NCBI RefSeq assembly: GCF_025950095.1
Contig: NZ_JAPDDR010000003.1
Coordinates: forward strand, 248,001 to 312,000
Direction of reading: 5' to 3'
DNA length: 64,000 bases
DNA from: Luteolibacter rhizosphaerae
GTDB taxonomy: Bacteria > Verrucomicrobiota > Verrucomicrobiia > Verrucomicrobiales > Akkermansiaceae
Both the position numbers and the translations under genes were made by a program. Shown piece by piece: positions 1-64,000 of this stretch. A model generated the notes under the pieces. It was not told where the DNA came from, made no database searches, and saw only the letters and a program-made list of their open reading frames with translations. Every line of letters begins with the position of its first letter. Position 1 is the first letter of the stretch.

Positions 1-1
1 C

Positions 2-589
2 ATCTCGGGCGGTTGTCCCTACACCCTCGCCACGGCGGCGGCGCTGCCGGAACGGGTCCGTGCCGCGGCAGTCATCTGCGGGGCCCCGCCGCTAGGTTCC
101 CCCGCGGACAAGGCGCACATGCACTGGGCCTACCGCAGCCTGGCCGGGCTGCGACGGCTGCGGCGCGCGGTCATGCCGGTCTTCCTGGGCACCAGCCGCT
201 GGATGATCGCGCGTGGCTCCCACCGGGCCCCGATGTCATGGGTCATGCACAGCATCCCGCCGAGCGACCGCGCCGCGATCGCGGAGCACGGTTGCTGGCA
301 GGATGTGACGCGCAGCTATCTGGAAGCGGTGAACAGCGGCCCGGAGGCGGTGCTCACGGACGGCGAACTGTATCTGGAACCGTGGGACTTCTCGCCGGAG
401 GAGATCTGCGTGCCCGTCGCCTTTTGGCACGGGCTCGCGGACAAGAATCTACCCTGCGAGGTGGCGAAGGGGCTCGCTGCCCGGGTGCCGGGCGCGGAGG
501 GCCACTGGATCGAGAACGAGGGGCACTACTCGCTGCCGCTGCGCTATCGCGGGCAGGTGCTGGATTGGCTGGGCAAGGCACCCGCCTGA
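2..589 (+). CDS. Alpha/beta hydrolase, C-terminal part (5' end outside window)
   Basis: The reading frame is open from the window edge, so the N-terminus is missing. The visible part starts with ISGGCPYTLA, which fits the nucleophile elbow of alpha/beta hydrolases (x-x-S-x-G-G then a helix), making the Ser at about residue 2 of the fragment the likely nucleophile. Later the frame has FWHGLADKNLP, the usual strand carrying the acid residue, and ENEGHYSLPL, which supplies the catalytic His near the C-terminus. The order Ser, Asp, His and the spacing are those of the TAP/haloperoxidase-like hydrolases. The substrate cannot be told. An internal ATG at 119 would give a product without the nucleophile, so it is not the real start. 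Confidence 0.75.
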   Translation: MSGGCPYTLATAAALPERVRAAAVICGAPPLGSPADKAHMHWAYRSLAGLRRLRRAVMPVFLGTSRWMIARGSHRAPMSWVMHSIPPSDRAAIAEHGCWQDVTRSYLEAVNSGPEAVLTDGELYLEPWDFSPEEICVPVAFWHGLADKNLPCEVAKGLAARVPGAEGHWIENEGHYSLPLRYRGQVLDWLGKAPA

Positions 590-656
590 CAAGTTCCCTA
601 CAGATCGGGCTTGAGACTTGGTCCTCCAACGGGAAGCTTCTGCGCCTCAGTCCGCT

Positions 657-1457
657 ATGGAATGGATTCACACGATTTTAGGTGCCGACCCGGCCGCGGG
701 GCTGTTGGTGATTTTCATCCTGATTATCATCGAGGGCGTGCTCTCGGTGGATAATGCCGCCGTGCTGGCGACCATGGTCATGAAGCTGTCGAAGGAGCAG
801 CAGGGCAAGGCGCTGCGATATGGCATCTTCGGTGCCTATTTCTTTCGCGGGCTCTGCCTGATCCTCGTCGCCTGGTTGATGAGCATCTGGTGGCTGGAGC
901 CGATCGGCGGTCTCTACCTCCTCTATCTGGCGTGGAAGCATTTCGCCAAACACGAGTCGGTCGAGCAGATCGGCGAGGAGCATGTGGCGGCGGAAGGCAA
1001 CTGGCTGTATCGCCAGACCATGGGCCGCCTCGGTCCTTTCTGGGCCACCGTGGTGGCGGTGGAAGTCATGGACCTCGCCTTCTCACTCGACAACGTGTTC
1101 GCCGCCGTGGCCTTCACGAAGAACAAGGAGCAGTTCCCGCCGCCTTCCGACATGATCATCGTCTGCATCGGCGTGTTCATCGGGATTCTGGCGATGCGAT
1201 TCGCCGCCCAAGGCTTCGTAAAGCTGATGCACCGCTACCCCTTCCTGGAGAACTGCGCCTTCGCGGTGATCGGGATCCTCGGCGTGAAGCTGCTTCTCAG
1301 CATCCCGCGCCACTTCCTGCCGCCCGGAAATGGCGTGCATGATTTCCTCGCCAGCAAGTACTTCGACCTCGGCACCTCGGTGCTCACGCTGCTGATCTTT
1401 ATCGTGCCGGTGATCGTGCACCGCATGAAGGGCAGCGCGGCTCCCCCTGCCGCCTGA
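657..1457 (+). CDS. TerC family integral membrane protein
   Basis: A hydrophobic protein of 266 residues with about seven membrane segments. It carries the paired TerC-family signatures, each an acidic residue inside a membrane helix: LSVDNAAVLATM near the N-terminus and FSLDNVFAAVAF in the middle. TerC/Alx proteins are linked to manganese or other metal-ion export and to tellurite resistance. The frame is open further upstream to 618, but the residues added there are hydrophilic and the ATG at 657 leads straight into the first helix, so 657 is preferred. It stands alone, 68 bases after the hydrolase and 65 before the peptidase. The family is clear; the exact ion is not. Confidence 0.85.
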   Translation: MEWIHTILGADPAAGLLVIFILIIIEGVLSVDNAAVLATMVMKLSKEQQGKALRYGIFGAYFFRGLCLILVAWLMSIWWLEPIGGLYLLYLAWKHFAKHESVEQIGEEHVAAEGNWLYRQTMGRLGPFWATVVAVEVMDLAFSLDNVFAAVAFTKNKEQFPPPSDMIIVCIGVFIGILAMRFAAQGFVKLMHRYPFLENCAFAVIGILGVKLLLSIPRHFLPPGNGVHDFLASKYFDLGTSVLTLLIFIVPVIVHRMKGSAAPPAA

Positions 1458-1522
1458 GGCGGAGGATTTTCCCGCGCAGTTCATTTGCGGACCCCGGACT
1501 TGCTGGTTAGTGATTCCCCCGC

Positions 1523-2263
1523 ATGGCAGAGGCCTTCGATGTCGCATCATTCCTGAAGGAGTTCGGCGAACTCGCGGAAAGCCGTGGCTTCATCCGCCGC
1601 CATCTCTGTGACACGGATGCCGGGCCGCTGCTGGCTTGGGAGCGGCTTGATGGCACCGCGCCGGACTACATCTCCGCCGGAATGCATGGCGACGAGCCGG
1701 CCGGCCCGCTTGCGGCGCTGGAGCTCCTGCGTTCGGGCGTGCTGGACACCGGCGCTTGGGCGATCTGCCCGGCACTGAATCCCACCGGGCTGGCCCTGGG
1801 CACCCGCGAAAATGGCGCGGGGATCGACCTGAACCGCGACTATCTGGCGCTGAGCACGGAGGAGGTCCGCACCCACACTGCTTGGCTCGCCTCCTTTCCT
1901 TGTCCGCGCTTCTTCGCCTCGCTGCACGAGGACTGGGAGACTTCCGGCTTCTACTTCTACGAGATCAACCTGCTGGAAGACCGGCCCGAACGTGCCGCAG
2001 CGATCCTGCAAGCGGTGACCCCGTGGTTCGAGCCGGAGCCCGCCACGCTAATCGATGATCACGAGATCCGCTCGACCGGGTGGATCTATCACGTGCCGGA
2101 GGCGGACGCCCCGGAGAACTGGCCGGAAGCGATCTTCCTGGCGAAGCGTGGTTGCCCGGTGTCCTTCACCTTCGAGACCCCGAGCGCGAACTGCCTGAAT
2201 GACCGGGTGGCGGCGCATGTCGCGGCCGTGAAGGCGGCACTGGCTTCGTTGGCCCCGCTGTAA
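1523..2263 (+). CDS. M14-family zinc carboxypeptidase / succinylglutamate desuccinylase-like hydrolase
   Basis: A 246-residue cytoplasmic protein with the metal-binding pattern of M14 metallopeptidases. HGDE at about residues 55-58 gives the HxxE zinc pair, LNRDY at about 103-107 is the substrate-binding Asn-Arg motif, LHED at about 134-137 gives the third zinc ligand, and FTFETPS near the C-terminus supplies the catalytic Glu. The short length and lack of a signal peptide resemble murein-tripeptide amidase or aspartoacylase-type members rather than digestive carboxypeptidases. It could trim cell-wall peptides or deacylate amino acids; the sequence does not decide. The next gene follows on the same strand after 44 bases. 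Confidence 0.8.
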   Translation: MAEAFDVASFLKEFGELAESRGFIRRHLCDTDAGPLLAWERLDGTAPDYISAGMHGDEPAGPLAALELLRSGVLDTGAWAICPALNPTGLALGTRENGAGIDLNRDYLALSTEEVRTHTAWLASFPCPRFFASLHEDWETSGFYFYEINLLEDRPERAAAILQAVTPWFEPEPATLIDDHEIRSTGWIYHVPEADAPENWPEAIFLAKRGCPVSFTFETPSANCLNDRVAAHVAAVKAALASLAPL

Positions 2264-2307
2264 ATCCGGAGATTGATCCGCCTTCCCGCGCCGCTAGCGT
2301 GCGCGAC

Positions 2308-4506
2308 ATGAAATGGCTCCCGATCCCGCTGGCCCTCGTTTCCAGCATCCTGGCCGCGCCGGTGGATGACTTCATCACCGCGGCGAAGTCGAAGCACGGC
2401 GAGGCAGGCGAGAAGGCGGCGAAGTTCCTGACGGAGCACATGCCGACGGGGGACAAGGAGAAGCTGGATGCGGGCTTCCTCGGAACGAATCTGGACTTGG
2501 CCTTCCAAGCGCGGGGGGAGTTCCCGTGGGCGAAGCAGGTGCCGGAGGAGATCTTCCTGAACGATGTGCTGCCCTACGCGGTCTTTGACGAGACGCGGGA
2601 GGCGTGGCGGAAGGATTACCTGGAGAAGGCCCGGCCGATCGTGAAGGACGCGAAGACCGCAAGCGAGGCGGCGCAGGCGCTGAACAAGGAGTTCTTCAAC
2701 CTGATCAATGTCCACTACAACACCGGACGCAAGGCACCGAACCAGAGTCCCTCGGAATCGGCAGCCCTGAGCAAGGCGACCTGCACCGGGCTTTCCATCA
2801 TTCTGGTAGATGTTTGCCGCGCGGTGGGCATCCCGGCCCGTGCGGTGGGCACCCCGCTATGGGCGAACGAACGCGGCAACCACACCTGGGTGGAGATCTG
2901 GGACGGGGACTGGCACTTCACGGGAGCCGACGAGTACGACGAGGAGGGTCTGAACCGCGGCTGGTTCGTGAACGATGCCGCGCAGGCGAAGGCGGATGAG
3001 CCGAAGTACGCGATCTACGCGACCTCATGGAAAAAGGAGGGCCTGTCCTTCCCGATGGTGTGGGCGGGCGGCAGCAAGGAAGTGGCAGCGGTGAATGTGA
3101 CCTCCCGCTATGCCAAGGCCGGAGCCGCTGCTCCGGTGGCGAACGTGGGCATCCGTCTCTTCCGCGAGGGCAAGGGCGAGCGTGTGGTGGCGAAGCTGCA
3201 AGTGCTCGACGAGAGCGGCAAGCTGTTAGGCGAAGGTGAGACGAAAGCCGGAACCGCCGACATGAACGACATGCCGCGGGTCCCGGTGAAGCCCGGCACC
3301 AAAGGCCTGATCCGTTTCACCGTGGATGGCGTCACGCGGGAGAAGAGTTTCGGCCCGATCGAAGCCGGTGAGCCGACCCTGGATGCGGTGTGGAGCGAAC
3401 TCGCTGCGGTGAAGCCGGCCGCCGAAGTGCCGCAAGGTCCGCTGACAAAAGATCAGGCAGCTCAAGTCGCAGCCAAGATCGCTGATGAACGCCTCGCGAC
3501 GCTCCGTGAAGAGCGCAAGGAGGAGATGGATAAGAAGGCGATCGTGCAGGGCGACAAGACCCTGCGCTGGCTGGAGAAGAGTTTCGGCGAGGCTCCCGAA
3601 GGCAAGCGTAGCCTATGGATCTCGATGCATGGAGGCGGAGGCGCTCCGGCCCGCGTGAACGACCAGCAGTGGCAGAACCAGATTCGCCTCTACGAACCCA
3701 AGGAAGGGATCTATGTGGCACCCCGCGCGCCGACCGATACCTGGGACCTGTGGCACCAAGGCCACATCGATCCGATGTTCCAGCGCCTGATCGAGGACTA
3801 CGTGGCACTGCGCGGCGTGAGCCCGGACAAGATCTACCTGATGGGCTATTCCGCCGGGGGCGACGGTGTGTGGCAACTGGCACCGCGGATGGCCGATCGT
3901 TTCGCCGCCGCGGCGATGATGGCGGGTCACCCGAACGAGGCGCAGCTCGACGGCCTGCGCAACCTGCCCTTCGCGATCTTCATGGGCGGTGCCGATGGCG
4001 CGTATGACCGCAACAAGATCGCCGCGGAGCGGGCCGCAAAGCTGGACCAGATGGAAAAGGATGATCCGGGCGGCTACATCCACATGTCCCGCATCTACGA
4101 AGGCCTGCCGCACTGGATGAACGGCAAGGATGCCGAGGCTGTCCCTTGGATGGCCAATTACACGCGGATCGCATGGCCGAAGAAGATCGTGTGGCTGCAA
4201 GACGACGTGACCCACGACCGCTTCTACTGGCTCAAGATCCCTGACAAAAACGCCGCGAAGGCGGGCCAGAAGATCGAGGCGAAGGTCGAAGGACAGACGA
4301 TCACGCTGAGCGGTGATGTGCCCTCAGGCACCGAACTGCGGCTCTCCGACGCGCTGCTCGATCTCGAGCAGCCGCTGAAGGTGATCGTGAACGGAAAGGA
4401 AGCCTTCAGCGGCAAGGTGAACCGCAGCGCCGAAGCGATCCACCGCACGCTCGATGAGCGGGCGGACCTACCCGCTGCAGCGTCGGCGATCGTCACCCTG
4501 CCCTGA
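2308..4506 (+). CDS. Secreted transglutaminase-like / esterase fusion protein
   Basis: A protein of about 732 residues. The ATG at 2308 gives a clean signal peptide (MKWLPIPLALVSSILA, then APVDDF); a GTG at 2299 is in frame but only adds three residues. A transglutaminase-like domain has its Cys in KATCTGLS (about residue 158), His in GNHTWVEIW (about 191) and Asp in TGADEYDEE (about 207). After a linker, residues 420-640 form an alpha/beta hydrolase: SMHGGGGAP oxyanion region, LMGYSAGGDG nucleophile near 513, an acid candidate in MGGADGAYDR and a His in GLPHWMNG. The hydrolase resembles PHB-depolymerase/feruloyl-esterase-like proteins. A beta-rich tail follows. It probably cleaves or processes an extracytoplasmic polymer. 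Confidence 0.8.
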   Translation: MKWLPIPLALVSSILAAPVDDFITAAKSKHGEAGEKAAKFLTEHMPTGDKEKLDAGFLGTNLDLAFQARGEFPWAKQVPEEIFLNDVLPYAVFDETREAWRKDYLEKARPIVKDAKTASEAAQALNKEFFNLINVHYNTGRKAPNQSPSESAALSKATCTGLSIILVDVCRAVGIPARAVGTPLWANERGNHTWVEIWDGDWHFTGADEYDEEGLNRGWFVNDAAQAKADEPKYAIYATSWKKEGLSFPMVWAGGSKEVAAVNVTSRYAKAGAAAPVANVGIRLFREGKGERVVAKLQVLDESGKLLGEGETKAGTADMNDMPRVPVKPGTKGLIRFTVDGVTREKSFGPIEAGEPTLDAVWSELAAVKPAAEVPQGPLTKDQAAQVAAKIADERLATLREERKEEMDKKAIVQGDKTLRWLEKSFGEAPEGKRSLWISMHGGGGAPARVNDQQWQNQIRLYEPKEGIYVAPRAPTDTWDLWHQGHIDPMFQRLIEDYVALRGVSPDKIYLMGYSAGGDGVWQLAPRMADRFAAAAMMAGHPNEAQLDGLRNLPFAIFMGGADGAYDRNKIAAERAAKLDQMEKDDPGGYIHMSRIYEGLPHWMNGKDAEAVPWMANYTRIAWPKKIVWLQDDVTHDRFYWLKIPDKNAAKAGQKIEAKVEGQTITLSGDVPSGTELRLSDALLDLEQPLKVIVNGKEAFSGKVNRSAEAIHRTLDERADLPAAASAIVTLP

Positions 4507-4688
4507 GCACCGCTCTCTAACAGAGCATCGTCACTTGCTTTCCCGTTTTCCGACGGGAGGGTCATCGGTTCCTGATGGGCCGGCTTCCGGGAAGCGGCGC
4601 GATTTCCGCGCGGCTTCAAACGCATTGATCGAAATTTCGTGCGGGTTTCGGCCCTCCCAAGGGACGCAAGCAAAACGAAATTCATCTC

Positions 4689-5795
4689 ATGATCTCTAGA
4701 CGTCATTTCCTATCGACCGTTTCGGGAGCCGCTGCTGTCAGTGCCTTGCCCCAGACTGCTGCCGCTCAATCCACGGGAATTTCCCTGACGCAATCGGCCA
4801 CCACTGCCGGTGGGAAGTACCGGCCGCCCTTCCGGATCGGTCTCGGAGGAGCGCCGATGGGCGGATCCTCGAAGCTGCCCGTCACCGATGAAGAGGCGGT
4901 GGCAATCCTCGACAACGCATGGGCGGCCGGCATGCGCTTCTACGACAATTCGCCTTGGTATGGACTCGGCCTGAGCGAGCGGCGCTTCGGGCAAATGCTG
5001 AACGACAAGAAGCGGGACGAGTATGTGCTCTCCACGAAGGTGGGGCGCATCTTGACCGGCTCTCTCAAACCGAAGGCCACGGCTTGGGGCAATCCCGACT
5101 CCTTCGACTACACCTACGATTACACGGCTTCCGCCACGCGACGCTCGATCGAAGACAGTCTCCAGCGCCTGGGCCTGCCTTCGATCGATATCGTGTTCAT
5201 TCACGATCTCACCGCGGTGAACGGTGATCTGGGCGAGCGCTGGACCGAGTACTTCGACCAAGCGGTAAAGGGGGCCATGCCCGAGCTCACCAAGATGCGA
5301 GAGGAGGGCATCATCAAGGCTTGGGGGCTCGGGGTGAACAATCTCGAGCCGATCCTGCGCACGCTCGATGTCGCCGACCCGGACATCTTCCTGGCGGCCT
5401 GCCAGTACTCGCTGATCGAGCATGAAGAGTCCGTGACGAAGCTCTTCCCGGCCTGCGATGCGAAGGGTGTGTCGATCGTGGTGGGCTCGCCCTTGAACAA
5501 CGGATTCATCACCGGGGCCCAGCGCTTCAACTACGGTCCGAAGATCCCCGCAGGCTTCGAAGACAAGCGAGCACGGATGCAAACGATCGCGAAGGAGCAC
5601 GGTGTCGATCTCCGCACGGCGGCACTCCAATTCACGGCGGCCCCGACGACCGTTTCCGCCACGATTCCCGGAGCCCGCAAACGCAATCACCCCGAGGAGA
5701 ATGTGAAGTCGATGGCGGTGAAGATCCCCGCCGACTTCTGGGCGGAGCTGAAGCAGGAGAAGCTGATCGCCGAGGGGGCGCCTGTCCCTGCCTGA
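4689..5795 (+). CDS. Tat-exported aldo/keto reductase
   Basis: A protein of 368 residues starting with a twin-arginine signal (SRRHFLSTVSG, Ala-rich stretch to about residue 28). The rest is an aldo/keto reductase of the D-threo-aldose or L-fucose/L-galactose dehydrogenase type. The catalytic Asp and Tyr lie in RFYDNSPWYGLG, the Lys in STKVGR and the His in VFIHDL, so the tetrad is intact. LGVNN and a C-terminal ATIPGARK region fit the cofactor-binding end. Export is odd for an NADPH enzyme; Tat-exported oxidoreductases usually fold and bind cofactor before transport. It is likely involved in sugar oxidation. The stop is followed by the convergent glnB gene. Confidence 0.85.
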   Translation: MISRRHFLSTVSGAAAVSALPQTAAAQSTGISLTQSATTAGGKYRPPFRIGLGGAPMGGSSKLPVTDEEAVAILDNAWAAGMRFYDNSPWYGLGLSERRFGQMLNDKKRDEYVLSTKVGRILTGSLKPKATAWGNPDSFDYTYDYTASATRRSIEDSLQRLGLPSIDIVFIHDLTAVNGDLGERWTEYFDQAVKGAMPELTKMREEGIIKAWGLGVNNLEPILRTLDVADPDIFLAACQYSLIEHEESVTKLFPACDAKGVSIVVGSPLNNGFITGAQRFNYGPKIPAGFEDKRARMQTIAKEHGVDLRTAALQFTAAPTTVSATIPGARKRNHPEENVKSMAVKIPADFWAELKQEKLIAEGAPVPA

Positions 5796-5811
5796 GACTG
5801 AGCAAGGACAC

Positions 5812-5846
5812 AAAAAAGCCCGGCTTCCTTGGGGGAAGACCGGGCT
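5812..5846 (-). terminator. Rho-independent terminator of glnB
   Basis: Read on the minus strand this is a GC-rich stem (about 12 base pairs with one bulged base, loop of about 5 bases) followed directly by a run of T residues (five or six A on the plus strand at 5812-5817). It lies 23 bases past the glnB stop. The plus side has no T run, so it does not serve the aldo/keto reductase. Confidence 0.85.
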
Positions 5847-5868
5847 GGTTAAAGGGAACGGGAGAAGA

Positions 5869-6231
<363 letters not shown>

Positions 6232-6243
6232 TCAAAGACGGTT

Positions 6244-6261
6244 GAGCAAGGCCCATGCCAA
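6244..6261 (-). promoter_or_regulatory. Sigma-54 (RpoN) promoter of glnB
   Basis: On the minus strand the sequence reads TTGGCATGGGCCTTGCTC. It has the invariant GG and GC separated by exactly 10 bases and TTGCT at the -12 box, an almost perfect match to the TGGCAC-N5-TTGCW consensus. The GC is about 29 bases before the ATG, so the transcript would start about 18 bases upstream of it. P-II genes are classic NtrC/sigma-54 targets, so context agrees. Confidence 0.8.
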
Positions 6262-6364
6262 TTGCGACGTGGATCTTTTTAAAACTTCCCGAAGCTAGTC
6301 ATAAACACCCCCGTTGGCGAGGGGAAAACCAGTCAGCGTAAGGACTTTCCGGCGATCAAGGGGT

Positions 6365-6399
6365 GAATGGAAACGAATCGGGAGAATTCGTTTCCATTC
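6365..6399. repeat. Perfect 14-bp inverted repeat upstream of glnB
   Basis: GAATGGAAACGAAT and its exact reverse complement are separated by 7 bases. The centre lies about 150 bases upstream of the predicted sigma-54 start of glnB, within the usual range for an enhancer-binding-protein site, and about 90 bases before the divergent gene at 6473. No T run follows on either strand, so a terminator is unlikely. Confidence 0.6.
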
Positions 6400-6472
6400 G
6401 CGATTAGGAGCTTTCCAAGGCGTGTCGTAGGAGGCTAACAGTAAGTGTTCGGGCCGGGACCTTTATCAAGCG

Positions 6473-6838
6473 ATGGACTCCTCTTCTATCTCCGGAAAGC
6501 CGGTTCCCGGATGGACTTTCTTGCGCTTCTTCCTGTGGCTGATGCCGGGCTTCCTCACGGTGTGCCTGCTGGCTGTCCTGAGCTTCCCGGGAACCCCGCT
6601 CCACCTCGCGCAGTCCAACCCGCGTCAGCTGCTAGCCGGCGCCTCCGCGCTCCTCCTCGCGGTCGCCTGTGCCTGGCTGGATTCCTTCCTGGCTCCGGCT
6701 ACTCACCGGATTGCCGGAGTGTCTCCGCGACGGCGAGCCGCATGGACGGGCCGGATGACGGTAATCCAGGTGCTGGTCCTGCCGGTGGTGTTCCTGATCT
6801 TCGTGGCGCTGGCCGAATCGAAGGGGATCCGGGTTTAG
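6473..6838 (+). CDS. Small membrane protein of unknown function
   Basis: A 121-residue protein with three predicted membrane segments: FLRFFLWLMPGFLTVCLLAV near the N-terminus, a second (LLAGASALLLAVACAWL) in the middle and a third (VIQVLVLPVVFLIFVAL) at the end, with a basic loop (SPRRRAAW) before the last. I do not recognise the family. Its layout and the stretch ahead of the last helix resemble the 115-residue protein at 16206-16553. It is divergent from glnB with a 256-base gap and is followed by azurin after 102 bases. Confidence 0.6.
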   Translation: MDSSSISGKPVPGWTFLRFFLWLMPGFLTVCLLAVLSFPGTPLHLAQSNPRQLLAGASALLLAVACAWLDSFLAPATHRIAGVSPRRRAAWTGRMTVIQVLVLPVVFLIFVALAESKGIRV

Positions 6839-6940
6839 CGGTAAAATGTGATGGCGATTGGAAAATTTCCCCCGGATTGGAGTGTTGCTCCGGGCTGAAA
6901 GATCCCTCACTTTCCGGGCGTACCAAGCCCTCATCCGAGT

Positions 6941-7390
6941 ATGAAGAAATTGATTCCTATCCTGTCCGCCCTTTGCCTCGCCTCGCCGCTGATGGCCGAA
7001 GAGAAGAAGCTTGAGATCACTGGCAACGACCAGATGCAGTACAACACCAAGACTCTCGAGGTGACTGCAGGCGACAAGGTCTCGCTGACCTTCAAGCACA
7101 TCGGCGTGCTCCAGAAGGTGGCGATGGGCCACAACGTGGTGATCCTGAAGGCCGGCACCCCGATCCCGACCTTCGCGACCAAGGCGATGCAGGCCGCGGC
7201 GACCGATTACATCCCGGCGGACGAAGAGTCCAAGAAGATGATCGTGGCCCACACCAAGATCCTGGGTGGCGGCGAGTCCCAGACCATCACTTTCACGGCA
7301 CCTGCCGAAGCGGGTGACTACCCCTACGTCTGCACCTTCCCGGGCCACTTCGCCCTGATGCAAGGCGTGCTGAAGGTGAAGGCCAAGTAA
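6941..7390 (+). CDS. azu: Azurin, periplasmic type-1 copper protein
   Basis: A protein of 149 residues with a signal peptide (MKKLIPILSALCLASPLMA). The mature part is a cupredoxin of azurin size. The type-1 copper ligands are visible: His in AMGHNVV, then Cys, His and Met in YVCTFPGHFALMQG at the C-terminus, the azurin order and spacing. It would carry single electrons in the periplasm between redox enzymes, for example cytochromes, oxidases or nitrite reductases. No partner enzyme lies next to it. A strong terminator follows the stop. Confidence 0.93.
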   Translation: MKKLIPILSALCLASPLMAEEKKLEITGNDQMQYNTKTLEVTAGDKVSLTFKHIGVLQKVAMGHNVVILKAGTPIPTFATKAMQAAATDYIPADEESKKMIVAHTKILGGGESQTITFTAPAEAGDYPYVCTFPGHFALMQGVLKVKAK

Positions 7391-7419
7391 GCCGCGGCTG
7401 TCTCACAAGTTCTCGTTCG

Positions 7420-7453
7420 ATCCCCGTCCGCTTCCGAGCGGCCGGGGATTTTT
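7420..7453 (+). terminator. Rho-independent terminator of azurin
   Basis: A near-continuous GC-rich stem (ATCCCCG paired with CGGGGAT, extended by TCCGCT with AGCGGC) is followed by TTTTT on the plus strand, 30 bases past the azurin stop. Confidence 0.85.
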
Positions 7454-7472
7454 CTTACCCGGGCCGGGCCGC

Positions 7473-8342
7473 TTACTCGGCTTCGCAGTGAGGGCACTTC
7501 GCCCCGGCGGTGGATTCGAGCTCTGCTCCGCCCGGGATCGCTGCGAACAAGGGGCCGCCCTTCCAGAGCGGGGACTTCGCGACCAGCACGCCGGGGAGAT
7601 CCATGCGGCCCTTCGGCCCGTACTGGGCGCGCTCCGCGGTGATCTCGATCACCCCGGCTTCCTTGAGGGTCACCGTTTGCTTGGGAGCGGAAGAGATCTG
7701 TCCATCCGAGGAGAAGAAGTAGGCTCCCTCCGCAGGCAGGGCCTGATCATCGGCAGGAGTAAGGCGCAGCTTGATCTCCGCGGCATCGACTTCCGAGAGC
7801 CGCTCGACCTTCCAGTGCTGCAGAGGCTGGGGTAGTTCGGCACGGGCCTTGGCGAAGGCTTCGGCCTGAGTGCTATCGGCGGTCGTTTCGACAGCCACGG
7901 GGAGATCGAGCGAGAGCTCCTTCTTGCCCGGGTAGCAGCCATCCGCGCAGGCCATCCATGTGGCCGTCGCTTTCAAGCTCACTCGGCTCGCGGTGAGCTT
8001 CTCCGGTGGCGTGATCCGGACCAGGAGCATGACGTCGCGCTTGAAGCTGTGGACCGGGTGGATGGCCATCAGCCCTTGGTCGGGATAGGGCCACTGAATC
8101 GCTCCGGCCTTGAAGCCCTCCGGGAGTTCCCATGCCAGCTTCATCGGCACACCGGCGATTCCCGGATTCTGCCAGTAGGTGTGGAAACCGGAGTGGTGAT
8201 GGATCTTCAGACCGACCGTGAAGGGCTGGCCGGCGACGAGAGCGGACTGCTCCGATACCAGTTCCAAGTCGACACCCTTGGTCTTCTCCGGCGCGGCGAG
8301 GGCGGAGCAAATCGTGAGAAGCAGGGCAAGCAGGGGCTTCAT
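7473..8342 (-). CDS. Secreted DsbD N-terminal-like (thiol-disulfide interchange) domain protein
   Basis: A 289-residue protein with a signal peptide (MKPLLALLLTICSALA). The first 160 residues resemble the N-terminal domain of the protein-disulfide reductase DsbD: a beta-sandwich with HTYWQNPG, a WPYP segment and TWMACADGCYPGKKEL, where the two Cys would form the redox pair. The membrane and thioredoxin parts of DsbD are absent. The C-terminus ends in KCPHCEAE, a CxxC that may bind metal or act as a second redox pair. It probably passes electrons to exported proteins or supports cytochrome or copper-site assembly. It is convergent with azurin. Confidence 0.75.
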   Translation of the reverse strand: MKPLLALLLTICSALAAPEKTKGVDLELVSEQSALVAGQPFTVGLKIHHHSGFHTYWQNPGIAGVPMKLAWELPEGFKAGAIQWPYPDQGLMAIHPVHSFKRDVMLLVRITPPEKLTASRVSLKATATWMACADGCYPGKKELSLDLPVAVETTADSTQAEAFAKARAELPQPLQHWKVERLSEVDAAEIKLRLTPADDQALPAEGAYFFSSDGQISSAPKQTVTLKEAGVIEITAERAQYGPKGRMDLPGVLVAKSPLWKGGPLFAAIPGGAELESTAGAKCPHCEAE

Positions 8343-8433
8343 GGCTGGCCCATCAACGTCGCGGGAGCCGCCAAGCTGTCAAGGCAGGCGGGCGGAAGAT
8401 CCAAATTCCAAACTTCAAGATCCAGTGAACGTG

Positions 8434-9369
8434 CTAAGCCACCCGGGGCATGGCGGCGCGCATGAAGGCGTCGTAACCGGCCTCTCCCATGTAGCGGGCC
8501 AGCACCGTGGCCGGGGCTTGGCGCAGGTCCACCAAGACCAAGGCGTCGAGCACATCGGAGAAGTCCGGGTCGACATTGAACTCCAGCAGGGTGGCATTCA
8601 GCTTGAGATACTGGCGCAGCAGAACCGGCACGCCCTTGTGATCGGGCTCGGCGGCGGCCACCGCGGCGGAGACTTCCTCGATCGACTGAAGACAAGGGCT
8701 GATGTCCGAGCCTTCGGGCAGACCGCCGTAAGGATGCAGCGGGCGGACCCAGCGGGAGATGGCCTCGTCCTGCTTCCGATCGCGCAGGAAACGCACGATG
8801 AGATCCTGAGAGGCGGCGGTATAATCGCTGGAGATGCTGACCGGCCCGAAGAGGCGCGCGTAGCGGGGGCGCTCTGCGACGAAGCGGCCGATGCCGCGCC
8901 AGAGCAAGGCAAGCGGATGGATCGATTTCTGATACTCCGGGGCGACGAAAGAGCGCCCGAGCTCCAAGGCCGGCCTGAGATAATCGAGGAAGGGCTGCTC
9001 GAAGTGGAAGAGCGTGGAGGTGTAGAGGGCACCCGGCCCGCCGGCGGCCAGTAGTACGTCGGTGCAGCCGAGACGGTAGCCACCGGCGACGCTACCTGCT
9101 TCCCGGTCCCAGAGGAAGAGATGCAGATAGCTAGCATCGAAGGGATCGAGATCGAGGGCCTTGCCGGTGCCTTCACCGACGGCGCGGAAGGCGACTTCGC
9201 GGAGCCGTCCGATCTCGTGCAGGACCGCGGGGATCTCCCATGCGGCGGCGAGGAAGACATCGAGCCGACCCTGCGAGGCGAGCGGCCCGCGCTTCATGAG
9301 CCCGGCGATTTCGCTCGCCAGTTCGGTGGGATCGGCAGCGGCAGCGATCGGTTGAAAACAAGAGTTCAT
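8434..9369 (-). CDS. GNAT N-acyltransferase, OlsB/hemolysin-like
   Basis: About 311 residues when started at MNSCFQPIAAA (ATG at 9369); the frame runs open to 9657 but would then overlap the upstream gene. It matches the N-acyltransferase group that adds a 3-hydroxyacyl chain from ACP to the alpha-amino group of ornithine or another amino acid. Visible features are LREVAFRAVGEGTGKALDLD, then DASYLHLFLWD, the core VAGGYRLG and ELGRSFVAPEYQKS, all typical of this family. It lies directly downstream of a lysophospholipid-acyltransferase-like gene on the same strand; the two together form the usual two-step route to an acyloxyacyl aminolipid. The head-group amino acid cannot be told. Confidence 0.8.
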   Translation of the reverse strand: MNSCFQPIAAAADPTELASEIAGLMKRGPLASQGRLDVFLAAAWEIPAVLHEIGRLREVAFRAVGEGTGKALDLDPFDASYLHLFLWDREAGSVAGGYRLGCTDVLLAAGGPGALYTSTLFHFEQPFLDYLRPALELGRSFVAPEYQKSIHPLALLWRGIGRFVAERPRYARLFGPVSISSDYTAASQDLIVRFLRDRKQDEAISRWVRPLHPYGGLPEGSDISPCLQSIEEVSAAVAAAEPDHKGVPVLLRQYLKLNATLLEFNVDPDFSDVLDALVLVDLRQAPATVLARYMGEAGYDAFMRAAMPRVA

Positions 9370-9523
9370 GGCTGAATCACATTCCAGCATGGTCGCCAGC
9401 GCCCGATTTCCCGAATCGAAGAAATCGGACGCTTCATCGGTGAAAACGATGAAAGCGAGACCGGCACGAGGGGTCGAATCTCCTGCGACAACATTCTCGT
9501 CACACGGGCGACGAGCGAAGTGC

Positions 9524-10324
9524 TCAGGCGTCGATCGCGAGAGTGGCCTGCCGGAGTTGTGCGGCGGCGGCAGCGGGATCCATTCCTGCCACGCTGGTCC
9601 GCTCCAGCCTGCGGGCCTTGCAAGGAACGATGCCACCGCGCATGGCGAGCAGGACACGCGGCAGGAGTGCGGTGCGCACCAGCGGATGAATTCCGCCCGC
9701 GAGGTGGAACCATGGCGGCGTCTTGCCGGGGAACTTCACCGCGACCAACTCCGCGCCGGTCTTGATAGCCAGCGAGGCGATGTGCGGGGACCACGGGCCT
9801 TCCTCCACCGCATGGCCTTTCCAATTCGCCACCTCCCCGGAAGGGAAGACGGCGAGCAAGCCACCACCGCGCAGGTGATCGAGGGAGCGCTTCAGGACGA
9901 TCGCGTTCTTCCGTGATGAACCCTCGGCTCCAAGAATGGATAGCGGCAGCATCGACTCGCCCAACACGGGGAGCTCGGCCGCCATTTCATTCGCCATGAG
10001 CAAGGTGTCCCGCCGATGGGCCATGCACAGCGCGCCCAAGGACAGGGCATCTGCACCTCCATAGGGATGATTCGCCATCACCACGACGGGGCCGGTGAGC
10101 GGAACCGCGGCCTCGAAATCCTCTGCCGCGAGTTGAAGGCCGAAGGCATCCAAGGCGTTGGCAAAGGGTTCACCATGAGCAGCGGCAGCCTGACCGAAGT
10201 CCCTGCGGACGCGCGTGAGTCCGAGCGCTGCATCCAGACAAGCGCGCAAGCTTCCGCGCCAGCCATCGCCATCGAGAAAGGGAAGAGCGGCGCGCAGGTC
10301 GAAGGGCTCGCGGGGCGACGGCAT
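9524..10324 (-). CDS. Lysophospholipid acyltransferase family protein, OlsA/PlsC-like
   Basis: A 266-residue acyltransferase. Motif I is present as NHPYGGADALS, the His-(x5)-Asp variant typical of hemolysin-associated acyltransferases, and a later block FPSGEVANW corresponds to the FPEGTR-type motif that binds the phosphate or acceptor. It likely adds the second, ester-linked acyl chain to the N-acyl amino acid made by the downstream GNAT enzyme. The gap to that gene is 154 bases on the same strand, so the pair is probably one transcript. The start at 10324 gives a short hydrophilic N-terminus before the first helix. Confidence 0.8.
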   Translation of the reverse strand: MPSPREPFDLRAALPFLDGDGWRGSLRACLDAALGLTRVRRDFGQAAAAHGEPFANALDAFGLQLAAEDFEAAVPLTGPVVVMANHPYGGADALSLGALCMAHRRDTLLMANEMAAELPVLGESMLPLSILGAEGSSRKNAIVLKRSLDHLRGGGLLAVFPSGEVANWKGHAVEEGPWSPHIASLAIKTGAELVAVKFPGKTPPWFHLAGGIHPLVRTALLPRVLLAMRGGIVPCKARRLERTSVAGMDPAAAAAQLRQATLAIDA

Positions 10325-10620
10325 ATCACGGAATCCACCGGAGCGGGGATGCGATCAAGCCCGCAATTGTAACGGGCCGGACCCCTCTACCGACGAGCCG
10401 GCAAAGCTTCCTGAGAACCTTTTGTAAGGGGGAGCTGTCATAGACCGGACGGTAAAGCTGCCATGACAGGAGCATTTCAGGTACTCCACTTTCGCATTGT
10501 TGGCGCGGAGCCTTCGCCATTCTTGGGGGCTTAACCCAAATCGCGCCGCGGACAGTCCCGGCCCGACCCCTCGTCTTGTGGCGTCGCAGAGCCGACGCCT
10601 TGACCCTCCACCGCAAACCC
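10325..10620. other. Divergent intergenic region
   Basis: About 296 bases lie between the divergent acyltransferase and the beta-strand-repeat protein. The only structure I see is a 7-bp inverted repeat, CTGTCAT at 10435-10441 and ATGACAG at 10463-10469. No open frame of convincing quality and no clear promoter or riboswitch was found. Confidence 0.4.
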
Positions 10621-13600
10621 ATGAAACCGATATCTCCGAAGTTACGTATTTATCTTGTCGGAGCGTTCCTGAGCCCTATGGGGCTGCAGGCGGCGCAGCT
10701 CGCTTATGAAGGATTCGATTATCCCACCGGCACGGGAAACCTGACCGGGCAGACCGGCGGCTACGGCTGGGGTGGAGCGTGGCAGACCGTGAACAATGGC
10801 AGCGTGGATCTCGTTGCGGGCAGCCTTGCCGCTGGAGGCAGTGCTCCCGCCGGCTTCGATGCCTTGTCCGCGGGCAACAACGCGTTCCTGCCGAATGGGC
10901 GGCGCGTGGGGCGCAAGATCGACACCAGCACCACCGGGGCTTTCGGCGTGGCAGGCTACCGCGATGCCAATGGCCGGATCGGTGCGGACGGGAAGACGAT
11001 CTACATCAGCTTCACGCAGCAGCCGAACGGTACGGCGTCCTACTACGAGTTCGAGTTCCACCGCGGTGACTTGGGCGACCCAGGACGTATCGCCGGTATC
11101 GGCAACGACCAAGGCGGCGACAACGTGCACCTGCGGGCGCCGAACAACACGCACAGCCTGATCGGCGCGGGAAATACCAACGTGAACTTTTACGTGGTCC
11201 GCATCGATTTCAAAGCGGGCAACGACGATGTCTACGTCTATCGCAATCCCACCTCGCTGACCGAGCCCGGCGTGCCCACGCTTACGAAGCTGGCAGCCGC
11301 GGACATGTCCTTCGACGGGATTTCCTTCGGTGCCTTCGTGGGTGGCGGCCGCACCGTCTCACACGACGAAGTGCGCCTCGGTGATAGCTGGGCGGATGTG
11401 ACGGTGCCTCCGGTGGCACAGCCCGCCTTCGCCACGCAGCCGCACCCGACGACGAGCTTCACGGGTGGCACGGTGGTGCTGAACGCCCGCGCAAGCGGCA
11501 ACCCGCTCCCGACCTATCAGTGGTACAAGGGTTCCAACCCGATCTCCGGGCAGACGGGTGCCAGCCTCACGCTGGGCAATGTCCAAACCGGCGATGCGGG
11601 CGCTTATCATGTGGTGGCGACCAACTCGCAGGGTTCCGCAAGCTCCAGCAACGCGCAGGTCAATGTGCTCAACGCGCCGGCAGGCCTGCTCGCCTATGAG
11701 GGCTTCGACTACGCTCCGGGTGCGGGCAACCTGACCGGCAAGACCGGCGGACTCGGCTGGGGCGCGGCATGGACGAACGTGAACGGAGCCGGCGGCACGA
11801 CGCTCAGCGGCAACCTCGCCGCGGGAACCAATGCCCCGAACGGCTTCGATGCCCAATCGCTCGGCAACAGCGCCTTCATGGCGAACGCGCAGCGGGAAGG
11901 GCGCTCGCTCGATACCTCGCCGGGCGGACGTTTCGGCGCGGCGGGCTACCTCGATGGCAGCGGCCGGATCGGTGCGGACGGCAAGACGATTTACCTGAGC
12001 TTCCTGCAGCAGCCGGACGGCACGACCAAGTTCTACGAGTTCGAGTTCCACCGCGATAACCTGGGCGATCCGGGCCGGATCGGCGGCGTGGGCAACGACA
12101 CGAACAATCCCACCGTGGCGCTGCGCACGGGTGGCCTGCAAACCTTGATCGGACCGGCGAGCACGGGCGTGAACCTCTACGTGGTCCGGATCGACTTCAA
12201 ACCGGGCAACGACGACGTCTACGTCTATCAGAATCCGATCTCGGCCACGGAGCCGGGCACGCCGACGCTGACGATGCTGTCGGCTTCGGACATGTCCTTC
12301 AACGGCCTCTCGATGGCCGCCTTCGACAACGGCCGCACCGTGAGGCACGACGAGATCCGGGTGGGCCAGAACTGGTCGGACGTGATCTTCGGCACGAGCC
12401 GCCGCGAGCTGGTCTGGGTGGGCAATGGCACGACCAACCTCTGGAACCTGAGCGCGTTGAACTGGAACGCAGGCTCCGGCCCGACCGCCTTCGTGGACGG
12501 TGATCCGGTGACCTTCGACGACACGGGTTCCAACACGCCGGCCGTCAGTGTCCCGGCGAACGTGGCCACCTCTCACGTCACCGTCTCCAACGATACCAAG
12601 AACTACACCATCGGCGGTGCCGGCTCGGTGCTTTCCTCCGGCGGGCTGCTGAAGTCCGGCACGGGATCGCTGACCCTGAGCGGCACGACGAACATCGGCT
12701 CCGCGATCAGCATGCGGGATGGCAGCCTGATCCTGAGCGGCACGGCGACCGTGGGCGGCGAGCTGGATATCGAGTTCGGCGATGTAACCTTGAGTGGCAC
12801 GAACACCTTCACTGGTAACCTCACCTCCGCGGGCGGCGGTAACGTGGTGCTGAGCGGCACGAACACCTTCGCGGGTCTGGCCGCCACGAGCACGAACTTC
12901 ACCGTCACCGGGGCCACGACCATCAATGGCACGGGCGGCACGGCGGTCTGGATCGGCAATTTGGGCGGTGCGGATTCCCTGCTGACGATGGAAGCGGGCG
13001 GATCGCTGACCATGAGCGGCAGCTTCAACGATGCTTGGGTCATCGGTCGCGATGGCGGCAGCGGCCGCGTAGTCCAGAACGGCGGCACCATCACCTACAA
13101 TCCTACCAACCGGGATGTGGCGTTCATCGGTGCCAGCTTGAACAACCCGGCCACCATCGCTTCCTACGAGCTGAACGCAGGCACGCTGGAAATGACCGGC
13201 AAGCGGCTGGGCATGGCGATCGGAGCGATCACTGCGACGCTCGATCAGAACGGCGGCACCATCAACATCCGCCAGCTGGATCTGGGTGCGAACTCCACCA
13301 CCGGCACAGGCATCTACAACCTCGTGGGCGGTGTGATGAACATCGGCGCGGGCGGGATCACCTCGAACAGCGGGCTCTATCAACTCAACCTCGGCACCGG
13401 CACCATCGGCGCCACCGAGAACTGGGCGTCCACGCTGATCCTCAACTTGAGCGGTACCACCACCTTCGCCACCGGCGCGAACAAGGTGACACTCTCCGGT
13501 GGACTCGACGGTAGCGGCAACCTGGTGAAAACCGGCAGCGGAACGCTGATCCTGAGCGGCTTCAACACCTACACCGGTACCACCACGGTGAGCGCCGGCA

Positions 13601-14436
13601 CGCTCGGCGGTCTGGGAACCAGCGATCAGTCAACACTCACCGTCGCCTCGGGAGCCACGCTGGCACCGGGAGACGGAGAGGTGGCCACCTTCTACAGCGG
13701 AGGCAGCGTCACCCTCGCAAGCGGCTCCACGCTGGCCCTCAAGATCGACAGCACCAGCGGCTTCTCCGACCAGCTCAGCACCACCGCCCCGCTCAACATC
13801 AGCGGCGCGACCCTGAGCCTGTCCGAAGTGGGACTCGGCATCATCCCCGCCGGCGAGCAACTGATCATCATCGACAACACCGGCACCACCCGCACCGGCA
13901 CCTTCGCCGGATTGCCGCAAGGCGCATCGATCAATGCGGGACCGAATAGCTTCACCATCAGCTATTCGAATGCCTCACAAGTGGTGCTCACCTCCACGAC
14001 CGTCGAAACCCCGTATCAGGCCTGGGCTACAAGCAAGGGTTTGGACGGATCGCCGGGGAAGGAAGCCGGCTTCGACAACGATCCGGACAAGGACGGAATC
14101 TCGAACGGCCTGGAGTGGGTGCTCGGCGGCGATCCGCTGCTCGCGGATGGCAGCGCGCTGATCGCCTCCAGCGGCAGCACCGCGAACGGTCTGACCCTGA
14201 GCTTCAAGCGTGAGGAAGCCTCTCTCGGCAATGTTACCCTTACCCTCGAGTGGGATACCGACCTCGGCGGAACTTGGACTTCCGTACCGATCACCCAAAC
14301 CGGCGGCGCCCAAGCCAACGGCGTGAGCGTGACCGTGAACCAGACGGCCACGCCGGATGAGATCACGGTGACCATTCCCGCGTCGAACGCGGTGAACGGT
14401 CACCTGTTTGCCCGCCTCCGTGCCTCGACGCCCTAA
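10621..14436 (+). CDS. Large secreted autotransporter-associated beta-strand-repeat protein with duplicated N-terminal domain
   Basis: A protein of about 1271 residues. The ATG at 10621 gives a basic N-terminus and signal-like helix (IYLVGAFLSPMGLQA); the frame is open to 10576 but those residues are not signal-like. Residues 27-265 and 354-590 are a direct duplication, each opening LAYEGFDY and containing GRIGADGKTIY and YEFEFHR, probably a jelly-roll/LamG-like fold. Between them (about 267-350) is an Ig-like domain with TYQWYKG and GAYHVVATN. Residues 594-1006 are Gly/Thr/Ser-rich beta-helix repeats including GSGTLILSGFNTYTGTTTV, the autotransporter-associated repeat. A tail with DNDPDKDGISNGLEW resembles a calcium-binding region common in Verrucomicrobia surface proteins. 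No outer-membrane barrel or PEP-CTERM signal is visible, so the anchor is unknown. Confidence 0.85.
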   Translation: MKPISPKLRIYLVGAFLSPMGLQAAQLAYEGFDYPTGTGNLTGQTGGYGWGGAWQTVNNGSVDLVAGSLAAGGSAPAGFDALSAGNNAFLPNGRRVGRKIDTSTTGAFGVAGYRDANGRIGADGKTIYISFTQQPNGTASYYEFEFHRGDLGDPGRIAGIGNDQGGDNVHLRAPNNTHSLIGAGNTNVNFYVVRIDFKAGNDDVYVYRNPTSLTEPGVPTLTKLAAADMSFDGISFGAFVGGGRTVSHDEVRLGDSWADVTVPPVAQPAFATQPHPTTSFTGGTVVLNARASGNPLPTYQWYKGSNPISGQTGASLTLGNVQTGDAGAYHVVATNSQGSASSSNAQVNVLNAPAGLLAYEGFDYAPGAGNLTGKTGGLGWGAAWTNVNGAGGTTLSGNLAAGTNAPNGFDAQSLGNSAFMANAQREGRSLDTSPGGRFGAAGYLDGSGRIGADGKTIYLSFLQQPDGTTKFYEFEFHRDNLGDPGRIGGVGNDTNNPTVALRTGGLQTLIGPASTGVNLYVVRIDFKPGNDDVYVYQNPISATEPGTPTLTMLSASDMSFNGLSMAAFDNGRTVRHDEIRVGQNWSDVIFGTSRRELVWVGNGTTNLWNLSALNWNAGSGPTAFVDGDPVTFDDTGSNTPAVSVPANVATSHVTVSNDTKNYTIGGAGSVLSSGGLLKSGTGSLTLSGTTNIGSAISMRDGSLILSGTATVGGELDIEFGDVTLSGTNTFTGNLTSAGGGNVVLSGTNTFAGLAATSTNFTVTGATTINGTGGTAVWIGNLGGADSLLTMEAGGSLTMSGSFNDAWVIGRDGGSGRVVQNGGTITYNPTNRDVAFIGASLNNPATIASYELNAGTLEMTGKRLGMAIGAITATLDQNGGTINIRQLDLGANSTTGTGIYNLVGGVMNIGAGGITSNSGLYQLNLGTGTIGATENWASTLILNLSGTTTFATGANKVTLSGGLDGSGNLVKTGSGTLILSGFNTYTGTTTVSAGTLGGLGTSDQSTLTVASGATLAPGDGEVATFYSGGSVTLASGSTLALKIDSTSGFSDQLSTTAPLNISGATLSLSEVGLGIIPAGEQLIIIDNTGTTRTGTFAGLPQGASINAGPNSFTISYSNASQVVLTSTTVETPYQAWATSKGLDGSPGKEAGFDNDPDKDGISNGLEWVLGGDPLLADGSALIASSGSTANGLTLSFKREEASLGNVTLTLEWDTDLGGTWTSVPITQTGGAQANGVSVTVNQTATPDEITVTIPASNAVNGHLFARLRASTP

Positions 14437-14464
14437 GGGCTCAAGGCCAGAGCAGCAGCATAGT

Positions 14465-14504
14465 ATCCGGGGTGGCGATGGGTTCCGTCACCCCGGATTT
14501 TTTT
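14465..14504 (+). terminator. Rho-independent terminator after the beta-strand-repeat gene
   Basis: A 10-bp perfect stem, ATCCGGGGTG with CACCCCGGAT, and a 14-base loop are followed by a T run of about six, 28 bases past the stop. The T run is only on the plus side. Confidence 0.85.
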
Positions 14505-14519
14505 GCCCGGTAGCAAGGC

Positions 14520-14924
14520 TCAGGCCTTGCCTTGCTGGCTCTTGAGCAGGTCGCGGATCTCCGCGAGGAGTTTCACATCGGCCGGGAGCTCGGTTGGTCC
14601 CGCGGGAGCGACCGGTGCTTCGAAGCGCTTCTTGGCGGTCGTGTAGGCTTTCACCACCAGGAACAGGGCGAAGCCGACGATGACGAGGCTGATGAAGGAA
14701 TTGATGAGCGGACCCAGATCGATCAGCTTCTCTTTTCCGTCGATCATCTTCTTCGCGACCGGAACCGCGCCCACTTCGGTCGTTCCCGTGCCAAATGTGA
14801 TGGCGGAGAGGAGGAGCTCGGTGAAGGAGGTGACCACCTTGCCGAAGGAGGCGCCGATGATAACACCGACGGCGAGGTCCAGCATGTTACCCTTGAGGAT
14901 GAAGTCTCTGAATTCTTTGATCAT
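14520..14924 (-). CDS. mscL: Large-conductance mechanosensitive channel
   Basis: A 134-residue protein, the normal MscL size, that opens under membrane tension and releases osmolytes. The ATG at 14924 gives MIKEFRDFILKGN, the conserved amphipathic N-terminus, followed by MLDLAVGVIIGASFGKVV, the pore-lining helix. The periplasmic loop carries KKMIDGKEKLIDLGP, then a second membrane helix (FISLVIVGFALFLVVKA). The C-terminal LLAEIRDLLKSQ is the conserved cytoplasmic helical bundle. The frame is open to 14981, but the extra 19 residues are not part of the family. It lies downstream of alr on the same strand, 136 bases away. Confidence 0.95.
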   Translation of the reverse strand: MIKEFRDFILKGNMLDLAVGVIIGASFGKVVTSFTELLLSAITFGTGTTEVGAVPVAKKMIDGKEKLIDLGPLINSFISLVIVGFALFLVVKAYTTAKKRFEAPVAPAGPTELPADVKLLAEIRDLLKSQQGKA

Positions 14925-14997
14925 GGCGACAGTTGATAGGAGTTGCCCTGCCAGCGAAGCACACCCTCTAACATGCGGCAATCCCGTTTTGCCAAAG

Positions 14998-15020
14998 GGT
15001 ACCGGGCATTGCCCGATACC
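14998..15020 (-). terminator. Possible weak terminator after alr
   Basis: An 11-bp imperfect stem with one mismatch (GGTACCGGGCA and TGCCCGATACC) and a one-base loop sits about 40 bases past the alr stop. Only a short T tract follows on the minus strand, so termination here is uncertain. Confidence 0.3.
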
Positions 15021-15060
15021 GGATAGTCGCGGCTCCTGAAGATTGCCTAACGCAATCCAC

Positions 15061-16158
15061 TCAAGCGTAGACCCTCACCACGCGGGGAGTGATGCCGGTG
15101 AGGATCTCCCAAGCGATCGTGTCCGCCTTGGCCGCGACTTCATCGACACGGATGTTCGGGCCGAACATTTCGACTTCGTCACCTTCGGCGACCTCGCTGT
15201 CGGTCACATCGACCATGATCTGGTCCATGGTCACGCGGCCGATGAGCGGGTAACGCTTGCCGCGGATGAAGGCCTCGGCCCCGTGGCCGGAGACATGGCG
15301 CGGGTAGCCATCGCCATACCCGATGCCGACGGTTGCGACGCGAGTCGGCTTGGTGGTGACGAAGGTCTTGCCGTAGGAGACGCCGTGTCCGGCGGGCAGC
15401 GTGCGGACAAGGGTCACGCGAGACTTGAGGCTCATCACGTTCTTGAGCGCGATTGAATGGCCCGGCAGCGGGCAGATCCCGTAGAGCATGAGCCCGGGGC
15501 GGGCGAGATTGCAGGACTCGCGCTCGTAGCCGAGCAGGCCGGCGCTGTTCGAGAGGTGTCGCCAGACGAAGCGCTCCGGGCCGCCCAAGGAGGCGAGGAT
15601 CGCGGCGTATTTCGCCATTTGCTTGCGGGTGAATTCCTCGTCTTCATCGGCGGAGGAGAGATGTGAACCGATGCCTTCGATCTCCAGATTCGGCATGCCC
15701 TCAAGCTGTTGCAGGATCTCCGGCAGACCTTCCGCGACGAAGCCGCCGCGGCCCATGCCGGTGTCCACGGAGAGATGCACCTTCAGCCGGGAGCCGTGGG
15801 CGCGGGCGAGGTCGTCGAAATGGCGGGCCTCATCCAGCGAAGAGATGCAGGGTGTCCAATCGCGGGCGACGATCTCCGCACGTTCCTCCGACCAGGTGGC
15901 GCCGAGGAGGTAGATGCGGGTGCTGACCCCGGCATCCGCGATGCGCCGGGCCTCGCCGACATTGGCCACGCCGAAGAAGGCGATATCTTCCGCTGCCAAG
16001 GCGGTGGCGACTTGTTCCAGACCGTGTCCGTAAGCTCCGGCCTTCACCACGGCCATCACTTGGCAGCCGGCGGCATCGCGGGCGGCGCGCAGATTGTGAC
16101 GCAGGGCGGACACATCGATCTCCGCCCAGGCGCGGGGCGGTGAGGCAAGCGGGTTCAC
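15061..16158 (-). CDS. alr: Alanine racemase
   Basis: A 365-residue PLP enzyme, the normal family length, that makes D-alanine for peptidoglycan. The PLP-binding Lys is in AVVKAGAYGHG (about residue 39), and the second catalytic base, Tyr, is in HGVSYGKTF. HLSVDTGMGRGGF, RPGLMLYGICPL and IGYGDGYPR are further conserved blocks of the TIM-barrel and C-terminal domains. The start at 16158 is followed quickly by the conserved RAWAEIDVSALRHNL. It lies 47 bases downstream of the small membrane protein gene on the same strand and may be part of its transcript. Confidence 0.95.
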   Translation of the reverse strand: MNPLASPPRAWAEIDVSALRHNLRAARDAAGCQVMAVVKAGAYGHGLEQVATALAAEDIAFFGVANVGEARRIADAGVSTRIYLLGATWSEERAEIVARDWTPCISSLDEARHFDDLARAHGSRLKVHLSVDTGMGRGGFVAEGLPEILQQLEGMPNLEIEGIGSHLSSADEDEEFTRKQMAKYAAILASLGGPERFVWRHLSNSAGLLGYERESCNLARPGLMLYGICPLPGHSIALKNVMSLKSRVTLVRTLPAGHGVSYGKTFVTTKPTRVATVGIGYGDGYPRHVSGHGAEAFIRGKRYPLIGRVTMDQIMVDVTDSEVAEGDEVEMFGPNIRVDEVAAKADTIAWEILTGITPRVVRVYA

Positions 16159-16205
16159 GGCGGGGAGGAAAGCCGCGCTTCAGGGGAGGGGCAAGTGCTG
16201 CTTTT

Positions 16206-16553
16206 TCAAACGATGAAAGGAAACAGGATGACGCAGGTCACCGCTGGAGCCAAAATGACTTGGAGAAGCAAAAAGCGGACCGTCATTTCCGCCCAGAGGA
16301 TAGGACGGCGATCTGACGGAGCATCATAAGTCAGCACTCCAGCCGCAAAGATACAGCAGCCGATCAGGGTCAGAATGAAGGTCCCAACCGTTCCCCAAGT
16401 CGCCCAGCTTCCCGCATGACCTTTCGGAAGGATCCCGAAATCGAAAAGGCAAAAGAGCCCGAACAAGGCCATGCCGGGAACCGAGAGTGAGATCGCTATG
16501 ATCCACCACTGTGCCGTCGGAACCCGGTTGCTTTCGGACTCGTGAGGCTCCAT
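16206..16553 (-). CDS. Small membrane protein of unknown function
   Basis: A 115-residue protein with three predicted membrane segments (IIAISLSVPGMALFGLFCLF, then WGTVGTFILTLIGCCIFAA, then LLLQVILAPAVTCVILF). It begins only 6 bases after the stop of the halogenase-like gene, so it is probably translated from the same message. The arrangement of segments and the RRPILWAEMTVRF stretch before the last helix resemble the protein at 6473-6838, suggesting one loosely conserved family. No function can be assigned. Confidence 0.6.
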   Translation of the reverse strand: MEPHESESNRVPTAQWWIIAISLSVPGMALFGLFCLFDFGILPKGHAGSWATWGTVGTFILTLIGCCIFAAGVLTYDAPSDRRPILWAEMTVRFLLLQVILAPAVTCVILFPFIV

Positions 16554-16559
16554 GGAACT

Positions 16560-18068
16560 TCAGGGGAATGCGGCGCGGGGTTCGGGGCGCATGGCGCGAC
16601 GGGCGGCACCGATGCAGAGCTCCGCGGGCACGGCTTGCTTGGCCATGGCACGGCGTTGTTCGCAGAGGGATTCCCAAGCCTTCTTCTCGGGTGCGGGAAT
16701 CTCCGGCTGATGACGGAAGGGCACGCCCATGCCGAGCAAGGCGGCGATCCATGAGTCGATGCCGATGGCCCCGGGCCATGAGGGGATGAACTGCGCCAGC
16801 AACTGCGAGGGACCGATCGATTGATAAAGGTCCACCAGCGGAGCACAGGACCGGGGCGCGACCGTCTCCCGCGCACGGGTCCAGAAGGGCGAATCGGAAG
16901 CGGTATTGTAGCGGTGGTGGATGGCGTGGAAGTCACGCAGTTCATCCCATGCCTCGGCGGCGATCGTGTTGTAGCTGGCCGCCGACGCATCTCCCACGCG
17001 GCCATCCGTTTCCGCGAGCAAGCGGACGAGCCAGTTCACCTGGAAGAGGAGCATGCCGATGCGCAGCGAAGCCATCGGCGGCAGGAAGCCACCGGCATCA
17101 CCCACCGCGATCACCGCACCCTGCCACGGGCTGGTGAGGCGGCCGTTGTTCCAATGATGGATGCGAGTGACAGCAGAAGAATCATCGGCCTTCGCAAGAA
17201 GCTGCGCACAGGCTTCTTCCTCCTCCATGAATTCCGGAGCCCACGCGAGGGCGAGGCCCACGGCATCATCATGCTCGATGCGCCAGCGCCAACCGGCGTC
17301 CTGTGTTTCGAGCGTGGTGAAGGGCCGGATGGGCTCGCTGCCGCGACGGCGCAGCACGGTGACGGCGCGGGTGCAGGGTGCGGCGTCCTCGTAGGACACC
17401 CAACCGCTGTTCCCTGCCAAAGTGGAGAGCGGACGGGCGCTGCCGGCGGCATCGAAGAAGAGGTCGGCTTCCAAGGAGCCGCCATCCGCCAGCACCAGGC
17501 GCTGCGGTGCCTGCTCGATCGCGACCGGACGCCCCTCGCGCACGGCAATGCCGAGCACTTGGCAGAGCTTGAGCAAGAGGTCATCCAGCAGCTCGGTGCG
17601 GAAGTTCATGCCGGTGAGATGCTCAAGCGGCTTGAAGGCGTTCGCCCCGTCCTTCGGGAAGAGCTTGCCCGCAGCCATCAGGGCGATGGAGGGCGAGCAG
17701 GAATCCAATCCGGTAGCCGCGGCGAGATATCCCGGCTCGGTGCGGAAGCCGTTCAGGCCCTGGCTGAAGGTCTGGTCGAAGCCGCGGAAGAAACTGCCGC
17801 GGGCACCCCAGAGACACTTGTAGCCGAGCGTCCACACCGGGCGGGCGCGCAGGTGAATATCCTGACCCTGCAAGCCGAGCACGCGGGAGATCTGCTGAAG
17901 TACGGCAGGAGTCGTACTTTCCCCGATCGGATCGGCAGCCTCCGCCGCGGGATCGCGGAGCAGGGTGACGCCGAGGCCGGGGAGCTGGCGCTTGAGCGAG
18001 GCGGCGGTGAGGAGGGCATCCGTGCCGGAGCCGAGCACGACCACCTGACGAACGAGAGAAGCATTCAT
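16560..18068 (-). CDS. Tryptophan-halogenase-family flavoprotein, catalytically degenerate paralogue
   Basis: About 502 residues from the ATG at 18068 (MNASLVRQVVVLGSG). It belongs to the flavin-dependent tryptophan 7-halogenase family and is clearly homologous to the next gene upstream (18092-19630): both share GESTT/GEGTT, an aligned CLWG/LLWG block, WRWRIE versus WCWQIE, and the AWDELRDFHA-type block. The residues expected for catalysis are altered. The position of the active-site Lys (WKQGIR in the neighbour) reads WTLGYK, the EPLEA segment holding the catalytic Glu reads PPMAS, and the FAD motif is GSGTDA rather than GGGSAG. It may be a non-halogenating oxidoreductase or a partner subunit. 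It starts 23 bases after the neighbour's stop. Confidence 0.75.
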   Translation of the reverse strand: MNASLVRQVVVLGSGTDALLTAASLKRQLPGLGVTLLRDPAAEAADPIGESTTPAVLQQISRVLGLQGQDIHLRARPVWTLGYKCLWGARGSFFRGFDQTFSQGLNGFRTEPGYLAAATGLDSCSPSIALMAAGKLFPKDGANAFKPLEHLTGMNFRTELLDDLLLKLCQVLGIAVREGRPVAIEQAPQRLVLADGGSLEADLFFDAAGSARPLSTLAGNSGWVSYEDAAPCTRAVTVLRRRGSEPIRPFTTLETQDAGWRWRIEHDDAVGLALAWAPEFMEEEEACAQLLAKADDSSAVTRIHHWNNGRLTSPWQGAVIAVGDAGGFLPPMASLRIGMLLFQVNWLVRLLAETDGRVGDASAASYNTIAAEAWDELRDFHAIHHRYNTASDSPFWTRARETVAPRSCAPLVDLYQSIGPSQLLAQFIPSWPGAIGIDSWIAALLGMGVPFRHQPEIPAPEKKAWESLCEQRRAMAKQAVPAELCIGAARRAMRPEPRAAFP

Positions 18069-18091
18069 GAACGGAGCGGGAGGAAAGGGAT

Positions 18092-19630
18092 TCAGGTCCA
18101 CTGCCAGGAAGGACGGCGGATGGCATCAAGTGCCTGGCGGACGCTCACGCCGCCCTTTGCTTGGGCAGCGAGCTTGTTGCGGTGGGCACGGAATGCCTCG
18201 AACTCGGCATCGCCCGGCTGGTAGGAGGCCTCATGCGGCACCTGCATGCCGACGAGCATGGCGAGGAAGCCCTCCACGCCGTAGATGTTCGGACGCGCCG
18301 GGAGGGCGTGTACCAGCAGCACCGGATTCGGCCCAACCTCCTGGTAAAAGTCATGAAATGTCTGGTAGTTCCCCAAACTCGTGTGCGCCCGGCAGTGCAT
18401 CCAGAAGGGCGTGTTGTGCCGCGTATTGAAGCGGTAGTGATAGGCGAGGAAGTCGCGGATCTCGTCCCAAGCGATGCCGACCACGCGGTTGAAAGCGGCA
18501 GTCATCGCTTCATCCAGATGATAGCCGGTCTGGCGTAGGGACTCGGCCAGCCAGTTCGATTCGTAGATCACCTGGGCCAGCGCGGTGGCTTCGAGCGGCT
18601 CGACGAAGCCGGAGGCATTGCCGATCGCGACGACATTACCCACCCAACTGCGCTCGTAGCGGCCGCTGCGGAACTTGACCACACGGGTCTCGGTGATCTT
18701 CGGGTTCTTCGCGACGAGCTCGGCCCGGGCCTCCTCATCGGACACGAAATTGCTGGAGTAGACGTATCCGCGGTTGATGAAGGTCTCATGCTCGATCTGC
18801 CAGCACCAGCCGTGATACATGGTCTCCGCGGTGGTGTAGGGGTGGATCGGCTCATCCTCCCGCTGCCAGCCGCCGATCACGGCGCGATCGCAGAAGAGCG
18901 AGTCGGAGAAGCTTTTGAAGGGCTCCGCGAGGGCCTTGCCGATCAGTTCCGCGCTGAATCCGGAGGCATCGATGTAAAGGTCCGCGCTGCGGGTGGTGCC
19001 GCTCTTGAAATGCAGGGCGGTCACCTTGCCCGCATCGACTTCGGCACGCTCCAGAGTGTCATCCTCCAAGGTGATGCCGGAGCGGCGGGCGATGCTCTCC
19101 AAACAGGAGACGAGACGGTGGTTCTCGATGTGAAACGCATATTGGCCCTTGATCACGGGTCGGCCGAGCGGACCCGTGGTGAAGGCCTTGTCCCGGCCCA
19201 TGAGCGCTCCCGCCTGCGAGAGATCGCCGCAATCACCGGCAGCATAGAAGCCGTTCGCCTTCGGCATGCCCTCGAAGCGTTGGTCGTACTGGAACTCGAA
19301 GTCGTAGAAGAACTCCTCGCGCGGGCCCCAGAGCAGGCGGATGCCCTGCTTCCATGTCGGCCGGGCCTCGCGGTAGAATTCCTCCTTCGGGATGCCAAGG
19401 GTCTCGAAGAGATGCGCGGGAAAGACGGCGGTGGTCCCCTCCCCCACCCCGATGACGCCGAGTTCGGAGCTGTAGACGAGCGAGACTTCCAGCGCGGGAT
19501 GAAGACGCTTGAGGGTGAGCGCGGCAAGCAGGCCGGCGCTGCCGCCGCCGAGGACGAGCACTCGCCGAACCTTCGACGAGCCGGGGTTTACGGATTCCGG
19601 ATGAGAGACCATGGGAGTTTCTTCTGCCAT
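18092..19630 (-). CDS. Flavin-dependent tryptophan halogenase family protein
   Basis: About 512 residues from ATG 19630 (MAEETPMVSHPES); the frame is open further upstream but would run toward the divergent methyltransferase start. The FAD fold opens with VLVLGGGSAGLLAAL. IGVGEGTTAVFP is the conserved second glycine-rich motif, RPTWKQGIRLLW has the Lys that aligns with the halogenase active-site Lys, and GFVEPLEATALAQV has the Glu of the family's EPLES motif. The typical WxWxIP is WCWQIE, with Pro replaced. Substrates in this family vary widely and some members are not halogenases, so the reaction is open. It would need a flavin reductase, which is not in the window. Confidence 0.8.
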   Translation of the reverse strand: MAEETPMVSHPESVNPGSSKVRRVLVLGGGSAGLLAALTLKRLHPALEVSLVYSSELGVIGVGEGTTAVFPAHLFETLGIPKEEFYREARPTWKQGIRLLWGPREEFFYDFEFQYDQRFEGMPKANGFYAAGDCGDLSQAGALMGRDKAFTTGPLGRPVIKGQYAFHIENHRLVSCLESIARRSGITLEDDTLERAEVDAGKVTALHFKSGTTRSADLYIDASGFSAELIGKALAEPFKSFSDSLFCDRAVIGGWQREDEPIHPYTTAETMYHGWCWQIEHETFINRGYVYSSNFVSDEEARAELVAKNPKITETRVVKFRSGRYERSWVGNVVAIGNASGFVEPLEATALAQVIYESNWLAESLRQTGYHLDEAMTAAFNRVVGIAWDEIRDFLAYHYRFNTRHNTPFWMHCRAHTSLGNYQTFHDFYQEVGPNPVLLVHALPARPNIYGVEGFLAMLVGMQVPHEASYQPGDAEFEAFRAHRNKLAAQAKGGVSVRQALDAIRRPSWQWT

Positions 19631-19774
19631 GCCAGCGGAAGCGGGCGGCGACGACAAGCGGGAACGGCCCCTTGCCGGAGGGGAAGCCCTCAACCGCGAA
19701 TGGACGCCAATGGACGCGAATAGAAATCCGGGGGCCTTGTCGGGAGGACTTCTCCGGAGCAGGGTATTTGCACC

Positions 19775-20548
19775 ATGGCACTCGATTCCCAGCAACAGCG
19801 TTCCGCCGCCCAGTTCGATCGCCAAGCTGCCAACTACGGCAAGCAGCACATTCTAGCCGACACACGCGACGTGGATGAGCTACTCGCCATGATTCCGGAG
19901 AAGAGCGGCGCGGCGCTGGATGTGGCCACCGGTGGCGGGCACACGGCGCTGGCCCTGGCCCGTGCGGGTTACACGCCGGTGCTGGGCGATCTGGCGCCGG
20001 CGATGCTGGAGCACGCGGGCAAGCTGCTGGAGGGAGAAGGTTTCCCCGTGGCAACGGCGCTCTTCCCGGCAGAGGAGATCCCCTTCCCCGACGCGAGCTT
20101 CCGGATCGTGAGCTGCCGCGTGGCTCCGCACCACTTCACGGATGTGCCGGCCTTCGTGAAGGAATGCTACCGGGTGCTGGAGCCCGGCGGTTATCTGCTC
20201 ATCATCGACGGCAGCGTGGTGGATGATGACCCGGAGACTGCCGAGTGGCTGCACCAGGTGGAGAAGCTGCGCGATCCCTCGCATGGCCGCCTGTTAGATC
20301 GCAACACATGGGTGCGGATCGTGGAGGAAGCCGGATTCTCCATCCGGCATGCCGAACTGCAGCCAATGAAGATGCCGGATCTGGAATGGTATTTCACCGC
20401 AGCGGCGACTTCGGAAGAAAATCGCGAACAGGTGCGGGCATTGATCGCGAATGCGAGTCCCCATGTGCGCGAACGGATGGAGCTGCAAACGAATGAAGAA
20501 CCGATCCGCTGGATATGGCAGCGGGTGAGTTTGCTCGCGGTGAAATGA
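19775..20548 (+). CDS. Class I SAM-dependent methyltransferase, UbiE/YcgJ-like
   Basis: A 257-residue cytoplasmic enzyme. The SAM-binding loop is ALDVATGGGHTALALA (about residues 46-61), the acidic strand-2 position lies in VLGDLAPAMLEHA, and later blocks PFPDASFRIVSCRVAPHHF and VLEPGGYLLIID match the UbiE/methyltransferase-11 family. Such enzymes methylate quinones, small molecules or arsenic; nothing here fixes the substrate. It is divergent from the halogenase-family gene with 144 bases between the starts, so the two might share a control region. Confidence 0.85.
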   Translation: MALDSQQQRSAAQFDRQAANYGKQHILADTRDVDELLAMIPEKSGAALDVATGGGHTALALARAGYTPVLGDLAPAMLEHAGKLLEGEGFPVATALFPAEEIPFPDASFRIVSCRVAPHHFTDVPAFVKECYRVLEPGGYLLIIDGSVVDDDPETAEWLHQVEKLRDPSHGRLLDRNTWVRIVEEAGFSIRHAELQPMKMPDLEWYFTAAATSEENREQVRALIANASPHVRERMELQTNEEPIRWIWQRVSLLAVK

Positions 20549-20686
20549 GATGCGCCGACGCGCTGAATTATCGTGCATCCGGCAATGCGGCGGGTTGCAG
20601 TGCTCAGGCGCGGTGCGTTTGAATCGGCGAAAGCTTCATTGTGTTATCGCGCTGAGCCGCAAGGCATAGCCGGTCGTGGGCAGGTG

Positions 20687-20703
20687 TGGCCGGCGGTTTG
20701 CAG
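20687..20703 (+). promoter_or_regulatory. Possible sigma-54 promoter of the first WxxGxW gene
   Basis: The sequence GTGGCCGGCGGTTTGCA has GG and GC exactly 10 bases apart and TTTGCA at the -12 box, but lacks the A of TGGCA. It lies 61 bases before the ATG. The paralogous gene at 23664 has no equivalent, which weakens the call. Confidence 0.3.
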
Positions 20704-20763
20704 TGAATAAAGTCCGGTCCCGATGCGTCGACCGGACTGAACCACTGCGAACCGATAGGAATC

Positions 20764-23025
20764 ATGAAACCACGATACTTCTCCATCATCGGGGCGCTCG
20801 CTGTCATGACGGCAGGCGGGCCGCTCCTGCTTCCTGCGGCTGCGCAGGCGCCGCCATCCACGGAGGTGGAGGCGACGGAAGACGATCAAGCCGTCGAAGT
20901 TCTCACCCGCGGACCCGTGCACGAAGCCTTCGCGGAGGCGGTGATGAGCAATCCCGAGCCCGGCTTGATCATCAGCAAGGCCCCTCCGACGGCCATCGAA
21001 GAGTTGCCGCCCGAGCAAGAGCTCGAGGGTGACAACGTGACTTGGATCTCCGGCTACTGGGCATGGGACGATGATCAGAACGACTTCCTCTGGATCAGCG
21101 GTGTGTGGCGTAACATGCCACCGGGCCGCCAATGGGTGCCGGGCTACTGGAATGATCTGGGAGGCAGCCAGTGGCAATGGACCTCCGGCTACTGGGCCGA
21201 CTCCGAAACCACCGAAGTCGATTACATCGAAGAGGCTCCACCCGCCACACTCGATGCGGGCCCGAACGTGGAATCTCCCGGGGACGACCACACCTGGATC
21301 CCGGGCAATTGGCGCTACGCCGAAACCCGCTATGTCTGGAGCCCCGGCTACTACACGCCACTGCGGCCGGACTGGACCTGGGTGCCTTCCCGCTGGTCGT
21401 GGACCCCGCGCGGCTACTGCTATGTGGATGGCTACTGGGACCATGCGATCGCGCGCCGCGGCATTCTTTTCGCTCCGGTGCACTTCCATCGCCCGGTCTG
21501 GTCCACCCCCGGCTACTACTACACGCCTAGTATCGTTGTCGGCCTGAACGTCTTCAACGACCACTGCTGGGTTCGCCCGCGCTTCGGTCACTACTACTTC
21601 GGTGACTACTATGCCCCGCGCTACAGCGGTCTGGGTTTCTTCTCTCCGCACGTGTGGCACGGCCACCGCGCCCACTACGACCCGATCTGGGCTCACGTGC
21701 GCTGGCACCACCGCCACGACCATGGCTGGGGCGACCGCTTCCGCGATCGTTTCGCCTTCCTGCGTGCCCATGAGGACGCCCGCCCCTTCCGTACTTGGGC
21801 GGCGATGCGCGACTTCCGCGGTGATCGCTTCCGCAACGACGACATCGGCCGCACCCGCTTCTTCGCGAGCCGCTTGAATGGCTTTGCCAATAACCCGGTG
21901 GGTGGCATGCGTTTCCGCCAGATCAATCAGGAGCGCCGCAATCAACTGGTGCAGCAGCGCCAGCAAATGCGGGACTTCGCCCAGAACCGCCGTCAGGTCG
22001 AGATGGTGCGCAACAACCGCGGTCCGCAGGCTCAAGGCAATCGCATGGCGATCGCTCGCGAGAAGCTCCGCCGCTCGCCGGTGGTAGGCCGTAATGCAGC
22101 CCAGATGGCGCAGAACCAAGCTCCGCCGCGCCGTCCGGAAGCCCGTGGCAATCGGGTGCGCCCCGATGCGGTGGTGCGCGGTGGACAGGGTCGGAATGGG
22201 CGCGATATCGCCCGCGGCGACGATAACACTCCCGGTCGTAATGGTCTGGCTCAAGGCCAAGGTCGGAACCGGCCGAACCAAGCCCAGCCACAGACGAACC
22301 GGACCCCTCGCGATACCGCCGCGAACGGCAACCGCGGTGGCCAGCAACGCCAGCAGGTCCGCCCGAATGTGGGTCGTAATCCCGAAGCCGCCCAACGCCA
22401 GAATCCGGGCCGCGCCGCTCAACAGGCTACCCCACAGCGTCGCCAACAGGTGAATCCGCAGCAGCGCCAAACCGCCCCGCAACGCCAGCAGGTGCGTCCG
22501 CAACAACAAGCTCGCCCGCAACAGCAGGCCCGTCCTCAGCAGCGTCAGCAAGTGAAGCCTCAGCAGCAAGCTCGCCCGCAGCAACGTCAGGCCGCGCCGC
22601 AACGCCAGCAAGTGAGGCCTCAACAACAGGCTCGCCCGCAACAGCGCCAAGCCGCTCCGCAGCGCCAGCAAGCTCGCCCGCAACAACGCCAAGCGGCTCC
22701 GCAACGCCAACAAGCGCGCCCGCAGCAGCAGGCACGTCCGCAACAACGCCAAGCCGCTCCGCAGCGTCAGCAAGCACGCCCGCAACAGCGCCAAGCCGCT
22801 CCGCAGCGCCAGCAGGCACGTCCGCAGCAACGTCAGGCGGCACCGCAGCGCCAGCAGGCCCGCCCGCAGCAGCGCCAAGCGGCTCCGCAACGCCAGCAGG
22901 CCCGTCCTCAGCAACGCCAAGCGGCTCCGCAACGTCAGCAGGCCCGTCCACAACAACGCCAAGCGGCTCCGCAACGCCAACAACAGCGCCAGCAGGGCCG
23001 GGGCAAGAATCGCGCGGACGCGTGA
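20764..23025 (+). CDS. Secreted WxxGxW-repeat protein with Gln/Arg/Pro-rich tail
   Basis: A 753-residue protein preceded by a good ribosome site (AGGAATC then ATG). It has a signal peptide ending at LLPAAAQA. Residues about 90-230 hold repeated Trp/Gly motifs such as WISGYW, WISGVW, WVPGYW, WTSGYW and WIPGNW, as in YXWXXGXW-repeat proteins of unknown role. A His/Tyr/Trp-rich region follows, then a basic helical stretch, and from about residue 540 a low-complexity tail dominated by Gln, Arg, Pro and Ala with a 14-residue unit. The tail carries many positive charges and could bind anionic polymers such as DNA, RNA or polysaccharide in the envelope. A close paralogue lies at 23664-25736. Confidence 0.8.
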   Translation: MKPRYFSIIGALAVMTAGGPLLLPAAAQAPPSTEVEATEDDQAVEVLTRGPVHEAFAEAVMSNPEPGLIISKAPPTAIEELPPEQELEGDNVTWISGYWAWDDDQNDFLWISGVWRNMPPGRQWVPGYWNDLGGSQWQWTSGYWADSETTEVDYIEEAPPATLDAGPNVESPGDDHTWIPGNWRYAETRYVWSPGYYTPLRPDWTWVPSRWSWTPRGYCYVDGYWDHAIARRGILFAPVHFHRPVWSTPGYYYTPSIVVGLNVFNDHCWVRPRFGHYYFGDYYAPRYSGLGFFSPHVWHGHRAHYDPIWAHVRWHHRHDHGWGDRFRDRFAFLRAHEDARPFRTWAAMRDFRGDRFRNDDIGRTRFFASRLNGFANNPVGGMRFRQINQERRNQLVQQRQQMRDFAQNRRQVEMVRNNRGPQAQGNRMAIAREKLRRSPVVGRNAAQMAQNQAPPRRPEARGNRVRPDAVVRGGQGRNGRDIARGDDNTPGRNGLAQGQGRNRPNQAQPQTNRTPRDTAANGNRGGQQRQQVRPNVGRNPEAAQRQNPGRAAQQATPQRRQQVNPQQRQTAPQRQQVRPQQQARPQQQARPQQRQQVKPQQQARPQQRQAAPQRQQVRPQQQARPQQRQAAPQRQQARPQQRQAAPQRQQARPQQQARPQQRQAAPQRQQARPQQRQAAPQRQQARPQQRQAAPQRQQARPQQRQAAPQRQQARPQQRQAAPQRQQARPQQRQAAPQRQQQRQQGRGKNRADA
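22640..22990 (+). repeat. Coding tandem repeat, about 42-bp unit
   Basis: The DNA encoding the tail consists of imperfect 42-bp units, each coding QARPQQRQAAPQRQ or a close variant, repeated about eight times with silent differences in CAG/CAA and CGC/CGT. These are in-frame units, which suggests growth and contraction by recombination. Confidence 0.8.
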
Positions 23026-23060
23026 TTGCCATGGGGAATTGATTCACCCGAATCCAATCG

Positions 23061-23093
23061 ACCGCGGGAGGCTACGGCTTCCCGCGGTTTTTC
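23061..23093 (+). terminator. Rho-independent terminator of the first WxxGxW gene
   Basis: A 9-bp perfect stem ACCGCGGGA / TCCCGCGGT with a 10-base loop is followed by TTTT, 36 bases past the stop. A near-copy follows the paralogous gene. Confidence 0.8.
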
Positions 23094-23105
23094 TTGTACC
23101 GACGC

Positions 23106-23453
23106 CTAGTGCCGCCGCTGGGTCATCATGAACTCGTTCCCTTCCGGATCGATGCACATGGCGAGATGGAGCGGATCCTCCTGGGTGTCGTTCGGCTCGC
23201 TGGTCAAGGCTCCGCCGCATTCGGCAAGGCGGGCAATGCCCGTGCGCAGGTCATCCAGCTGGAACGAAAGGCCGGTCCATGTCCGCTTCCCCTCCCCGCC
23301 GCCGTGAACTCCGATGGTGGCACCGGCAACCACGATCTCGCTCCAGACTTCGGACTCGAAGCTGATCACCCCTCCGAAGAGATCGCGATAGAACGCGAGG
23401 CAACGCCGCCAATCCGCCGCCCACAGGACATATTTCACCTTCTCCACACGCAT
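23106..23453 (-). CDS. VOC (glyoxalase/bleomycin-resistance) family protein
   Basis: About 115 residues from ATG 23453 (MRVEKVKYVLWAADW); the frame runs open to 23564 and the ATG at 23495 is an alternative. The beta-alpha-beta-beta-beta pattern of the vicinal-oxygen-chelate fold is visible: KYVLWAADWRRCLAFYRDLFG at the start and DPEGNEFMM at the C-terminus, the usual end of a VOC module. These proteins bind a metal and act in detoxification, resistance or extradiol cleavage. It lies antisense between the two WxxGxW paralogues and has no obvious link to them. Confidence 0.75.
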   Translation of the reverse strand: MRVEKVKYVLWAADWRRCLAFYRDLFGGVISFESEVWSEIVVAGATIGVHGGGEGKRTWTGLSFQLDDLRTGIARLAECGGALTSEPNDTQEDPLHLAMCIDPEGNEFMMTQRRH

Positions 23454-23663
23454 GTGGCCGAACAGATAAGAATAGCCTCGCGCGGGCAATTCCATTCTTG
23501 CGGGCAGGAGACTTGTGTTGGTTGAATATGTCCCCGCCTTATCTTGCTGTCTTGGACATCGCAAAGTTTTCGGCAGCGCTTATGGTGCCGTTAAGACAGC
23601 GTTTGAATAAATTCCCCCGGTCTCTCGTCAGCTCCCTGAATCCACCGCAAATCAAGAGGAACC

Positions 23664-25736
23664 ATGAAACCACGATACCTCCCAATCATCGGGGCCCTGG
23701 CCGTCATCGCGACGGGCGGGCCGCTTCTGCTTCCTGCGGCGGCGCAGGCACCCGCTCCGGACGTCGAGGCGAGCGAGCCCGACAACGAGAACGTAGAGAT
23801 CCTGACCCGCGGCCCGGTTCACGAGGCCTTCGCGGAGGCGTCCGGGTCCAAGCCGGAACCGGGCTATATCATCACCAAGTCACCGCCCACCCCGATCGAG
23901 GAGCTGCCGCCCGAGCAGGAGCTCGAGGGCGAGAACGTGACCTGGATTTCCGGCTACTGGGCCTGGGATGACGACCAGAACGATTTCCTGTGGATCAGCG
24001 GGGTGTGGCGGAATGTGCCTCCCGGTCGCCAATGGGTGCCGGGCTACTGGAGCGATCTGGGCGGATCCAAATGGCAGTGGACCTCCGGCTATTGGGCCGA
24101 TGCCGAACTTGCGGAGGTGGACTACGTGGAAGAAGCGCCGCCCGAAAGCGTGGATGCGGGCCCGAACACGGTCTCGCCGGGCGAGGACCACACCTGGATC
24201 CCCGGGAACTGGCGCTACGCTGAAAGCCGCTACGTGTGGAGCCCCGGCTACTACACGCCGCTCCGGCCGGATTGGACCTGGGTGCCCTCACGCTGGTCAT
24301 GGACTCCGCGCGGCTACTGCTATGTGGACGGCTACTGGGACTATGCGGTGGCACGCCGCGGCATCCTCTTCGCCCCGGTGCATTTCCATCGCCCGGTATG
24401 GGCCCTTCCCGGCTATTCCTACTGCCCGAGCGTGGTGGTAAGCGTGAACGTTTTCACCGATCACTTCTGGCTGCGGCCGAGCTGCGGGCACTACTACTTC
24501 GGTGACTACTACGAGCCGCGCTACGCCAGCCTGGGCTTCTTCTCGGCCTATTCCTGGCATGGCCGGCGCGGCTGCTTCGACCCGATCTGGGCGCATCACC
24601 GCTGGTCGCACCGCCATATCCACGGCTGGAACGACCGCTTCCATGATCGCTTCGACTTCCTGCGCCGCCATGCGGATGCCCGCCCGCTGCATACCTGGGC
24701 CGCGATGCGGAACTTCCGCGGCGACAAGTTCAGCAACAATGATCTGGTGGGCCGCAACCGTCTCTTCGCCACCAGCCTGAAGGGCTTCGCGAGAAATCCG
24801 GTGGGCGGTCAAAAGTTCCGCCAGCTCAACATGGAGCGCCGTAACCAGATCGTGCAGCAGCGCCAGCAGATGCGGAACTTCACCCAGCAGCGCCGCCAAG
24901 TCGAAGTGGCCCGGGTCGGGAACCGCGGACCGGACCAAGCCGGTGCCGGGCGCCAAGCCGTGCTGCGCGAGAAGCTTCAACGCTCGCCGGTGGTGGGACG
25001 CGGAGCAGCCCAAATGGCGAAGAATCAGGCTCCGCCGAAGCGCCCCGACCTGCGCGGGAACAAGCCGGTGCAACCCCAAGCAGTGGTGCGGGGAGGGCAA
25101 ATCAGCCGCCCCCGAGGAATGGACGGAGTCACCAGCCGCGGCAGCGACATCATCTCGCCCGATAACACCAAAGGACGCCCGCAGGTAACAAACCGCGGGC
25201 CGGTGCAGCCTGGAGGAAAGAACGCGAATCCCTCGAAGGGGCAGACTCCGGGTCGCGGTATGGGCGGGGTGACCCCGAACCAGATTCCTGGCCGCGGGAC
25301 GGGGGACGCCACTCCGAATCGCCGCCAAGCGGTGCCGAAGGCAAATGTCCCGCAGACCAAGCAGGCGATGCCGCAACGGCAGGTACAACCCCAGCGGCAA
25401 GTGGTTCCGCAACGCCAGGTGCAACCCCAGCGTCAGGTCGTGCCACAGCGGCAAGTTGTTCCGCAGCGTCAGGTGCAACCGCAACGCCAAGTGGTGCCGC
25501 AACGGCAAGCCCAGCGCCAAGTGCAACCGCAACGCCAGGCCCAGCCGCAACGGCAAGTGCAGCAACCGCAGCGTCAAGTTCAGCGGCAGATGCCGCAACG
25601 CCAGGTGCAACCGCAGCGGCAGATGCCCCAGCGGCAGGCCCAGCCGCAACGTCAGATGCCGCAACGCCAGCAGATCCAGCCGCAACGGCAACAACAGCAG
25701 CAGCAACGTGGTGGCAAGAACCGCGGTAACGGCTAA
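23664..25736 (+). CDS. Secreted WxxGxW-repeat protein with Gln/Arg-rich tail, second copy
   Basis: A 690-residue paralogue of the protein at 20764-23025. It begins with almost the same signal peptide (MKPRY then IIGALAV, ending LLPAAAQA) after an AGAGGAACC ribosome site. The Trp/Gly repeats WISGYW, WISGVW, WVPGYW, WTSGYW and WIPGNW follow in the same order, and similarity is very high through about residue 340. The tail differs: it is built of PQRQ, VQPQRQ and VVPQRQ units rather than the Ala-rich 14-mer, so the tails evolved separately after duplication. Location is probably periplasmic or surface; function unknown. Confidence 0.8.
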   Translation: MKPRYLPIIGALAVIATGGPLLLPAAAQAPAPDVEASEPDNENVEILTRGPVHEAFAEASGSKPEPGYIITKSPPTPIEELPPEQELEGENVTWISGYWAWDDDQNDFLWISGVWRNVPPGRQWVPGYWSDLGGSKWQWTSGYWADAELAEVDYVEEAPPESVDAGPNTVSPGEDHTWIPGNWRYAESRYVWSPGYYTPLRPDWTWVPSRWSWTPRGYCYVDGYWDYAVARRGILFAPVHFHRPVWALPGYSYCPSVVVSVNVFTDHFWLRPSCGHYYFGDYYEPRYASLGFFSAYSWHGRRGCFDPIWAHHRWSHRHIHGWNDRFHDRFDFLRRHADARPLHTWAAMRNFRGDKFSNNDLVGRNRLFATSLKGFARNPVGGQKFRQLNMERRNQIVQQRQQMRNFTQQRRQVEVARVGNRGPDQAGAGRQAVLREKLQRSPVVGRGAAQMAKNQAPPKRPDLRGNKPVQPQAVVRGGQISRPRGMDGVTSRGSDIISPDNTKGRPQVTNRGPVQPGGKNANPSKGQTPGRGMGGVTPNQIPGRGTGDATPNRRQAVPKANVPQTKQAMPQRQVQPQRQVVPQRQVQPQRQVVPQRQVVPQRQVQPQRQVVPQRQAQRQVQPQRQAQPQRQVQQPQRQVQRQMPQRQVQPQRQMPQRQAQPQRQMPQRQQIQPQRQQQQQQRGGKNRGNG
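25366..25712 (+). repeat. Coding low-complexity repeat of PQRQ-type units
   Basis: Short units coding QVQPQRQ, QVVPQRQ, QAQPQRQ and MPQRQ follow one another without a fixed period. They form the basic Gln-rich tail of the second WxxGxW protein. Confidence 0.75.
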
Positions 25737-25759
25737 GCTGAGGACGCGCTTCAATCATC

Positions 25760-25792
25760 ACCCGCGGGAGGCAAGCTTCCCGCGGGTTTCTT
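25760..25792 (+). terminator. Terminator of the second WxxGxW gene
   Basis: A 10-bp perfect stem ACCCGCGGGA / TCCCGCGGGT with a loop of 8 bases is followed by a short T-rich tract (TTCTTG). It is a near-copy of the hairpin after the first paralogue, so it was probably duplicated with the gene. Confidence 0.7.
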
Positions 25793-25796
25793 GTGT

Positions 25797-26354
25797 CTAC
25801 CGGCCAAGTACGGGCCAGTAGTAGTTCTCTTTCTTGGAAGCCGCGATGGGAATCATGAAGCCGAAGAAGCCGGCACCGAACTCGGATTCCTCGCCGAGAA
25901 GGCCGCCATCGGCCGAGGGCCGGACGACCACGGAGGCATCTCCTACGAAGACACCGAGATTCCCCACGCCCGTTTCGCCGATATTTGAAGGAACCTTCAC
26001 GGAAAGGCCGCTCTTCTCCACGATGAAGTCGTCCTTCTCCCGCAGAACCTTGGACTGAAGCAGCTTCCCCTTCCCGTCGCGGAGCAGCACGTGAATCGTT
26101 TTACCATCTGCCGCGGGACGGAGCTCGGTCCGCTCGCCACGCTTGTCCGAGATGTGGAGCTGGCCATCGATGAGATCGTAGAGCTTTCGTCCGTAGGTCC
26201 CGCCGCCTTGGCCCTTGTTGGCGTAGACGCCGCCGAGCTGGGAGAGGCTTTTCAGAGCAACCGGCTTCGGCCAATCGGAGCCGGGGCCCTGATGAGAGAC
26301 GCAGCTTGCAAGTGCGAACGTGAGCGCTGTCACCAGGATCCGGGAGGTCTTCAT
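25797..26354 (-). CDS. Lipoprotein of unknown function
   Basis: A 185-residue protein with a lipoprotein signal (ALTFALASC, Cys about residue 18). The mature part is beta-rich and has no domain I recognise. Its ATG overlaps the stop of uvrA in an ATGA arrangement (4 shared bases), so it is probably translated by coupling after UvrA. There is no evident link between a DNA-repair protein and a lipoprotein, and the arrangement may just reflect tight packing. It is convergent with the second WxxGxW gene. Confidence 0.7.
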   Translation of the reverse strand: MKTSRILVTALTFALASCVSHQGPGSDWPKPVALKSLSQLGGVYANKGQGGGTYGRKLYDLIDGQLHISDKRGERTELRPAADGKTIHVLLRDGKGKLLQSKVLREKDDFIVEKSGLSVKVPSNIGETGVGNLGVFVGDASVVVRPSADGGLLGEESEFGAGFFGFMIPIAASKKENYYWPVLGR

Positions 26355-29300
26355 GAGTTGAGCGAGAGCGCCGTCGCGAGGAAGGGAGCCGTGCGGGATT
26401 TCTTGGATTTTGCCACGGTCTCCGGTGGTCCCTGCGCGATGATGGTTCCCCCTTGATCGCCCGCCTCCGGGCCCATGTCGAGAATCCAGTCCGCCTCCGC
26501 CGCGACCGCCATGTGGTGCTCGATGACGATGACCGTGTGGCCTTCGTCGACCAGACGGTGCAGCACGTCGATGAGGCGCTTCACGTCTTCCAAGTGCAGG
26601 CCCACGGTCGGTTCCTCGATGAGGTAGAGATTCGAGCGGTTCAGGGTCTTGAGGTTCTTGGCGGAGACGCGGCCTTTGGTCAGCTCGGTGACCAGCTTGA
26701 TGCGCTGGGCCTCGCCACCGCTGAGAGTGGGCGAGGGCTGGCCGAGTTGGAGATAGCCGAGGCCGGTATCTGCCAAGAGTTTCAGCGGCGCGGCGATGCG
26801 CGGCTGGGACTCGAAGAACTCCGCAGCCTGCTCGATGGTCATGCGCAGCACCTGCCCGATGTTCTTCTCGCGGAAGCGCACTTCGAGCGTGGCGGGATTG
26901 TAGCGCATCTCGGCACAGGCCTCGCAGGGAACCCAGGTGCTCGGCAGGAAGTCCATCTCCAGCTTCACGCGTCCATTGCCCTCGCAGACGGGGCAGCGGC
27001 CGTCGCCGGTATTGAAGGAGAAGCGTGAGGCCTCGTAACCGCGCACCCGCGAATCCGGGAGCTGCGCGAAGAGCTTACGGATGTCATCGAAGACCTTCAC
27101 GTAGGTGGCCGGGCAGGAACGGGAGGTCTTGCCGATCGGCGATTGGTCCACCTCGTAAATCGACTGCAGCTTGTCGAAGCCGCTGGCGGACTTCCATTTG
27201 CGGACGCCGGTCTTCTTGCCCTCGGCCTTCGCATTCTTCGCCCGTGCGGCATCCGCGATGCAGGAGTGCATGAGCGTGGATTTCCCCGAACCGGAGATCC
27301 CGGTTAGAACCGTGAGTCGCCCGAGCGGGATGCCGACATCGATGAACTTCAGGTTGTTCGCGCGGCAGCCTTCCACTTTCAGCAGCGGATGATTCTTCGG
27401 CACCGCACGGCGCTTGCCACGGGTCGGGTGGAGGATCGGATTCGAGAGGGCGCGATAAGTGGGCGAGGCAGAGACATCGAGCATGGTGCTGCCTTCTTCC
27501 TTCGCGGCCTTCTTACCTTTCTTGGGCGCCGCATTGATGCCCGGAACCGTGGGAGGTGGGCCCTGATAAACGATCTGTCCGCCCAAGCGACCGGCACCCG
27601 GCCCGAGGTCGATGAGATGATCCGCCCGCGCGATGGTATCCTCGTCGTGCTCGACGACGATCAGGCTATTGCCGCGGTCGCGCAGTGCGACCAAGGTCTC
27701 TAACAGCGCGGCATTATCGCGGGGGTGAAGGCCGATGGTCGGCTCATCGAGGACGTAAAGCACGCCGCGAAGATTGCTGCCGAGCTGCGCGGCCAAGCGG
27801 ATGCGCTGACTCTCGCCGCCGCTCAAAGTGCGCGCCGAGCGATCGAGCTGGAGATAGCCCAGACCGACTTCCTGCAGGAAGGCGAGGCGCTGGCGGATCT
27901 CCGGCAGGATATCGCGGGCGATCAAACTTTCGCGATCTCCGGCCACCTTGAGCTTCTCGAAGTGCTGCGAGGCGTGCTCGACCGGCAAGCGGGCGAGATC
28001 CGCGAGCGGCGAGCCTTGGAAACGCACCGCGCGGCCCTCCGGATTCAGGCGGGCACCGTGGCAGGCGGGGCATTCCACCAGCTCCTCGTCTTCCATCCGC
28101 TCGATCTTGCGGTCGGCATCCATCTCCGCTTCCAGCACGGACTCATACTTCGAGGTATCGAGATGATGACGATGCTTCGGCACCATGCCATGGCCGCGGC
28201 ACTCCTCGCACCAGCCGTGCGGCGAGTTGAAGGAGAAGAGACGCGGATCGAGCTCCTCAAAGGAGCGATGGCAGCTCGGGCAGCTCGCCTCGCTGGACAG
28301 CAGCATGAACTTCTTGTCCGGCGTGAAGAGCTTCAAGGTGCCCTTCCCGATATCGAGCGCGCGCGGGATCACGGTGCCGAGCGATTCCTCCGCGCCCTTC
28401 TTCGAGCCGACGGAAAGCTCGGCGACAACGACATCGATGTCGTGCTCCTTGAAGCGTTCCAGACGGGTGAAGCCCTCGGCATCCTTAAATTGCTTGTCGA
28501 CCAGCAAGCGCGTGAAGCCCTGCTTGAGCGCCCATTCCGCGACTTCGGTGTGATAGCCCTTCCGTCCGCGGATCACGGGAGCGAGGATCGAAACCGCGCC
28601 CTTTTTGAGCAGGTCGCGCACGCTCTTTTCGATCGCGGCGAGCGACTGCTTCTCCACCGGCACATTGCAGTCCGGGCAATAGCGGGTGCCGAGCTTCGCA
28701 TAGAGCAGGCGGACGAAGTTCCAGACTTCCGTCACGGTGGCGACGGTCGATTTCATCCCGCCCTGCGAGACCCGCTGCTCGATCGCCACGGTCGGCGGCA
28801 GGCCGGCCAAAGAATCGAGTTCGGGCTTTTCCAATTGCTCGGCGAACTGCCGGGCATAGGCGGACATCGAATCGAGGAAGCGCCGCTGGCCTTCCGCGAA
28901 GAGAATATCGAAGGCGAGCGTCGACTTGCCCGAGCCGCTGAGCCCGGAAACGACCACGAACTTGTCGCGCGGGATATCGATCGAGATGTTCTTCAAGTTG
29001 TGCTCACGCGCACCGCGCAGGGAGATCACATTCGCCTGCTTCGCCAGCGGCTGCGGCAGCATCGGCTCTTCCTTAAGACGCGCCGACCCCACGTCGCGGG
29101 GCGCGAGCATCGGCTGGAGATAGCGCGAGGTCTCCGTCTCCATCGCCGCGATCTGCTCCGGGGTCCCCTGCCCCACCAGCTGGCCGCCCTGCGCGCCCGC
29201 CTCCGGGCCGAGATCGAGGATCCAGTCCGCGCACTTGATCACGTCCAGGTTGTGCTCGATTACCAACAAGCTGTGGCCCGCATCTACCAAGCGCTGGAAC

Positions 29301-32020
29301 ACGCCGAGCAGGCGCTCGATATCCGAGAAATGCAGGCCGGTGGTCGGCTCGTCGAGGATCAGCAGCTTGGACAACTTCGAGTCCTGCGACTTCGGCCCGG
29401 CTTCGGCGAGAAGCTGGCAGAGCTTCAGACGCTGCGACTCACCGCCCGACAGGGTGTTAAGCGGCTGGCCCAGCTTGAGGTAGCCTAGGCCCACTTCCGC
29501 CAGCGGCCGGAGCAGCTTGCAGACCTGCTCATGGCGCTTGGCATGCGGGCTGGAGAGGCCCTCGGTCTCGCCGTAGAAAGCGATGGCTTCCTCGATCGAG
29601 AGATCAAGGATGTCCGCGACCGACTTGCCGAGGTAGTGGATATCCAGCGTGGAGGGCTTGTAGCGCCGGCCATTGCAGTCCGGGCAGGTCACGTGCAGGT
29701 CGGAGAGGAACTGCATCTCCACCTTCTCGCTACCGGCCCCGGCGCAACGGTCGCAGCGGCCCTCACCCGAGTTGAAGGAGAAGAAGCCGGTATTCAGGCC
29801 GCCCGCCTTCGCATCTTCCGTTTGCGCGAAGAGCTGGCGGATGGGATCGAAGGCACCCACCAGCACCGCCGGGGTCGAGCGCGGCGTGCGGGCCAGCGGT
29901 GACTGGTCCACCAACAGGACATCGCTCAAGTACTGCGTACCTCGTAGCTCCTTGACCGGTGCCGGATCGAGGTCGGACTCCTCCTTGCGCAGCTTCCGCG
30001 AGATGTTCGCGTAGATCACGTCGTGCGCGAGCGTGGACTTGCCCGAGCCGGACACCCCGGTGAGGCAGGCAAAGAGACCGAGCGGAAGCTCGAGATCGAG
30101 CCTCTTCAGGTTGTGCCGACTGGCACCGCGGATCTCGATCTTCTTCGCACCCGGCTTGCGGCGCTTCGCAGGCAGCGGGATGACGCGCTCGCCCGAGAGC
30201 CAAGGCAGGGTGCCCGTCTTGGCCTTTCCTTTCGCGCCGAAGGCGAGACCGTTCGATACCGGGCCTTGGAAGACAAGGCTGCCGCCGTGCTGCCCTGCCG
30301 CCGGACCGATATCCAGCAACTGGTCCGCGGCGCGCATGACGGCTTCCTCGTGCTCCACGACCACCAGCGTGTTCCCCTTGTCCCGCAGGCCGTGCATCAC
30401 GCCGACGAGCCGGTGAATGTCCCGCGGATGCAGACCGACCGTAGGTTCATCGAGTACGAAGAGCGTGTTCGTCAGCGAGGCACCGAGACAGGTGGTAAGA
30501 TTCACGCGCTCGATCTCGCCGCCGCTGAGCGTGCGCGCCGGGCGGTCGAGGGTCAGGTAGCCGAGGCCGACCTCGTTCAGATAATGAAGGCGCGAGGCGA
30601 TCTCCGTGAGGATCAATTGCAGCGAGGCATCCGGCGCGGAGCCGAGGGTTTCCGGCCCGAGGTTCGAGAACCATTCGCGCAGGTCGGTGATCGGCAGGAG
30701 CCAGAGATCCGGCAAGGCCTTGCCCTCGATCTTGTAGCACAGGGCCTCCGGTTGCAGGCGCTTGCCGCGGCAAGTGCCGCAGGTGGTGTAGGAACGGTAA
30801 CGGCTCAGGAAGATGCGGACATGCATCTTGTAAGCCTTCGTCTCCAGCCAATCGAAGAAGCCCTTCACGCCATACCAGGAACCCGAGCGCCAGATCTCTT
30901 CGAGGTCTTCCGGGCTGCTCGAACTACGATCCCCGTAGTAGACCCACTCGCGCTCGTCCTCCGCCATGTCTTCCCATGGCGTGTTGACGTCGACCCGGCG
31001 CTCCTTGCAGCAGCGCAGCAGGTCGCGCTGGCAATCCTCGCCACGCTCGCCTTGGAAAGGCTTGATCACGCCCTGGCGGATGGTGAGCGAGGGATCCGGC
31101 ACGGCACGGTCCAGATCGAGCCCGATCACCCGGCCGAAGCCGCGGCACTTCGGGCAGGCACCAAGCGGATTGTTGAAGGAGAAGAGTGCGGGCGATGGCG
31201 GGCGGAGCGAGTTCCCCGTGGCCGGGTTCGTCCATGTCGAAGAGAAGGGCCGCGCCTTGAAGTCCGCACCGGAGGCCAAGGACACATGGCCTTTTCCCAA
31301 GGTAAAGGCGTGCTCCAAGGCTTCTAACAGACGCGTGCGGTTCTCCGGCGTGACCGGCAGGCGGTCCTGGATCACGGCGACGCCCTGCGATTTCGAGAGC
31401 TTCACCACCTTGCCCGCCTCATCCGTGCGGTGCACTTCCTTCCCGATCAGCACGCGCAGGTAGCCTTGCTGGTTCAGGAAGGGGAAAAGCTCCTCGCTCT
31501 TCGTCTCCGCCGGAATCGCCACCGGGAAAGTGACGAGAACCTGCTCGCCCGCGAGATGCTCGAAGGCCCATGCCGCCGCGGACTCCGGTGAATCCGGCCG
31601 GATCTCCTCGCCCGTGTCCGGATCATAGCCGCGCGCGGCCCGCGCATAGAGCAGCTTCAAGTAATCATTGATCTCCGTGAGCGTGCCGACCGTGGAGCGC
31701 GTGGTGCGGATGTTGTTCTTTTGCTCGATTGCGATCGCCGGCGGGATGCCATCGATGTGATCCACCACCGGCTTGTCCATGCGGTCGAAGAACTGCCGGA
31801 CATAAGGCGAGAAGGTCTCCACGTAACGCCGCTGCCCCTCCGCATAGAGCGTGTGGAAGGCCAGCGAGGACTTCCCCGAGCCGGAGGGACCGGTCACCAC
31901 GGTGAGCTGCCCGAGCGGGATATCGAGGTCCAGCCCCTTCAAATTATGCTGCCGGGCACCTCGGATGCGGATGGCGGAAACAGCAGGCGCGGACTCGGAC
32001 GGCTTCTTCTTCGCGGGCAC
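26351..32020 (-). CDS. uvrA: Double-length fused excinuclease ABC subunit UvrA
   Basis: An 1889-residue protein, about twice a normal UvrA. Residues 1-985 and 990-1889 are each a UvrA, so there are four ABC ATPase modules. Walker A loops are GPSGSGK (about 44), GVSGSGK (about 654), GLSGSGK (about 1025) and GISGSGK (about 1573). Each module has an LSGGE signature and a Walker B of the form LDEPT, except the fourth, which reads LIEEPT. Zinc-finger CxxC pairs are visible in both halves (for example CDRCAGAG with CPDCNGRR, and CPVCEGNG with CEACAEMR). UvrA finds DNA damage and loads UvrB. Such tandem fusions occur in several bacterial groups besides the normal UvrA and may act in resistance or in a specialised repair role. 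Start codon is GTG at 32020. Confidence 0.92.
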
Positions 32021-32104
32021 GCGGGGAGACTAGGCGGGAAGCGCGGAATCGCCAGCGGAGTTTTCGGGAAAATGTGGTCAAAAGAACAGTTATCCCGAAG
32101 CCCC

Positions 32105-33982
32105 CTATTTCTGCGCCGCCCAGCGCAGGATCTCGGCTTCCGCGAGCGGCGCTTCTGCCAGCTCTAGGCGATCCTCGGCATCCGCGGCGCGATAGGCTGC
32201 ACCGATATCGAAGCACGCGAATTTGCCCCCCGTATGGTGCAGAAGCAGCGGATTCGGCGCGGCCAGCATCGCGGCTCCCTTGTAGGTGCCGATGCGACGG
32301 AGGCCCGGTGCAAAGGTGCCCGGTCCGAGGAAGTTCTCGTCCAAAGAGAAATCCAAAGCCGAGCAATCCACGGCCAATCCATCTGCAGCCGGCGCCGCCA
32401 GCATGGCCCATAGACTGCCCCTCCCGCTTCCCGAAAGCAGCACGCGATCCACCGCCGGCAGCTCACGCAGCATCTGGCACACGGTGATCAAAGCCCCCAC
32501 CTGCTTCTGCAGCGAGGTCCGGTTGTAAGTGGTGAAGTGGTTCGAGATCTCGTCCGCCACGGCATCTTCCGCAGCCCCTTTGAAGGTCATGACCGTGACA
32601 CCGTCGCGGCGCTCGATCTGCAGCTTGTCCGGATCCACTGCCAAGTCTCCCGTGACCTTGATCAAGACTGTTCCCTCGACCTGCTCCCGCGCCACCCACT
32701 CGGCCGATGGGGGAGACTTCTTCTCACGATCCGCCGGTGTCCAATCGGTCTGCAAGGTGTGACGCCACGCCGGGAAAAGCTCCGTCCTGAAACGCTCGAG
32801 AGCCGCTTGATCCCGCGGCACCAACTGCTTCCAGTGATTGCGCTGGGCCTGCTTCCGCGCCTTGATGAACTCTTCCATGCTCAGCGCATCGTCCGGCAGC
32901 TTGCCCGGGAAGACGCGTAGGACATCATCCGGCTCTTTCTGGTAAGGCGCCTCCTTGAACGAAACTGCCTCCGGATGCTCCAGCAAGTGCCGGCCCAGCC
33001 ACTCGTACATGGCTTCGCGGCTTTGCTGGTTGTAGTTATGCGGGGCCTCGAAGCGCTGGTAGTTCAGCTTCTCCTCCGCGCCGAGAAGCTTGTAGATACC
33101 CGCTACCGCCGGGCCTTCCACCTCCATGGTCGCCTTGGTCCAATCGCCGGTGGCACCGATGATCAACTGCGGCCTGGGTGCTGCTGCCGCTGCGATCTCC
33201 ATGTTCGAGTGATCCACCCGCAGGCCCGGAGCGTTCTCGCAGATGCAGCCGCCCTGCATGCTATGGCTCACCATCACCACGGGCACCTGCGCGGCGAGCC
33301 TGCCATCCACCGCGGCGAGCATGAAAGTCTGCGTGCCGCCCCCGGATTCACCGGTGCAGGCGAGGCGCTTCCGGTCGACATCCGGCAGGCTCTCCAGAAA
33401 GTCCAAGGCGCGGATGCTGTTCCAGAGCTGCAAGCCCATCGAATTGATACCCCAGAGCTGGTCCTCCGCACGCGCCCCGAATTTGCGGTGGCCGCCGTCG
33501 GCTTCGGTTCCATCGGCGAAGCGCGTGTCGTTGTAGCCGACCATGTCGTACGAGAAGGCAATCATGCCCATCCGCGCGAGACCGATGCAGCGCGCCGGGA
33601 TACTTCCGTTCCCTTCATCCGCCAAGCGGCCTTGGTCCCAATGACCATGAGGATTCAGCACCGCGGGAAAGGGTCCTGCGCCCTTGCCCAAAGGCCGGTA
33701 AAGATTTCCCGCCAAGTAAAAGCCGGGATAGGGCTGCAGGTGGACCTTCTCGATCGAGTAGCCATCGCGCTCCACCTTGTCGAAGACCACCGCATTCAAG
33801 GGCCCCTTCTCCGGCAGCGGCCAAAGCCCGCAGCTCACGAGGATCTGCTCCCGGATCTCCTTCACCCGCGCCTGCCATGCCTCGCGTGATTCGACTTCCG
33901 GGAAGTTCCACGGCGAGTTGTGGGTCTTGGGTTCCGCCGACAGGGGCAGCGTCAGAGAAGCGAGCAAAAGAAACACACGCAC
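32105..33982 (-). CDS. Secreted alpha/beta hydrolase, acetylxylan-esterase-like
   Basis: About 625 residues from the GTG at 33982, which gives a clean signal peptide (RVFLLLASLTLPLSA). The frame is open upstream to 34147, but that would overlap the divergent globin gene. The hydrolase core has a nucleophile elbow ACTGESGGGTQTFM, and later IIGATGDWTK on the acid-residue strand and an APHNYNQQSRE segment that could give the His. It resembles the large esterases annotated as acetylxylan esterases in Planctomycetes and Verrucomicrobia, which act on plant or algal polysaccharides. The C-terminal 250 residues form a second region without a recognised motif. Confidence 0.75.
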   Translation of the reverse strand: MRVFLLLASLTLPLSAEPKTHNSPWNFPEVESREAWQARVKEIREQILVSCGLWPLPEKGPLNAVVFDKVERDGYSIEKVHLQPYPGFYLAGNLYRPLGKGAGPFPAVLNPHGHWDQGRLADEGNGSIPARCIGLARMGMIAFSYDMVGYNDTRFADGTEADGGHRKFGARAEDQLWGINSMGLQLWNSIRALDFLESLPDVDRKRLACTGESGGGTQTFMLAAVDGRLAAQVPVVMVSHSMQGGCICENAPGLRVDHSNMEIAAAAAPRPQLIIGATGDWTKATMEVEGPAVAGIYKLLGAEEKLNYQRFEAPHNYNQQSREAMYEWLGRHLLEHPEAVSFKEAPYQKEPDDVLRVFPGKLPDDALSMEEFIKARKQAQRNHWKQLVPRDQAALERFRTELFPAWRHTLQTDWTPADREKKSPPSAEWVAREQVEGTVLIKVTGDLAVDPDKLQIERRDGVTVMTFKGAAEDAVADEISNHFTTYNRTSLQKQVGALITVCQMLRELPAVDRVLLSGSGRGSLWAMLAAPAADGLAVDCSALDFSLDENFLGPGTFAPGLRRIGTYKGAAMLAAPNPLLLHHTGGKFACFDIGAAYRAADAEDRLELAEAPLAEAEILRWAAQK

Positions 33983-34106
33983 CGGACAATAGAAGACAGC
34001 TGCAAGCCGGAAGCCCAGCAATCTCTCCGTCCAAAAGGGCCTTATATCGTTCCCATCCCGCGCTTGCTCCCCACCCGTCCCGATGCCATCAGGGGCCGTG
34101 GACTCC

Positions 34107-34475
34107 ATGGAACAAATCGTCGCCCGCGAGTTGGGCGCGGAGGGCATCGCCCGGATGGTCGCGGGCTTCTACCGCCGCGTGAAGACCGACGATCTGATCG
34201 GCCCGCTTTATCCGGACGACGATTGGGAGGGCGCGGAGCAGCGCCTGCGCGAGTTCCTGCAGTTCCGCTTCCTCGGCGATGAATCCTACATCGCGAACCG
34301 TGGCCACCCGCGCCTGCGGATGCGGCACTTTCCCTTCGTGATCAAGGAAGCCCACCGCAACCGCTGGATCGAACTGATGGAAGCGGCGATGGACGAAACG
34401 AACATCACCGGCGAGGCCCGCGCGGTGATCTCGCCCTTCTTCGCGCAAGTCGCCGAGGCGATGCGAAACCACTGA
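34107..34475 (+). CDS. Truncated haemoglobin, group II (trHbO-like)
   Basis: About 122 residues from ATG 34107 (MEQIVARELG); an in-frame ATG at 34083 adds eight residues. The family signature is RGHPRLRMRHFPFVI, which contains the proximal His ligand of haem, and RNRWIELM gives the conserved Trp of group II. VAGFYRRV at the N-terminus is the usual helix B. These proteins bind oxygen or nitric oxide and are linked to oxygen delivery or nitrosative-stress defence. It sits between the divergent esterase and the convergent kinase cluster, only 6 bases from the end of the first kinase. Confidence 0.9.
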   Translation: MEQIVARELGAEGIARMVAGFYRRVKTDDLIGPLYPDDDWEGAEQRLREFLQFRFLGDESYIANRGHPRLRMRHFPFVIKEAHRNRWIELMEAAMDETNITGEARAVISPFFAQVAEAMRNH

Positions 34476-34481
34476 GCCGGG

Positions 34482-37400
34482 TCACTCCGGCAGCAGGCGC
34501 TTGCCGGAGAGCTTCCCACCCTCGGTGTTCTCGCCCGCGAGCTTGTTGGTGTCCTCACCCATGATCAGCCGGTCAACGGTCGCCCAGTTCACCCACTTGA
34601 TGGCATAGGTGCGCTGGCCGTCCCCGTCCGATTCGAGCTTCCAGGTTCCTTGGTCCCGCAAGGTGGCGGCCGTGCCGTCCGCATTGAAGATGTAAATGGC
34701 CTGGCCGTTGTCGAAGGCCCAAGCGCCGATGAATTTGTCCTCTCCTCCCGCGACGGTGGCCGGGGGAATCTTCAAGCCCCGCACCACTTCGCCCGTGGGG
34801 TTCTTGCCCTCCAAGGTCTGGCCGTCCGGCGCCACGGTCGCTTCGATCGTCCAGTCTTCATCCCACGTGAGATCGAAATGAGAGCCGCTATCGTCGCTCG
34901 ACTTCAGCTTCCAAGTGCCGGGGTTGCCACCGTTGCGGCGGGTTAGAGTGCCATCATCGCGGAAGGTGAAGAGATCCTTGGCCTGCCACACCCACACTCC
35001 CACCAGCACCTTCAGACCACCGCCGCCGGAGGCAAGCGCCGAGGCTTTTTCCCCCTGCACGCCGAGGGTCGCCACCCACTTCTCCAGATCCCCCGCCACG
35101 GTGATGCGGCGTTCCAAGGTCGGCTTCAACTCCGGCGTGGCGGTCTCCGCCGCTGCCTTCACGCGCGTGACATAGGAATCCCGGATCCGCGCGGCCTTCG
35201 CATTGAAAGAGGCATCGATCGCCGCCTGCTTGTCCGCGCAGTAGCTCACCACCTTCCGCATCTGGTCGGACATGCGGAAGCTACCGTCGCCCGGTATTTT
35301 CGCCGGCACCCGGTTGTTCCGCACCGATTGCTTCAGCAAGTTCACGTCACGCTTCCATGCCGAGACCTCGTTCTTGCTCAGGTCGTTCAGCCAGGTATCG
35401 AGATCCCAGTGGAAGGTCTTGGCATTCGCCGCCAGCTCCTTGTCCCGATCCTTGCCCAAGTTCGCCAGGAGATCCTTCGCCTTCGTTTCAAGATCGGCCA
35501 GGTCCGGCGGCAGCTTCATGTCCACGATCACCGGCGCAGCCGAGGGCTTCGCCTTCACCGGCTTGGAGGGCCACTGGATGACGAAGCCGGAACTGCGCGC
35601 GGCGGGGTAGACATTCACCCATCCCGCACCCGGCATGAGCTTCAGCCGGCCGCCCGGCTGGCCGTCCTGGGTGTCGTCCGTCCAACGGGTGTACCCCCAA
35701 TCCTCGCCGCTGGCCCAGGACCAAGCTTCCTCGTCGCGCGTGCCGCCGAGCCAGAAGCCGTCATCGGAATCGCCCGGGAGATGCTCGTTGAGCCAGAGAC
35801 TTGCCTCTTCCGTGGGCAAGGACATCAGCCTCCCGCCGGCGCTCTCCGCCAAGCCGCTGGCCACGGTGTAGCTCCCCGGTACGCTGGCGATGTAGATCCG
35901 CCCGCCCGAGTGCTGCAAGGTGCCGGGAGGATAAACGGGCACTCCTGCGGAGATCGATTCACCGGTGCGCTTCAATACTTCCTCAAGCGCCGCGGGGTTC
36001 GTCCCGTCAGCACGCCACTGGATCGCGAAGGGATAACGGTCCCCGGGCTCGCGGGCCTGCAGGCCGCCCTTGCTATCGAGGATCACGTAGGGACCTTCAC
36101 CTTCCGGCTTGAGCGTCTCCTGCCACGGCGTGCCATCCACCCAGGACCAAAGGTCCTCACCGGAGCTGCCCGCTCCGATCCACAGACCGGCCTCTGCTCC
36201 GCCCTCCGCCGCGGGCATCAGCAGCTGCAGCTTGCCCAGATCTTCCTCCGTCTTCGCGACGAAGAGGTGCGCGCCATGCTCTGCGGCAAAGGTGGATGCC
36301 GCGCCCCAGCTCATCGGTGCCGGCACCACCATGAAGTGGGTGTCCCCAAGAGCGACGCTGCCATAGGGCATCTCGCCCCGCTCACCGGAAACCAGTCTCC
36401 GCTGCAAACGCGAGAGCGCCTTGAGCGGGGATTCCTCCCGCACGATTGGCGCGGGTTTCTTCTTCTCCGGCTTGTCCTCCCGCTTCGCCGGATCGGCGGA
36501 GGTCGAACGCTTCGTATCCCGCTCGGCCGGGATCACGCGATCCTCGCTCGGGGTGAAGGCCTTCTCGACCTCCGACACCGCCCGCTTGATATCGGCATTC
36601 GCCTTCTTGATGGCATTCACCTTCGACCACACCACCGCACCGATGACGATCGCGATCGCCAGCATGACCAAACCCTTGACCGCTCCGGCCGAGGACGAGG
36701 AAGCGCGGGTCGCCGTGCGGCGGGGCGCGGGTGAGGACAGATAATCCGAGGTGGCCGGAACATTCCGCCGTGGCCCCCCCGGAGCCTGCTGCGGCAGAGC
36801 GGCGGGAAGCGGCTGGCCGAGCGGTGAGAAGGGCCGGCGCAGCCACGCCTCCAGATCCGCGGACATCTCCTCCGCCGTCTGGTAGCGCAGGTCCGCCACC
36901 GGGTTCATCGCCTTTTCGCAAATGCGGTCCAGCGTGGTGTCGCAGCCGGCCAGCTTCGAGGGCGGGATGATCCCCTCGTACGGCGGGCAGCGCCCGATCA
37001 GCAGTTCATAGAGCACCACGCCGAGTGCAAAGAGATCCGAGCGGCGGTCCGCTTGCTCCGGGTGGTGCAGCACCTCCGGCGCCACGTAGCCCGGCGTGCC
37101 CATCACCAGGCCCGCACCGTCCGAATCCACCGGCCGTGCCAGCCCGAAGTCGCCGATCTTCGGCACCGCGCGTGGCGTGAGCAGGATGTTGGCTGGCTTG
37201 ATGTCGCGGTGGATCACCCCGTTCTCGTGCGCGTGGGCGAGACCATCACAGATGCCCTTCACGATTCCCACGGCTTGGCCGGGATCCACCTTCAGATTCT
37301 GCGCGGAGTAGAACAGCGATTTGCCGTTCACGTACTCCATGACGATGTACGGCATGCCGTCCACCTCGCCATAGTCGTACACGCCGATGAGGTTCGGGTG

Positions 37401-37631
37401 GTTGAGCTTGGCCATCGCCTTCGCCTCCGTCTCGAAGGAGGCCACGAAGGCGGCATCCTCCCCGAGCTCCCGCGGCAGGATCTTGATCGCCACATCCCGA
37501 TCCAGACGGCGCTGCTGCGCCTTGTACACGGCACCCATCCCGCCCTTCGCGATGAAGGCCTCAAATTCATAAGCCGGCAGCAGGGCTGCCATGGCTTCCA
37601 GGGTGGGTGCTTCGAAGTTATCCAAACTCAT
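34482..37631 (-). CDS. Membrane Ser/Thr protein kinase with two extracytoplasmic C-type-lectin-like domains
   Basis: A 1049-residue protein. The kinase (about 20-285) is complete: KGGMGAVYKAQ loop, VAIKIL Lys, HRDIKPANILL catalytic loop, DFGLA and GTPGYVAPE. A Pro/Ser-rich linker leads to one membrane helix (about 318-338, VKGLVMLAIAIVIGAVVW). The outside part has two C-type-lectin-like domains, about 425-542 and 579-685, each with a GLWIGA or FWLGGT core and a W-x-W motif, then a helical region and two similar beta modules (about 877-965 and 969-1049) with FRDDGTL / FNADGTA and GTWKL. It probably senses a ligand such as a glycan outside and signals by phosphorylation inside. It is the third of three tandem paralogues on this strand. 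Confidence 0.9.
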   Translation of the reverse strand: MSLDNFEAPTLEAMAALLPAYEFEAFIAKGGMGAVYKAQQRRLDRDVAIKILPRELGEDAAFVASFETEAKAMAKLNHPNLIGVYDYGEVDGMPYIVMEYVNGKSLFYSAQNLKVDPGQAVGIVKGICDGLAHAHENGVIHRDIKPANILLTPRAVPKIGDFGLARPVDSDGAGLVMGTPGYVAPEVLHHPEQADRRSDLFALGVVLYELLIGRCPPYEGIIPPSKLAGCDTTLDRICEKAMNPVADLRYQTAEEMSADLEAWLRRPFSPLGQPLPAALPQQAPGGPRRNVPATSDYLSSPAPRRTATRASSSSAGAVKGLVMLAIAIVIGAVVWSKVNAIKKANADIKRAVSEVEKAFTPSEDRVIPAERDTKRSTSADPAKREDKPEKKKPAPIVREESPLKALSRLQRRLVSGERGEMPYGSVALGDTHFMVVPAPMSWGAASTFAAEHGAHLFVAKTEEDLGKLQLLMPAAEGGAEAGLWIGAGSSGEDLWSWVDGTPWQETLKPEGEGPYVILDSKGGLQAREPGDRYPFAIQWRADGTNPAALEEVLKRTGESISAGVPVYPPGTLQHSGGRIYIASVPGSYTVASGLAESAGGRLMSLPTEEASLWLNEHLPGDSDDGFWLGGTRDEEAWSWASGEDWGYTRWTDDTQDGQPGGRLKLMPGAGWVNVYPAARSSGFVIQWPSKPVKAKPSAAPVIVDMKLPPDLADLETKAKDLLANLGKDRDKELAANAKTFHWDLDTWLNDLSKNEVSAWKRDVNLLKQSVRNNRVPAKIPGDGSFRMSDQMRKVVSYCADKQAAIDASFNAKAARIRDSYVTRVKAAAETATPELKPTLERRITVAGDLEKWVATLGVQGEKASALASGGGGLKVLVGVWVWQAKDLFTFRDDGTLTRRNGGNPGTWKLKSSDDSGSHFDLTWDEDWTIEATVAPDGQTLEGKNPTGEVVRGLKIPPATVAGGEDKFIGAWAFDNGQAIYIFNADGTAATLRDQGTWKLESDGDGQRTYAIKWVNWATVDRLIMGEDTNKLAGENTEGGKLSGKRLLPE

Positions 37632-37737
37632 CGGAGGAGATGCAGACGCGGCATATCACAAGGCCGCGGGGCTGGCGATTGGAACCCTGACGCCAAATTC
37701 ACAATTCCCCGCCCGATCCCGCGTTTTCGCGGGCGCC

Positions 37738-40428
37738 TCACTCCTCGATGCGCTCGCCGGAGATCTTGGCGCCGTGGTTATTGGTACCCTTGAAGCTATC
37801 GCCGTTCTTGGCCAGCGTGAAGGTATCGGTGTAGCCGGAGCCCCAGCGCACGGTATAGGTCCGGGTGCCGCCTTCTTCGGAATCGAGCGTCCACTTGCCG
37901 CCGTCGTTGCCCTTCGAGACCGTGGAATCCGAGCGGAAGATCGCCTTGGCATTCCCCCACTGCCAAGCATCCACGATCGGGTCACTGCCCTTGAGGATGC
38001 GCCAAGCCGTGATGGTGTTACCGATCTGGTTCTTGCCGTTCATTTTGTTGCCATCGGCGGAAACCGTCACGACATCCACCCAGCGACCGTTGTTCCACGA
38101 GAACTGATAGCTGTCGGAGCCCGGCTCCTCGCGCTTCCACTCGCCCTTGTTCTTGTTGGTCTCGTTGAAGAGCGAGCCATCCGGCCGGATGATCACGATA
38201 TCCGCGCTCATCCAGACCCAGCGTCCGCTCAGGTCGAGTTCGGCCCCGTCGATAGCCGCGGAAGCCTCCATCACCTCTTCCTCTTCTTCACCGGCCTCTT
38301 CACCCTTCACGAAGGAAACCCAGCCCTTCAGCTCGGCCGCCTTTTTCACCCGGGCTTCCGCCGCCTTGGCGGCTTTGGGATTCCCGGCAAGACTCTTCGC
38401 TCGGTCTGCCATGCGCGCGGCGTAAGAGGTGCGGGCGCGCTCCGCCTTCGAGTCGAAGTCGGCATCGATCTCCTTCTGTTTCGCTGCGGCACGCTTGGCC
38501 AAATCTTCCATTTTCGGGGAAAGGCGCACGCCGCTATCGGGACCGATTTTATCCGGCACCCGGTTCTCCTTCACCAACGTCTTGAGGAGCGTGACATCCC
38601 GGTTCCAAGTGGCCTGGTCGTTTTTGCTCAGATCTTTGTGCCAGGAGTCGATACCCCAGGTGAAGCTCTTGGCGTTCTCCGCCAGCTTCTTGGAGCGCTC
38701 TTCGTCGAGCTTGGCCAGGTAGTCCTTCGCGATCTTGTCGAGGCTGGCGATCTCCTCCGGAAGATCCTCCGTGGAAAGTGCATCGTCTTCCGCCGCGTCC
38801 TTCGATCCGGATGCGTCCTTGCCGGAGTTCTCACCGGCATTCACCAGCGCATCCGGAAGCTCGGGAACCGAGGCACCATCCTTGCGCCACTGGATCACGA
38901 AGGGATAGCGGTCCACCCGCTCCCGCATCTGCGGCGCACCCTGTGCGTCCACGATGACATAGACGCCTTCGCCCCCGGGCTTCACGGAGAGCTCCCAAGG
39001 CGAGCCATCCACCCACATCCATGCATCGGCACCGGTCATGCCGGCACCGATCCACAAGCCGGCCTCGGCACCGCTTTCCGCTTCCGGCATCAGGGCCGAC
39101 ACCTTGCGAAGGTCGGCAGGTGTGAGAGCCATGAAGAGCTGCGCCCCGTGCATCGTCGCGAAGGAAGACGCAGCGGTCCAACTAAGCGGGCGCGAGACGA
39201 CCATGAAATAGCGGTCGCCCAGCAGCGTCGCTCCCTTGGGCATCTCCTCGCGATTGCCGCTGGCCAGCTTCTCCCGCAGACGCCCGAGCGATTCCATCGG
39301 GGTCTCGTTGGTCTCCTTCTTGGCGGTCGCGTCGTCGGACTTCGCCTTCTTGTCGGCCTTCGGTTTGGACGAGCCGCTCTTATCATCGGCAGCGGGCGGC
39401 ACCTGCGCCGCGGCTGCTTGGAAACCCGCGGTCTGCGCCTTCTGACCGTTGCTGAACATGGACCAGCCGATGGCCCCGACCGCCACCACAGCCGCCAGAC
39501 CGAGCAAACCTTTCATGCCGCCGGAGGAGCTCTCCGCCTTCGAAGGACGATAGCCACCGCTCATCGCACCCACGCGCCTGATCCGGCCCTTGGGCGCAGC
39601 CGGAGCCGCTGCTGCCGCCGCCGGGTTCGTGGCGCGGCGCATCCAGGCATCCAGATCCGCGGACATTTCTTCCGCGCTCTGGTAGCGCAGGTCCGCGATC
39701 CGGTTCATCGCCTTGTCGCAGATACGGTCGAGCGTCACGTCACAGCCGCAAACCACCGAGGCCGGCGGTTGATAGTCGTACGGCGGGCAGCGCCCGATCA
39801 GAAGTTCATAGAGCACCACGCCAAGTGCGAAGAGATCCGAGCGGCGGTCGGCATGATCCGGGTGATGCAGTACCTCCGGTGCCACATAACCCGGCGTGCC
39901 CATCACGATGCCGGTGCTGTTTCCCGCAGGACGCGCCAGACCGAAGTCGCCGATCTTCGGCGTCACCTTCTCGTTGAGCAGGATGTTCGCCGGCTTGATG
40001 TCGCGATGGATCACGCCGTTCTCGTGCGCGTGGGCAAGGCCGTCGCAGATGCCCTTCACGATCGTGACCGCCTGGATCGGATCGACCGCCATCTGATAAG
40101 CGGAGTGGAACAGCGATTTGCCGTTCACGAACTCCATGACGATATAAGGCATGCCATCGACATCACCGTAATCGTACACGCCGATCAGGTTCGGATGGTT
40201 AAGCCGCGCCATCGCCTTGGCTTCGGTCTCGAAGGATTGGCGGAACTCCGGATCTTCCCCGAGTTCGCGCGGCAGGATCTTGATCGCCACGTCGCGGTCC
40301 AAGCTACGCTGACGCGCTTTATAGACGGCACCCATGCCGCCTTGCGCGATGAAGGCCTCGAAATCATAGGCCGGAAGCAAGGCCGCGAGCATTTCAAGGG
40401 ATGGAGCTTCGAAGGAGTCGGTGCTCAT
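37738..40428 (-). CDS. Membrane Ser/Thr protein kinase with one C-type-lectin-like domain
   Basis: An 896-residue paralogue of the kinase at 34482-37631. The kinase domain (about 20-280) has QGGMGAVYKAR, VAIKIL, HRDIKPANILL, DFGLA and GTPGYVAPE. One membrane helix is at about 304-326 (MKGLLGLAAVVAVGAIGW). Outside are one lectin-like domain (about 398-513, LWIGAGMTGADAWMWVDG), a helical Lys/Glu-rich region and two C-terminal beta modules (about 734-815 and 818-896; GEWKR and GKWTL). Compared with its neighbour it lacks the second lectin domain. The gap to the downstream kinase is 106 bases, so both may share a message. Confidence 0.9.
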   Translation of the reverse strand: MSTDSFEAPSLEMLAALLPAYDFEAFIAQGGMGAVYKARQRSLDRDVAIKILPRELGEDPEFRQSFETEAKAMARLNHPNLIGVYDYGDVDGMPYIVMEFVNGKSLFHSAYQMAVDPIQAVTIVKGICDGLAHAHENGVIHRDIKPANILLNEKVTPKIGDFGLARPAGNSTGIVMGTPGYVAPEVLHHPDHADRRSDLFALGVVLYELLIGRCPPYDYQPPASVVCGCDVTLDRICDKAMNRIADLRYQSAEEMSADLDAWMRRATNPAAAAAAPAAPKGRIRRVGAMSGGYRPSKAESSSGGMKGLLGLAAVVAVGAIGWSMFSNGQKAQTAGFQAAAAQVPPAADDKSGSSKPKADKKAKSDDATAKKETNETPMESLGRLREKLASGNREEMPKGATLLGDRYFMVVSRPLSWTAASSFATMHGAQLFMALTPADLRKVSALMPEAESGAEAGLWIGAGMTGADAWMWVDGSPWELSVKPGGEGVYVIVDAQGAPQMRERVDRYPFVIQWRKDGASVPELPDALVNAGENSGKDASGSKDAAEDDALSTEDLPEEIASLDKIAKDYLAKLDEERSKKLAENAKSFTWGIDSWHKDLSKNDQATWNRDVTLLKTLVKENRVPDKIGPDSGVRLSPKMEDLAKRAAAKQKEIDADFDSKAERARTSYAARMADRAKSLAGNPKAAKAAEARVKKAAELKGWVSFVKGEEAGEEEEEVMEASAAIDGAELDLSGRWVWMSADIVIIRPDGSLFNETNKNKGEWKREEPGSDSYQFSWNNGRWVDVVTVSADGNKMNGKNQIGNTITAWRILKGSDPIVDAWQWGNAKAIFRSDSTVSKGNDGGKWTLDSEEGGTRTYTVRWGSGYTDTFTLAKNGDSFKGTNNHGAKISGERIEE

Positions 40429-40755
40429 GAGGAGGGATAGACGGTGGACTTAACAGAAATTCGCCGGTCGCTGCGATTGTAGAACCGCCGACATTTCATA
40501 ACGCCGACGTACGCAAAACTTGCGCCTTGTTTACGCGTATTTGTACGAGTTGACACATATCGTGACTAATTCTTGGGGGGAATATTCATTTCTTCACGGA
40601 ATCTTCACGTAACCCGCCGCTGCAATCCTACGCGCGTCCCCCGATCAAGGGACACAGGTCCGGGGGGTGGGATCACATGCAAACGAAAGCGCTCCCGAAA
40701 CATCCGGGAGCGCTCTCCGAAAACAATCCGGCACCGCTGCGGTGCCTCTCACCCG
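40429..40755. other. Intergenic region between kinases two and three
   Basis: About 327 bases, richer in A and T than the surroundings, probably the promoter region of the kinase gene at 37738-40428. On the minus strand a TACAAT (near 40477-40482) could be a -10 box, but no convincing -35 pairs with it. The part nearest the third kinase holds that gene's terminator. Confidence 0.45.
40682..40714 (-). terminator. Terminator of the third kinase gene
   Basis: On the minus strand a perfect 10-bp stem AGCGCTCCCG / CGGGAGCGCT with a 7-base loop is followed by TTCGTTT, 42 bases after the stop at 40756. The stem is strong, the T tract is interrupted. Confidence 0.65.
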
Positions 40756-41976
40756 TCACTCGCCCGACGCGGGTTCGGACTCTTCCGCAGGCGGAGCGGC
40801 CGGCTCCTCTTCCTTGGGTGCTTCTTCAGCTTTCGGGGGAGCGGCAGGTGCCGGTGTCGCTTCCGGCTTGGCGGGCGCGGTGCCCGGCTTGGGAGCGACC
40901 GGTGGAGTACCGGGCTTCTGCGCCTCTTCCTTCGGAGCCGGGGGCTTCTCGTGCTCGCGCTTCGCTTCCGCAATCTTGTTCCAGAGGAAGGCCAGCGCCC
41001 CGATCACCACGGCACCGATCAGGATATGCTGCAGCAGTGCCCAATCGGTCCCACCCTTCTTCTTGCGATGCACCACCGGAGCGGGTGCACGACGGCGCGG
41101 CGCGGTGTGGGCGATCGGCACCGGCTGCATCCGTCCGGGCGGCCGCTGCATGGTCCGCAGCGTGGTCGTCTCGCCGAGCTTGTTCGCCCAAGCTTCGAGA
41201 TCGTGCGCCATCTGGTCCACGGTTTCATAGCGCCGCTCCGGATTCGGATCGGTGGCCAGCCTCCAGATCGCGTCCAGGCGTTTGTCGCAATGCACCACGC
41301 TGGAAGGCGGCGGCGAGTCTTCCTCCGACTTCTGGCCGGTCAGCAATTCATAGAGGATCACGCCCACCGCGAAGATATCCGTGCGGCGGTCGCAGTGCTC
41401 GGGATTGTCGTAGATCTCCGGCGCGGTGTAGCCCGGTGTGCCCATGATCAGGCCCGGGCCTTCCGCCCAGTGCGGGCGAGCCAGGCCGAAGTCGCCGATC
41501 TTCGGCACCACCTTCTCGTTGAGCAGGATGTTCGCCGGCTTGATGTCACGGTGGATCACGCCGTTGTCATGCGCGTGAGCCAAGCCGTCGCAAATCCCCT
41601 TCACGATCGCGGCCGCCTGCTCCGGGTCCACCGCCAGATTGTAGGCGGAGTGGTAGAGCGACTTGCCGTTCACATACTCCATCACGATGTAGAGCATGCC
41701 GTCGATCGCGCCGAAGTCGTACACGCCGATCAGGTTCGGGTGGTTCAAGCGGCCCATCGCTTTCGCCTCGGTCTCGAAGGACTGGCGGAAATCGGGATCA
41801 TCCCCCAGCTCGCGCGGCAGCACCTTCACCGCCACATCGCGGTCCAGCGCGATCTGGCGGGCTTTGTACACCGCTCCCATCCCGCCCTGCGCGATGAAGG
41901 CATCGAAACTATAGGCGGGCAGAAGCTGGTTGAGGGCTTCCAGCGTTGGGGCTTCAAAGGACGACTCGGAACTCAT
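40756..41976 (-). CDS. Membrane Ser/Thr protein kinase with short Pro/Ala/Glu-rich tail
   Basis: A 406-residue paralogue of the two larger kinases. The kinase domain (about 20-280) is complete, with QGGMGAVYKAR, VAVKVLP, HRDIKPANILL, DFGLARP and GTPGYTAPE. A membrane helix (about 314-331, HILIGAVVIGALAFLW) is followed by about 75 residues of Lys/Pro/Ala/Glu-rich sequence and no folded sensor domain, unlike its two neighbours. It may act as a partner or a general kinase. The N-terminus SSESSFEAPTLEALNQLLPAY resembles those of the two other kinases, so all three derive from one ancestor. Confidence 0.9.
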   Translation of the reverse strand: MSSESSFEAPTLEALNQLLPAYSFDAFIAQGGMGAVYKARQIALDRDVAVKVLPRELGDDPDFRQSFETEAKAMGRLNHPNLIGVYDFGAIDGMLYIVMEYVNGKSLYHSAYNLAVDPEQAAAIVKGICDGLAHAHDNGVIHRDIKPANILLNEKVVPKIGDFGLARPHWAEGPGLIMGTPGYTAPEIYDNPEHCDRRTDIFAVGVILYELLTGQKSEEDSPPPSSVVHCDKRLDAIWRLATDPNPERRYETVDQMAHDLEAWANKLGETTTLRTMQRPPGRMQPVPIAHTAPRRRAPAPVVHRKKKGGTDWALLQHILIGAVVIGALAFLWNKIAEAKREHEKPPAPKEEAQKPGTPPVAPKPGTAPAKPEATPAPAAPPKAEEAPKEEEPAAPPAEESEPASGE

Positions 41977-42039
41977 CTTAGGCGACTGCGGAAATAGCGG
42001 GCCGGGACCGGCTTGGCCAGTGGAAGACGTGACTTCACG

Positions 42040-43425
42040 CTACAGCGGCGCGTGGTAAACGATCCATTCGGGGACTTTAATGACAAAATTGTAAATCATA
42101 TGCAGCGCGATCGCCGTGGCGAGATTCCCGCTGGCCGCAAAACACAAGGCACAAGCCGCTCCGAAAATGCCCACCGACACCAGCCCGTAGGGCTCGTAGA
42201 AATGCACCACGGCAAACACCGCCGAGGAGAACAAGGTTGCGGCCGGAACCCGGATCCCGTTTGCCAGCGAGCGGAATAGCACCCCGCGATACAGAATCTC
42301 CTCCGCCACCGGAGCAGCCAGACAGGCCGATACCAAAGCAAGCACGAGACCCCACCAGCCTGCCTCGGACGCACTCAGCCCGCCCGTGGGGTCATGGATC
42401 ATCCGCCCCGCGAAGCCCTCCTTGAGACCGAAGTCGATCGCCGTGAGCAGCGCGAAAGTGCCGAAGATCATGAACAGATCCGGCTTCGCGAAAAGCCCCA
42501 GCCGGCTGCTCACATGCCCGCCCCGGCGATACAAAAAGCCCAGCGCCACCAAGGCCGGAAGGAATCGCGTGCCTCCATCCAGCAGGGCCAGCACCGGTGG
42601 CTCGAGGTAGATCGGCTGGCCTCCGAGTTCCCCGGAGATCACCCCGCTCAAAAGACGCTCGAAGCCCACCGCCGCCAAATACGCCAAAAGGAACACTCCC
42701 AGACCAAGATTCGTGGAAATCCGCCCCGGATAGCCCTGCGGTCGAGAGCGCAACGCACGCCCGAAGGCCCGCAGCGTGCGCGGGATAAAAAACACGCCGA
42801 CACCCGCCAGCACCCAGACCGCCCCGCGGCACACCACCGCGCGCAAGGCGAGCTCTCGATTCCGCGAGTCCTCCTCCGCCGTCCGCGGAAGCAGTGCCAC
42901 CGTGGGTGACCCTTGCTCGCCGAAGCCGATCAGATACTGCCGGTCCCACCAAGTGTCCTCCCCATCCGCCACCCGCGCGATGATGGCCCGCGGATCCGGG
43001 GGACCCGGCAGGCGCGGGTCCACGAAAGGCCCCCGCACCGGATTGTTGCCATGGCGGATGGCGTCCAAGATCGCCAGCGCGTACGCGCCTTCCAGATCCA
43101 GAGCGTTTTCGGTGCCCAGAATCGCCAAGGACTGCACCGAGGTCTGGATCGTCTCCTTCAGATCGCCAATGCCAGCCGCCTTCCGCAGCCACGGCGGAAA
43201 CTCCCGGGCCGATTCCGCCAAGCGCAGGTCCCGGTCGATCTTCACCAGCGCCATCCGCGAGGCGTCCTGATCGTACCCCATCTGCTGGCCGAAGTGGTTG
43301 TCCCACAGCCACACTCCCATCAGGAACAGGAGTAGCGCCAAGAACGGCTCCGGCACGCGACGGCGCAGGATCTGACGATAGGGGTTGTCCGCCTTTTTTG
43401 CCGCGCGCGCTTCGATGCACGGCAT
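42040..43425 (-). CDS. CPBP family intramembrane metalloprotease
   Basis: About 461 residues from ATG 43425 (MPCIEARAAKKADN); an in-frame TTG lies at 43452. The N-terminal part has a membrane helix and a soluble domain, followed by several membrane segments. The C-terminal Abi/CPBP domain has the EEILYRG motif with the catalytic Glu pair, then FAVVHF and ALHMIYN, which give the two His motifs. These enzymes cleave prenylated or membrane peptides and in some bacteria give immunity to bacteriocins. A second CPBP protein lies at 48159-49208, on the other side of the two propeller genes. Confidence 0.85.
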   Translation of the reverse strand: MPCIEARAAKKADNPYRQILRRRVPEPFLALLLFLMGVWLWDNHFGQQMGYDQDASRMALVKIDRDLRLAESAREFPPWLRKAAGIGDLKETIQTSVQSLAILGTENALDLEGAYALAILDAIRHGNNPVRGPFVDPRLPGPPDPRAIIARVADGEDTWWDRQYLIGFGEQGSPTVALLPRTAEEDSRNRELALRAVVCRGAVWVLAGVGVFFIPRTLRAFGRALRSRPQGYPGRISTNLGLGVFLLAYLAAVGFERLLSGVISGELGGQPIYLEPPVLALLDGGTRFLPALVALGFLYRRGGHVSSRLGLFAKPDLFMIFGTFALLTAIDFGLKEGFAGRMIHDPTGGLSASEAGWWGLVLALVSACLAAPVAEEILYRGVLFRSLANGIRVPAATLFSSAVFAVVHFYEPYGLVSVGIFGAACALCFAASGNLATAIALHMIYNFVIKVPEWIVYHAPL

Positions 43426-43634
43426 TATCCGGGTTTTTTTGAAAAACCGCAAGTCTCACCGACAATCACGAAATATTAAATAAGGTCCCCTCCCACCACA
43501 AACAGGCTGACTGGCCGGGTTCCGCCCGCCCCTCAGATTTGCCTCAGACTTTTACTTCCACGGGGGCACAAGTTATGCCCTAACTTTATTTGAAGGCCTG
43601 TTTCCCCTTCAGGCCCTGAACCCTCCTTGATCTT

Positions 43635-45791
43635 ATGATCAAAACCCTACCCGCCTTCGGGCGCCCGTCTGCGCACCCGGGTGCATTCACCCGCCGGTCC
43701 CGCGCCCTGCTCGATCTGCGTAACTTCGCGCTATGTTCCAGCGCATGGCCTGCCGCCGCCACGGCCGCCTCCGCCCAAGCGGGCCCCGGCGATTGGGTCG
43801 CTCCTCATCCCTCCGGTGCGTTCCCCGCCGAGATCATGGTGACCTATCCCCTCGGGGTGTATGCCAAGATAGCGGCCGGCTATTACAGTACCCTTCTCCT
43901 CCGGGCGGATGGCAGCCTCATGGCTTCAGGAGGTGCCGCTATTCCCCCACAGGGTCGCACGGGGATCAATGCCATCGTCGCCGGGAGCGGCCATATCGTG
44001 GCGCTCAAGCAGTATGGCGAGGTCGTGGCTTGGGGGAAAAATGATCTCGGTCAGACCACCGTGCCCGTAGCCGCCCAGAGCGGTGTTACCGCCATCGCTG
44101 CCGGATCCAATCACACGGTGGCTCTCAAGAATGGCTGCGTCATTGCATGGGGTGAGCCCTACAGCGGCCAACTCAATGTGCCGGTAGAAGCTGGCTCCGG
44201 TGTCATTGGCATCGCCGCCGGATCCTCCCACACTGCTGTCCTCAAGCAGAATGGCACCGTCCTCGTATGGGGCGGCACACACTTCGTGCGCGCCATACCT
44301 CCGGAAGTACAAGGCCAGACCAAAGCGATCTCCGCCTTGGCCGGCTTCACCCTGGCTCTGAGAAATGACGGCAGCGTCGTGGGCTGGGGCGTCGACGGCC
44401 AACTCACCGTACCGGCGGATTTCCAAAGCGGCATCGTCACGATCGCCGCCGGTGGCCCCAGCCTCGGCCTCAAACAGGATGGCAGCGTCGTCGCTTGGAA
44501 CTCCACCGTCCCGGCTGCCGCGCAGAGCGGCGTCACCGCCATTGCCGCAGGAGCGGGTCACTCCATCGCCCTCAAGCAAGACGGTAGCGTGGTGATATGG
44601 GGCAACTCTAACAACGCCACATTTCCCGCGGGTATCAGCAGCACCGTCATCGACATCACGGAAAGCTCCGCCCACACCATGGCTCTTCGGCAAGACGGCA
44701 CCGTCGTCGGCTGGGGGAGTTCCACGCCCTACAGTCTGATTCCCCTGCCCGCCGCCGCCCAAAGCGGCGTCACCGCTCTCGCCGCGGGTGAGTTTCACAG
44801 CCTCGCCCTCAAGCAGGATGGCAGCGTCTTCGCCTGGGGAAGAAACGATAGCGGCCAAGCCACCGTGCCCTTGGAAGCCCGGAGCAACATCGTGGCCATC
44901 GAAGCCGGACGGGATCACAGCGTCGCCCTCAAGCAAAACGGCGGCGTCGTGGCTTGGGGAAGAAACGAGAACGGCCAAGCCACCGTGCCCTTGGAGGCAC
45001 AGAGCGGGGTCGCGGCCGTCGTCGCGGGCGAGTATCACACCGTGGCCCTCAAGCAGGACGGGACCATCGTCTCCTGGGGTGCCACCTTCAGCGGCCTTGC
45101 CCCGGTACCGGTGGAAGCGCAAAGCGGCGTCTCCGCCATCGCCGGGGGCTGGGCGCACACCTTGGCCCTCAAGAACGGCAAGGTCATCGCCTGGGGCTAC
45201 AATCCTTGGGGCTCAATCTCCGTGCCGGTTGCGGCCCAGAGCGGCGTGGTCGCCATCGCCGCCGGTAACAACATCAGCCTGGCCCTCAAGCAGGACGGCA
45301 GCGTGGTGACCTGGGGCAGGAACGACACCGGAGGCATCACCCCACCGCAGGAAGCGAAGGCCGGGATCAGCCAGATCGCCTGCAGCCCGATGTCCGGGCG
45401 CGCCTACTATCGTCTTAGTACTTCACCTCAACCCTACGTGCGCGACGAAGACGGCGACGGCCTCGGCGACGAGGTGGAAGCCCAACTGGCGGCACTCGGA
45501 TTCGACCCTTACGTGAGCCAGCCGGAAATGGTCGCAGCGCTTTTCGCCGGTGCCAAGCATGCCGGCCTCTACACGACCAGCCAGGTCCAACCCATCTCTC
45601 CCGGCAGACCGCAGATGTCCCGCAACGCGCAAACAGGAAAGTTCAAGCTCAGCTTGGACTGGCGGACCCTCACCCCTCTCGCGGGCGCTCCTCCCTCTCC
45701 TGCAGACGTCTCGGTCAACGGGCTCGGAGACATCGAGTTCCAATTCAGCGGCCCCGCTTCCGCAGCCTTCCTTCACGTGGACGCAGAGTAA
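43635..45791 (+). CDS. Secreted double BLIP-II/RCC1-like propeller protein, first copy
   Basis: A 718-residue protein with a long basic N-terminus and a signal-like stretch ending AAATAASAQA. Residues about 74-595 are fourteen repeats of about 40 residues, for example VTALAAGEFHSLALKQDGSV with an AWG core, closing with TVPLEAQ. This wording (VIAWG, GQTTVP, AQSGV, AIAAG, ALK) is that of BLIP-II, a seven-bladed propeller that inhibits beta-lactamases, and of RCC1. Fourteen blades suggest two seven-bladed propellers. A calcium-type DEDGDGLGDEVE follows, then a C-terminal domain with SPGRPQMSRNAQTGKFKLSL that the next protein shares. It probably binds a protein or glycan at the surface. The next gene starts 15 bases on. 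Confidence 0.85.
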   Translation: MIKTLPAFGRPSAHPGAFTRRSRALLDLRNFALCSSAWPAAATAASAQAGPGDWVAPHPSGAFPAEIMVTYPLGVYAKIAAGYYSTLLLRADGSLMASGGAAIPPQGRTGINAIVAGSGHIVALKQYGEVVAWGKNDLGQTTVPVAAQSGVTAIAAGSNHTVALKNGCVIAWGEPYSGQLNVPVEAGSGVIGIAAGSSHTAVLKQNGTVLVWGGTHFVRAIPPEVQGQTKAISALAGFTLALRNDGSVVGWGVDGQLTVPADFQSGIVTIAAGGPSLGLKQDGSVVAWNSTVPAAAQSGVTAIAAGAGHSIALKQDGSVVIWGNSNNATFPAGISSTVIDITESSAHTMALRQDGTVVGWGSSTPYSLIPLPAAAQSGVTALAAGEFHSLALKQDGSVFAWGRNDSGQATVPLEARSNIVAIEAGRDHSVALKQNGGVVAWGRNENGQATVPLEAQSGVAAVVAGEYHTVALKQDGTIVSWGATFSGLAPVPVEAQSGVSAIAGGWAHTLALKNGKVIAWGYNPWGSISVPVAAQSGVVAIAAGNNISLALKQDGSVVTWGRNDTGGITPPQEAKAGISQIACSPMSGRAYYRLSTSPQPYVRDEDGDGLGDEVEAQLAALGFDPYVSQPEMVAALFAGAKHAGLYTTSQVQPISPGRPQMSRNAQTGKFKLSLDWRTLTPLAGAPPSPADVSVNGLGDIEFQFSGPASAAFLHVDAE
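43854..45420 (+). repeat. Tandem coding repeat, about 120-bp unit, fourteen copies
   Basis: The propeller part of the first copy is built from about 120-bp units with the recurring core CTCAAGCAGGACGGCAGCGT. Units 8 to 10 are the most alike, so amplification there may be recent. The spacing keeps the frame. Confidence 0.8.
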
Positions 45792-45806
45792 ACCCACCCA
45801 CTGGCC

Positions 45807-48047
45807 ATGAACCCCCTCGCTCCCATGATCGAAACCCTTTCTCCCGCCAAGCGCGGGTCGCGATTCAACCCCAGACTCCGGACAGATTTGTTCTACCGCT
45901 CAGCGATCGGGGTCCGAGTCTGCGCCTTGCTCGCTGTCGCCATGACCGGATCCAGCTCGGCCTCCATCGGCGAATGGATTTACTTCGGTTCTCAGTACGG
46001 ACCGATCCCGCCGGCCATCGCCGCGCCGGGTCCGAGCAAAATCGCCGCGGGCCTTGGTCACACCGCCATCCTGAGACCGAATGGTGATGTCATCGCCTGG
46101 GGAACAAATCACCTCGGCCAGACCAATGTACCGTTTGCGGCGCGAACTGGCGTGACCGGCCTCGCTTCCGGACTCAATCACACCATTGCTCTCAAGCAGG
46201 ACGGCAGCGTCGTCGCCTGGGGTGACAACTCAAAGGGTCAGACCGACGGACTACCGCAAAGCGGCGTCACCGCCATCGCTGCAGGAGCCAATCACAATCT
46301 GGCACTGATGCAAGACGGCAGCGTCGTCGCTTGGGGTGACCCTGCCGAGGGCAAGATCACGGTGCCGACGGCGGCCCAGAGCAACGTGATCGCGATCGCC
46401 GCGGGACTTAATCACAGCCTCGCCCTCAAGCAGAACGGCAGTGTCGTGGCTTGGGGCACCAATATCTCTTTCGCCTCCTCGGTCCCGGCCGGCGGCGAAA
46501 GCGGAGTGGTGGCCATCGCCGCAGGTGGCGACGGAAGCTTGGCCCTCAAGCAGGACGGCACTGTTCTCGCCTGGGGCTCGCTCTCGAACGCGCCGGGGCC
46601 CGCGCTGAGTGGCGTGACCGCCATCGCCTCGGGGGGCAACGTCGGGGGTGCACACGCCTTGGTCCTCAAGCAGAGCGGCGGAGTCATCGCTTGGGGCTGG
46701 ACCAGTCATAACCAATCCGTCGTGCCTGCTACGGCACTAAGTGGCGTGGTCGCCATCGCCGCAGGGCCCTTCAATAGCATGGCGATCAAGCAGGATGGCA
46801 GTGTGGTAGGCTGGGGATTCAATAGCCACGGTCAAAGTTCCGTTCCGACCACCATCCAAAGCAACATCGTCGCCATCACCTCCGGTCAAGCTCACAGCGT
46901 GGCCCTGAAACAGGATGGCAGCATCGTCGCCTGGGCTTCGAATAACAGCTTCGGGCAGATCACCGTGCCGCCGGAGGCGCAGAGCGGGGCCACCGCCGTT
47001 GCTGCAGGTCAGAACCACAGTCTGGTTCTGAAACAAAACGGCAGCGTCCTCGCCTGGGGCTATAACTCCAATGGCCAGGCCACGGTGCCGCTCGCCGCGC
47101 AGAGCGGTGTCGCCGCCATCGCAGCAGGTGGCAGCCACAGCTTGGCCCTCAAGCAGGACGGCAGCGTCGTGGCTTGGGGCGAGAATACCCACAGCCTGAA
47201 CACGGTGCCGCTCGCCGCCGGGAGTGGCGTCGTCGCCATCGCCCACGGCTTTGGCCATTGCCTGGCTCTCAAGCAGGACGGCAGCGTTGTGGCTTGGGGA
47301 AGCGGCTACTTTGGCGAAGGTCACGTGCCCGCAGCAGCTTTGAGCGGCGTCACTGCCATTGCCGCAGGCGGCTCTCACAACCTGATCCTCAAGCAGAATG
47401 GCTGTGTCGTCGCTTGGGGATACAATGAATTCAGCCAAGCCACGGTGCCGCCCGCAGCGCGGAGCGGTGTCGTTGCCATCGCCGCGGGCCTCAATCACAG
47501 CTTGGCCATCAAACAGGATGGCAGGGTCGTGATCTGGGGGAGCAACACCTACAACCCCTCCGTGATCGTGCCCAAGGAAAGTCTGGCAAGTGCCAGTCGG
47601 GCCGTGGCTGGCGGGAATGCCATGGGGACCTTCTATCGCCTCGGCTTGCCCCAGCCACTACCCTTGGCTGCCCCGGGCGATCAGGATGGTGATGGCCTCA
47701 GCGATGTTGCGGAAGTCCAGTTGGCAGCATTCGGCTTCAACTATGCGGTGAGCCAACCGGATCTGGTCGCCGCCTTCTTGTCCACGGTCACCAACGCCAG
47801 CGCGGACTTGGGGCTTCACACCCCGGCCCAGCTCCAGGCCCTCAATCCCGGCAAGACCCTGATCGGCCGCAGCGCCACCACCGGGAAGTTCGCACTGACC
47901 CTCGATTGGAAGAAGTCCACCGATCTCAGTTCCTTCACCGACTTCCCCGCCGCCCCGGCGGAAGTCTCCGTGGGCGGCTCCGGAAGCATCGACTTCGAGT
48001 TCGAGTCTCCCGAGACAAAGGCCTTCTTCCTGCTCAACGTCGACTGA
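45807..48047 (+). CDS. Secreted double BLIP-II/RCC1-like propeller protein, second copy
   Basis: A 746-residue paralogue of the previous gene, 15 bases downstream, so almost certainly in one message. It has a basic N-terminus, then a hydrophobic stretch (VCALLAVAMTGSSSASIG). Residues about 75-610 again contain fourteen repeats, such as VAAIAAGGSHSLALKQDGSV with an AWG core and TVPLAAQ. DQDGDGLSDVAE resembles a calcium-binding motif and the C-terminal domain (TLIGRSATTGKFALTLDWK, ending FFLLNVD) matches that of the first protein and of other Verrucomicrobia surface proteins. The matching count of fourteen in both copies supports a paired-propeller design. Confidence 0.85.
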   Translation: MNPLAPMIETLSPAKRGSRFNPRLRTDLFYRSAIGVRVCALLAVAMTGSSSASIGEWIYFGSQYGPIPPAIAAPGPSKIAAGLGHTAILRPNGDVIAWGTNHLGQTNVPFAARTGVTGLASGLNHTIALKQDGSVVAWGDNSKGQTDGLPQSGVTAIAAGANHNLALMQDGSVVAWGDPAEGKITVPTAAQSNVIAIAAGLNHSLALKQNGSVVAWGTNISFASSVPAGGESGVVAIAAGGDGSLALKQDGTVLAWGSLSNAPGPALSGVTAIASGGNVGGAHALVLKQSGGVIAWGWTSHNQSVVPATALSGVVAIAAGPFNSMAIKQDGSVVGWGFNSHGQSSVPTTIQSNIVAITSGQAHSVALKQDGSIVAWASNNSFGQITVPPEAQSGATAVAAGQNHSLVLKQNGSVLAWGYNSNGQATVPLAAQSGVAAIAAGGSHSLALKQDGSVVAWGENTHSLNTVPLAAGSGVVAIAHGFGHCLALKQDGSVVAWGSGYFGEGHVPAAALSGVTAIAAGGSHNLILKQNGCVVAWGYNEFSQATVPPAARSGVVAIAAGLNHSLAIKQDGRVVIWGSNTYNPSVIVPKESLASASRAVAGGNAMGTFYRLGLPQPLPLAAPGDQDGDGLSDVAEVQLAAFGFNYAVSQPDLVAAFLSTVTNASADLGLHTPAQLQALNPGKTLIGRSATTGKFALTLDWKKSTDLSSFTDFPAAPAEVSVGGSGSIDFEFESPETKAFFLLNVD
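46029..47646 (+). repeat. Tandem coding repeat, about 120-bp unit, fourteen copies
   Basis: Units of about 114-132 bp, each coding one blade of the second propeller protein. The core AAGCAGGACGGCAGCGTCGT recurs with small silent differences. Confidence 0.8.
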
Positions 48048-48158
48048 CGCAGGGCCTGAACTTGGGGTCGACGTCTCGGGCTACCTTTTTGAACCTCCGG
48101 GCCTCCGAACCTTTGGGCTCGCCCGGGGGCCCGGCCCCTCCCAAATTCCGCGGCGCGC

Positions 48159-49208
48159 ATGTTATTCACCGTTGCCGCCGCCGGATCCCGGACCTTTCCC
48201 GAGTTGCTCGCCAGCCAAGCGGCGGACCGGGTCATCCTCGGCACCTTCCTCGCCGCCGCGCTCCTCTTCGCCGTCTTCGCGCTCATCCACGCGATCCGGA
48301 AACCCCGGCACGCTCCTCCCGCCCTGCCGCTTCCCGCCAGCGGGGAAGCTCCGGCCGTCCCTTCCTCCGAAGGCCCGCCGCCTCTCCCCTCCCCGGATCC
48401 CTACGTCCCCCCCTGGTCGCTCAGCGCGGCGCCACTGGAGCCCGCCACCGGCCCCGCCCGGATCTTCCAATACTTCAAGGTCCCGACCCATCCCTACCGC
48501 TGGATCGACCTGCTCTTCATCGGCCTCGTCTTCCTGATCTTCTCCGGGCTCACGGCAGGCTCTGGCGGCGCGGATGCCAAGCAGATGAGCATCGAGGAGA
48601 AGTATCGCCCCGAAATCCTGGTCACCTCGATGTTCTTCCAGTTCGCGATCATGGGCATCGCCTGCGCCTTCATGACCCGCCGCATCCCGCAGGCGGAGTG
48701 GCTCGGCCTGCGCTGGCGCCAGTGGTGGCTCGCCTTCATCATCGCGCCCGCCACGGTCTTCTTCATGTGGATCAGCATGGCCGTGCTCCAAGTCTCCGGC
48801 TGGAACGGATGGCTTGAGCAAGCCCTCGGGATCGAGTCCCTGCAGGAATCGGTGAAGCTCCTCCAGGAGGCGAAGGATCCCGTGGTCGTCGCGCTCATGG
48901 CCATCGCCGCCGTGATCGTGGCCCCCATCGCGGAGGAAGTTGTCTTCCGCGGCTACCTCTACCCCGCCGCGAAGCACTTCTGCGGCCCCGTCGGCGGCAT
49001 CCTTTTCTCCTCTCTCGTCTTCGCCGCTGCCCACGGCAATGTGGTCGCCATCGCGCCGCTCTTCCTCCTGGCCGTGCTCCTCTGCCTCATCTACGAGTTC
49101 ACCGGCTCCATCTGGGCGAATATCTCCGTCCACTTCCTCTTCAATGCCGCTACCGTCGCCATCCAGCTGCTCTTCCGCTATGGTGTCCTCGACATGCCTT
49201 CGTCGTAG
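48159..49208 (+). CDS. CPBP family intramembrane metalloprotease, second copy
   Basis: A 349-residue protein with an N-terminal hydrophobic segment, a Pro-rich linker (PPPLPSPDPYVPPW) and several membrane helices. The CPBP domain has PIAEEVVFRGYLYP with the catalytic Glu pair, FAAAHGN with one His, and ISVHFLFNAATVA with the other. It is on the same strand as the propeller genes, 111 bases after them. It is shorter than the other CPBP protein and clearly different in its N-terminal half. Confidence 0.85.
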   Translation: MLFTVAAAGSRTFPELLASQAADRVILGTFLAAALLFAVFALIHAIRKPRHAPPALPLPASGEAPAVPSSEGPPPLPSPDPYVPPWSLSAAPLEPATGPARIFQYFKVPTHPYRWIDLLFIGLVFLIFSGLTAGSGGADAKQMSIEEKYRPEILVTSMFFQFAIMGIACAFMTRRIPQAEWLGLRWRQWWLAFIIAPATVFFMWISMAVLQVSGWNGWLEQALGIESLQESVKLLQEAKDPVVVALMAIAAVIVAPIAEEVVFRGYLYPAAKHFCGPVGGILFSSLVFAAAHGNVVAIAPLFLLAVLLCLIYEFTGSIWANISVHFLFNAATVAIQLLFRYGVLDMPSS

Positions 49209-49332
49209 CAGGGAAGGCAGCCTACTTGGCTCCACACGCAGCTCGTTTCATTCTCCATTTCCATTCTTCTATCCTCGGCGCAGCCGCACTCCGATTGATG
49301 ATTGGAAGATTAGTGATTAGTGATTTTTACCA

Positions 49333-50253
49333 GTGGCTTCCACCCCACCCAAACGCCTCCGCGATCTCGGTGAAGACGCCCTGATCTCCCGCATCCTCCG
49401 CGGCTTCCCCGGCGGTGACTCCCTCACCGTCGGCCCCGGCGATGACTGCGCCGTCGTCGATCCCGGCAAAGGCCGCGGCCCTCTCCGCCTCCTGAAGACC
49501 GATGCCATCGTCGAAGGCATCCACTTCCTCCCGGAGACCCCCTCCGAGAAAGTTGGCTGGAAGTCCGTCGCCCGCGTCCTCAGCGACTTCGCCGCGATGG
49601 GCGGCAAGCCGGAGCACCTGCTCGTCACCATCGCCATCGATCAGGACCGCCCGGTCGCCTGGATGGACGGTCTCTACCGCGGCATCCGCAAGTGCCTCGC
49701 CAAGCACGGCGGCATCCTCGCTGGTGGTGAAACCTCGCGCCTCCCTGCCGGCGCCCTCATCTCCGTCGCCGGGGAAGGCAGCGTGGAGCGCAAGCACCTC
49801 ACCCTCCGCTCCACCGGCCAACCGGGCGATATCATCGCCGTCACCGGTCGGCTCGGTGGCTCGATCACCGGCAAGCATCTCTCCTTCACCCCCCGCCTCG
49901 CCGAAGCCGCCTGGCTCGTCCGCCATCTCCGCCCCAGCGCCATGATGGATCTCTCCGACGGCCTCGCCAAGGACCTCCCCCGCCTCGCCGCTGCCAGCGG
50001 CTGCAGCTTCCAGCTCGACCCCGCCGCTCTCCCCCTCACGCCCGGCTGCACTCCCCAGCAAGCCCTCGGCGATGGCGAGGACTACGAACTCTTCCTCACC
50101 ATCCCGGAGCGCCACTGGAAGGCCGCCTCTAACAACTGGCCCGCCGCCTTCCCCAAGCTCCCCCTCACCCCCATCGGCCGCCTCACCGATAAGTCCTCCA
50201 GATCCACCCCCCTCACCGGCGGCTGGGACCACTTCAACCCCTCTTCCCACTGA
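49333..50253 (+). CDS. thiL: Thiamine-monophosphate kinase
   Basis: A 306-residue enzyme, the normal ThiL size, that makes thiamine diphosphate from thiamine monophosphate. The start is a GTG at 49333. VGPGDDCAVV, LLKTDAIVEGIHF and SDFAAMGGKPEH are the Mg-ATP and substrate loops of the AIR-synthase-like fold; MMDLSDGLAKDL and LGDGEDYEL are the C-terminal conserved blocks. No other thiamine gene is nearby. Thiamine diphosphate is the cofactor of the E1 enzyme encoded 5 kb downstream, but no operon link exists. Confidence 0.92.
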   Translation: MASTPPKRLRDLGEDALISRILRGFPGGDSLTVGPGDDCAVVDPGKGRGPLRLLKTDAIVEGIHFLPETPSEKVGWKSVARVLSDFAAMGGKPEHLLVTIAIDQDRPVAWMDGLYRGIRKCLAKHGGILAGGETSRLPAGALISVAGEGSVERKHLTLRSTGQPGDIIAVTGRLGGSITGKHLSFTPRLAEAAWLVRHLRPSAMMDLSDGLAKDLPRLAAASGCSFQLDPAALPLTPGCTPQQALGDGEDYELFLTIPERHWKAASNNWPAAFPKLPLTPIGRLTDKSSRSTPLTGGWDHFNPSSH

Positions 50254-50314
50254 TCACTGCTCACTGATCACTCGGCACTTCTCCTTCTCCGCATTTCGCT
50301 CCTCTAACACCACC

Positions 50315-50713
50315 ATGTCCGCCCAACTGATCGAATCCTACTACGCCGCTTTCAACTCCGGCGACCGCGAAGCCCTCCTCGCCATGCTCACCGATGACGT
50401 GGTCCACGAGATCAACGAAGGCGGCATCGAGACCGGCAAGGACACTTTCCGCGCCTTCCTTCAACGCATGGACCGCTCCTACAAGGAGACCGTCGAAGAC
50501 CTCATCGTCTTCTCCTCCACCGACTCCACCCGCGCCGCCGCCGAGTTCTACATCCGCGGCACCTACCTCGCCACCGATGCCGGCCTGCCCGAGGCCAGCG
50601 GCCAAACCTACCACCTCCGCGTCGGCGCCTTCTTCGACATCCGCGACGGCAAGGTCGCCCGCGTCACCAACTACTATAATCTTAGTAATTGGCTCAAGCT
50701 CGTCGGCGCATGA
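50315..50713 (+). CDS. SnoaL/NTF2-like (ketosteroid-isomerase-fold) protein
   Basis: A 132-residue protein starting at ATG 50315; the same frame is open upstream to 50072, but that part overlaps thiL. The order fits the SnoaL-like cone fold: helix IESYYAAFNSGDREALLAML, then TDDVVHEIN, a strand with FSSTDSTRAAAEFYI, and DIRDGKVARVTNYYN at the end, which is a common signature of this fold. Members include isomerases, cyclases and dehydratases as well as proteins without known reaction. It follows thiL by 61 bases on the same strand. Confidence 0.8.
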   Translation: MSAQLIESYYAAFNSGDREALLAMLTDDVVHEINEGGIETGKDTFRAFLQRMDRSYKETVEDLIVFSSTDSTRAAAEFYIRGTYLATDAGLPEASGQTYHLRVGAFFDIRDGKVARVTNYYNLSNWLKLVGA

Positions 50714-50999
50714 CCCCAAGGAGGGTGTGCGTCCCGCGCCCCTTCCTCCAAACGCTCCCCCTCATCTCAAGCGGGAGCAAACACCGGCGATCCCCTCTTT
50801 CGCGGCGCAGCCGCTGTGGAGTGCGGCGAGCATCGCCGCTTTCGAGCGATCCTCCCCCAACCTCATCCTATGAGGACTCGGAAAGAATCCTCCCTAACGA
50901 CCGGCTCACCCCCCACGACTGAGGAAACAACTCATAAGAGCTCGTCGGCACAAGGTGCCTGCCTGGCGTCCCCGCGTCCCGTAAGGACACCTCAACTCC
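50714..50999. other. Intergenic region without recognised feature
   Basis: About 286 bases between the SnoaL-like gene and the convergent small-protein family. It is pyrimidine-rich on the plus strand at first; I see no hairpin followed by T residues, no RNA gene and no convincing open frame. Confidence 0.4.
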
Positions 51000-51515
51000 T
51001 TACCCCTTATCAAGTTCACCCTTGAGGGACAACCGAGCCTTCCTCAACTGCCACAGCATCACTCCTCCTAGCCAGACCGTCGCGTAGCCGGCCACCACCA
51101 GCCAGTAGGGTAGGGAGAGATAGAAGTACCAGTTCTCGTCATCGATCTCCTCGGCATCCCAATCCAAAGCAGCTATCCAGCAGCGATCGGCTGGCTTCAC
51201 CCGGGTCGCATAAGTGTCCCACCTTTTCACCGGCACCCCGCATCGAGTCGTGAAAGTCTCTGCCGGCCAAAGCTTGTTGATGCCGACCCTCCCTCGAACG
51301 TAATCGACCTCCGCCTCATGGAGATGGTCCACACTCAACCAATGCCAGAAGATCTTGCCTTGAGTTGACGAAAGTGAGGACGGAACAAGGAAGACGCGGT
51401 GGTGCCGTTGGTTGGATTCGCACCAAGCCCATACAAGAAACACCAGGCCCGGCAAACCTAGCCAGAAGGCCATGGAGCGCCACCAACTCCTCCCTAACTG
51501 ACTCCCCGGCTTCAT
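51000..51515 (-). CDS. Unknown two-membrane-segment protein, third copy of a tandem family
   Basis: About 171 residues from ATG 51515, which overlaps the stop of the preceding copy (ATGA). The N-terminus MKPGSQLGRSWWRSMAFW leads into a membrane helix (GLPGLVFLVWAW). The middle (about 100 residues) is soluble and rich in Trp and charged residues. A second helix (LPYWLVVAGYATVWLGGVMLW) is followed by a basic tail. The two helices match those of the upstream copy but the middle does not. I recognise no family. Confidence 0.7.
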   Translation of the reverse strand: MKPGSQLGRSWWRSMAFWLGLPGLVFLVWAWCESNQRHHRVFLVPSSLSSTQGKIFWHWLSVDHLHEAEVDYVRGRVGINKLWPAETFTTRCGVPVKRWDTYATRVKPADRCWIAALDWDAEEIDDENWYFYLSLPYWLVVAGYATVWLGGVMLWQLRKARLSLKGELDKG

Positions 51516-51573
51516 GGCATCTCTTGGCGCTGGATCCTTCTCTGCCTCCGACGATACCAAAACCAAAGCCCAG
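51479..51573 (-). repeat. 95-bp direct repeat, downstream copy
   Basis: Identical to 51998-52092 at all but two positions. It spans the stop-start junction and the first residues of one gene plus the last about 20 codons of the preceding one. Confidence 0.85.
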
Positions 51574-52033
51574 TCCAGATCCCCACGTAAGCCGCAGCCA
51601 TCAACCAGTAGGGAAGGGCCAGCAGCGTGAAGGGTGTCGCAGGGTCATCCGAAGTCTGGAAACGCGGCGGTGGGAACCAAGTCCGCTGCACCGGATGAAC
51701 CGAAGACTGGCTGAAATCCCAGACTGAAGGAGGCAGCGCCGGTCCAAAGCTGCATTGTATCCCCGATGTCGGCCAGCGGCCTGCTGGTGGATAGACTAGT
51801 GCCAGCCATGAATCCAATTTCAAGCCTGCGGAAGTTGCGGCGGCTGAGAACTGGACCGTGAGGAGATGTCCATGTGTGGACCAGATGCTCACCCTGCTGG
51901 GAGAGTGCTCCAGAGTGCTCGTTCTATGATTGGAGTCAACCCACGCCCAAATCAGGAAGCTCAATCCAAAACTTGCAAGCCAGGAGCAAGGCGACAGCCA
52001 CCAACTCCTCCCTAACTGACTCCCCGGCTTCAT
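51512..52033 (-). CDS. Unknown two-membrane-segment protein, second copy of a tandem family
   Basis: About 173 residues from ATG 52033; the frame is open to 52315, but that part lies within the previous copy's remnant, and the MKPGSQLGRSWW start matches the downstream copy. There is an N-terminal helix (LASFGLSFLIWAW), a soluble Ser/Pro/Trp-rich middle, then a helix (LALPYWLMAAAYVGIWTGLW) and a basic tail (YRRRQRRIQRQEMP). The stop overlaps the next ATG by four bases. No function can be given. Confidence 0.7.
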   Translation of the reverse strand: MKPGSQLGRSWWLSPCSWLASFGLSFLIWAWVDSNHRTSTLEHSPSRVSIWSTHGHLLTVQFSAAATSAGLKLDSWLALVYPPAGRWPTSGIQCSFGPALPPSVWDFSQSSVHPVQRTWFPPPRFQTSDDPATPFTLLALPYWLMAAAYVGIWTGLWFWYRRRQRRIQRQEMP

Positions 52034-52092
52034 GGCATCTCTTGGCGCTGGATCTTTCTCTGCCTCCGACGATATCAAAACCAAAGCCCAGC
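51998..52092 (-). repeat. 95-bp direct repeat, upstream copy
   Basis: Matches 51479-51573 with two differences. One of them changes TGG to TGA in the reading frame of the upstream copy at 52075-52077. Confidence 0.85.
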
Positions 52093-52499
52093 CCAAAGCC
52101 CCGAGTAAGCAAGCACCACCACCCAGAGTTCCAGCACCCCATGGAAGCCTGTCCTGGCCCGGACCTTGGAACTCATACCGAAGCAGAGGCCATGTTTGCC
52201 GCGAGATCACGCTCATTCCGCGTTCCGCCCCCATCGGGTATCGCTTCGCCCCGAAATAAGTCCCGATGCCATCGCCAAAGGAATAGGGCCCTCCCATACC
52301 AGAACAGAAGTTCACCCTGCGATACTCCTAGCGCCACGCCGCGCATCGCCGGAGCGCTGCCCCAGCGCCATGATACCCCTGAGCTGACCTGAATCGAGTC
52401 AAGCCAAGCCAACGCCAGGCCCGGCACCCCCAGCCAGAAGAGCCTCGACCGCCACCAGCCTCTCTTCCTTCCGCGTATTCCGTGTATCCCGTGGTTCAC
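52030..52499 (-). pseudogene. Decayed first copy of the tandem membrane-protein family
   Basis: It would start at a GTG (52499) overlapping the mnmG stop (GTGA). The first frame gives RGWWRSRLFWLGVPGLALAW, which matches the family's N-terminal helix, but it ends at a stop at 52173-52175. The C-terminal helix, VLELWVVVLAYSGLWAGLWF, is found in another frame, followed by a TGA at 52075-52077 where the next copy has TGG, and then the family tail YRRRQRKIQRQEMP ending in a TGA that overlaps the next gene's ATG. So at least one frameshift and one nonsense change separate it from an intact gene. A 108-residue product from 52499 to 52173 could still be made. Confidence 0.65.
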
Positions 52500-54385
52500 C
52501 CCTCCTCCGCCGGAACCGGCACCTCTGCTCTCTTCCCCTTCTCCAGCCACACCGCCAGCACGGCCACATCCGCAGGGGTGATCCCCGTAATCCGCCCCGC
52601 CTGCCCCAGAGTCGCCGGCTTGATCCGCGCGAAGTTCACCTGAGCCTCCTTCTTCAGGCCACGGATGCTCGAATAATCCAAGTCCGCCGGGATCCGCTTG
52701 TCCTCGTGACGGGCCATGCGCTCCACCTGCACCTGCTGCCGATTCAGGTGACCCTCATACTTCAACTCGGTCTCGATCAGCGGCCAAAGTTCCACGTGGA
52801 ACTCTCTCTGGACCTCTTCGGGCAGCATATCCCAAGTATTCTCGCTGCGCCGGAACCAGTGATCCATCTTCACCCCCTCGTGCGCCGCTTGCCGGGACCA
52901 CTTCAGCGCCCGCTCTAGCTCCGCGCCCTTCTCCACCACCCGGCGCACCCGCTCCCCGCTTGCTAGACCGGCCTCGGCAGCCAATGGCGTGAGCCGCAGG
53001 TCGCAGTTGTCCTGACGCAGCAGCAGCCGGAACTCCGCCCTGGACGTGAACATCCGGTAGGGCTCGATGCAGCCTTTGGTGACCAAATCATCTACCATCA
53101 CGCCCATGTAGGCCTGATCCCGGCGCAGGATGAAGTCCGGCTTCCCGGCCACCTTCAGCGCCGCATTGGCGCCCGCCAGCAGGCCTTGGGCCGCCGCCTC
53201 CTCGTAGCCGGAGGTCCCGTTGATCTGCCCGGCAAAATACAACCCGGACACCCGCTTCGTCTCCAGCGTCGGATTCAGCTGAGTGGGCGGGCAGTAATCA
53301 TACTCTACCGCGTAGCCCGGGCGCAGGATCTCGCACTTCTCCAAGCCCGGGATGGTCCGCAGGAAGGCCAACTGCACCTCGTAGGGCAGCGAGGTCGAAA
53401 CCCCGTTCACGTAGTACTCGTGGGTATGCCGTCCCTCCGGCTCTAGGAAAACCTGATGCCGCTCCTTCTCCGCGAAGCGCACCACCTTGTCCTCGATCGA
53501 GGGGCAATAACGCGGGCCCACGCCCTCGATCACCCCGCAATACATGGGAGATTTGTCGAGGTTCCCCCGGATGATCTCGTGGGTATCCGGATTGGTGTAG
53601 GTCACCCAGCAGGGCATCTGTTCCACGTGGAACGTGGAATCGCCCCACGGATTCAGTGTGAAGAGGTCGTCCTGCCCCCGCACCAGCGTGTCCGCCAAAT
53701 AAGAAAAGAGTGGCGCGGGAGTATCCCCGTCCTGCCGCTCACACGCCGACAGATCCAGCGAGCGCCCGTTCAGACGACAGGGCGTGCCGGTCTTGAAACG
53801 TTCCACGTGGAACCCCAGCTGTTTGAGCGAGTCAGAAACCGTCGAGGTTGCATCTCCCATTCGGCCCCCTTTCTCGTTCTTCAGGCCCACATGCATGAGC
53901 CCGCGCATGAAGGTCCCCGCAGAGAGGACCACCGAGGAGCACTCGATCAGCATCCCCAGCGAGGTCGAGATCCCGGTGACCTGATCGTTCTCCACCAGAA
54001 TCTCCGCGACGTTCCCTTGGTGCAGCTCGATGCCCGGCGTGGACTCCAGCAACCACTTCATCCGGAACTGGTAGGCCTTCTTATCGCACTGGGCCCGGGG
54101 AGCCCGCACCGAGGGACCCTTGGAGGCATTCAGCATCCGGAACTGGATCCCGGTCGCATCCGTGTTTACTCCCATCGCCCCGCCCAGCGCGTCGATCTCG
54201 CGCACCATGTGGCCCTTGGCCAAGCCTCCGATCGCCGGATTGCAGGACATCTGCCCCACGGTATCCAGATTCTGGGTAAGCACCGCCACCTGCGCACCCA
54301 GACGGGCGGCAGCAAGGGCAGCTTCCAAACCGGCATGACCGGCTCCGATGACGAGGACGTCGTAGCGCTTGGGATAGCGGAACAT
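52496..54385 (-). CDS. mnmG: tRNA uridine-5-carboxymethylaminomethyl modification enzyme MnmG (GidA)
   Basis: A 629-residue FAD enzyme, the usual length, that works with MnmE to modify the wobble uridine of certain tRNAs. The FAD loop is [19 protein letters not shown], followed by [31 protein letters not shown] and [21 protein letters not shown]; these are MnmG signatures. The C-terminal helical domain ends near [17 protein letters not shown]. mnmE, rsmG, parA and parB, which often accompany mnmG near the origin, are not adjacent here. Three parS-like palindromes inside the gene each code Phe-His-Val-Glu in frame. Confidence 0.95.
52789..52802. promoter_or_regulatory. parS-like site 1 (within mnmG)
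   Basis: GTTCCACGTGGAAC, a perfect 14-bp palindrome, extended by A and T to 16 bp. It matches the ParB-binding core GTTxCACGTGxAAC. In mnmG it codes FHVE (context EFHVELW). Confidence 0.75.
53620..53633. promoter_or_regulatory. parS-like site 2 (within mnmG)
   Basis: A second exact GTTCCACGTGGAAC, preceded by T as in the 16-bp parS consensus. Codes FHVE in the mnmG frame (context TFHVEQMP). Confidence 0.75.
53800..53813. promoter_or_regulatory. parS-like site 3 (within mnmG)
   Basis: A third exact GTTCCACGTGGAAC, 180 bases from site 2. Codes FHVE in the mnmG frame (context GFHVERFK). Confidence 0.75.
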
Positions 54386-54442
54386 GAGCTAGGGCCGCGG
54401 AGCCTAGACTCTCCCGCCACCCCACACAAGACCTGTCGCCAT

Positions 54443-54456
54443 GTTCCACGTGGAAC
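54443..54456. promoter_or_regulatory. parS-like site 4 (upstream of mnmG)
   Basis: A fourth exact GTTCCACGTGGAAC, 58 bases before the mnmG start. It continues into CTCTCTC as does site 1, so the two share a longer identical stretch of about 20 bases. Confidence 0.75.
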
Positions 54457-54546
54457 TCTCTCTCTAGCACCGACCTCCGACCTCCGACCTCCGTGACCCT
54501 GCCATCTGCCATCTGCCACCTCACAAAACCCAAAACCACAGACATT

Positions 54547-54951
54547 TCATGACCTTTCCGGCAGATCCAAGATCCCCGCCGAAGCCCTCGGTAGCAGCTC
54601 CGAAAGCCGGAACACCACCTGCTCGGTCCGGTTCGCCAGACACACCAGCGGATCCCCCTCCCCCGCGAACTCCGCCAATACCTGCCGACATGCCCCGCAA
54701 GGAGAGATCGGCACCGCCGTGTCCGCCACCACCGCCACCGCCTCCAGCTTTCGCTTCCCCGCTGCCACCGCCGTCCCCATCGCCACCCGCTCCGCACAGT
54801 TGGTCAGGCCATAGGACAGGTTCTCCACGTTGCACCCGGTGAAGACCTCACCCTCCACTCTCAGGGCCGCTCCGACATGAAACTTCGAGTAGGGCGCATG
54901 CGCCATTTCCCGCACTTTCCACGCCGCCTCGATCAAGGGCTCCCAGTCCAT
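54547..54951 (-). CDS. cdd: Cytidine deaminase
   Basis: A 134-residue enzyme from ATG 54951 (MDWEPLIEAAWKVREMAHAP), the size of the homotetrameric class. KFHVGAALRVEG and TGCNVENLSYGLTNCAERVA carry the first zinc Cys and the catalytic Glu (CAE), and SPCGACRQVLAEF holds the second Cys pair. It deaminates cytidine and deoxycytidine in pyrimidine salvage. The frame is open upstream to 55194, but that part has no family similarity. It lies between mnmG (same strand) and the divergent membrane protein. Confidence 0.95.
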   Translation of the reverse strand: MDWEPLIEAAWKVREMAHAPYSKFHVGAALRVEGEVFTGCNVENLSYGLTNCAERVAMGTAVAAGKRKLEAVAVVADTAVPISPCGACRQVLAEFAGEGDPLVCLANRTEQVVFRLSELLPRASAGILDLPERS

Positions 54952-55040
54952 ATGCAGCAAGAGAAACCAGCCATCCGACCCCATGGCAAGCCCGCGCATT
55001 TTCGGCTCGCCGGACCCCCTCCGATCAGTCAGGGAAAGGC

Positions 55041-55625
55041 ATGCAACGCCCTTGGATTCCCGTGCTCGTGCTAGCCCTCCTGCTGGTCGGCTTCCGTTGC
55101 CTGGGTGCCGCTTTCTCTCACGATTTGCCGAACTTCCAACCGCTCCCGGCGCTCTTCCTCTGCAGCATCGTCTTCCTCCGCGGGACCAAGGCATGGGCCC
55201 TTCCCGTCATCGCTTGGCTGGTCAGCAATCCCATCGCCAGCATGCTCCAAGGCTACTCCCCCTTCGCCAGCGGCGGGGTGATCGTCGCCTTCCTCGCCCT
55301 CCTCCTTACCGGAGCCATGGCCCTGCCGCTGCGCCGCTCCCCGTCCCCGCTCCTCGTCCTGGGCGGAGGCATCCTCGCCGCGGTCGTCTTCCACCTCGTC
55401 ACGAATATCGTGATCTGGGCCACCGACCCGACCTACGCCGCCTCCTCGACCGGACTCTGGCAGGCCCTCTGGTCCGGTCGCCCCACGGACCTCATGCCTA
55501 CCTGGGTCTTCTTCCGGAATCTCGCCGCCGCGAATGTCCTCTTCACGGCGCTCTTCCTGCTTGCCCGCCAGTCCTGGATGCCCGCCTCGAAACCCCTTCC
55601 TGCCTCCTTGCAGCAGACCCGATAA
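55041..55625 (+). CDS. Membrane protein, DUF6580-like
   Basis: A 194-residue integral membrane protein with about five helices: VLVLALLLVGFRCLGAAF at the start, ALFLCSIVFLRG, a GVIVAFLALLLTGAMAL segment, a LVLGGGILAAVVFHLVTNI segment that ends with IVIWATDP, and a last helix. The pattern NFQPLPALFL with later HLVTNIVIWATDPTYAAS is that of the DUF6580 family, which resembles vitamin-transporter substrate-binding subunits. No ATPase subunit is next to it. It is divergent from cdd and 44 bases upstream of pdhA. Confidence 0.7.
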   Translation: MQRPWIPVLVLALLLVGFRCLGAAFSHDLPNFQPLPALFLCSIVFLRGTKAWALPVIAWLVSNPIASMLQGYSPFASGGVIVAFLALLLTGAMALPLRRSPSPLLVLGGGILAAVVFHLVTNIVIWATDPTYAASSTGLWQALWSGRPTDLMPTWVFFRNLAAANVLFTALFLLARQSWMPASKPLPASLQQTR

Positions 55626-55669
55626 GTTCTTGCTCCAAACCTGTTTTCGCCTCTATCACCGCGCCGCCC

Positions 55670-56752
55670 ATGTCATCCGTCACCGCTGATTCCCCGCGTC
55701 TCGACTTCTCCGGTTCTCCGGTCAACAAGGCCCTGACCGCCGAAGACAAGATCGAGCTCTTCCGCAAGATGGTCCGCATCCGCCGCTTCGAGCAGGAGGC
55801 CCTGAAGTTCTACACCGCAGGCAAGATGGGCGGTTTCCTTCACCTCTACATCGGCCAGGAGTCGGTCGCCGTCGGCACCCTCTCCCTCTGCGGCGAGAAC
55901 GACCACAACATCACTGCCTACCGCTGCCACGCCCACGCCCTCACCGTGGGGATGAACATGAACGAACTCATGGCCGAGCTCTACGGCAAGGCCACCGGCT
56001 GCTCGAAGGGCAAGGGCGGCTCCATGCACTTCTTCGCGCCGGACAAGAACTACTGGGGCGGCCACGGCATCGTCGGCGGCCAGACTCCCCTCGGCCTCGG
56101 CCTCGGCTACGGCCTGAAATATCTCGGTAAGGAAGGCTGCGCCCTCTGCTACATGGGCGATGGCGCCGTGAACCAAGGTGCCTTCCACGAGTCCCTGAAC
56201 ATCGCCGCCCTCTTCGAGATCCCGGTCGTCTACATCATCGAGAACAACGGCTACTCGATGGGCACCTCGCAGAAGCGCTCTTCCTCCTACCGCGGTTGCC
56301 TTGCCCAGCGCGCCGAAGGCTACGACATGGAGTGGGACGTCGTCGACGGCTCCGATCTCTACGAGGTCCGCGCCAAGGCCCACATCGCCATGGAGCGCGC
56401 CCGCAAGCAGCACAAGCCCTCCATCCTCGAGATCACCACCTACCGCTACTACGGCCACAGCGTCGCGGATGCGAACCACAAGAAGTACCGCACTCCCGAG
56501 GAGATCGAGAACTACAAGGCCAATCACGATCCCATCCACCTCTGGCGCCGCCGCCTCATCGCCGAGGGTGTCCTGACCGAGGAGTCCGCCGCCGCGATCG
56601 ATGCCGAAGCCAAGAAGGAAGCCGCCGCTTCCAGCAAGTTCGCCGACGAATCCCCCGCCCCGACCGTCGAGTCGATCATGGACGACGTCTACTGGGAAAC
56701 CGACAACAAGACCGAAGCCTCCAAGCTCGGCCGCCACTTCTTCACCGACTGA
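55670..56752 (+). CDS. pdhA: Pyruvate dehydrogenase E1 component, alpha subunit
   Basis: A 360-residue subunit from ATG 55670; the frame is open upstream to 54983, but that overlaps the preceding gene. It decarboxylates pyruvate with thiamine diphosphate and forms a heterotetramer with E1-beta. MVRIRRFEQEALKFYTAGK and GFLHLYIGQESVAVG are conserved, CYMGDGAVNQGAFHESLNIA to IENNGYSMGT is the thiamine-diphosphate/Mg motif (GDG...NN), and EITTYRYYGHSVAD matches the phosphorylation-loop region. E1-beta follows 69 bases later. Confidence 0.93.
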   Translation: MSSVTADSPRLDFSGSPVNKALTAEDKIELFRKMVRIRRFEQEALKFYTAGKMGGFLHLYIGQESVAVGTLSLCGENDHNITAYRCHAHALTVGMNMNELMAELYGKATGCSKGKGGSMHFFAPDKNYWGGHGIVGGQTPLGLGLGYGLKYLGKEGCALCYMGDGAVNQGAFHESLNIAALFEIPVVYIIENNGYSMGTSQKRSSSYRGCLAQRAEGYDMEWDVVDGSDLYEVRAKAHIAMERARKQHKPSILEITTYRYYGHSVADANHKKYRTPEEIENYKANHDPIHLWRRRLIAEGVLTEESAAAIDAEAKKEAAASSKFADESPAPTVESIMDDVYWETDNKTEASKLGRHFFTD

Positions 56753-56821
56753 GCCGGCCCGCACGAACTACGGTAACTCTAGTAGCAAATTTCCCAAGCA
56801 CTCCGCACGCATCCTTTCTCA

Positions 56822-57808
56822 ATGTCCCGCACCCTCACTTTCCGCGAAGCTCTCCGTGAAGGCCTCGACGAGGAACTCGCCCGCGACCCGAACGTCGTCA
56901 TCATGGGCGAGGAAGTCGCCCAGTACAACGGTGCCTACAAGGTGACCGAAGGCCTCTGGAAGAAGTGGGGCGACAAGCGCGTCGTCGATACCCCGATCTC
57001 CGAAGCCGGCTTCATCGGCATGGGCATCGGTGCCTCGATGCTCGGTGTCCGCCCGGTCATGGAGCTGATGTTCTGGTCCTTCCACTCCGTGGCCTTCGAC
57101 CAGCTCGTCAACAATGCCGCCTGCGTCCGCTACATGTCCGGCGGCCTGATCAACTGCCCGATCGTGATGCGCGGCCCGGCCAACGGCGGCACCAATGTCG
57201 GTGCCACCCACTCCCACATCCCGGAAGGCCTCTTCGCCGCCTTCCCCGGCCTCAAGGTCTGCGCCCCGGCCACCCCGGCCGATGCCAAGGGTCTGATCAA
57301 AGCCGCCATCCGCGACAACGATCCGGTCTACTTCATGGAGAACACCCTTCTCTACGGGACCACCGGTGAAGTGCCGGACCCCGCCGAAGGAGATTTTGTA
57401 ATTCCGCTCGGTGTCGCCGACTTGAAGCGTGAAGGTAAGGACGTTTCGATCATCAGCCACGGCCGCTCGGTGATCCACGCCCTTCAGGCCGCCGAGACGC
57501 TCAAGGAGCAGCACGGCATCGAAGCCGATGTCCTCGACCTGCGCTCGATCCGCCCGCTCGATGTCGAGGCGATCCTCAAGACGGTGAAGAAAACCAACCG
57601 TGTCGTGCTGGTCGATGAGTCCAAGGGCTTCGGCGGTGTCTCCGCCATGGTCTCCCACCTCATCCAGGACGAGGCCTTTGATTACCTCGACTCGCCGATC
57701 AAGCGTGTCACCACATTGGATGCACCGGCGATATACTCCCCGCATATCGAAAACGAACAGCTTCCGAATCCGCGCCGGATTGTTGAAAAAGTCCTGTCTT
57801 TGCGCTGA
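56822..57808 (+). CDS. pdhB: Pyruvate dehydrogenase E1 component, beta subunit
   Basis: A 328-residue partner of E1-alpha, the usual size. FREALREGLDEELARDPNVV and IMGEEVAQYNGAYKVTEGL open the N-terminal transketolase-like domain, TPISEAGFIGMGIGASMLG and MRGPANGG are the conserved core, and the transketolase C-terminal domain has IISHGRSVIHAL and VLDLRSIRPLD. It closes the active site with E1-alpha. Three small genes separate it from E2. Confidence 0.93.
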   Translation: MSRTLTFREALREGLDEELARDPNVVIMGEEVAQYNGAYKVTEGLWKKWGDKRVVDTPISEAGFIGMGIGASMLGVRPVMELMFWSFHSVAFDQLVNNAACVRYMSGGLINCPIVMRGPANGGTNVGATHSHIPEGLFAAFPGLKVCAPATPADAKGLIKAAIRDNDPVYFMENTLLYGTTGEVPDPAEGDFVIPLGVADLKREGKDVSIISHGRSVIHALQAAETLKEQHGIEADVLDLRSIRPLDVEAILKTVKKTNRVVLVDESKGFGGVSAMVSHLIQDEAFDYLDSPIKRVTTLDAPAIYSPHIENEQLPNPRRIVEKVLSLR

Positions 57809-57862
57809 TCCCCGAGGCTTTTTCATTGCCACGGAACAAGTCACTTCTAGCATTCTTGCAAC

Positions 57863-57937
57863 ATGACCAAACTTCTTTCCCTCGTCGGGCTTGTCGGTCT
57901 TTGCCTTGCGGCCACCTCGTGCTGCTGCCTCTTCTAA
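57863..57937 (+). CDS. Possible 24-residue lipoprotein-like peptide
   Basis: A short open frame coding MTKLLSLVGLVGLCLAATSC followed by CCLF and a stop. The sequence is just a lipoprotein-type signal: a Lys, a hydrophobic stretch, LAATSC as a lipobox, then three further residues. It resembles the start of the next protein (LSMGLSSCC). It lies 54 bases after pdhB and 12 before the next ATG, on the same strand. No ribosome site is clear, and whether it is translated cannot be told. Small entericidin-like peptides have this layout. Confidence 0.4.
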   Translation: MTKLLSLVGLVGLCLAATSCCCLF

Positions 57938-57949
57938 TTGACTAACACC

Positions 57950-58342
57950 ATGAAAAACCTGCTCCTGATCCTGCCCCTCGTGGCCCTCTCCATGGGTCTG
58001 TCTTCCTGCTGCTCCATGTTCGGCTGGAACAGCCAGCACGCCGGCTACAAAGAGGAAACCTATCAGCGCAAGCTCTGCGGATACGACATCGTCCGCGAAG
58101 AAGTCGTCGTGGATGCCAAGAGCGGCATGACCGAGGTCAAGGAAACCAAGGTTCCGCGCTACAAGACAGTGACCAAGAAGGTCCGCCTCAAGTGCCCGGA
58201 TTGCGTTCGCTTCTACTGCCTGAACGAAGGTTGCTGCGGTTCCAACACCGAAGCCGCCCGTCGCATGGCCACCACCCAGGGCGGCACCGGCAGCCCGCAC
58301 ATCGGCCTCATCCCGACGATGAAGCAGATCGTGGTCGAGTAA
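57950..58342 (+). CDS. Small Cys-rich lipoprotein of unknown function
   Basis: A 130-residue protein from ATG 57950 with a lipoprotein signal (LPLVALSMGLSSCC, lipobox LSSC). The mature part is basic and has a cluster CPDCVRFYCLNEGCCGS of five Cys, probably binding a metal or forming disulfides. An unusual stretch TKVPRYKTVTKKVRLKC precedes it. I recognise no family. It lies in the gap between pdhB and pdhC on the same strand and is followed by a hairpin. Confidence 0.65.
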   Translation: MKNLLLILPLVALSMGLSSCCSMFGWNSQHAGYKEETYQRKLCGYDIVREEVVVDAKSGMTEVKETKVPRYKTVTKKVRLKCPDCVRFYCLNEGCCGSNTEAARRMATTQGGTGSPHIGLIPTMKQIVVE

Positions 58343-58369
58343 TCCGTCACATCTGACCATCTTTAACGG

Positions 58370-58405
58370 AAAGCGGAGGTCCACCCGGGCCCCCGCTTTT
58401 CTTTT
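58370..58405 (+). terminator. Likely terminator after the Cys-rich lipoprotein
   Basis: AAAGCGG and CCGCTTT form the outer stem around a GC-rich inner part and are followed by TCTTTTT, 28 bases past the stop. It would separate pdhA-pdhB and the lipoprotein from pdhC. Confidence 0.55.
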
Positions 58406-58444
58406 TCCCCTTGCCCGCTCCGGTCCCCGCGCGCATTCGTCCGG

Positions 58445-58768
58445 ATGATGAGAACGCTTCCCATCCTCGCATGCCTCGCACTGGCGGCCTGCCAGCAACA
58501 GGAATCCAAGCCGCCGCCTCGTGACACTCCACCAGCACCTGCCGCACCAGCACCGCCTCCGGGAAAAGTGAGTTCCGATCCCTCCGACGCCTCCTCTTAC
58601 GTGGGGATGAGCGTCTCCGAAGCGAGTTCCCGTGCCGACAAGGCCGGAATCCGCTGGCGCATCGTGGAGGAAGACGGGCAATCTCGCCCGGTCACGAAGG
58701 ACTTCCGCCCGGACCGCCTGAACTTCGCCGTCGCCGCGGGAAAAATCATCCGCGTCACCAAAGGCTGA
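58445..58768 (+). CDS. Small lipoprotein with I78-inhibitor-like domain
   Basis: A 107-residue protein with a lipoprotein signal (LPILACLALAACQQQ). A Pro/Ala-rich linker (about residues 23-45) leads to a small domain with YVGMSVSEASSRADKAGIRW and later DFRPDRLNFAVAAGKIIRV. The DFRPDRLN signature with a following strand matches peptidase-inhibitor I78-type domains, which inhibit serine peptidases. The match is short and the role is a suggestion. It starts 37 bases after the terminator and ends 78 before pdhC. Confidence 0.6.
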   Translation: MMRTLPILACLALAACQQQESKPPPRDTPPAPAAPAPPPGKVSSDPSDASSYVGMSVSEASSRADKAGIRWRIVEEDGQSRPVTKDFRPDRLNFAVAAGKIIRVTKG

Positions 58769-58846
58769 GCCCCGGGGAAAAGACTGGAAAAGCCTTTCCG
58801 ATTCCCCAATCTCGCCGCGCCTCACTCCCTCTTTTTTATCAGATCC

Positions 58847-60166
58847 ATGGCCATCCAAATCGAAATGCCAAAACTCTCGGACACGATGACCGAGGGCACC
58901 CTCATCAAGTGGCACAAGAAAGTCGGCGATTCCGTCGAGATCGGCGACATCCTCGCTGAAGTTGAAACCGACAAGGCCACGATGGAAATGGAAGCCTTCG
59001 ACGAAGGCACCCTGACCGAAATCAAGATCCAAGAAGGCGAGAAAGCCGCCATCGGTGCCGTCCTCGCCGTGCTCGATGGCGATGATGCCGGCTCCGCTCC
59101 TGCTCCCGCAGCAGCACCGGCCGCCGCTGAAGCCGCACCGAAGTCCGAGGCAGCCGCACCGGCTTCCACCCCTGCCGCTGCAGCCGCTCCCGCTCCGGTG
59201 CAATCCACCGATGGCGAGCGCATCAAGGCCTCGCCTCTCGCTCATAAGGTCGCCGGGGAACTCGGTGTCGACCTTGGCTCTCTCTCCGGTACCGGCCCTG
59301 CCGGTCGCATCGTGCGCGCCGATGTGGAAGCCGCCAAGGGCTCGAAGCCAGCCGGCAAATCCAGCGAGGCTTCCGCCGCCGCCGGTCTCGCCGCTGCCGC
59401 CAAGTCCCGCTCCACCACTCCGGCCCCTGCTGCCGCAGCACCGGCCGCCGCTGCCATTCTGCCGACCGCCAAGGATGGCGACGCGCGCATCGAGCTTTCC
59501 TCCATGCGGAAGGTCATCGCCTCCCGCCTGCTCACCTCGAAGCAGACCATCCCGCACTTCTACCTCCACGTGGAAGCGGATGCCGCCCCGCTCATGGCGC
59601 TGCGCAAGCAGATCAACGCCCAGGCCGAGCAGACCCACGGCAACAAGTACTCGGTGAACGATTTCATCCTGAAGGCCGTCATCAACGCAGCGGTCGCCGT
59701 GCCCGCCGTGAATGCCTCCTTCGCCGGTGACCACATCGTCTCCTTCAAGCATGTCGGCCTCGCGGTCGCCATCGCCGTGGAAGACGGCCTGGTCACCCCG
59801 GTCATCCAGCAGGCGGAAACCAAGTCCGTCCTTCAGATCTCGAAGGAAGTGAAAGACATGGCCTCCCGCGCCAAGGAGAAGAAGCTGAAGCCCAGCGAAT
59901 TCGACGGCGGCACCATCACCGTCTCGAACCTCGGCGCTTGGGGCATCGAAAGCTTCGACGCGATCGTCAATCCGCCACAGGCCCTCATCCTCTCGGTCGG
60001 CGCCGCCATCGAAAAGCCCGTGGTCAAGAACGGCCAGATCGTCGCCGGCCTGCGCATGAACCTCGGTGTCAGCTGCGACCACCGCGTCGTGGACGGTGCC
60101 GTGGCCGCAGCCTTCCTGGCGGAGGTCAAGAAGCTCGTCGAGCAACCGGCCCTCATGCTGATCTGA
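58847..60166 (+). CDS. pdhC: Dihydrolipoamide acetyltransferase (E2) of pyruvate dehydrogenase
   Basis: A 439-residue E2. Residues 1-80 are a lipoyl domain with the lipoylated Lys in EVETDKATMEME. An Ala/Pro-rich linker follows, then the peripheral-subunit-binding domain (about 125-160, ASPLAHKVAGELGVDLGSL with GPAGRIVRADVE), a second linker, and the catalytic domain from about 215. The active-site motif is SCDHRVVDGAVAA near the end, with the His and Asp-Gly of acyltransferases. It transfers the acetyl group to CoA and forms the core of the complex. The E3 gene (lpd) is not in the window. Confidence 0.95.
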   Translation: MAIQIEMPKLSDTMTEGTLIKWHKKVGDSVEIGDILAEVETDKATMEMEAFDEGTLTEIKIQEGEKAAIGAVLAVLDGDDAGSAPAPAAAPAAAEAAPKSEAAAPASTPAAAAAPAPVQSTDGERIKASPLAHKVAGELGVDLGSLSGTGPAGRIVRADVEAAKGSKPAGKSSEASAAAGLAAAAKSRSTTPAPAAAAPAAAAILPTAKDGDARIELSSMRKVIASRLLTSKQTIPHFYLHVEADAAPLMALRKQINAQAEQTHGNKYSVNDFILKAVINAAVAVPAVNASFAGDHIVSFKHVGLAVAIAVEDGLVTPVIQQAETKSVLQISKEVKDMASRAKEKKLKPSEFDGGTITVSNLGAWGIESFDAIVNPPQALILSVGAAIEKPVVKNGQIVAGLRMNLGVSCDHRVVDGAVAAAFLAEVKKLVEQPALMLI

Positions 60167-60188
60167 GCTGCCCGCCAGCCCCACTCTC

Positions 60189-60224
60189 AAAGGCGTGCCA
60201 TCCCCGCGGTGGCACGCCTTTCTT
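60189..60224 (+). terminator. Rho-independent terminator of pdhC
   Basis: A 12-bp perfect stem AAAGGCGTGCCA / TGGCACGCCTTT with a 9-base loop, 23 bases past the stop, ends in TTTCTT. Confidence 0.85.
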
Positions 60225-60636
60225 ATGCCTCTCCAGCATCACACCCGGCGGAACGACAAGCGCCCTCACCAGGCCACACGACGCCGGGATTCTCAGGGGA
60301 TCATTTAGCGGATGCCTCAGCACCCTTCCCGGCCTGAGTTTTTCACACGCTCTAAGAAGAGATCATTTAGGTACGAAACAAACCATTCATCTTAGTAGTG
60401 TGAACAAGCCTCTGAGATCGCCGTTCCACCGCATCAGATCAAGGATTCCACGCCTGCAAAACCCTGCGAAAAACCTCCCGGCATCTGGCTACAAGCCCGG
60501 CTAACAGACCCCGCTCTCCGAATTACGCCCGGAGAATTCCCGAACTGTTCACAGTCCGCTAACAGAATGAGGTCTCCCGGAATTTGACGCCCTTTTGACA
60601 CTTCTCCTCCGCGCTTCCCGGCAAACTGATAGGGCT
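60225..60636. other. Intergenic region with short direct repeats
   Basis: About 412 bases without a gene. It has GATCATTTAG twice (60299-60308 and 60361-60370) and GCTAACAGA twice (60500-60508 and 60558-60566). TTGACA occurs at 60595-60600, possibly a -35 box, but I see no good -10 for it. No RNA gene was recognised. Confidence 0.45.
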
Positions 60637-61425
60637 ATGGGATTCGCGACTTTATTCGTCGGAGGCTCCATCACCGAGCCATCGCAAGTCGGTTCAACTT
60701 CGGGAGTGAGACTTGCCTCGCCGCTCTTTGTGTTTCTCATCGTTGCAAATCTCGTCTTTAGCCCCGCGATGGCTGGAAAGCCGCCAGTTTTCAAGCATCC
60801 TTTGCAGCGGCAGCTTGAGTCGCAAATCCTGCCCGAGGTCCGCTTTCAAGATGCCGACTTCATGGATGCCATCTTCTACCTTCAGCTACAGGCCTTGTCC
60901 TCGTCGAAGCATACCCTGCAGGTGCCTTTCATCGTGCAGCTGCCACCGGACTTCAAGCCACGCCATGAGCTAACCCTCGATCTGAAAAGCGTTCCGGCGT
61001 GGGAGGCTTTCCGACATCTCTGCGGCCAAGCCGGTGTTGAGTTCTCAATCGCGCGGAATTCGGTATGGATCCGCCATCCGGACATGCCAGCCACCTCGAA
61101 GACGGTGGTACGAACGCTGATCCCTGCTCCCGTCGTTCCGGATCCGGGCAAAGCACAGGCCAGCCCCCTGAGAAAGCCCGCCAGACCCTTCGGGACGGGA
61201 CACAACAATCACTACACTACCAGCGGAGAAATCCAGCCGCAGAGGTCCGGCACCGTGAAGCATCGGAACCTCAGTGGTTGGGCCATCGACATGGATCCCG
61301 GAAACCGCTTCAGCATGAACTGCATCGATATCGCGCGATGTAAGGCCAAGTGCGACGGCAAATGCGGATGCTATGCCTGCGCCTGCCAACCGCCCAAGGA
61401 CAAGGCAGTCCCCGCCAAGCCCTAA
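60637..61425 (+). CDS. Secreted STN-domain-like protein with C-terminal Cys cluster
   Basis: About 262 residues from ATG 60637; the frame is open to a TTG at 60595. A hydrophobic segment (LASPLFVFLIVANLVFSPAMA) could be a signal anchor or cleaved signal. The middle, from FQDADFMDAIFYLQLQALSS to LTLDLKSVPAWEAFRHLCGQ and SVWIRHP, resembles the short secretin/TonB N-terminal (STN) fold common in this phylum. The C-terminus has a cluster of seven Cys (MNCIDIARCKAKCDGKCGCY and then ACAC), likely a metal-binding or disulfide-rich knob. A Pro-rich linker joins the two. Function unknown. Confidence 0.65.
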   Translation: MGFATLFVGGSITEPSQVGSTSGVRLASPLFVFLIVANLVFSPAMAGKPPVFKHPLQRQLESQILPEVRFQDADFMDAIFYLQLQALSSSKHTLQVPFIVQLPPDFKPRHELTLDLKSVPAWEAFRHLCGQAGVEFSIARNSVWIRHPDMPATSKTVVRTLIPAPVVPDPGKAQASPLRKPARPFGTGHNNHYTTSGEIQPQRSGTVKHRNLSGWAIDMDPGNRFSMNCIDIARCKAKCDGKCGCYACACQPPKDKAVPAKP

Positions 61426-61452
61426 GCACGGTTTGTGAGCCTCCAGCCTGAG

Positions 61453-62610
61453 TCAGCTCTTCGGGACAAGCTTCTTCTGGCACCAAGCCATCGCCATCAG
61501 CGAGTAGCCGGTACCATAGGGCTGATGGTAATCGTACAGCGGATAGTCCCACCAGGAACCGTCCTTCTCCTGCCGGAATAGGATGAGCTTAGCCAGCTTC
61601 TCGGCATGTGCCTTCTGTTCCGCAGCCGGGAGAAATTCCACCGACTCCGTGAAGTAGAAGACCCCGTAATAGTAGAAGTAGCCGGAGATCTGGAAGTGCG
61701 TCTCGTGCGGTACCGGGCGCTTGCGTCCGATGCTCAGGAAGCCTTCGCGATCGATGAAGCGCTCCGCCCATTCATGGATCACCTTGTCCGTGACCTTCGT
61801 TTCACCGAAGGCCCGCAGGGTGGCATTGCATGCCTGGCTACGCGCCAGCGAACCGGCCGGACGATTGATTGGCACCCGCGGCCGGTAGATGTGGCTGTGC
61901 GAGTACACGTATGCGAAGTCCGGCGTACGCTGCCGCTCCACGCTTGCCACCGAGGCCTTCACGATCCGGTCATCCAGCTTGATGCCCATCACGTCCCGGG
62001 CCTCGCGCATCGCGAGAAGTACGGTAGCTGTAGTAAAACACGTCGTGATCCCCGTCGGCTTCTGTGTCGTCAGACCGTCGTAGATATCGAGGTAGCCCCA
62101 ACCGCCGTTGATGTCCATGTAGCGGTTGGCCAGGTCGCACTGCTCTTGTGCCAATCGCTTCCACTTCTCCTTCGCGGCATCATCTTTCGCGGTCTTGTAC
62201 AGCCGTGTCAGGGCGCGCATACCGTAGGCGTGGCCCCATGCATTGTAGGTCGTCGTCTGATCCGCGCGGCGGAGCTTGGGAAGCTCGGCTTCCATCCATG
62301 CACCGCCTTTCTCGATCGCTGCCAGTGTCTCGGGACGAGTGTCGCCGCTGTCGATCAGGCCGGACAAGGCCAGCCCGCTTGCACCTGCCCGGAAGGCATG
62401 GTGGGCACCCGGCAGCGGCGCATAGATGTTCAGGCCCTTGGTCCGCGTCGCACCGCCCCAGGAACCGTTGGGATTCTGGTCTGCGATCAGGAAGTCCACG
62501 CCGCGCCGCACCGATGCCGCCATGGTGGAGGCATTCACCTCCGCCACCGGCTTCTCTTGTGCGAAGGCGCAAGCGGTGCAGGCCAGTAGGATCGCGAGCG
62601 GTCGCTGCAT
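61453..62610 (-). CDS. Secreted prenyltransferase/squalene-cyclase-fold repeat protein
   Basis: A 385-residue protein with a signal peptide (MQRPLAILLACTACAFAQ). Repeated alpha-alpha units with a Gly-Ser-Trp type motif are visible: FLIADQNPNGSWGG near the N-terminus, GWGYLDIYDG in the middle and LILFRQEKDGSWWDYP at the end. This QxxxGSW pattern is that of the (alpha/alpha)6 barrel of terpene cyclases, but the acidic catalytic motif DxDD or DCTAE is not seen and the protein is exported, so a structural or binding role is as likely as catalysis. It starts 4 bases after the stop of the upstream membrane-fusion gene, so the two form one operon. Confidence 0.75.
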   Translation of the reverse strand: MQRPLAILLACTACAFAQEKPVAEVNASTMAASVRRGVDFLIADQNPNGSWGGATRTKGLNIYAPLPGAHHAFRAGASGLALSGLIDSGDTRPETLAAIEKGGAWMEAELPKLRRADQTTTYNAWGHAYGMRALTRLYKTAKDDAAKEKWKRLAQEQCDLANRYMDINGGWGYLDIYDGLTTQKPTGITTCFTTATVLLAMREARDVMGIKLDDRIVKASVASVERQRTPDFAYVYSHSHIYRPRVPINRPAGSLARSQACNATLRAFGETKVTDKVIHEWAERFIDREGFLSIGRKRPVPHETHFQISGYFYYYGVFYFTESVEFLPAAEQKAHAEKLAKLILFRQEKDGSWWDYPLYDYHQPYGTGYSLMAMAWCQKKLVPKS

Positions 62611-62614
62611 GAGC

Positions 62615-64000
62615 TTAGTCCGGAATGATGACCACTTGCCCTGCTTCCAGCCCGCCGGCGATCTCCACGCGGTCGCCCGAAACGCGGCCGCGCACCACCG
62701 TGCGGGTCTCGTTCTTGCCGTCCGCCATCTTCACTTGGACGGTCCACTTGCCTTCATCCGCAGCGCGCAGCGCCTTGGCGGGCAGGGTCATCGCCGTGTC
62801 CGACTTGTAGACCACGAAACGGCAATCGAAATTCATCCCGGCCACCACATCAAGGTCGGCCGGGAACTCGAGCTTCTCATCTTCCGGCCATTCCGGCAGC
62901 AGATCCACGCGGTAGCGTCCATCGGCGGCCGGCACTGCGGCTACCTGTTGGATCACGGCGGTAAGCGCCACATCCTCACGGCCGCCGGCGCTTGCTCCTC
63001 CCTTCATCAACTTCCGCAGGCTACGCGCCGTGCTTTCGTCCACATGTGCCACCAGACCGAGATCCGCCTCGTTCGGCACCAACGAAGCGAAGGGCCGGAT
63101 GAACGGAACCTTGCCACCCTTCACCAGTGACTTCGCCAGCTCGCCAAGAGTCCAGCGTCCTTCATCCAGCGAGCCGTGGTAGAAGATACCGTCTTCGCTC
63201 GCCTTCAGTTCAAGCAGCGCGCCATCCTTCTCGAGATCGGCCAGATCCTCCTTTTCGCGTGCCGCTGCAATGCGTGCCGCATCCAGATCCAGCCGCGCGT
63301 TCTCCAGCGAGCGTGGCAGATTCTTCTCCGCCTTCTCCAGTTCGATCGACGTCGACTTCGCATCGGTGGTCAGTCCCTCCGCCTTGCGAGGCAGCAGGAC
63401 TTGCAAGGTGCGGGTGGTGGAAAGCTCCGTAAGCTTCAGGGCCAGCTCGGAGGACTTCACCGCGTACTCCTGGCGCTTCAGGATGATCTCTTCCGTCTGC
63501 TCGGTCAGATCGTCCGCATCGTACATCATCTTGAGCTGCTTCAGCTCTTCCTGCGCGGCTTCCAAGCGACGCTTCGATCCCTCCAGATCATCGGCGATCT
63601 CTTCCTCCTGCGCCTTGCGTCCGGTCGTCGTGAAATACTCCAGTTCTTCCGCAGCCACTCGCTGTGCCTTGCGTGCGGCTTCCAGGCGGATCGTGGTCTC
63701 CTCGCTCAGCTTGGTGAAGGCGAGCTCTTGGCTGGCGAGAGTCAGCGCCCGGCCCTCCACTGCGCGTTTCAGATCCTGCAGCTTCTTGTCGTAGCCTTCG
63801 CGATCGAACTTCACCAACACATCGCCCTTCTTCACGGCCGTGCCATGCGGCACGATCTGCTCGATCGTGAAGTCACCCCAGCCTTCCGGGTCGATGGAAA
63901 CCAGCACCGGCTTGGCCGGCAGGATCGTCGCCGTGAACGAGCGCTCGATCGCGAATGGCTTGGACTCCACCGTGACTTCCGCTGCGGGAGCCACGGCGAC
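62615..64000 (-). CDS. RND/HlyD-type membrane-fusion protein, partial (N-terminus outside window)
   Basis: The frame is open to the window edge; the GTG at 63994 is not a likely start. The part seen is about 460 residues. A lipoyl/barrel-sandwich half (VKKGDVLVKFDREGYDKKLQ) leads into a long alpha-helical hairpin of coiled coil (about residues 90-260, many Glu/Lys/Ala/Leu), the second half-motif GIFYHG, then beta domains to ALEAGQVVIIPD-like GGLEAGQVVI. This is the layout of periplasmic adaptors of efflux or secretion systems. The other pump subunits would lie upstream, outside the window. Confidence 0.8.
   Translation of the reverse strand, partial: VAVAPAAEVTVESKPFAIERSFTATILPAKPVLVSIDPEGWGDFTIEQIVPHGTAVKKGDVLVKFDREGYDKKLQDLKRAVEGRALTLASQELAFTKLSEETTIRLEAARKAQRVAAEELEYFTTTGRKAQEEEIADDLEGSKRRLEAAQEELKQLKMMYDADDLTEQTEEIILKRQEYAVKSSELALKLTELSTTRTLQVLLPRKAEGLTTDAKSTSIELEKAEKNLPRSLENARLDLDAARIAAAREKEDLADLEKDGALLELKASEDGIFYHGSLDEGRWTLGELAKSLVKGGKVPFIRPFASLVPNEADLGLVAHVDESTARSLRKLMKGGASAGGREDVALTAVIQQVAAVPAADGRYRVDLLPEWPEDEKLEFPADLDVVAGMNFDCRFVVYKSDTAMTLPAKALRAADEGKWTVQVKMADGKNETRTVVRGRVSGDRVEIAGGLEAGQVVIIPD

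Follow-up and report, generated by a model that had tools for sequence, protein, structure and literature searches.

Putative parS sites embedded in an expandable loop of MnmG in ParB-bearing Verrucomicrobiota

The window analysed here, a stretch of 64,000 nucleotides from the draft genome of Luteolibacter rhizosphaerae (contig NZ_JAPDDR010000003.1, positions 248,001 to 312,000), contains the gene mnmG together with four exact copies of the 14-bp palindrome GTTCCACGTGGAAC, all of which lie inside 1.7 kb (Table 1). Downstream of mnmG, two or three tandem and partly repeated open reading frames occupy the minus strand at 51000-52550. They share a 149-nt repeat at 85%, of which an extra partial copy is found at 52404-52464; the two frames that were tested gave no match in Pfam. 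Farther away, the plus strand encodes a 746-residue protein that consists largely of RCC1-type repeats (45807-48047). Scans of the window with Rfam and for tRNAs yielded no matches.

Table 1. Features at the mnmG locus. Positions are those of the window; "loci" refers to the 81 mnmG loci described in the text.
Feature	Position	Strand	Remark
mnmG (gidA), 629 aa, host of three putative parS sites	52496..54385	-	TIGR00136 equivalog, 775 bits; PF01134
Coding part of a 17-residue insertion (231-247) absent from E. coli MnmG	53645..53695	-	alignment to 3cp2
Putative in-gene parS, MnmG residues 529-532 (FHVE)	52789..52802	none	exact in 16/81 loci
Putative in-gene parS, MnmG residues 252-255 (FHVE)	53620..53633	none	exact in 71/81 loci; the most widely kept
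Putative in-gene parS, MnmG residues 192-195 (FHVE)	53800..53813	none	exact in 9/81 loci
Putative parS upstream of mnmG	54443..54456	none	intergenic, with a cytidine deaminase gene on the other side; ends 57 bp short of the mnmG ATG

A sequence-only reading of this DNA had reported these four copies, three of them encoding FHVE in the frame of mnmG, and no other exact copy in the 64 kb. Our scan of the window confirmed the four positions and the in-frame reading at residues 192, 252 and 529. Beyond the four copies the whole window held none at up to two mismatches (mean of 0.20 in shuffled windows), while the exact 14-mer occurred on average 0.00 times over 100 shuffles. Scattered copies elsewhere in the genome had been envisaged as a sign against a centromere. 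In the draft genome (6,233,507 bases in 31 contigs, 98% complete), the 14-mer was found four times, all four within the 1.7 kb, and its reversed control not at all. The looser form GTTNCACGTGNAAC occurred at the same four positions alone. Allowing one mismatch added five sites for this form and eleven for the control, and since the count remained below that of the control, we read the one-mismatch sites elsewhere in this genome as background. The palindrome is identical over its 14 bp to the core of parS1 to parS4 of Pseudomonas aeruginosa. In the mnmG loci that were taken, the bases flanking the core also agreed with the 16-mer, the 3′ base being A at 239 and the 5′ base T at 178 of 286 sites, a count in which the window's own genome enters twice. 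The palindromes are very likely parS sites.

The motif proved to be widespread among relatives. Within the genus, 17 of 18 genomes carried two to five copies, the exception being a genome that is 61% complete. The 180-bp and the 831/834-bp spacings were both present in 11 of these 17 genomes, and the remaining six had fewer sites. At the family level, the motif was present in 113 of 117 sampled genomes. For a closer comparison we used 81 mnmG loci, comprising the window and 80 records kept from a contig scan, all from Verrucomicrobia-type organisms and mainly from Akkermansiaceae, Verrucomicrobiaceae and their relatives. An exact in-gene site was present in 74 of the 81 loci, and an upstream site at no more than 260 bp from mnmG in 55. 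The seven loci lacking an exact in-gene site displayed a one-mismatch (six loci) or two-mismatch form (one locus) at the place of residue 252. The in-gene FHVE positions were thus kept across relatives, a check that the sequence-only reading had proposed. In three loci (L121, L125 and L127), the site at residue 252 was absent and that at residue 192 was kept; these loci carried more exact sites downstream of mnmG, roughly 1.88 and 2.7 kb from its start.

The genome of the window encodes one strong ParB, a protein of 301 aa on contig C13 (G000:C13), so that the ParB homologue on which the centromere reading depends is present. Its ParB_N, HTH_ParB and ParB_C domains (PF02195, PF17762 and PF23552) each scored above the cut-off, and its closest solved structures were ParB and Spo0J. 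An identity as Noc, bound to its site NBS, was rejected, as the protein scored 225.8 bits against an NCBIfam cut-off of 315 for Noc; in addition, the NBS motif of Noc differs from the parS-type palindrome. The best ParA-like protein, at a resolution that does not distinguish other ParA/MinD-like proteins, was a 305-aa open frame on contig C5 (G000:C5) with a match to AAA_31 (E 5.4e-57). No ParA was recognised by eye among the open reading frames of at least 150 aa in the 11 kb around ParB. ParB, the likely ParA and parS are therefore found on three contigs, with parS on C3, and the parAB operon that usually, though not necessarily, accompanies parS was not found beside it. This bore out the earlier remark that parAB are missing near mnmG. 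Apart from the strong ParB, contig C2 has two adjoining open frames that match ParB_N less strongly (G000:C2:462085-463224; L006 and L007), and these possibly stem from a mobile element.

We then considered the phylum in a sample of 145 genomes, in which a ParB with an E value below 1e-40 was counted as strong. The motif was present in 86 of 94 genomes with a strong ParB versus 2 of 51 without one (Fisher 1.3e-27, a value that overstates the link, since it reflects only three changes of ParB and three independent pairs). Indeed, in a tree computed from 110 MnmG proteins after removal of the loop, ParB changed state three times, the exact in-ORF site eight times and the long loop once, and an independent-pairs test found three pairs only, too few for significance. 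The co-occurrence of ParB and parS thus amounts to few events, and the case rests on five other lines, namely the exactness of the sites over deep divergence, the constraint on codons, independence of the reading frame, a lineage with a changed motif, and the position relative to the origin.

The mnmG sequence was taken for 110 of the 145 genomes, 85 with and 25 without a strong ParB; five genomes had no mnmG match, and seven motif-bearing genomes are among those left out. In the 81 motif-bearing genomes of this set, 109 of 140 motif sites lay in the mnmG ORF. Exact in-ORF sites were found in 74 of the 85 ParB-bearing genomes, and in 64 they fell within one loop segment, defined as the alignment columns flanked by the conserved stretches TGTP and NLDKSPM. 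Outside the family of the window, 63 of 69 ParB-bearing genomes had a site in this segment. Counted by family, it was present in 30 of 31 ParB-bearing families and in none of ten families whose mnmG-sampled genomes lack a strong ParB, one of which (f25) includes a strong-ParB genome outside the mnmG set (G230) that has no exact motif. The segment measured at least 74 residues in all 85 genomes with a strong ParB and 74 to 143 residues in those with exact sites, its median length being 77 residues with one site, 95 with two and 111 with three. Among the 25 genomes without a strong ParB, the length was 62-67 residues in 22 and 76-77 in the other three (two genomes of family f7 and G184). The loop carried one to three copies, their place within it varied among families, and the spacers between them looked unrelated across families when compared by eye. 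Moreover, the sites in the loop read FHVE in 79 cases, VPRG in nine and STWN in eight. As all three frames are used, it is the DNA rather than the peptide that is kept.

Conceivably, FHVE could be a functional peptide of MnmG, with the palindrome as a by-product of its coding. The residues themselves would allow for this, as F is invariant at residue 252 and H, V and E each reach 96% at the next three residues across the 81 loci, and the peptide is still encoded at DNA sites that carry one mismatch. At the codon level, however, synonymous alternatives are nearly absent from residues 252-255, although they are used elsewhere in mnmG. Among 362 alignment columns in which at least 80% of the residues are one amino acid (M and W excluded), the four with the highest codon conservation were precisely residues 252-255 (TTC 81/81, CAC 75/78, GTG 77/78 and GAA 78/78), and the next best columns reached 0.93. 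The gene-wide shares of the same codons within their amino acid are 0.70, 0.64, 0.44 and 0.47, respectively. The peptide idea is further contradicted by the 17 of 96 loop sites that lie in the other two frames, by the variable place and copy number of the 14-mer in the loop, and by its presence outside the gene, upstream of mnmG. Likewise, 24 of the 25 genomes without a strong ParB had no exact mnmG site, and E. coli MnmG has QHPQ at the place of FHVE-252 in the alignment to 3cp2. A peptide-level origin of FHVE was thus rejected on the codon and frame results, and we regard a functional FHVE peptide as extremely improbable.

With respect to the protein, the insertion relative to E. coli MnmG sits shortly before the widely kept FHVE. 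A structure model of the MnmG of the window, made from 37 sequences, had a mean pLDDT of 76, and a fold search with this model returned MnmG/GidA as its top matches. The pLDDT was below 50 at residues 241-255 and in other stretches; since low values also occur outside 241-255, the model only weakly suggests that the loop around these residues may be flexible.

Eleven of the 85 ParB-bearing genomes lacked an exact in-ORF site. Four of them had one-mismatch sites in the loop, in each case including GTTCCATGTGGAAC. This last form recurs across families (mnmG of G171, G121, G129, G147 and G183; loci L129 and L146), as though ParB tolerated a C-to-T change in the central CpG. In a fifth genome, G192, the canonical loop site was absent and a segment of 287 residues held six copies of the lengthened motif GTTTCCACGTGGAAAC. 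Among 387 genomes of the phylum, GTTTCCACGTGGAAAC was found in the three sampled genomes of the same genus and once in a genome of another family. The copy number within the genus is six, two and two, and in each genome the copies sit on a single contig and span no more than about 620 bp; of these three genomes, the mnmG sequence was taken for G192 alone. The remaining six genomes, five from genus g2 and G229, had neither an exact nor a one-mismatch site in mnmG. The five g2 genomes carry the motif elsewhere, and the one site inspected in each lay in a short open frame or before a gene, in one case immediately before a gene that appeared, from its translation, to encode an arginyl-tRNA synthetase. 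G229, in which ParB is present, carries it nowhere. The other ten of the 15 g2 genomes in the phylum sample have a single in-gene site outside the loop, aligned to residue 529, the copy at 52789 in the window.

Overall, no exact motif was found in eight of the 94 genomes with a strong ParB; mnmG had been taken for five of these, G162 and G231 had no mnmG match, and G230 was not in the set. Conversely, the motif occurred without a strong ParB in G184, where it lies in the loop, and in G202, which has one copy and whose locus is outside the mnmG set. The missing ParB of G184 is likely due to an assembly gap, because its sister in the tree, G226, has both ParB and the loop site. In the two f7 genomes, which measure 0.9 Mb and have no ParB match, the place of FHVE reads FHVK and FHVR. 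Here the site has decayed to one mismatch in G148 and is unrecognisable even at two mismatches in G168.

This decay also bears on the idea that the sites are an inherited relic, or a mobile or restriction-related repeat, without any present function. ParB-bearing lineages are related, so that the sites are shared partly by descent. Yet the 14-mer stays exact within loop segments that vary in both sequence and length, and it has decayed in the two f7 genomes that have no ParB match. A mobile repeat is, in addition, at odds with the lack of scattered copies in the genome of the window. We therefore give hardly any credence to sites devoid of function.

To place the sites relative to the replication origin, GC skew was sampled in 20 stretches of 20 kb per genome in three single-contig genomes that belong to three families and to other genera than the window. 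The skew switched at 1.20-1.35 Mb in G040, at 1.26-1.45 Mb in G190 and at 3.51-3.80 Mb in G199, and parS lay at 1.24, 1.37 and 3.86 Mb, that is, at the skew origin in the first two genomes and near it in the third. With sampling steps of 0.16, 0.19 and 0.31 Mb, this proximity holds only to that grain. In the same genomes, ParB was found at 2.22, 2.71 and 0.56 Mb, and the best ParA-like protein at 2.30, 2.14 and 0.26 Mb, respectively. Octamers such as GGGCAGGG displayed a strong leading-strand bias of 111 to 13 in these three genomes (L306-L365); presumably they resemble the FtsK-orienting sequences of other bacteria. In G004, a genome of the same genus as the window, a skewed octamer occurred 27 times on the plus and 56 times on the minus strand to the left of parS, and 12 and 5 times to the right, over the part of the contig up to 4.12 Mb. 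The best break, near 2.4 Mb, had a broad interval of 0.66-3.42 Mb, so that a position of its parS (3.04 Mb) near the origin is only weakly suggested. For the contig of the window itself, the cumulative GC skew reaches its maximum at about 270 kb and is declining where parS lies (301 kb), which is the opposite of what an origin would give. Taken alone, this skew speaks against an origin at parS. A rearrangement, or weak skew in this genus, could be the cause; skewed octamers were of no help in placing the origin on this contig. The link between mnmG and the origin drawn in the sequence-only reading thus held for the three genomes of other genera, was weak in the same genus and was not visible on the contig for which it had been proposed.

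The position of the sites is also relevant to the view that they are operators at which a transcription factor controls mnmG, instead of being centromere sites. The copy shortly before the start codon, with its counterparts in more than half of the loci, could be taken in this sense, and the intergenic sites parS3 and parS4 of P. aeruginosa repress adjacent promoters (PMC5521831, excerpt). The most conserved copy, however, lies about 750 bases into mnmG and away from the promoter, the motif corresponds to the established core of parS, and the few copies that it has per genome coincide with the skew origin or come close to it in three relatives. Operators in place of a centromere are thus very unlikely, while a secondary regulatory effect exerted by ParB is possible.

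We consider it highly probable that the four palindromes are parS sites, which together would constitute a chromosomal centromere embedded in mnmG. The sequence-only reading had suggested a centromere region at this locus, and the clustering of the sites, the presence of ParB and the kept in-gene positions support this suggestion. In other bacteria, ParB is loaded as a clamp at parS, SMC is recruited and ParA drives segregation. By analogy, ParB would load on the sites at mnmG as a CTP-dependent clamp, spread over mnmG and its neighbours and recruit SMC, and ParA would move the ParB complex, whereby the origin region would be segregated. The site at 53620-53633 lies in an MnmG loop that, in most sampled ParB-bearing Verrucomicrobiota, carries one to three parS in whichever frame fits, and the sequence of the loop would there be set by DNA binding and not by the enzyme. 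We infer that the sites are older than the split of the ParB-bearing lineages. Going further, and with less assurance, we favour the view that the centromere has resided inside a housekeeping enzyme since before the ParB-bearing Verrucomicrobiota diverged, that the length, copy number and residues of the MnmG loop are governed by what ParB requires, whatever the frame and even after a change of the motif, and that the genes for ParA and ParB have wandered off. A location within a conserved gene may hold the centromere next to the origin, and the occupancy by ParB may be coupled to the expression of mnmG.

These sites would tell where the chromosomal centromere lies in a large part of a phylum, for which no description was found in the literature searched. 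Furthermore, the sequence of a conserved enzyme is apparently dictated in part by a DNA-binding site, which raises the question whether centromere function can shape a protein loop. The GTTTCCACGTGGAAAC lineage offers a view on the co-evolution of parS and ParB. Other questions are how ParB loading inside an expressed gene affects the expression of that gene, and how ParABS can operate when its three components lie far apart from one another. In practice, the parS in mnmG may serve as a marker of the origin in draft genomes of this phylum.

A parS in mnmG of Verrucomicrobiota was not described in the literature searched, which comprised excerpts and excludes the 2007 parS survey by Livny, nor was one mentioned in the excerpts of PMC13342612, PMC10197239, PMC4442127, PMC3909081, PMC4368675 and PMC5521831. 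Closest to the phylum is a Hi-C study of 12 OMM12 genomes including that of Akkermansia muciniphila YL44, where parS sites of a degenerate consensus and GC skew were used to place ori, which was not always at dnaA (PMC10197239, excerpt). What appears to be new is the phylum-wide housing of a putative centromere in an expandable loop of a housekeeping enzyme. A chromosomal parS within a coding gene is known from B. subtilis, as parS-359 lies inside parB (PMC4442127, excerpt); in contrast to the mnmG case, the host gene there is parB itself. In P. aeruginosa, parS1 to parS4 share the 14-bp core TGTTCCACGTGGAACA/C and are bound by ParB (PMC4368675, excerpt), and parAB lies about 7 kb from oriC, the closest parS being located in recF (PMC3909081, excerpt). 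The sites of the window resemble that system in having the same core, a cluster of four and some intragenic sites (PMC4368675 and PMC5521831, excerpts). The P. aeruginosa cluster is near the origin. Unlike in P. aeruginosa, the sites of the window lie in and before mnmG, the genes for ParB and the ParA-like protein are elsewhere, and the sites recur across the phylum in one protein loop.
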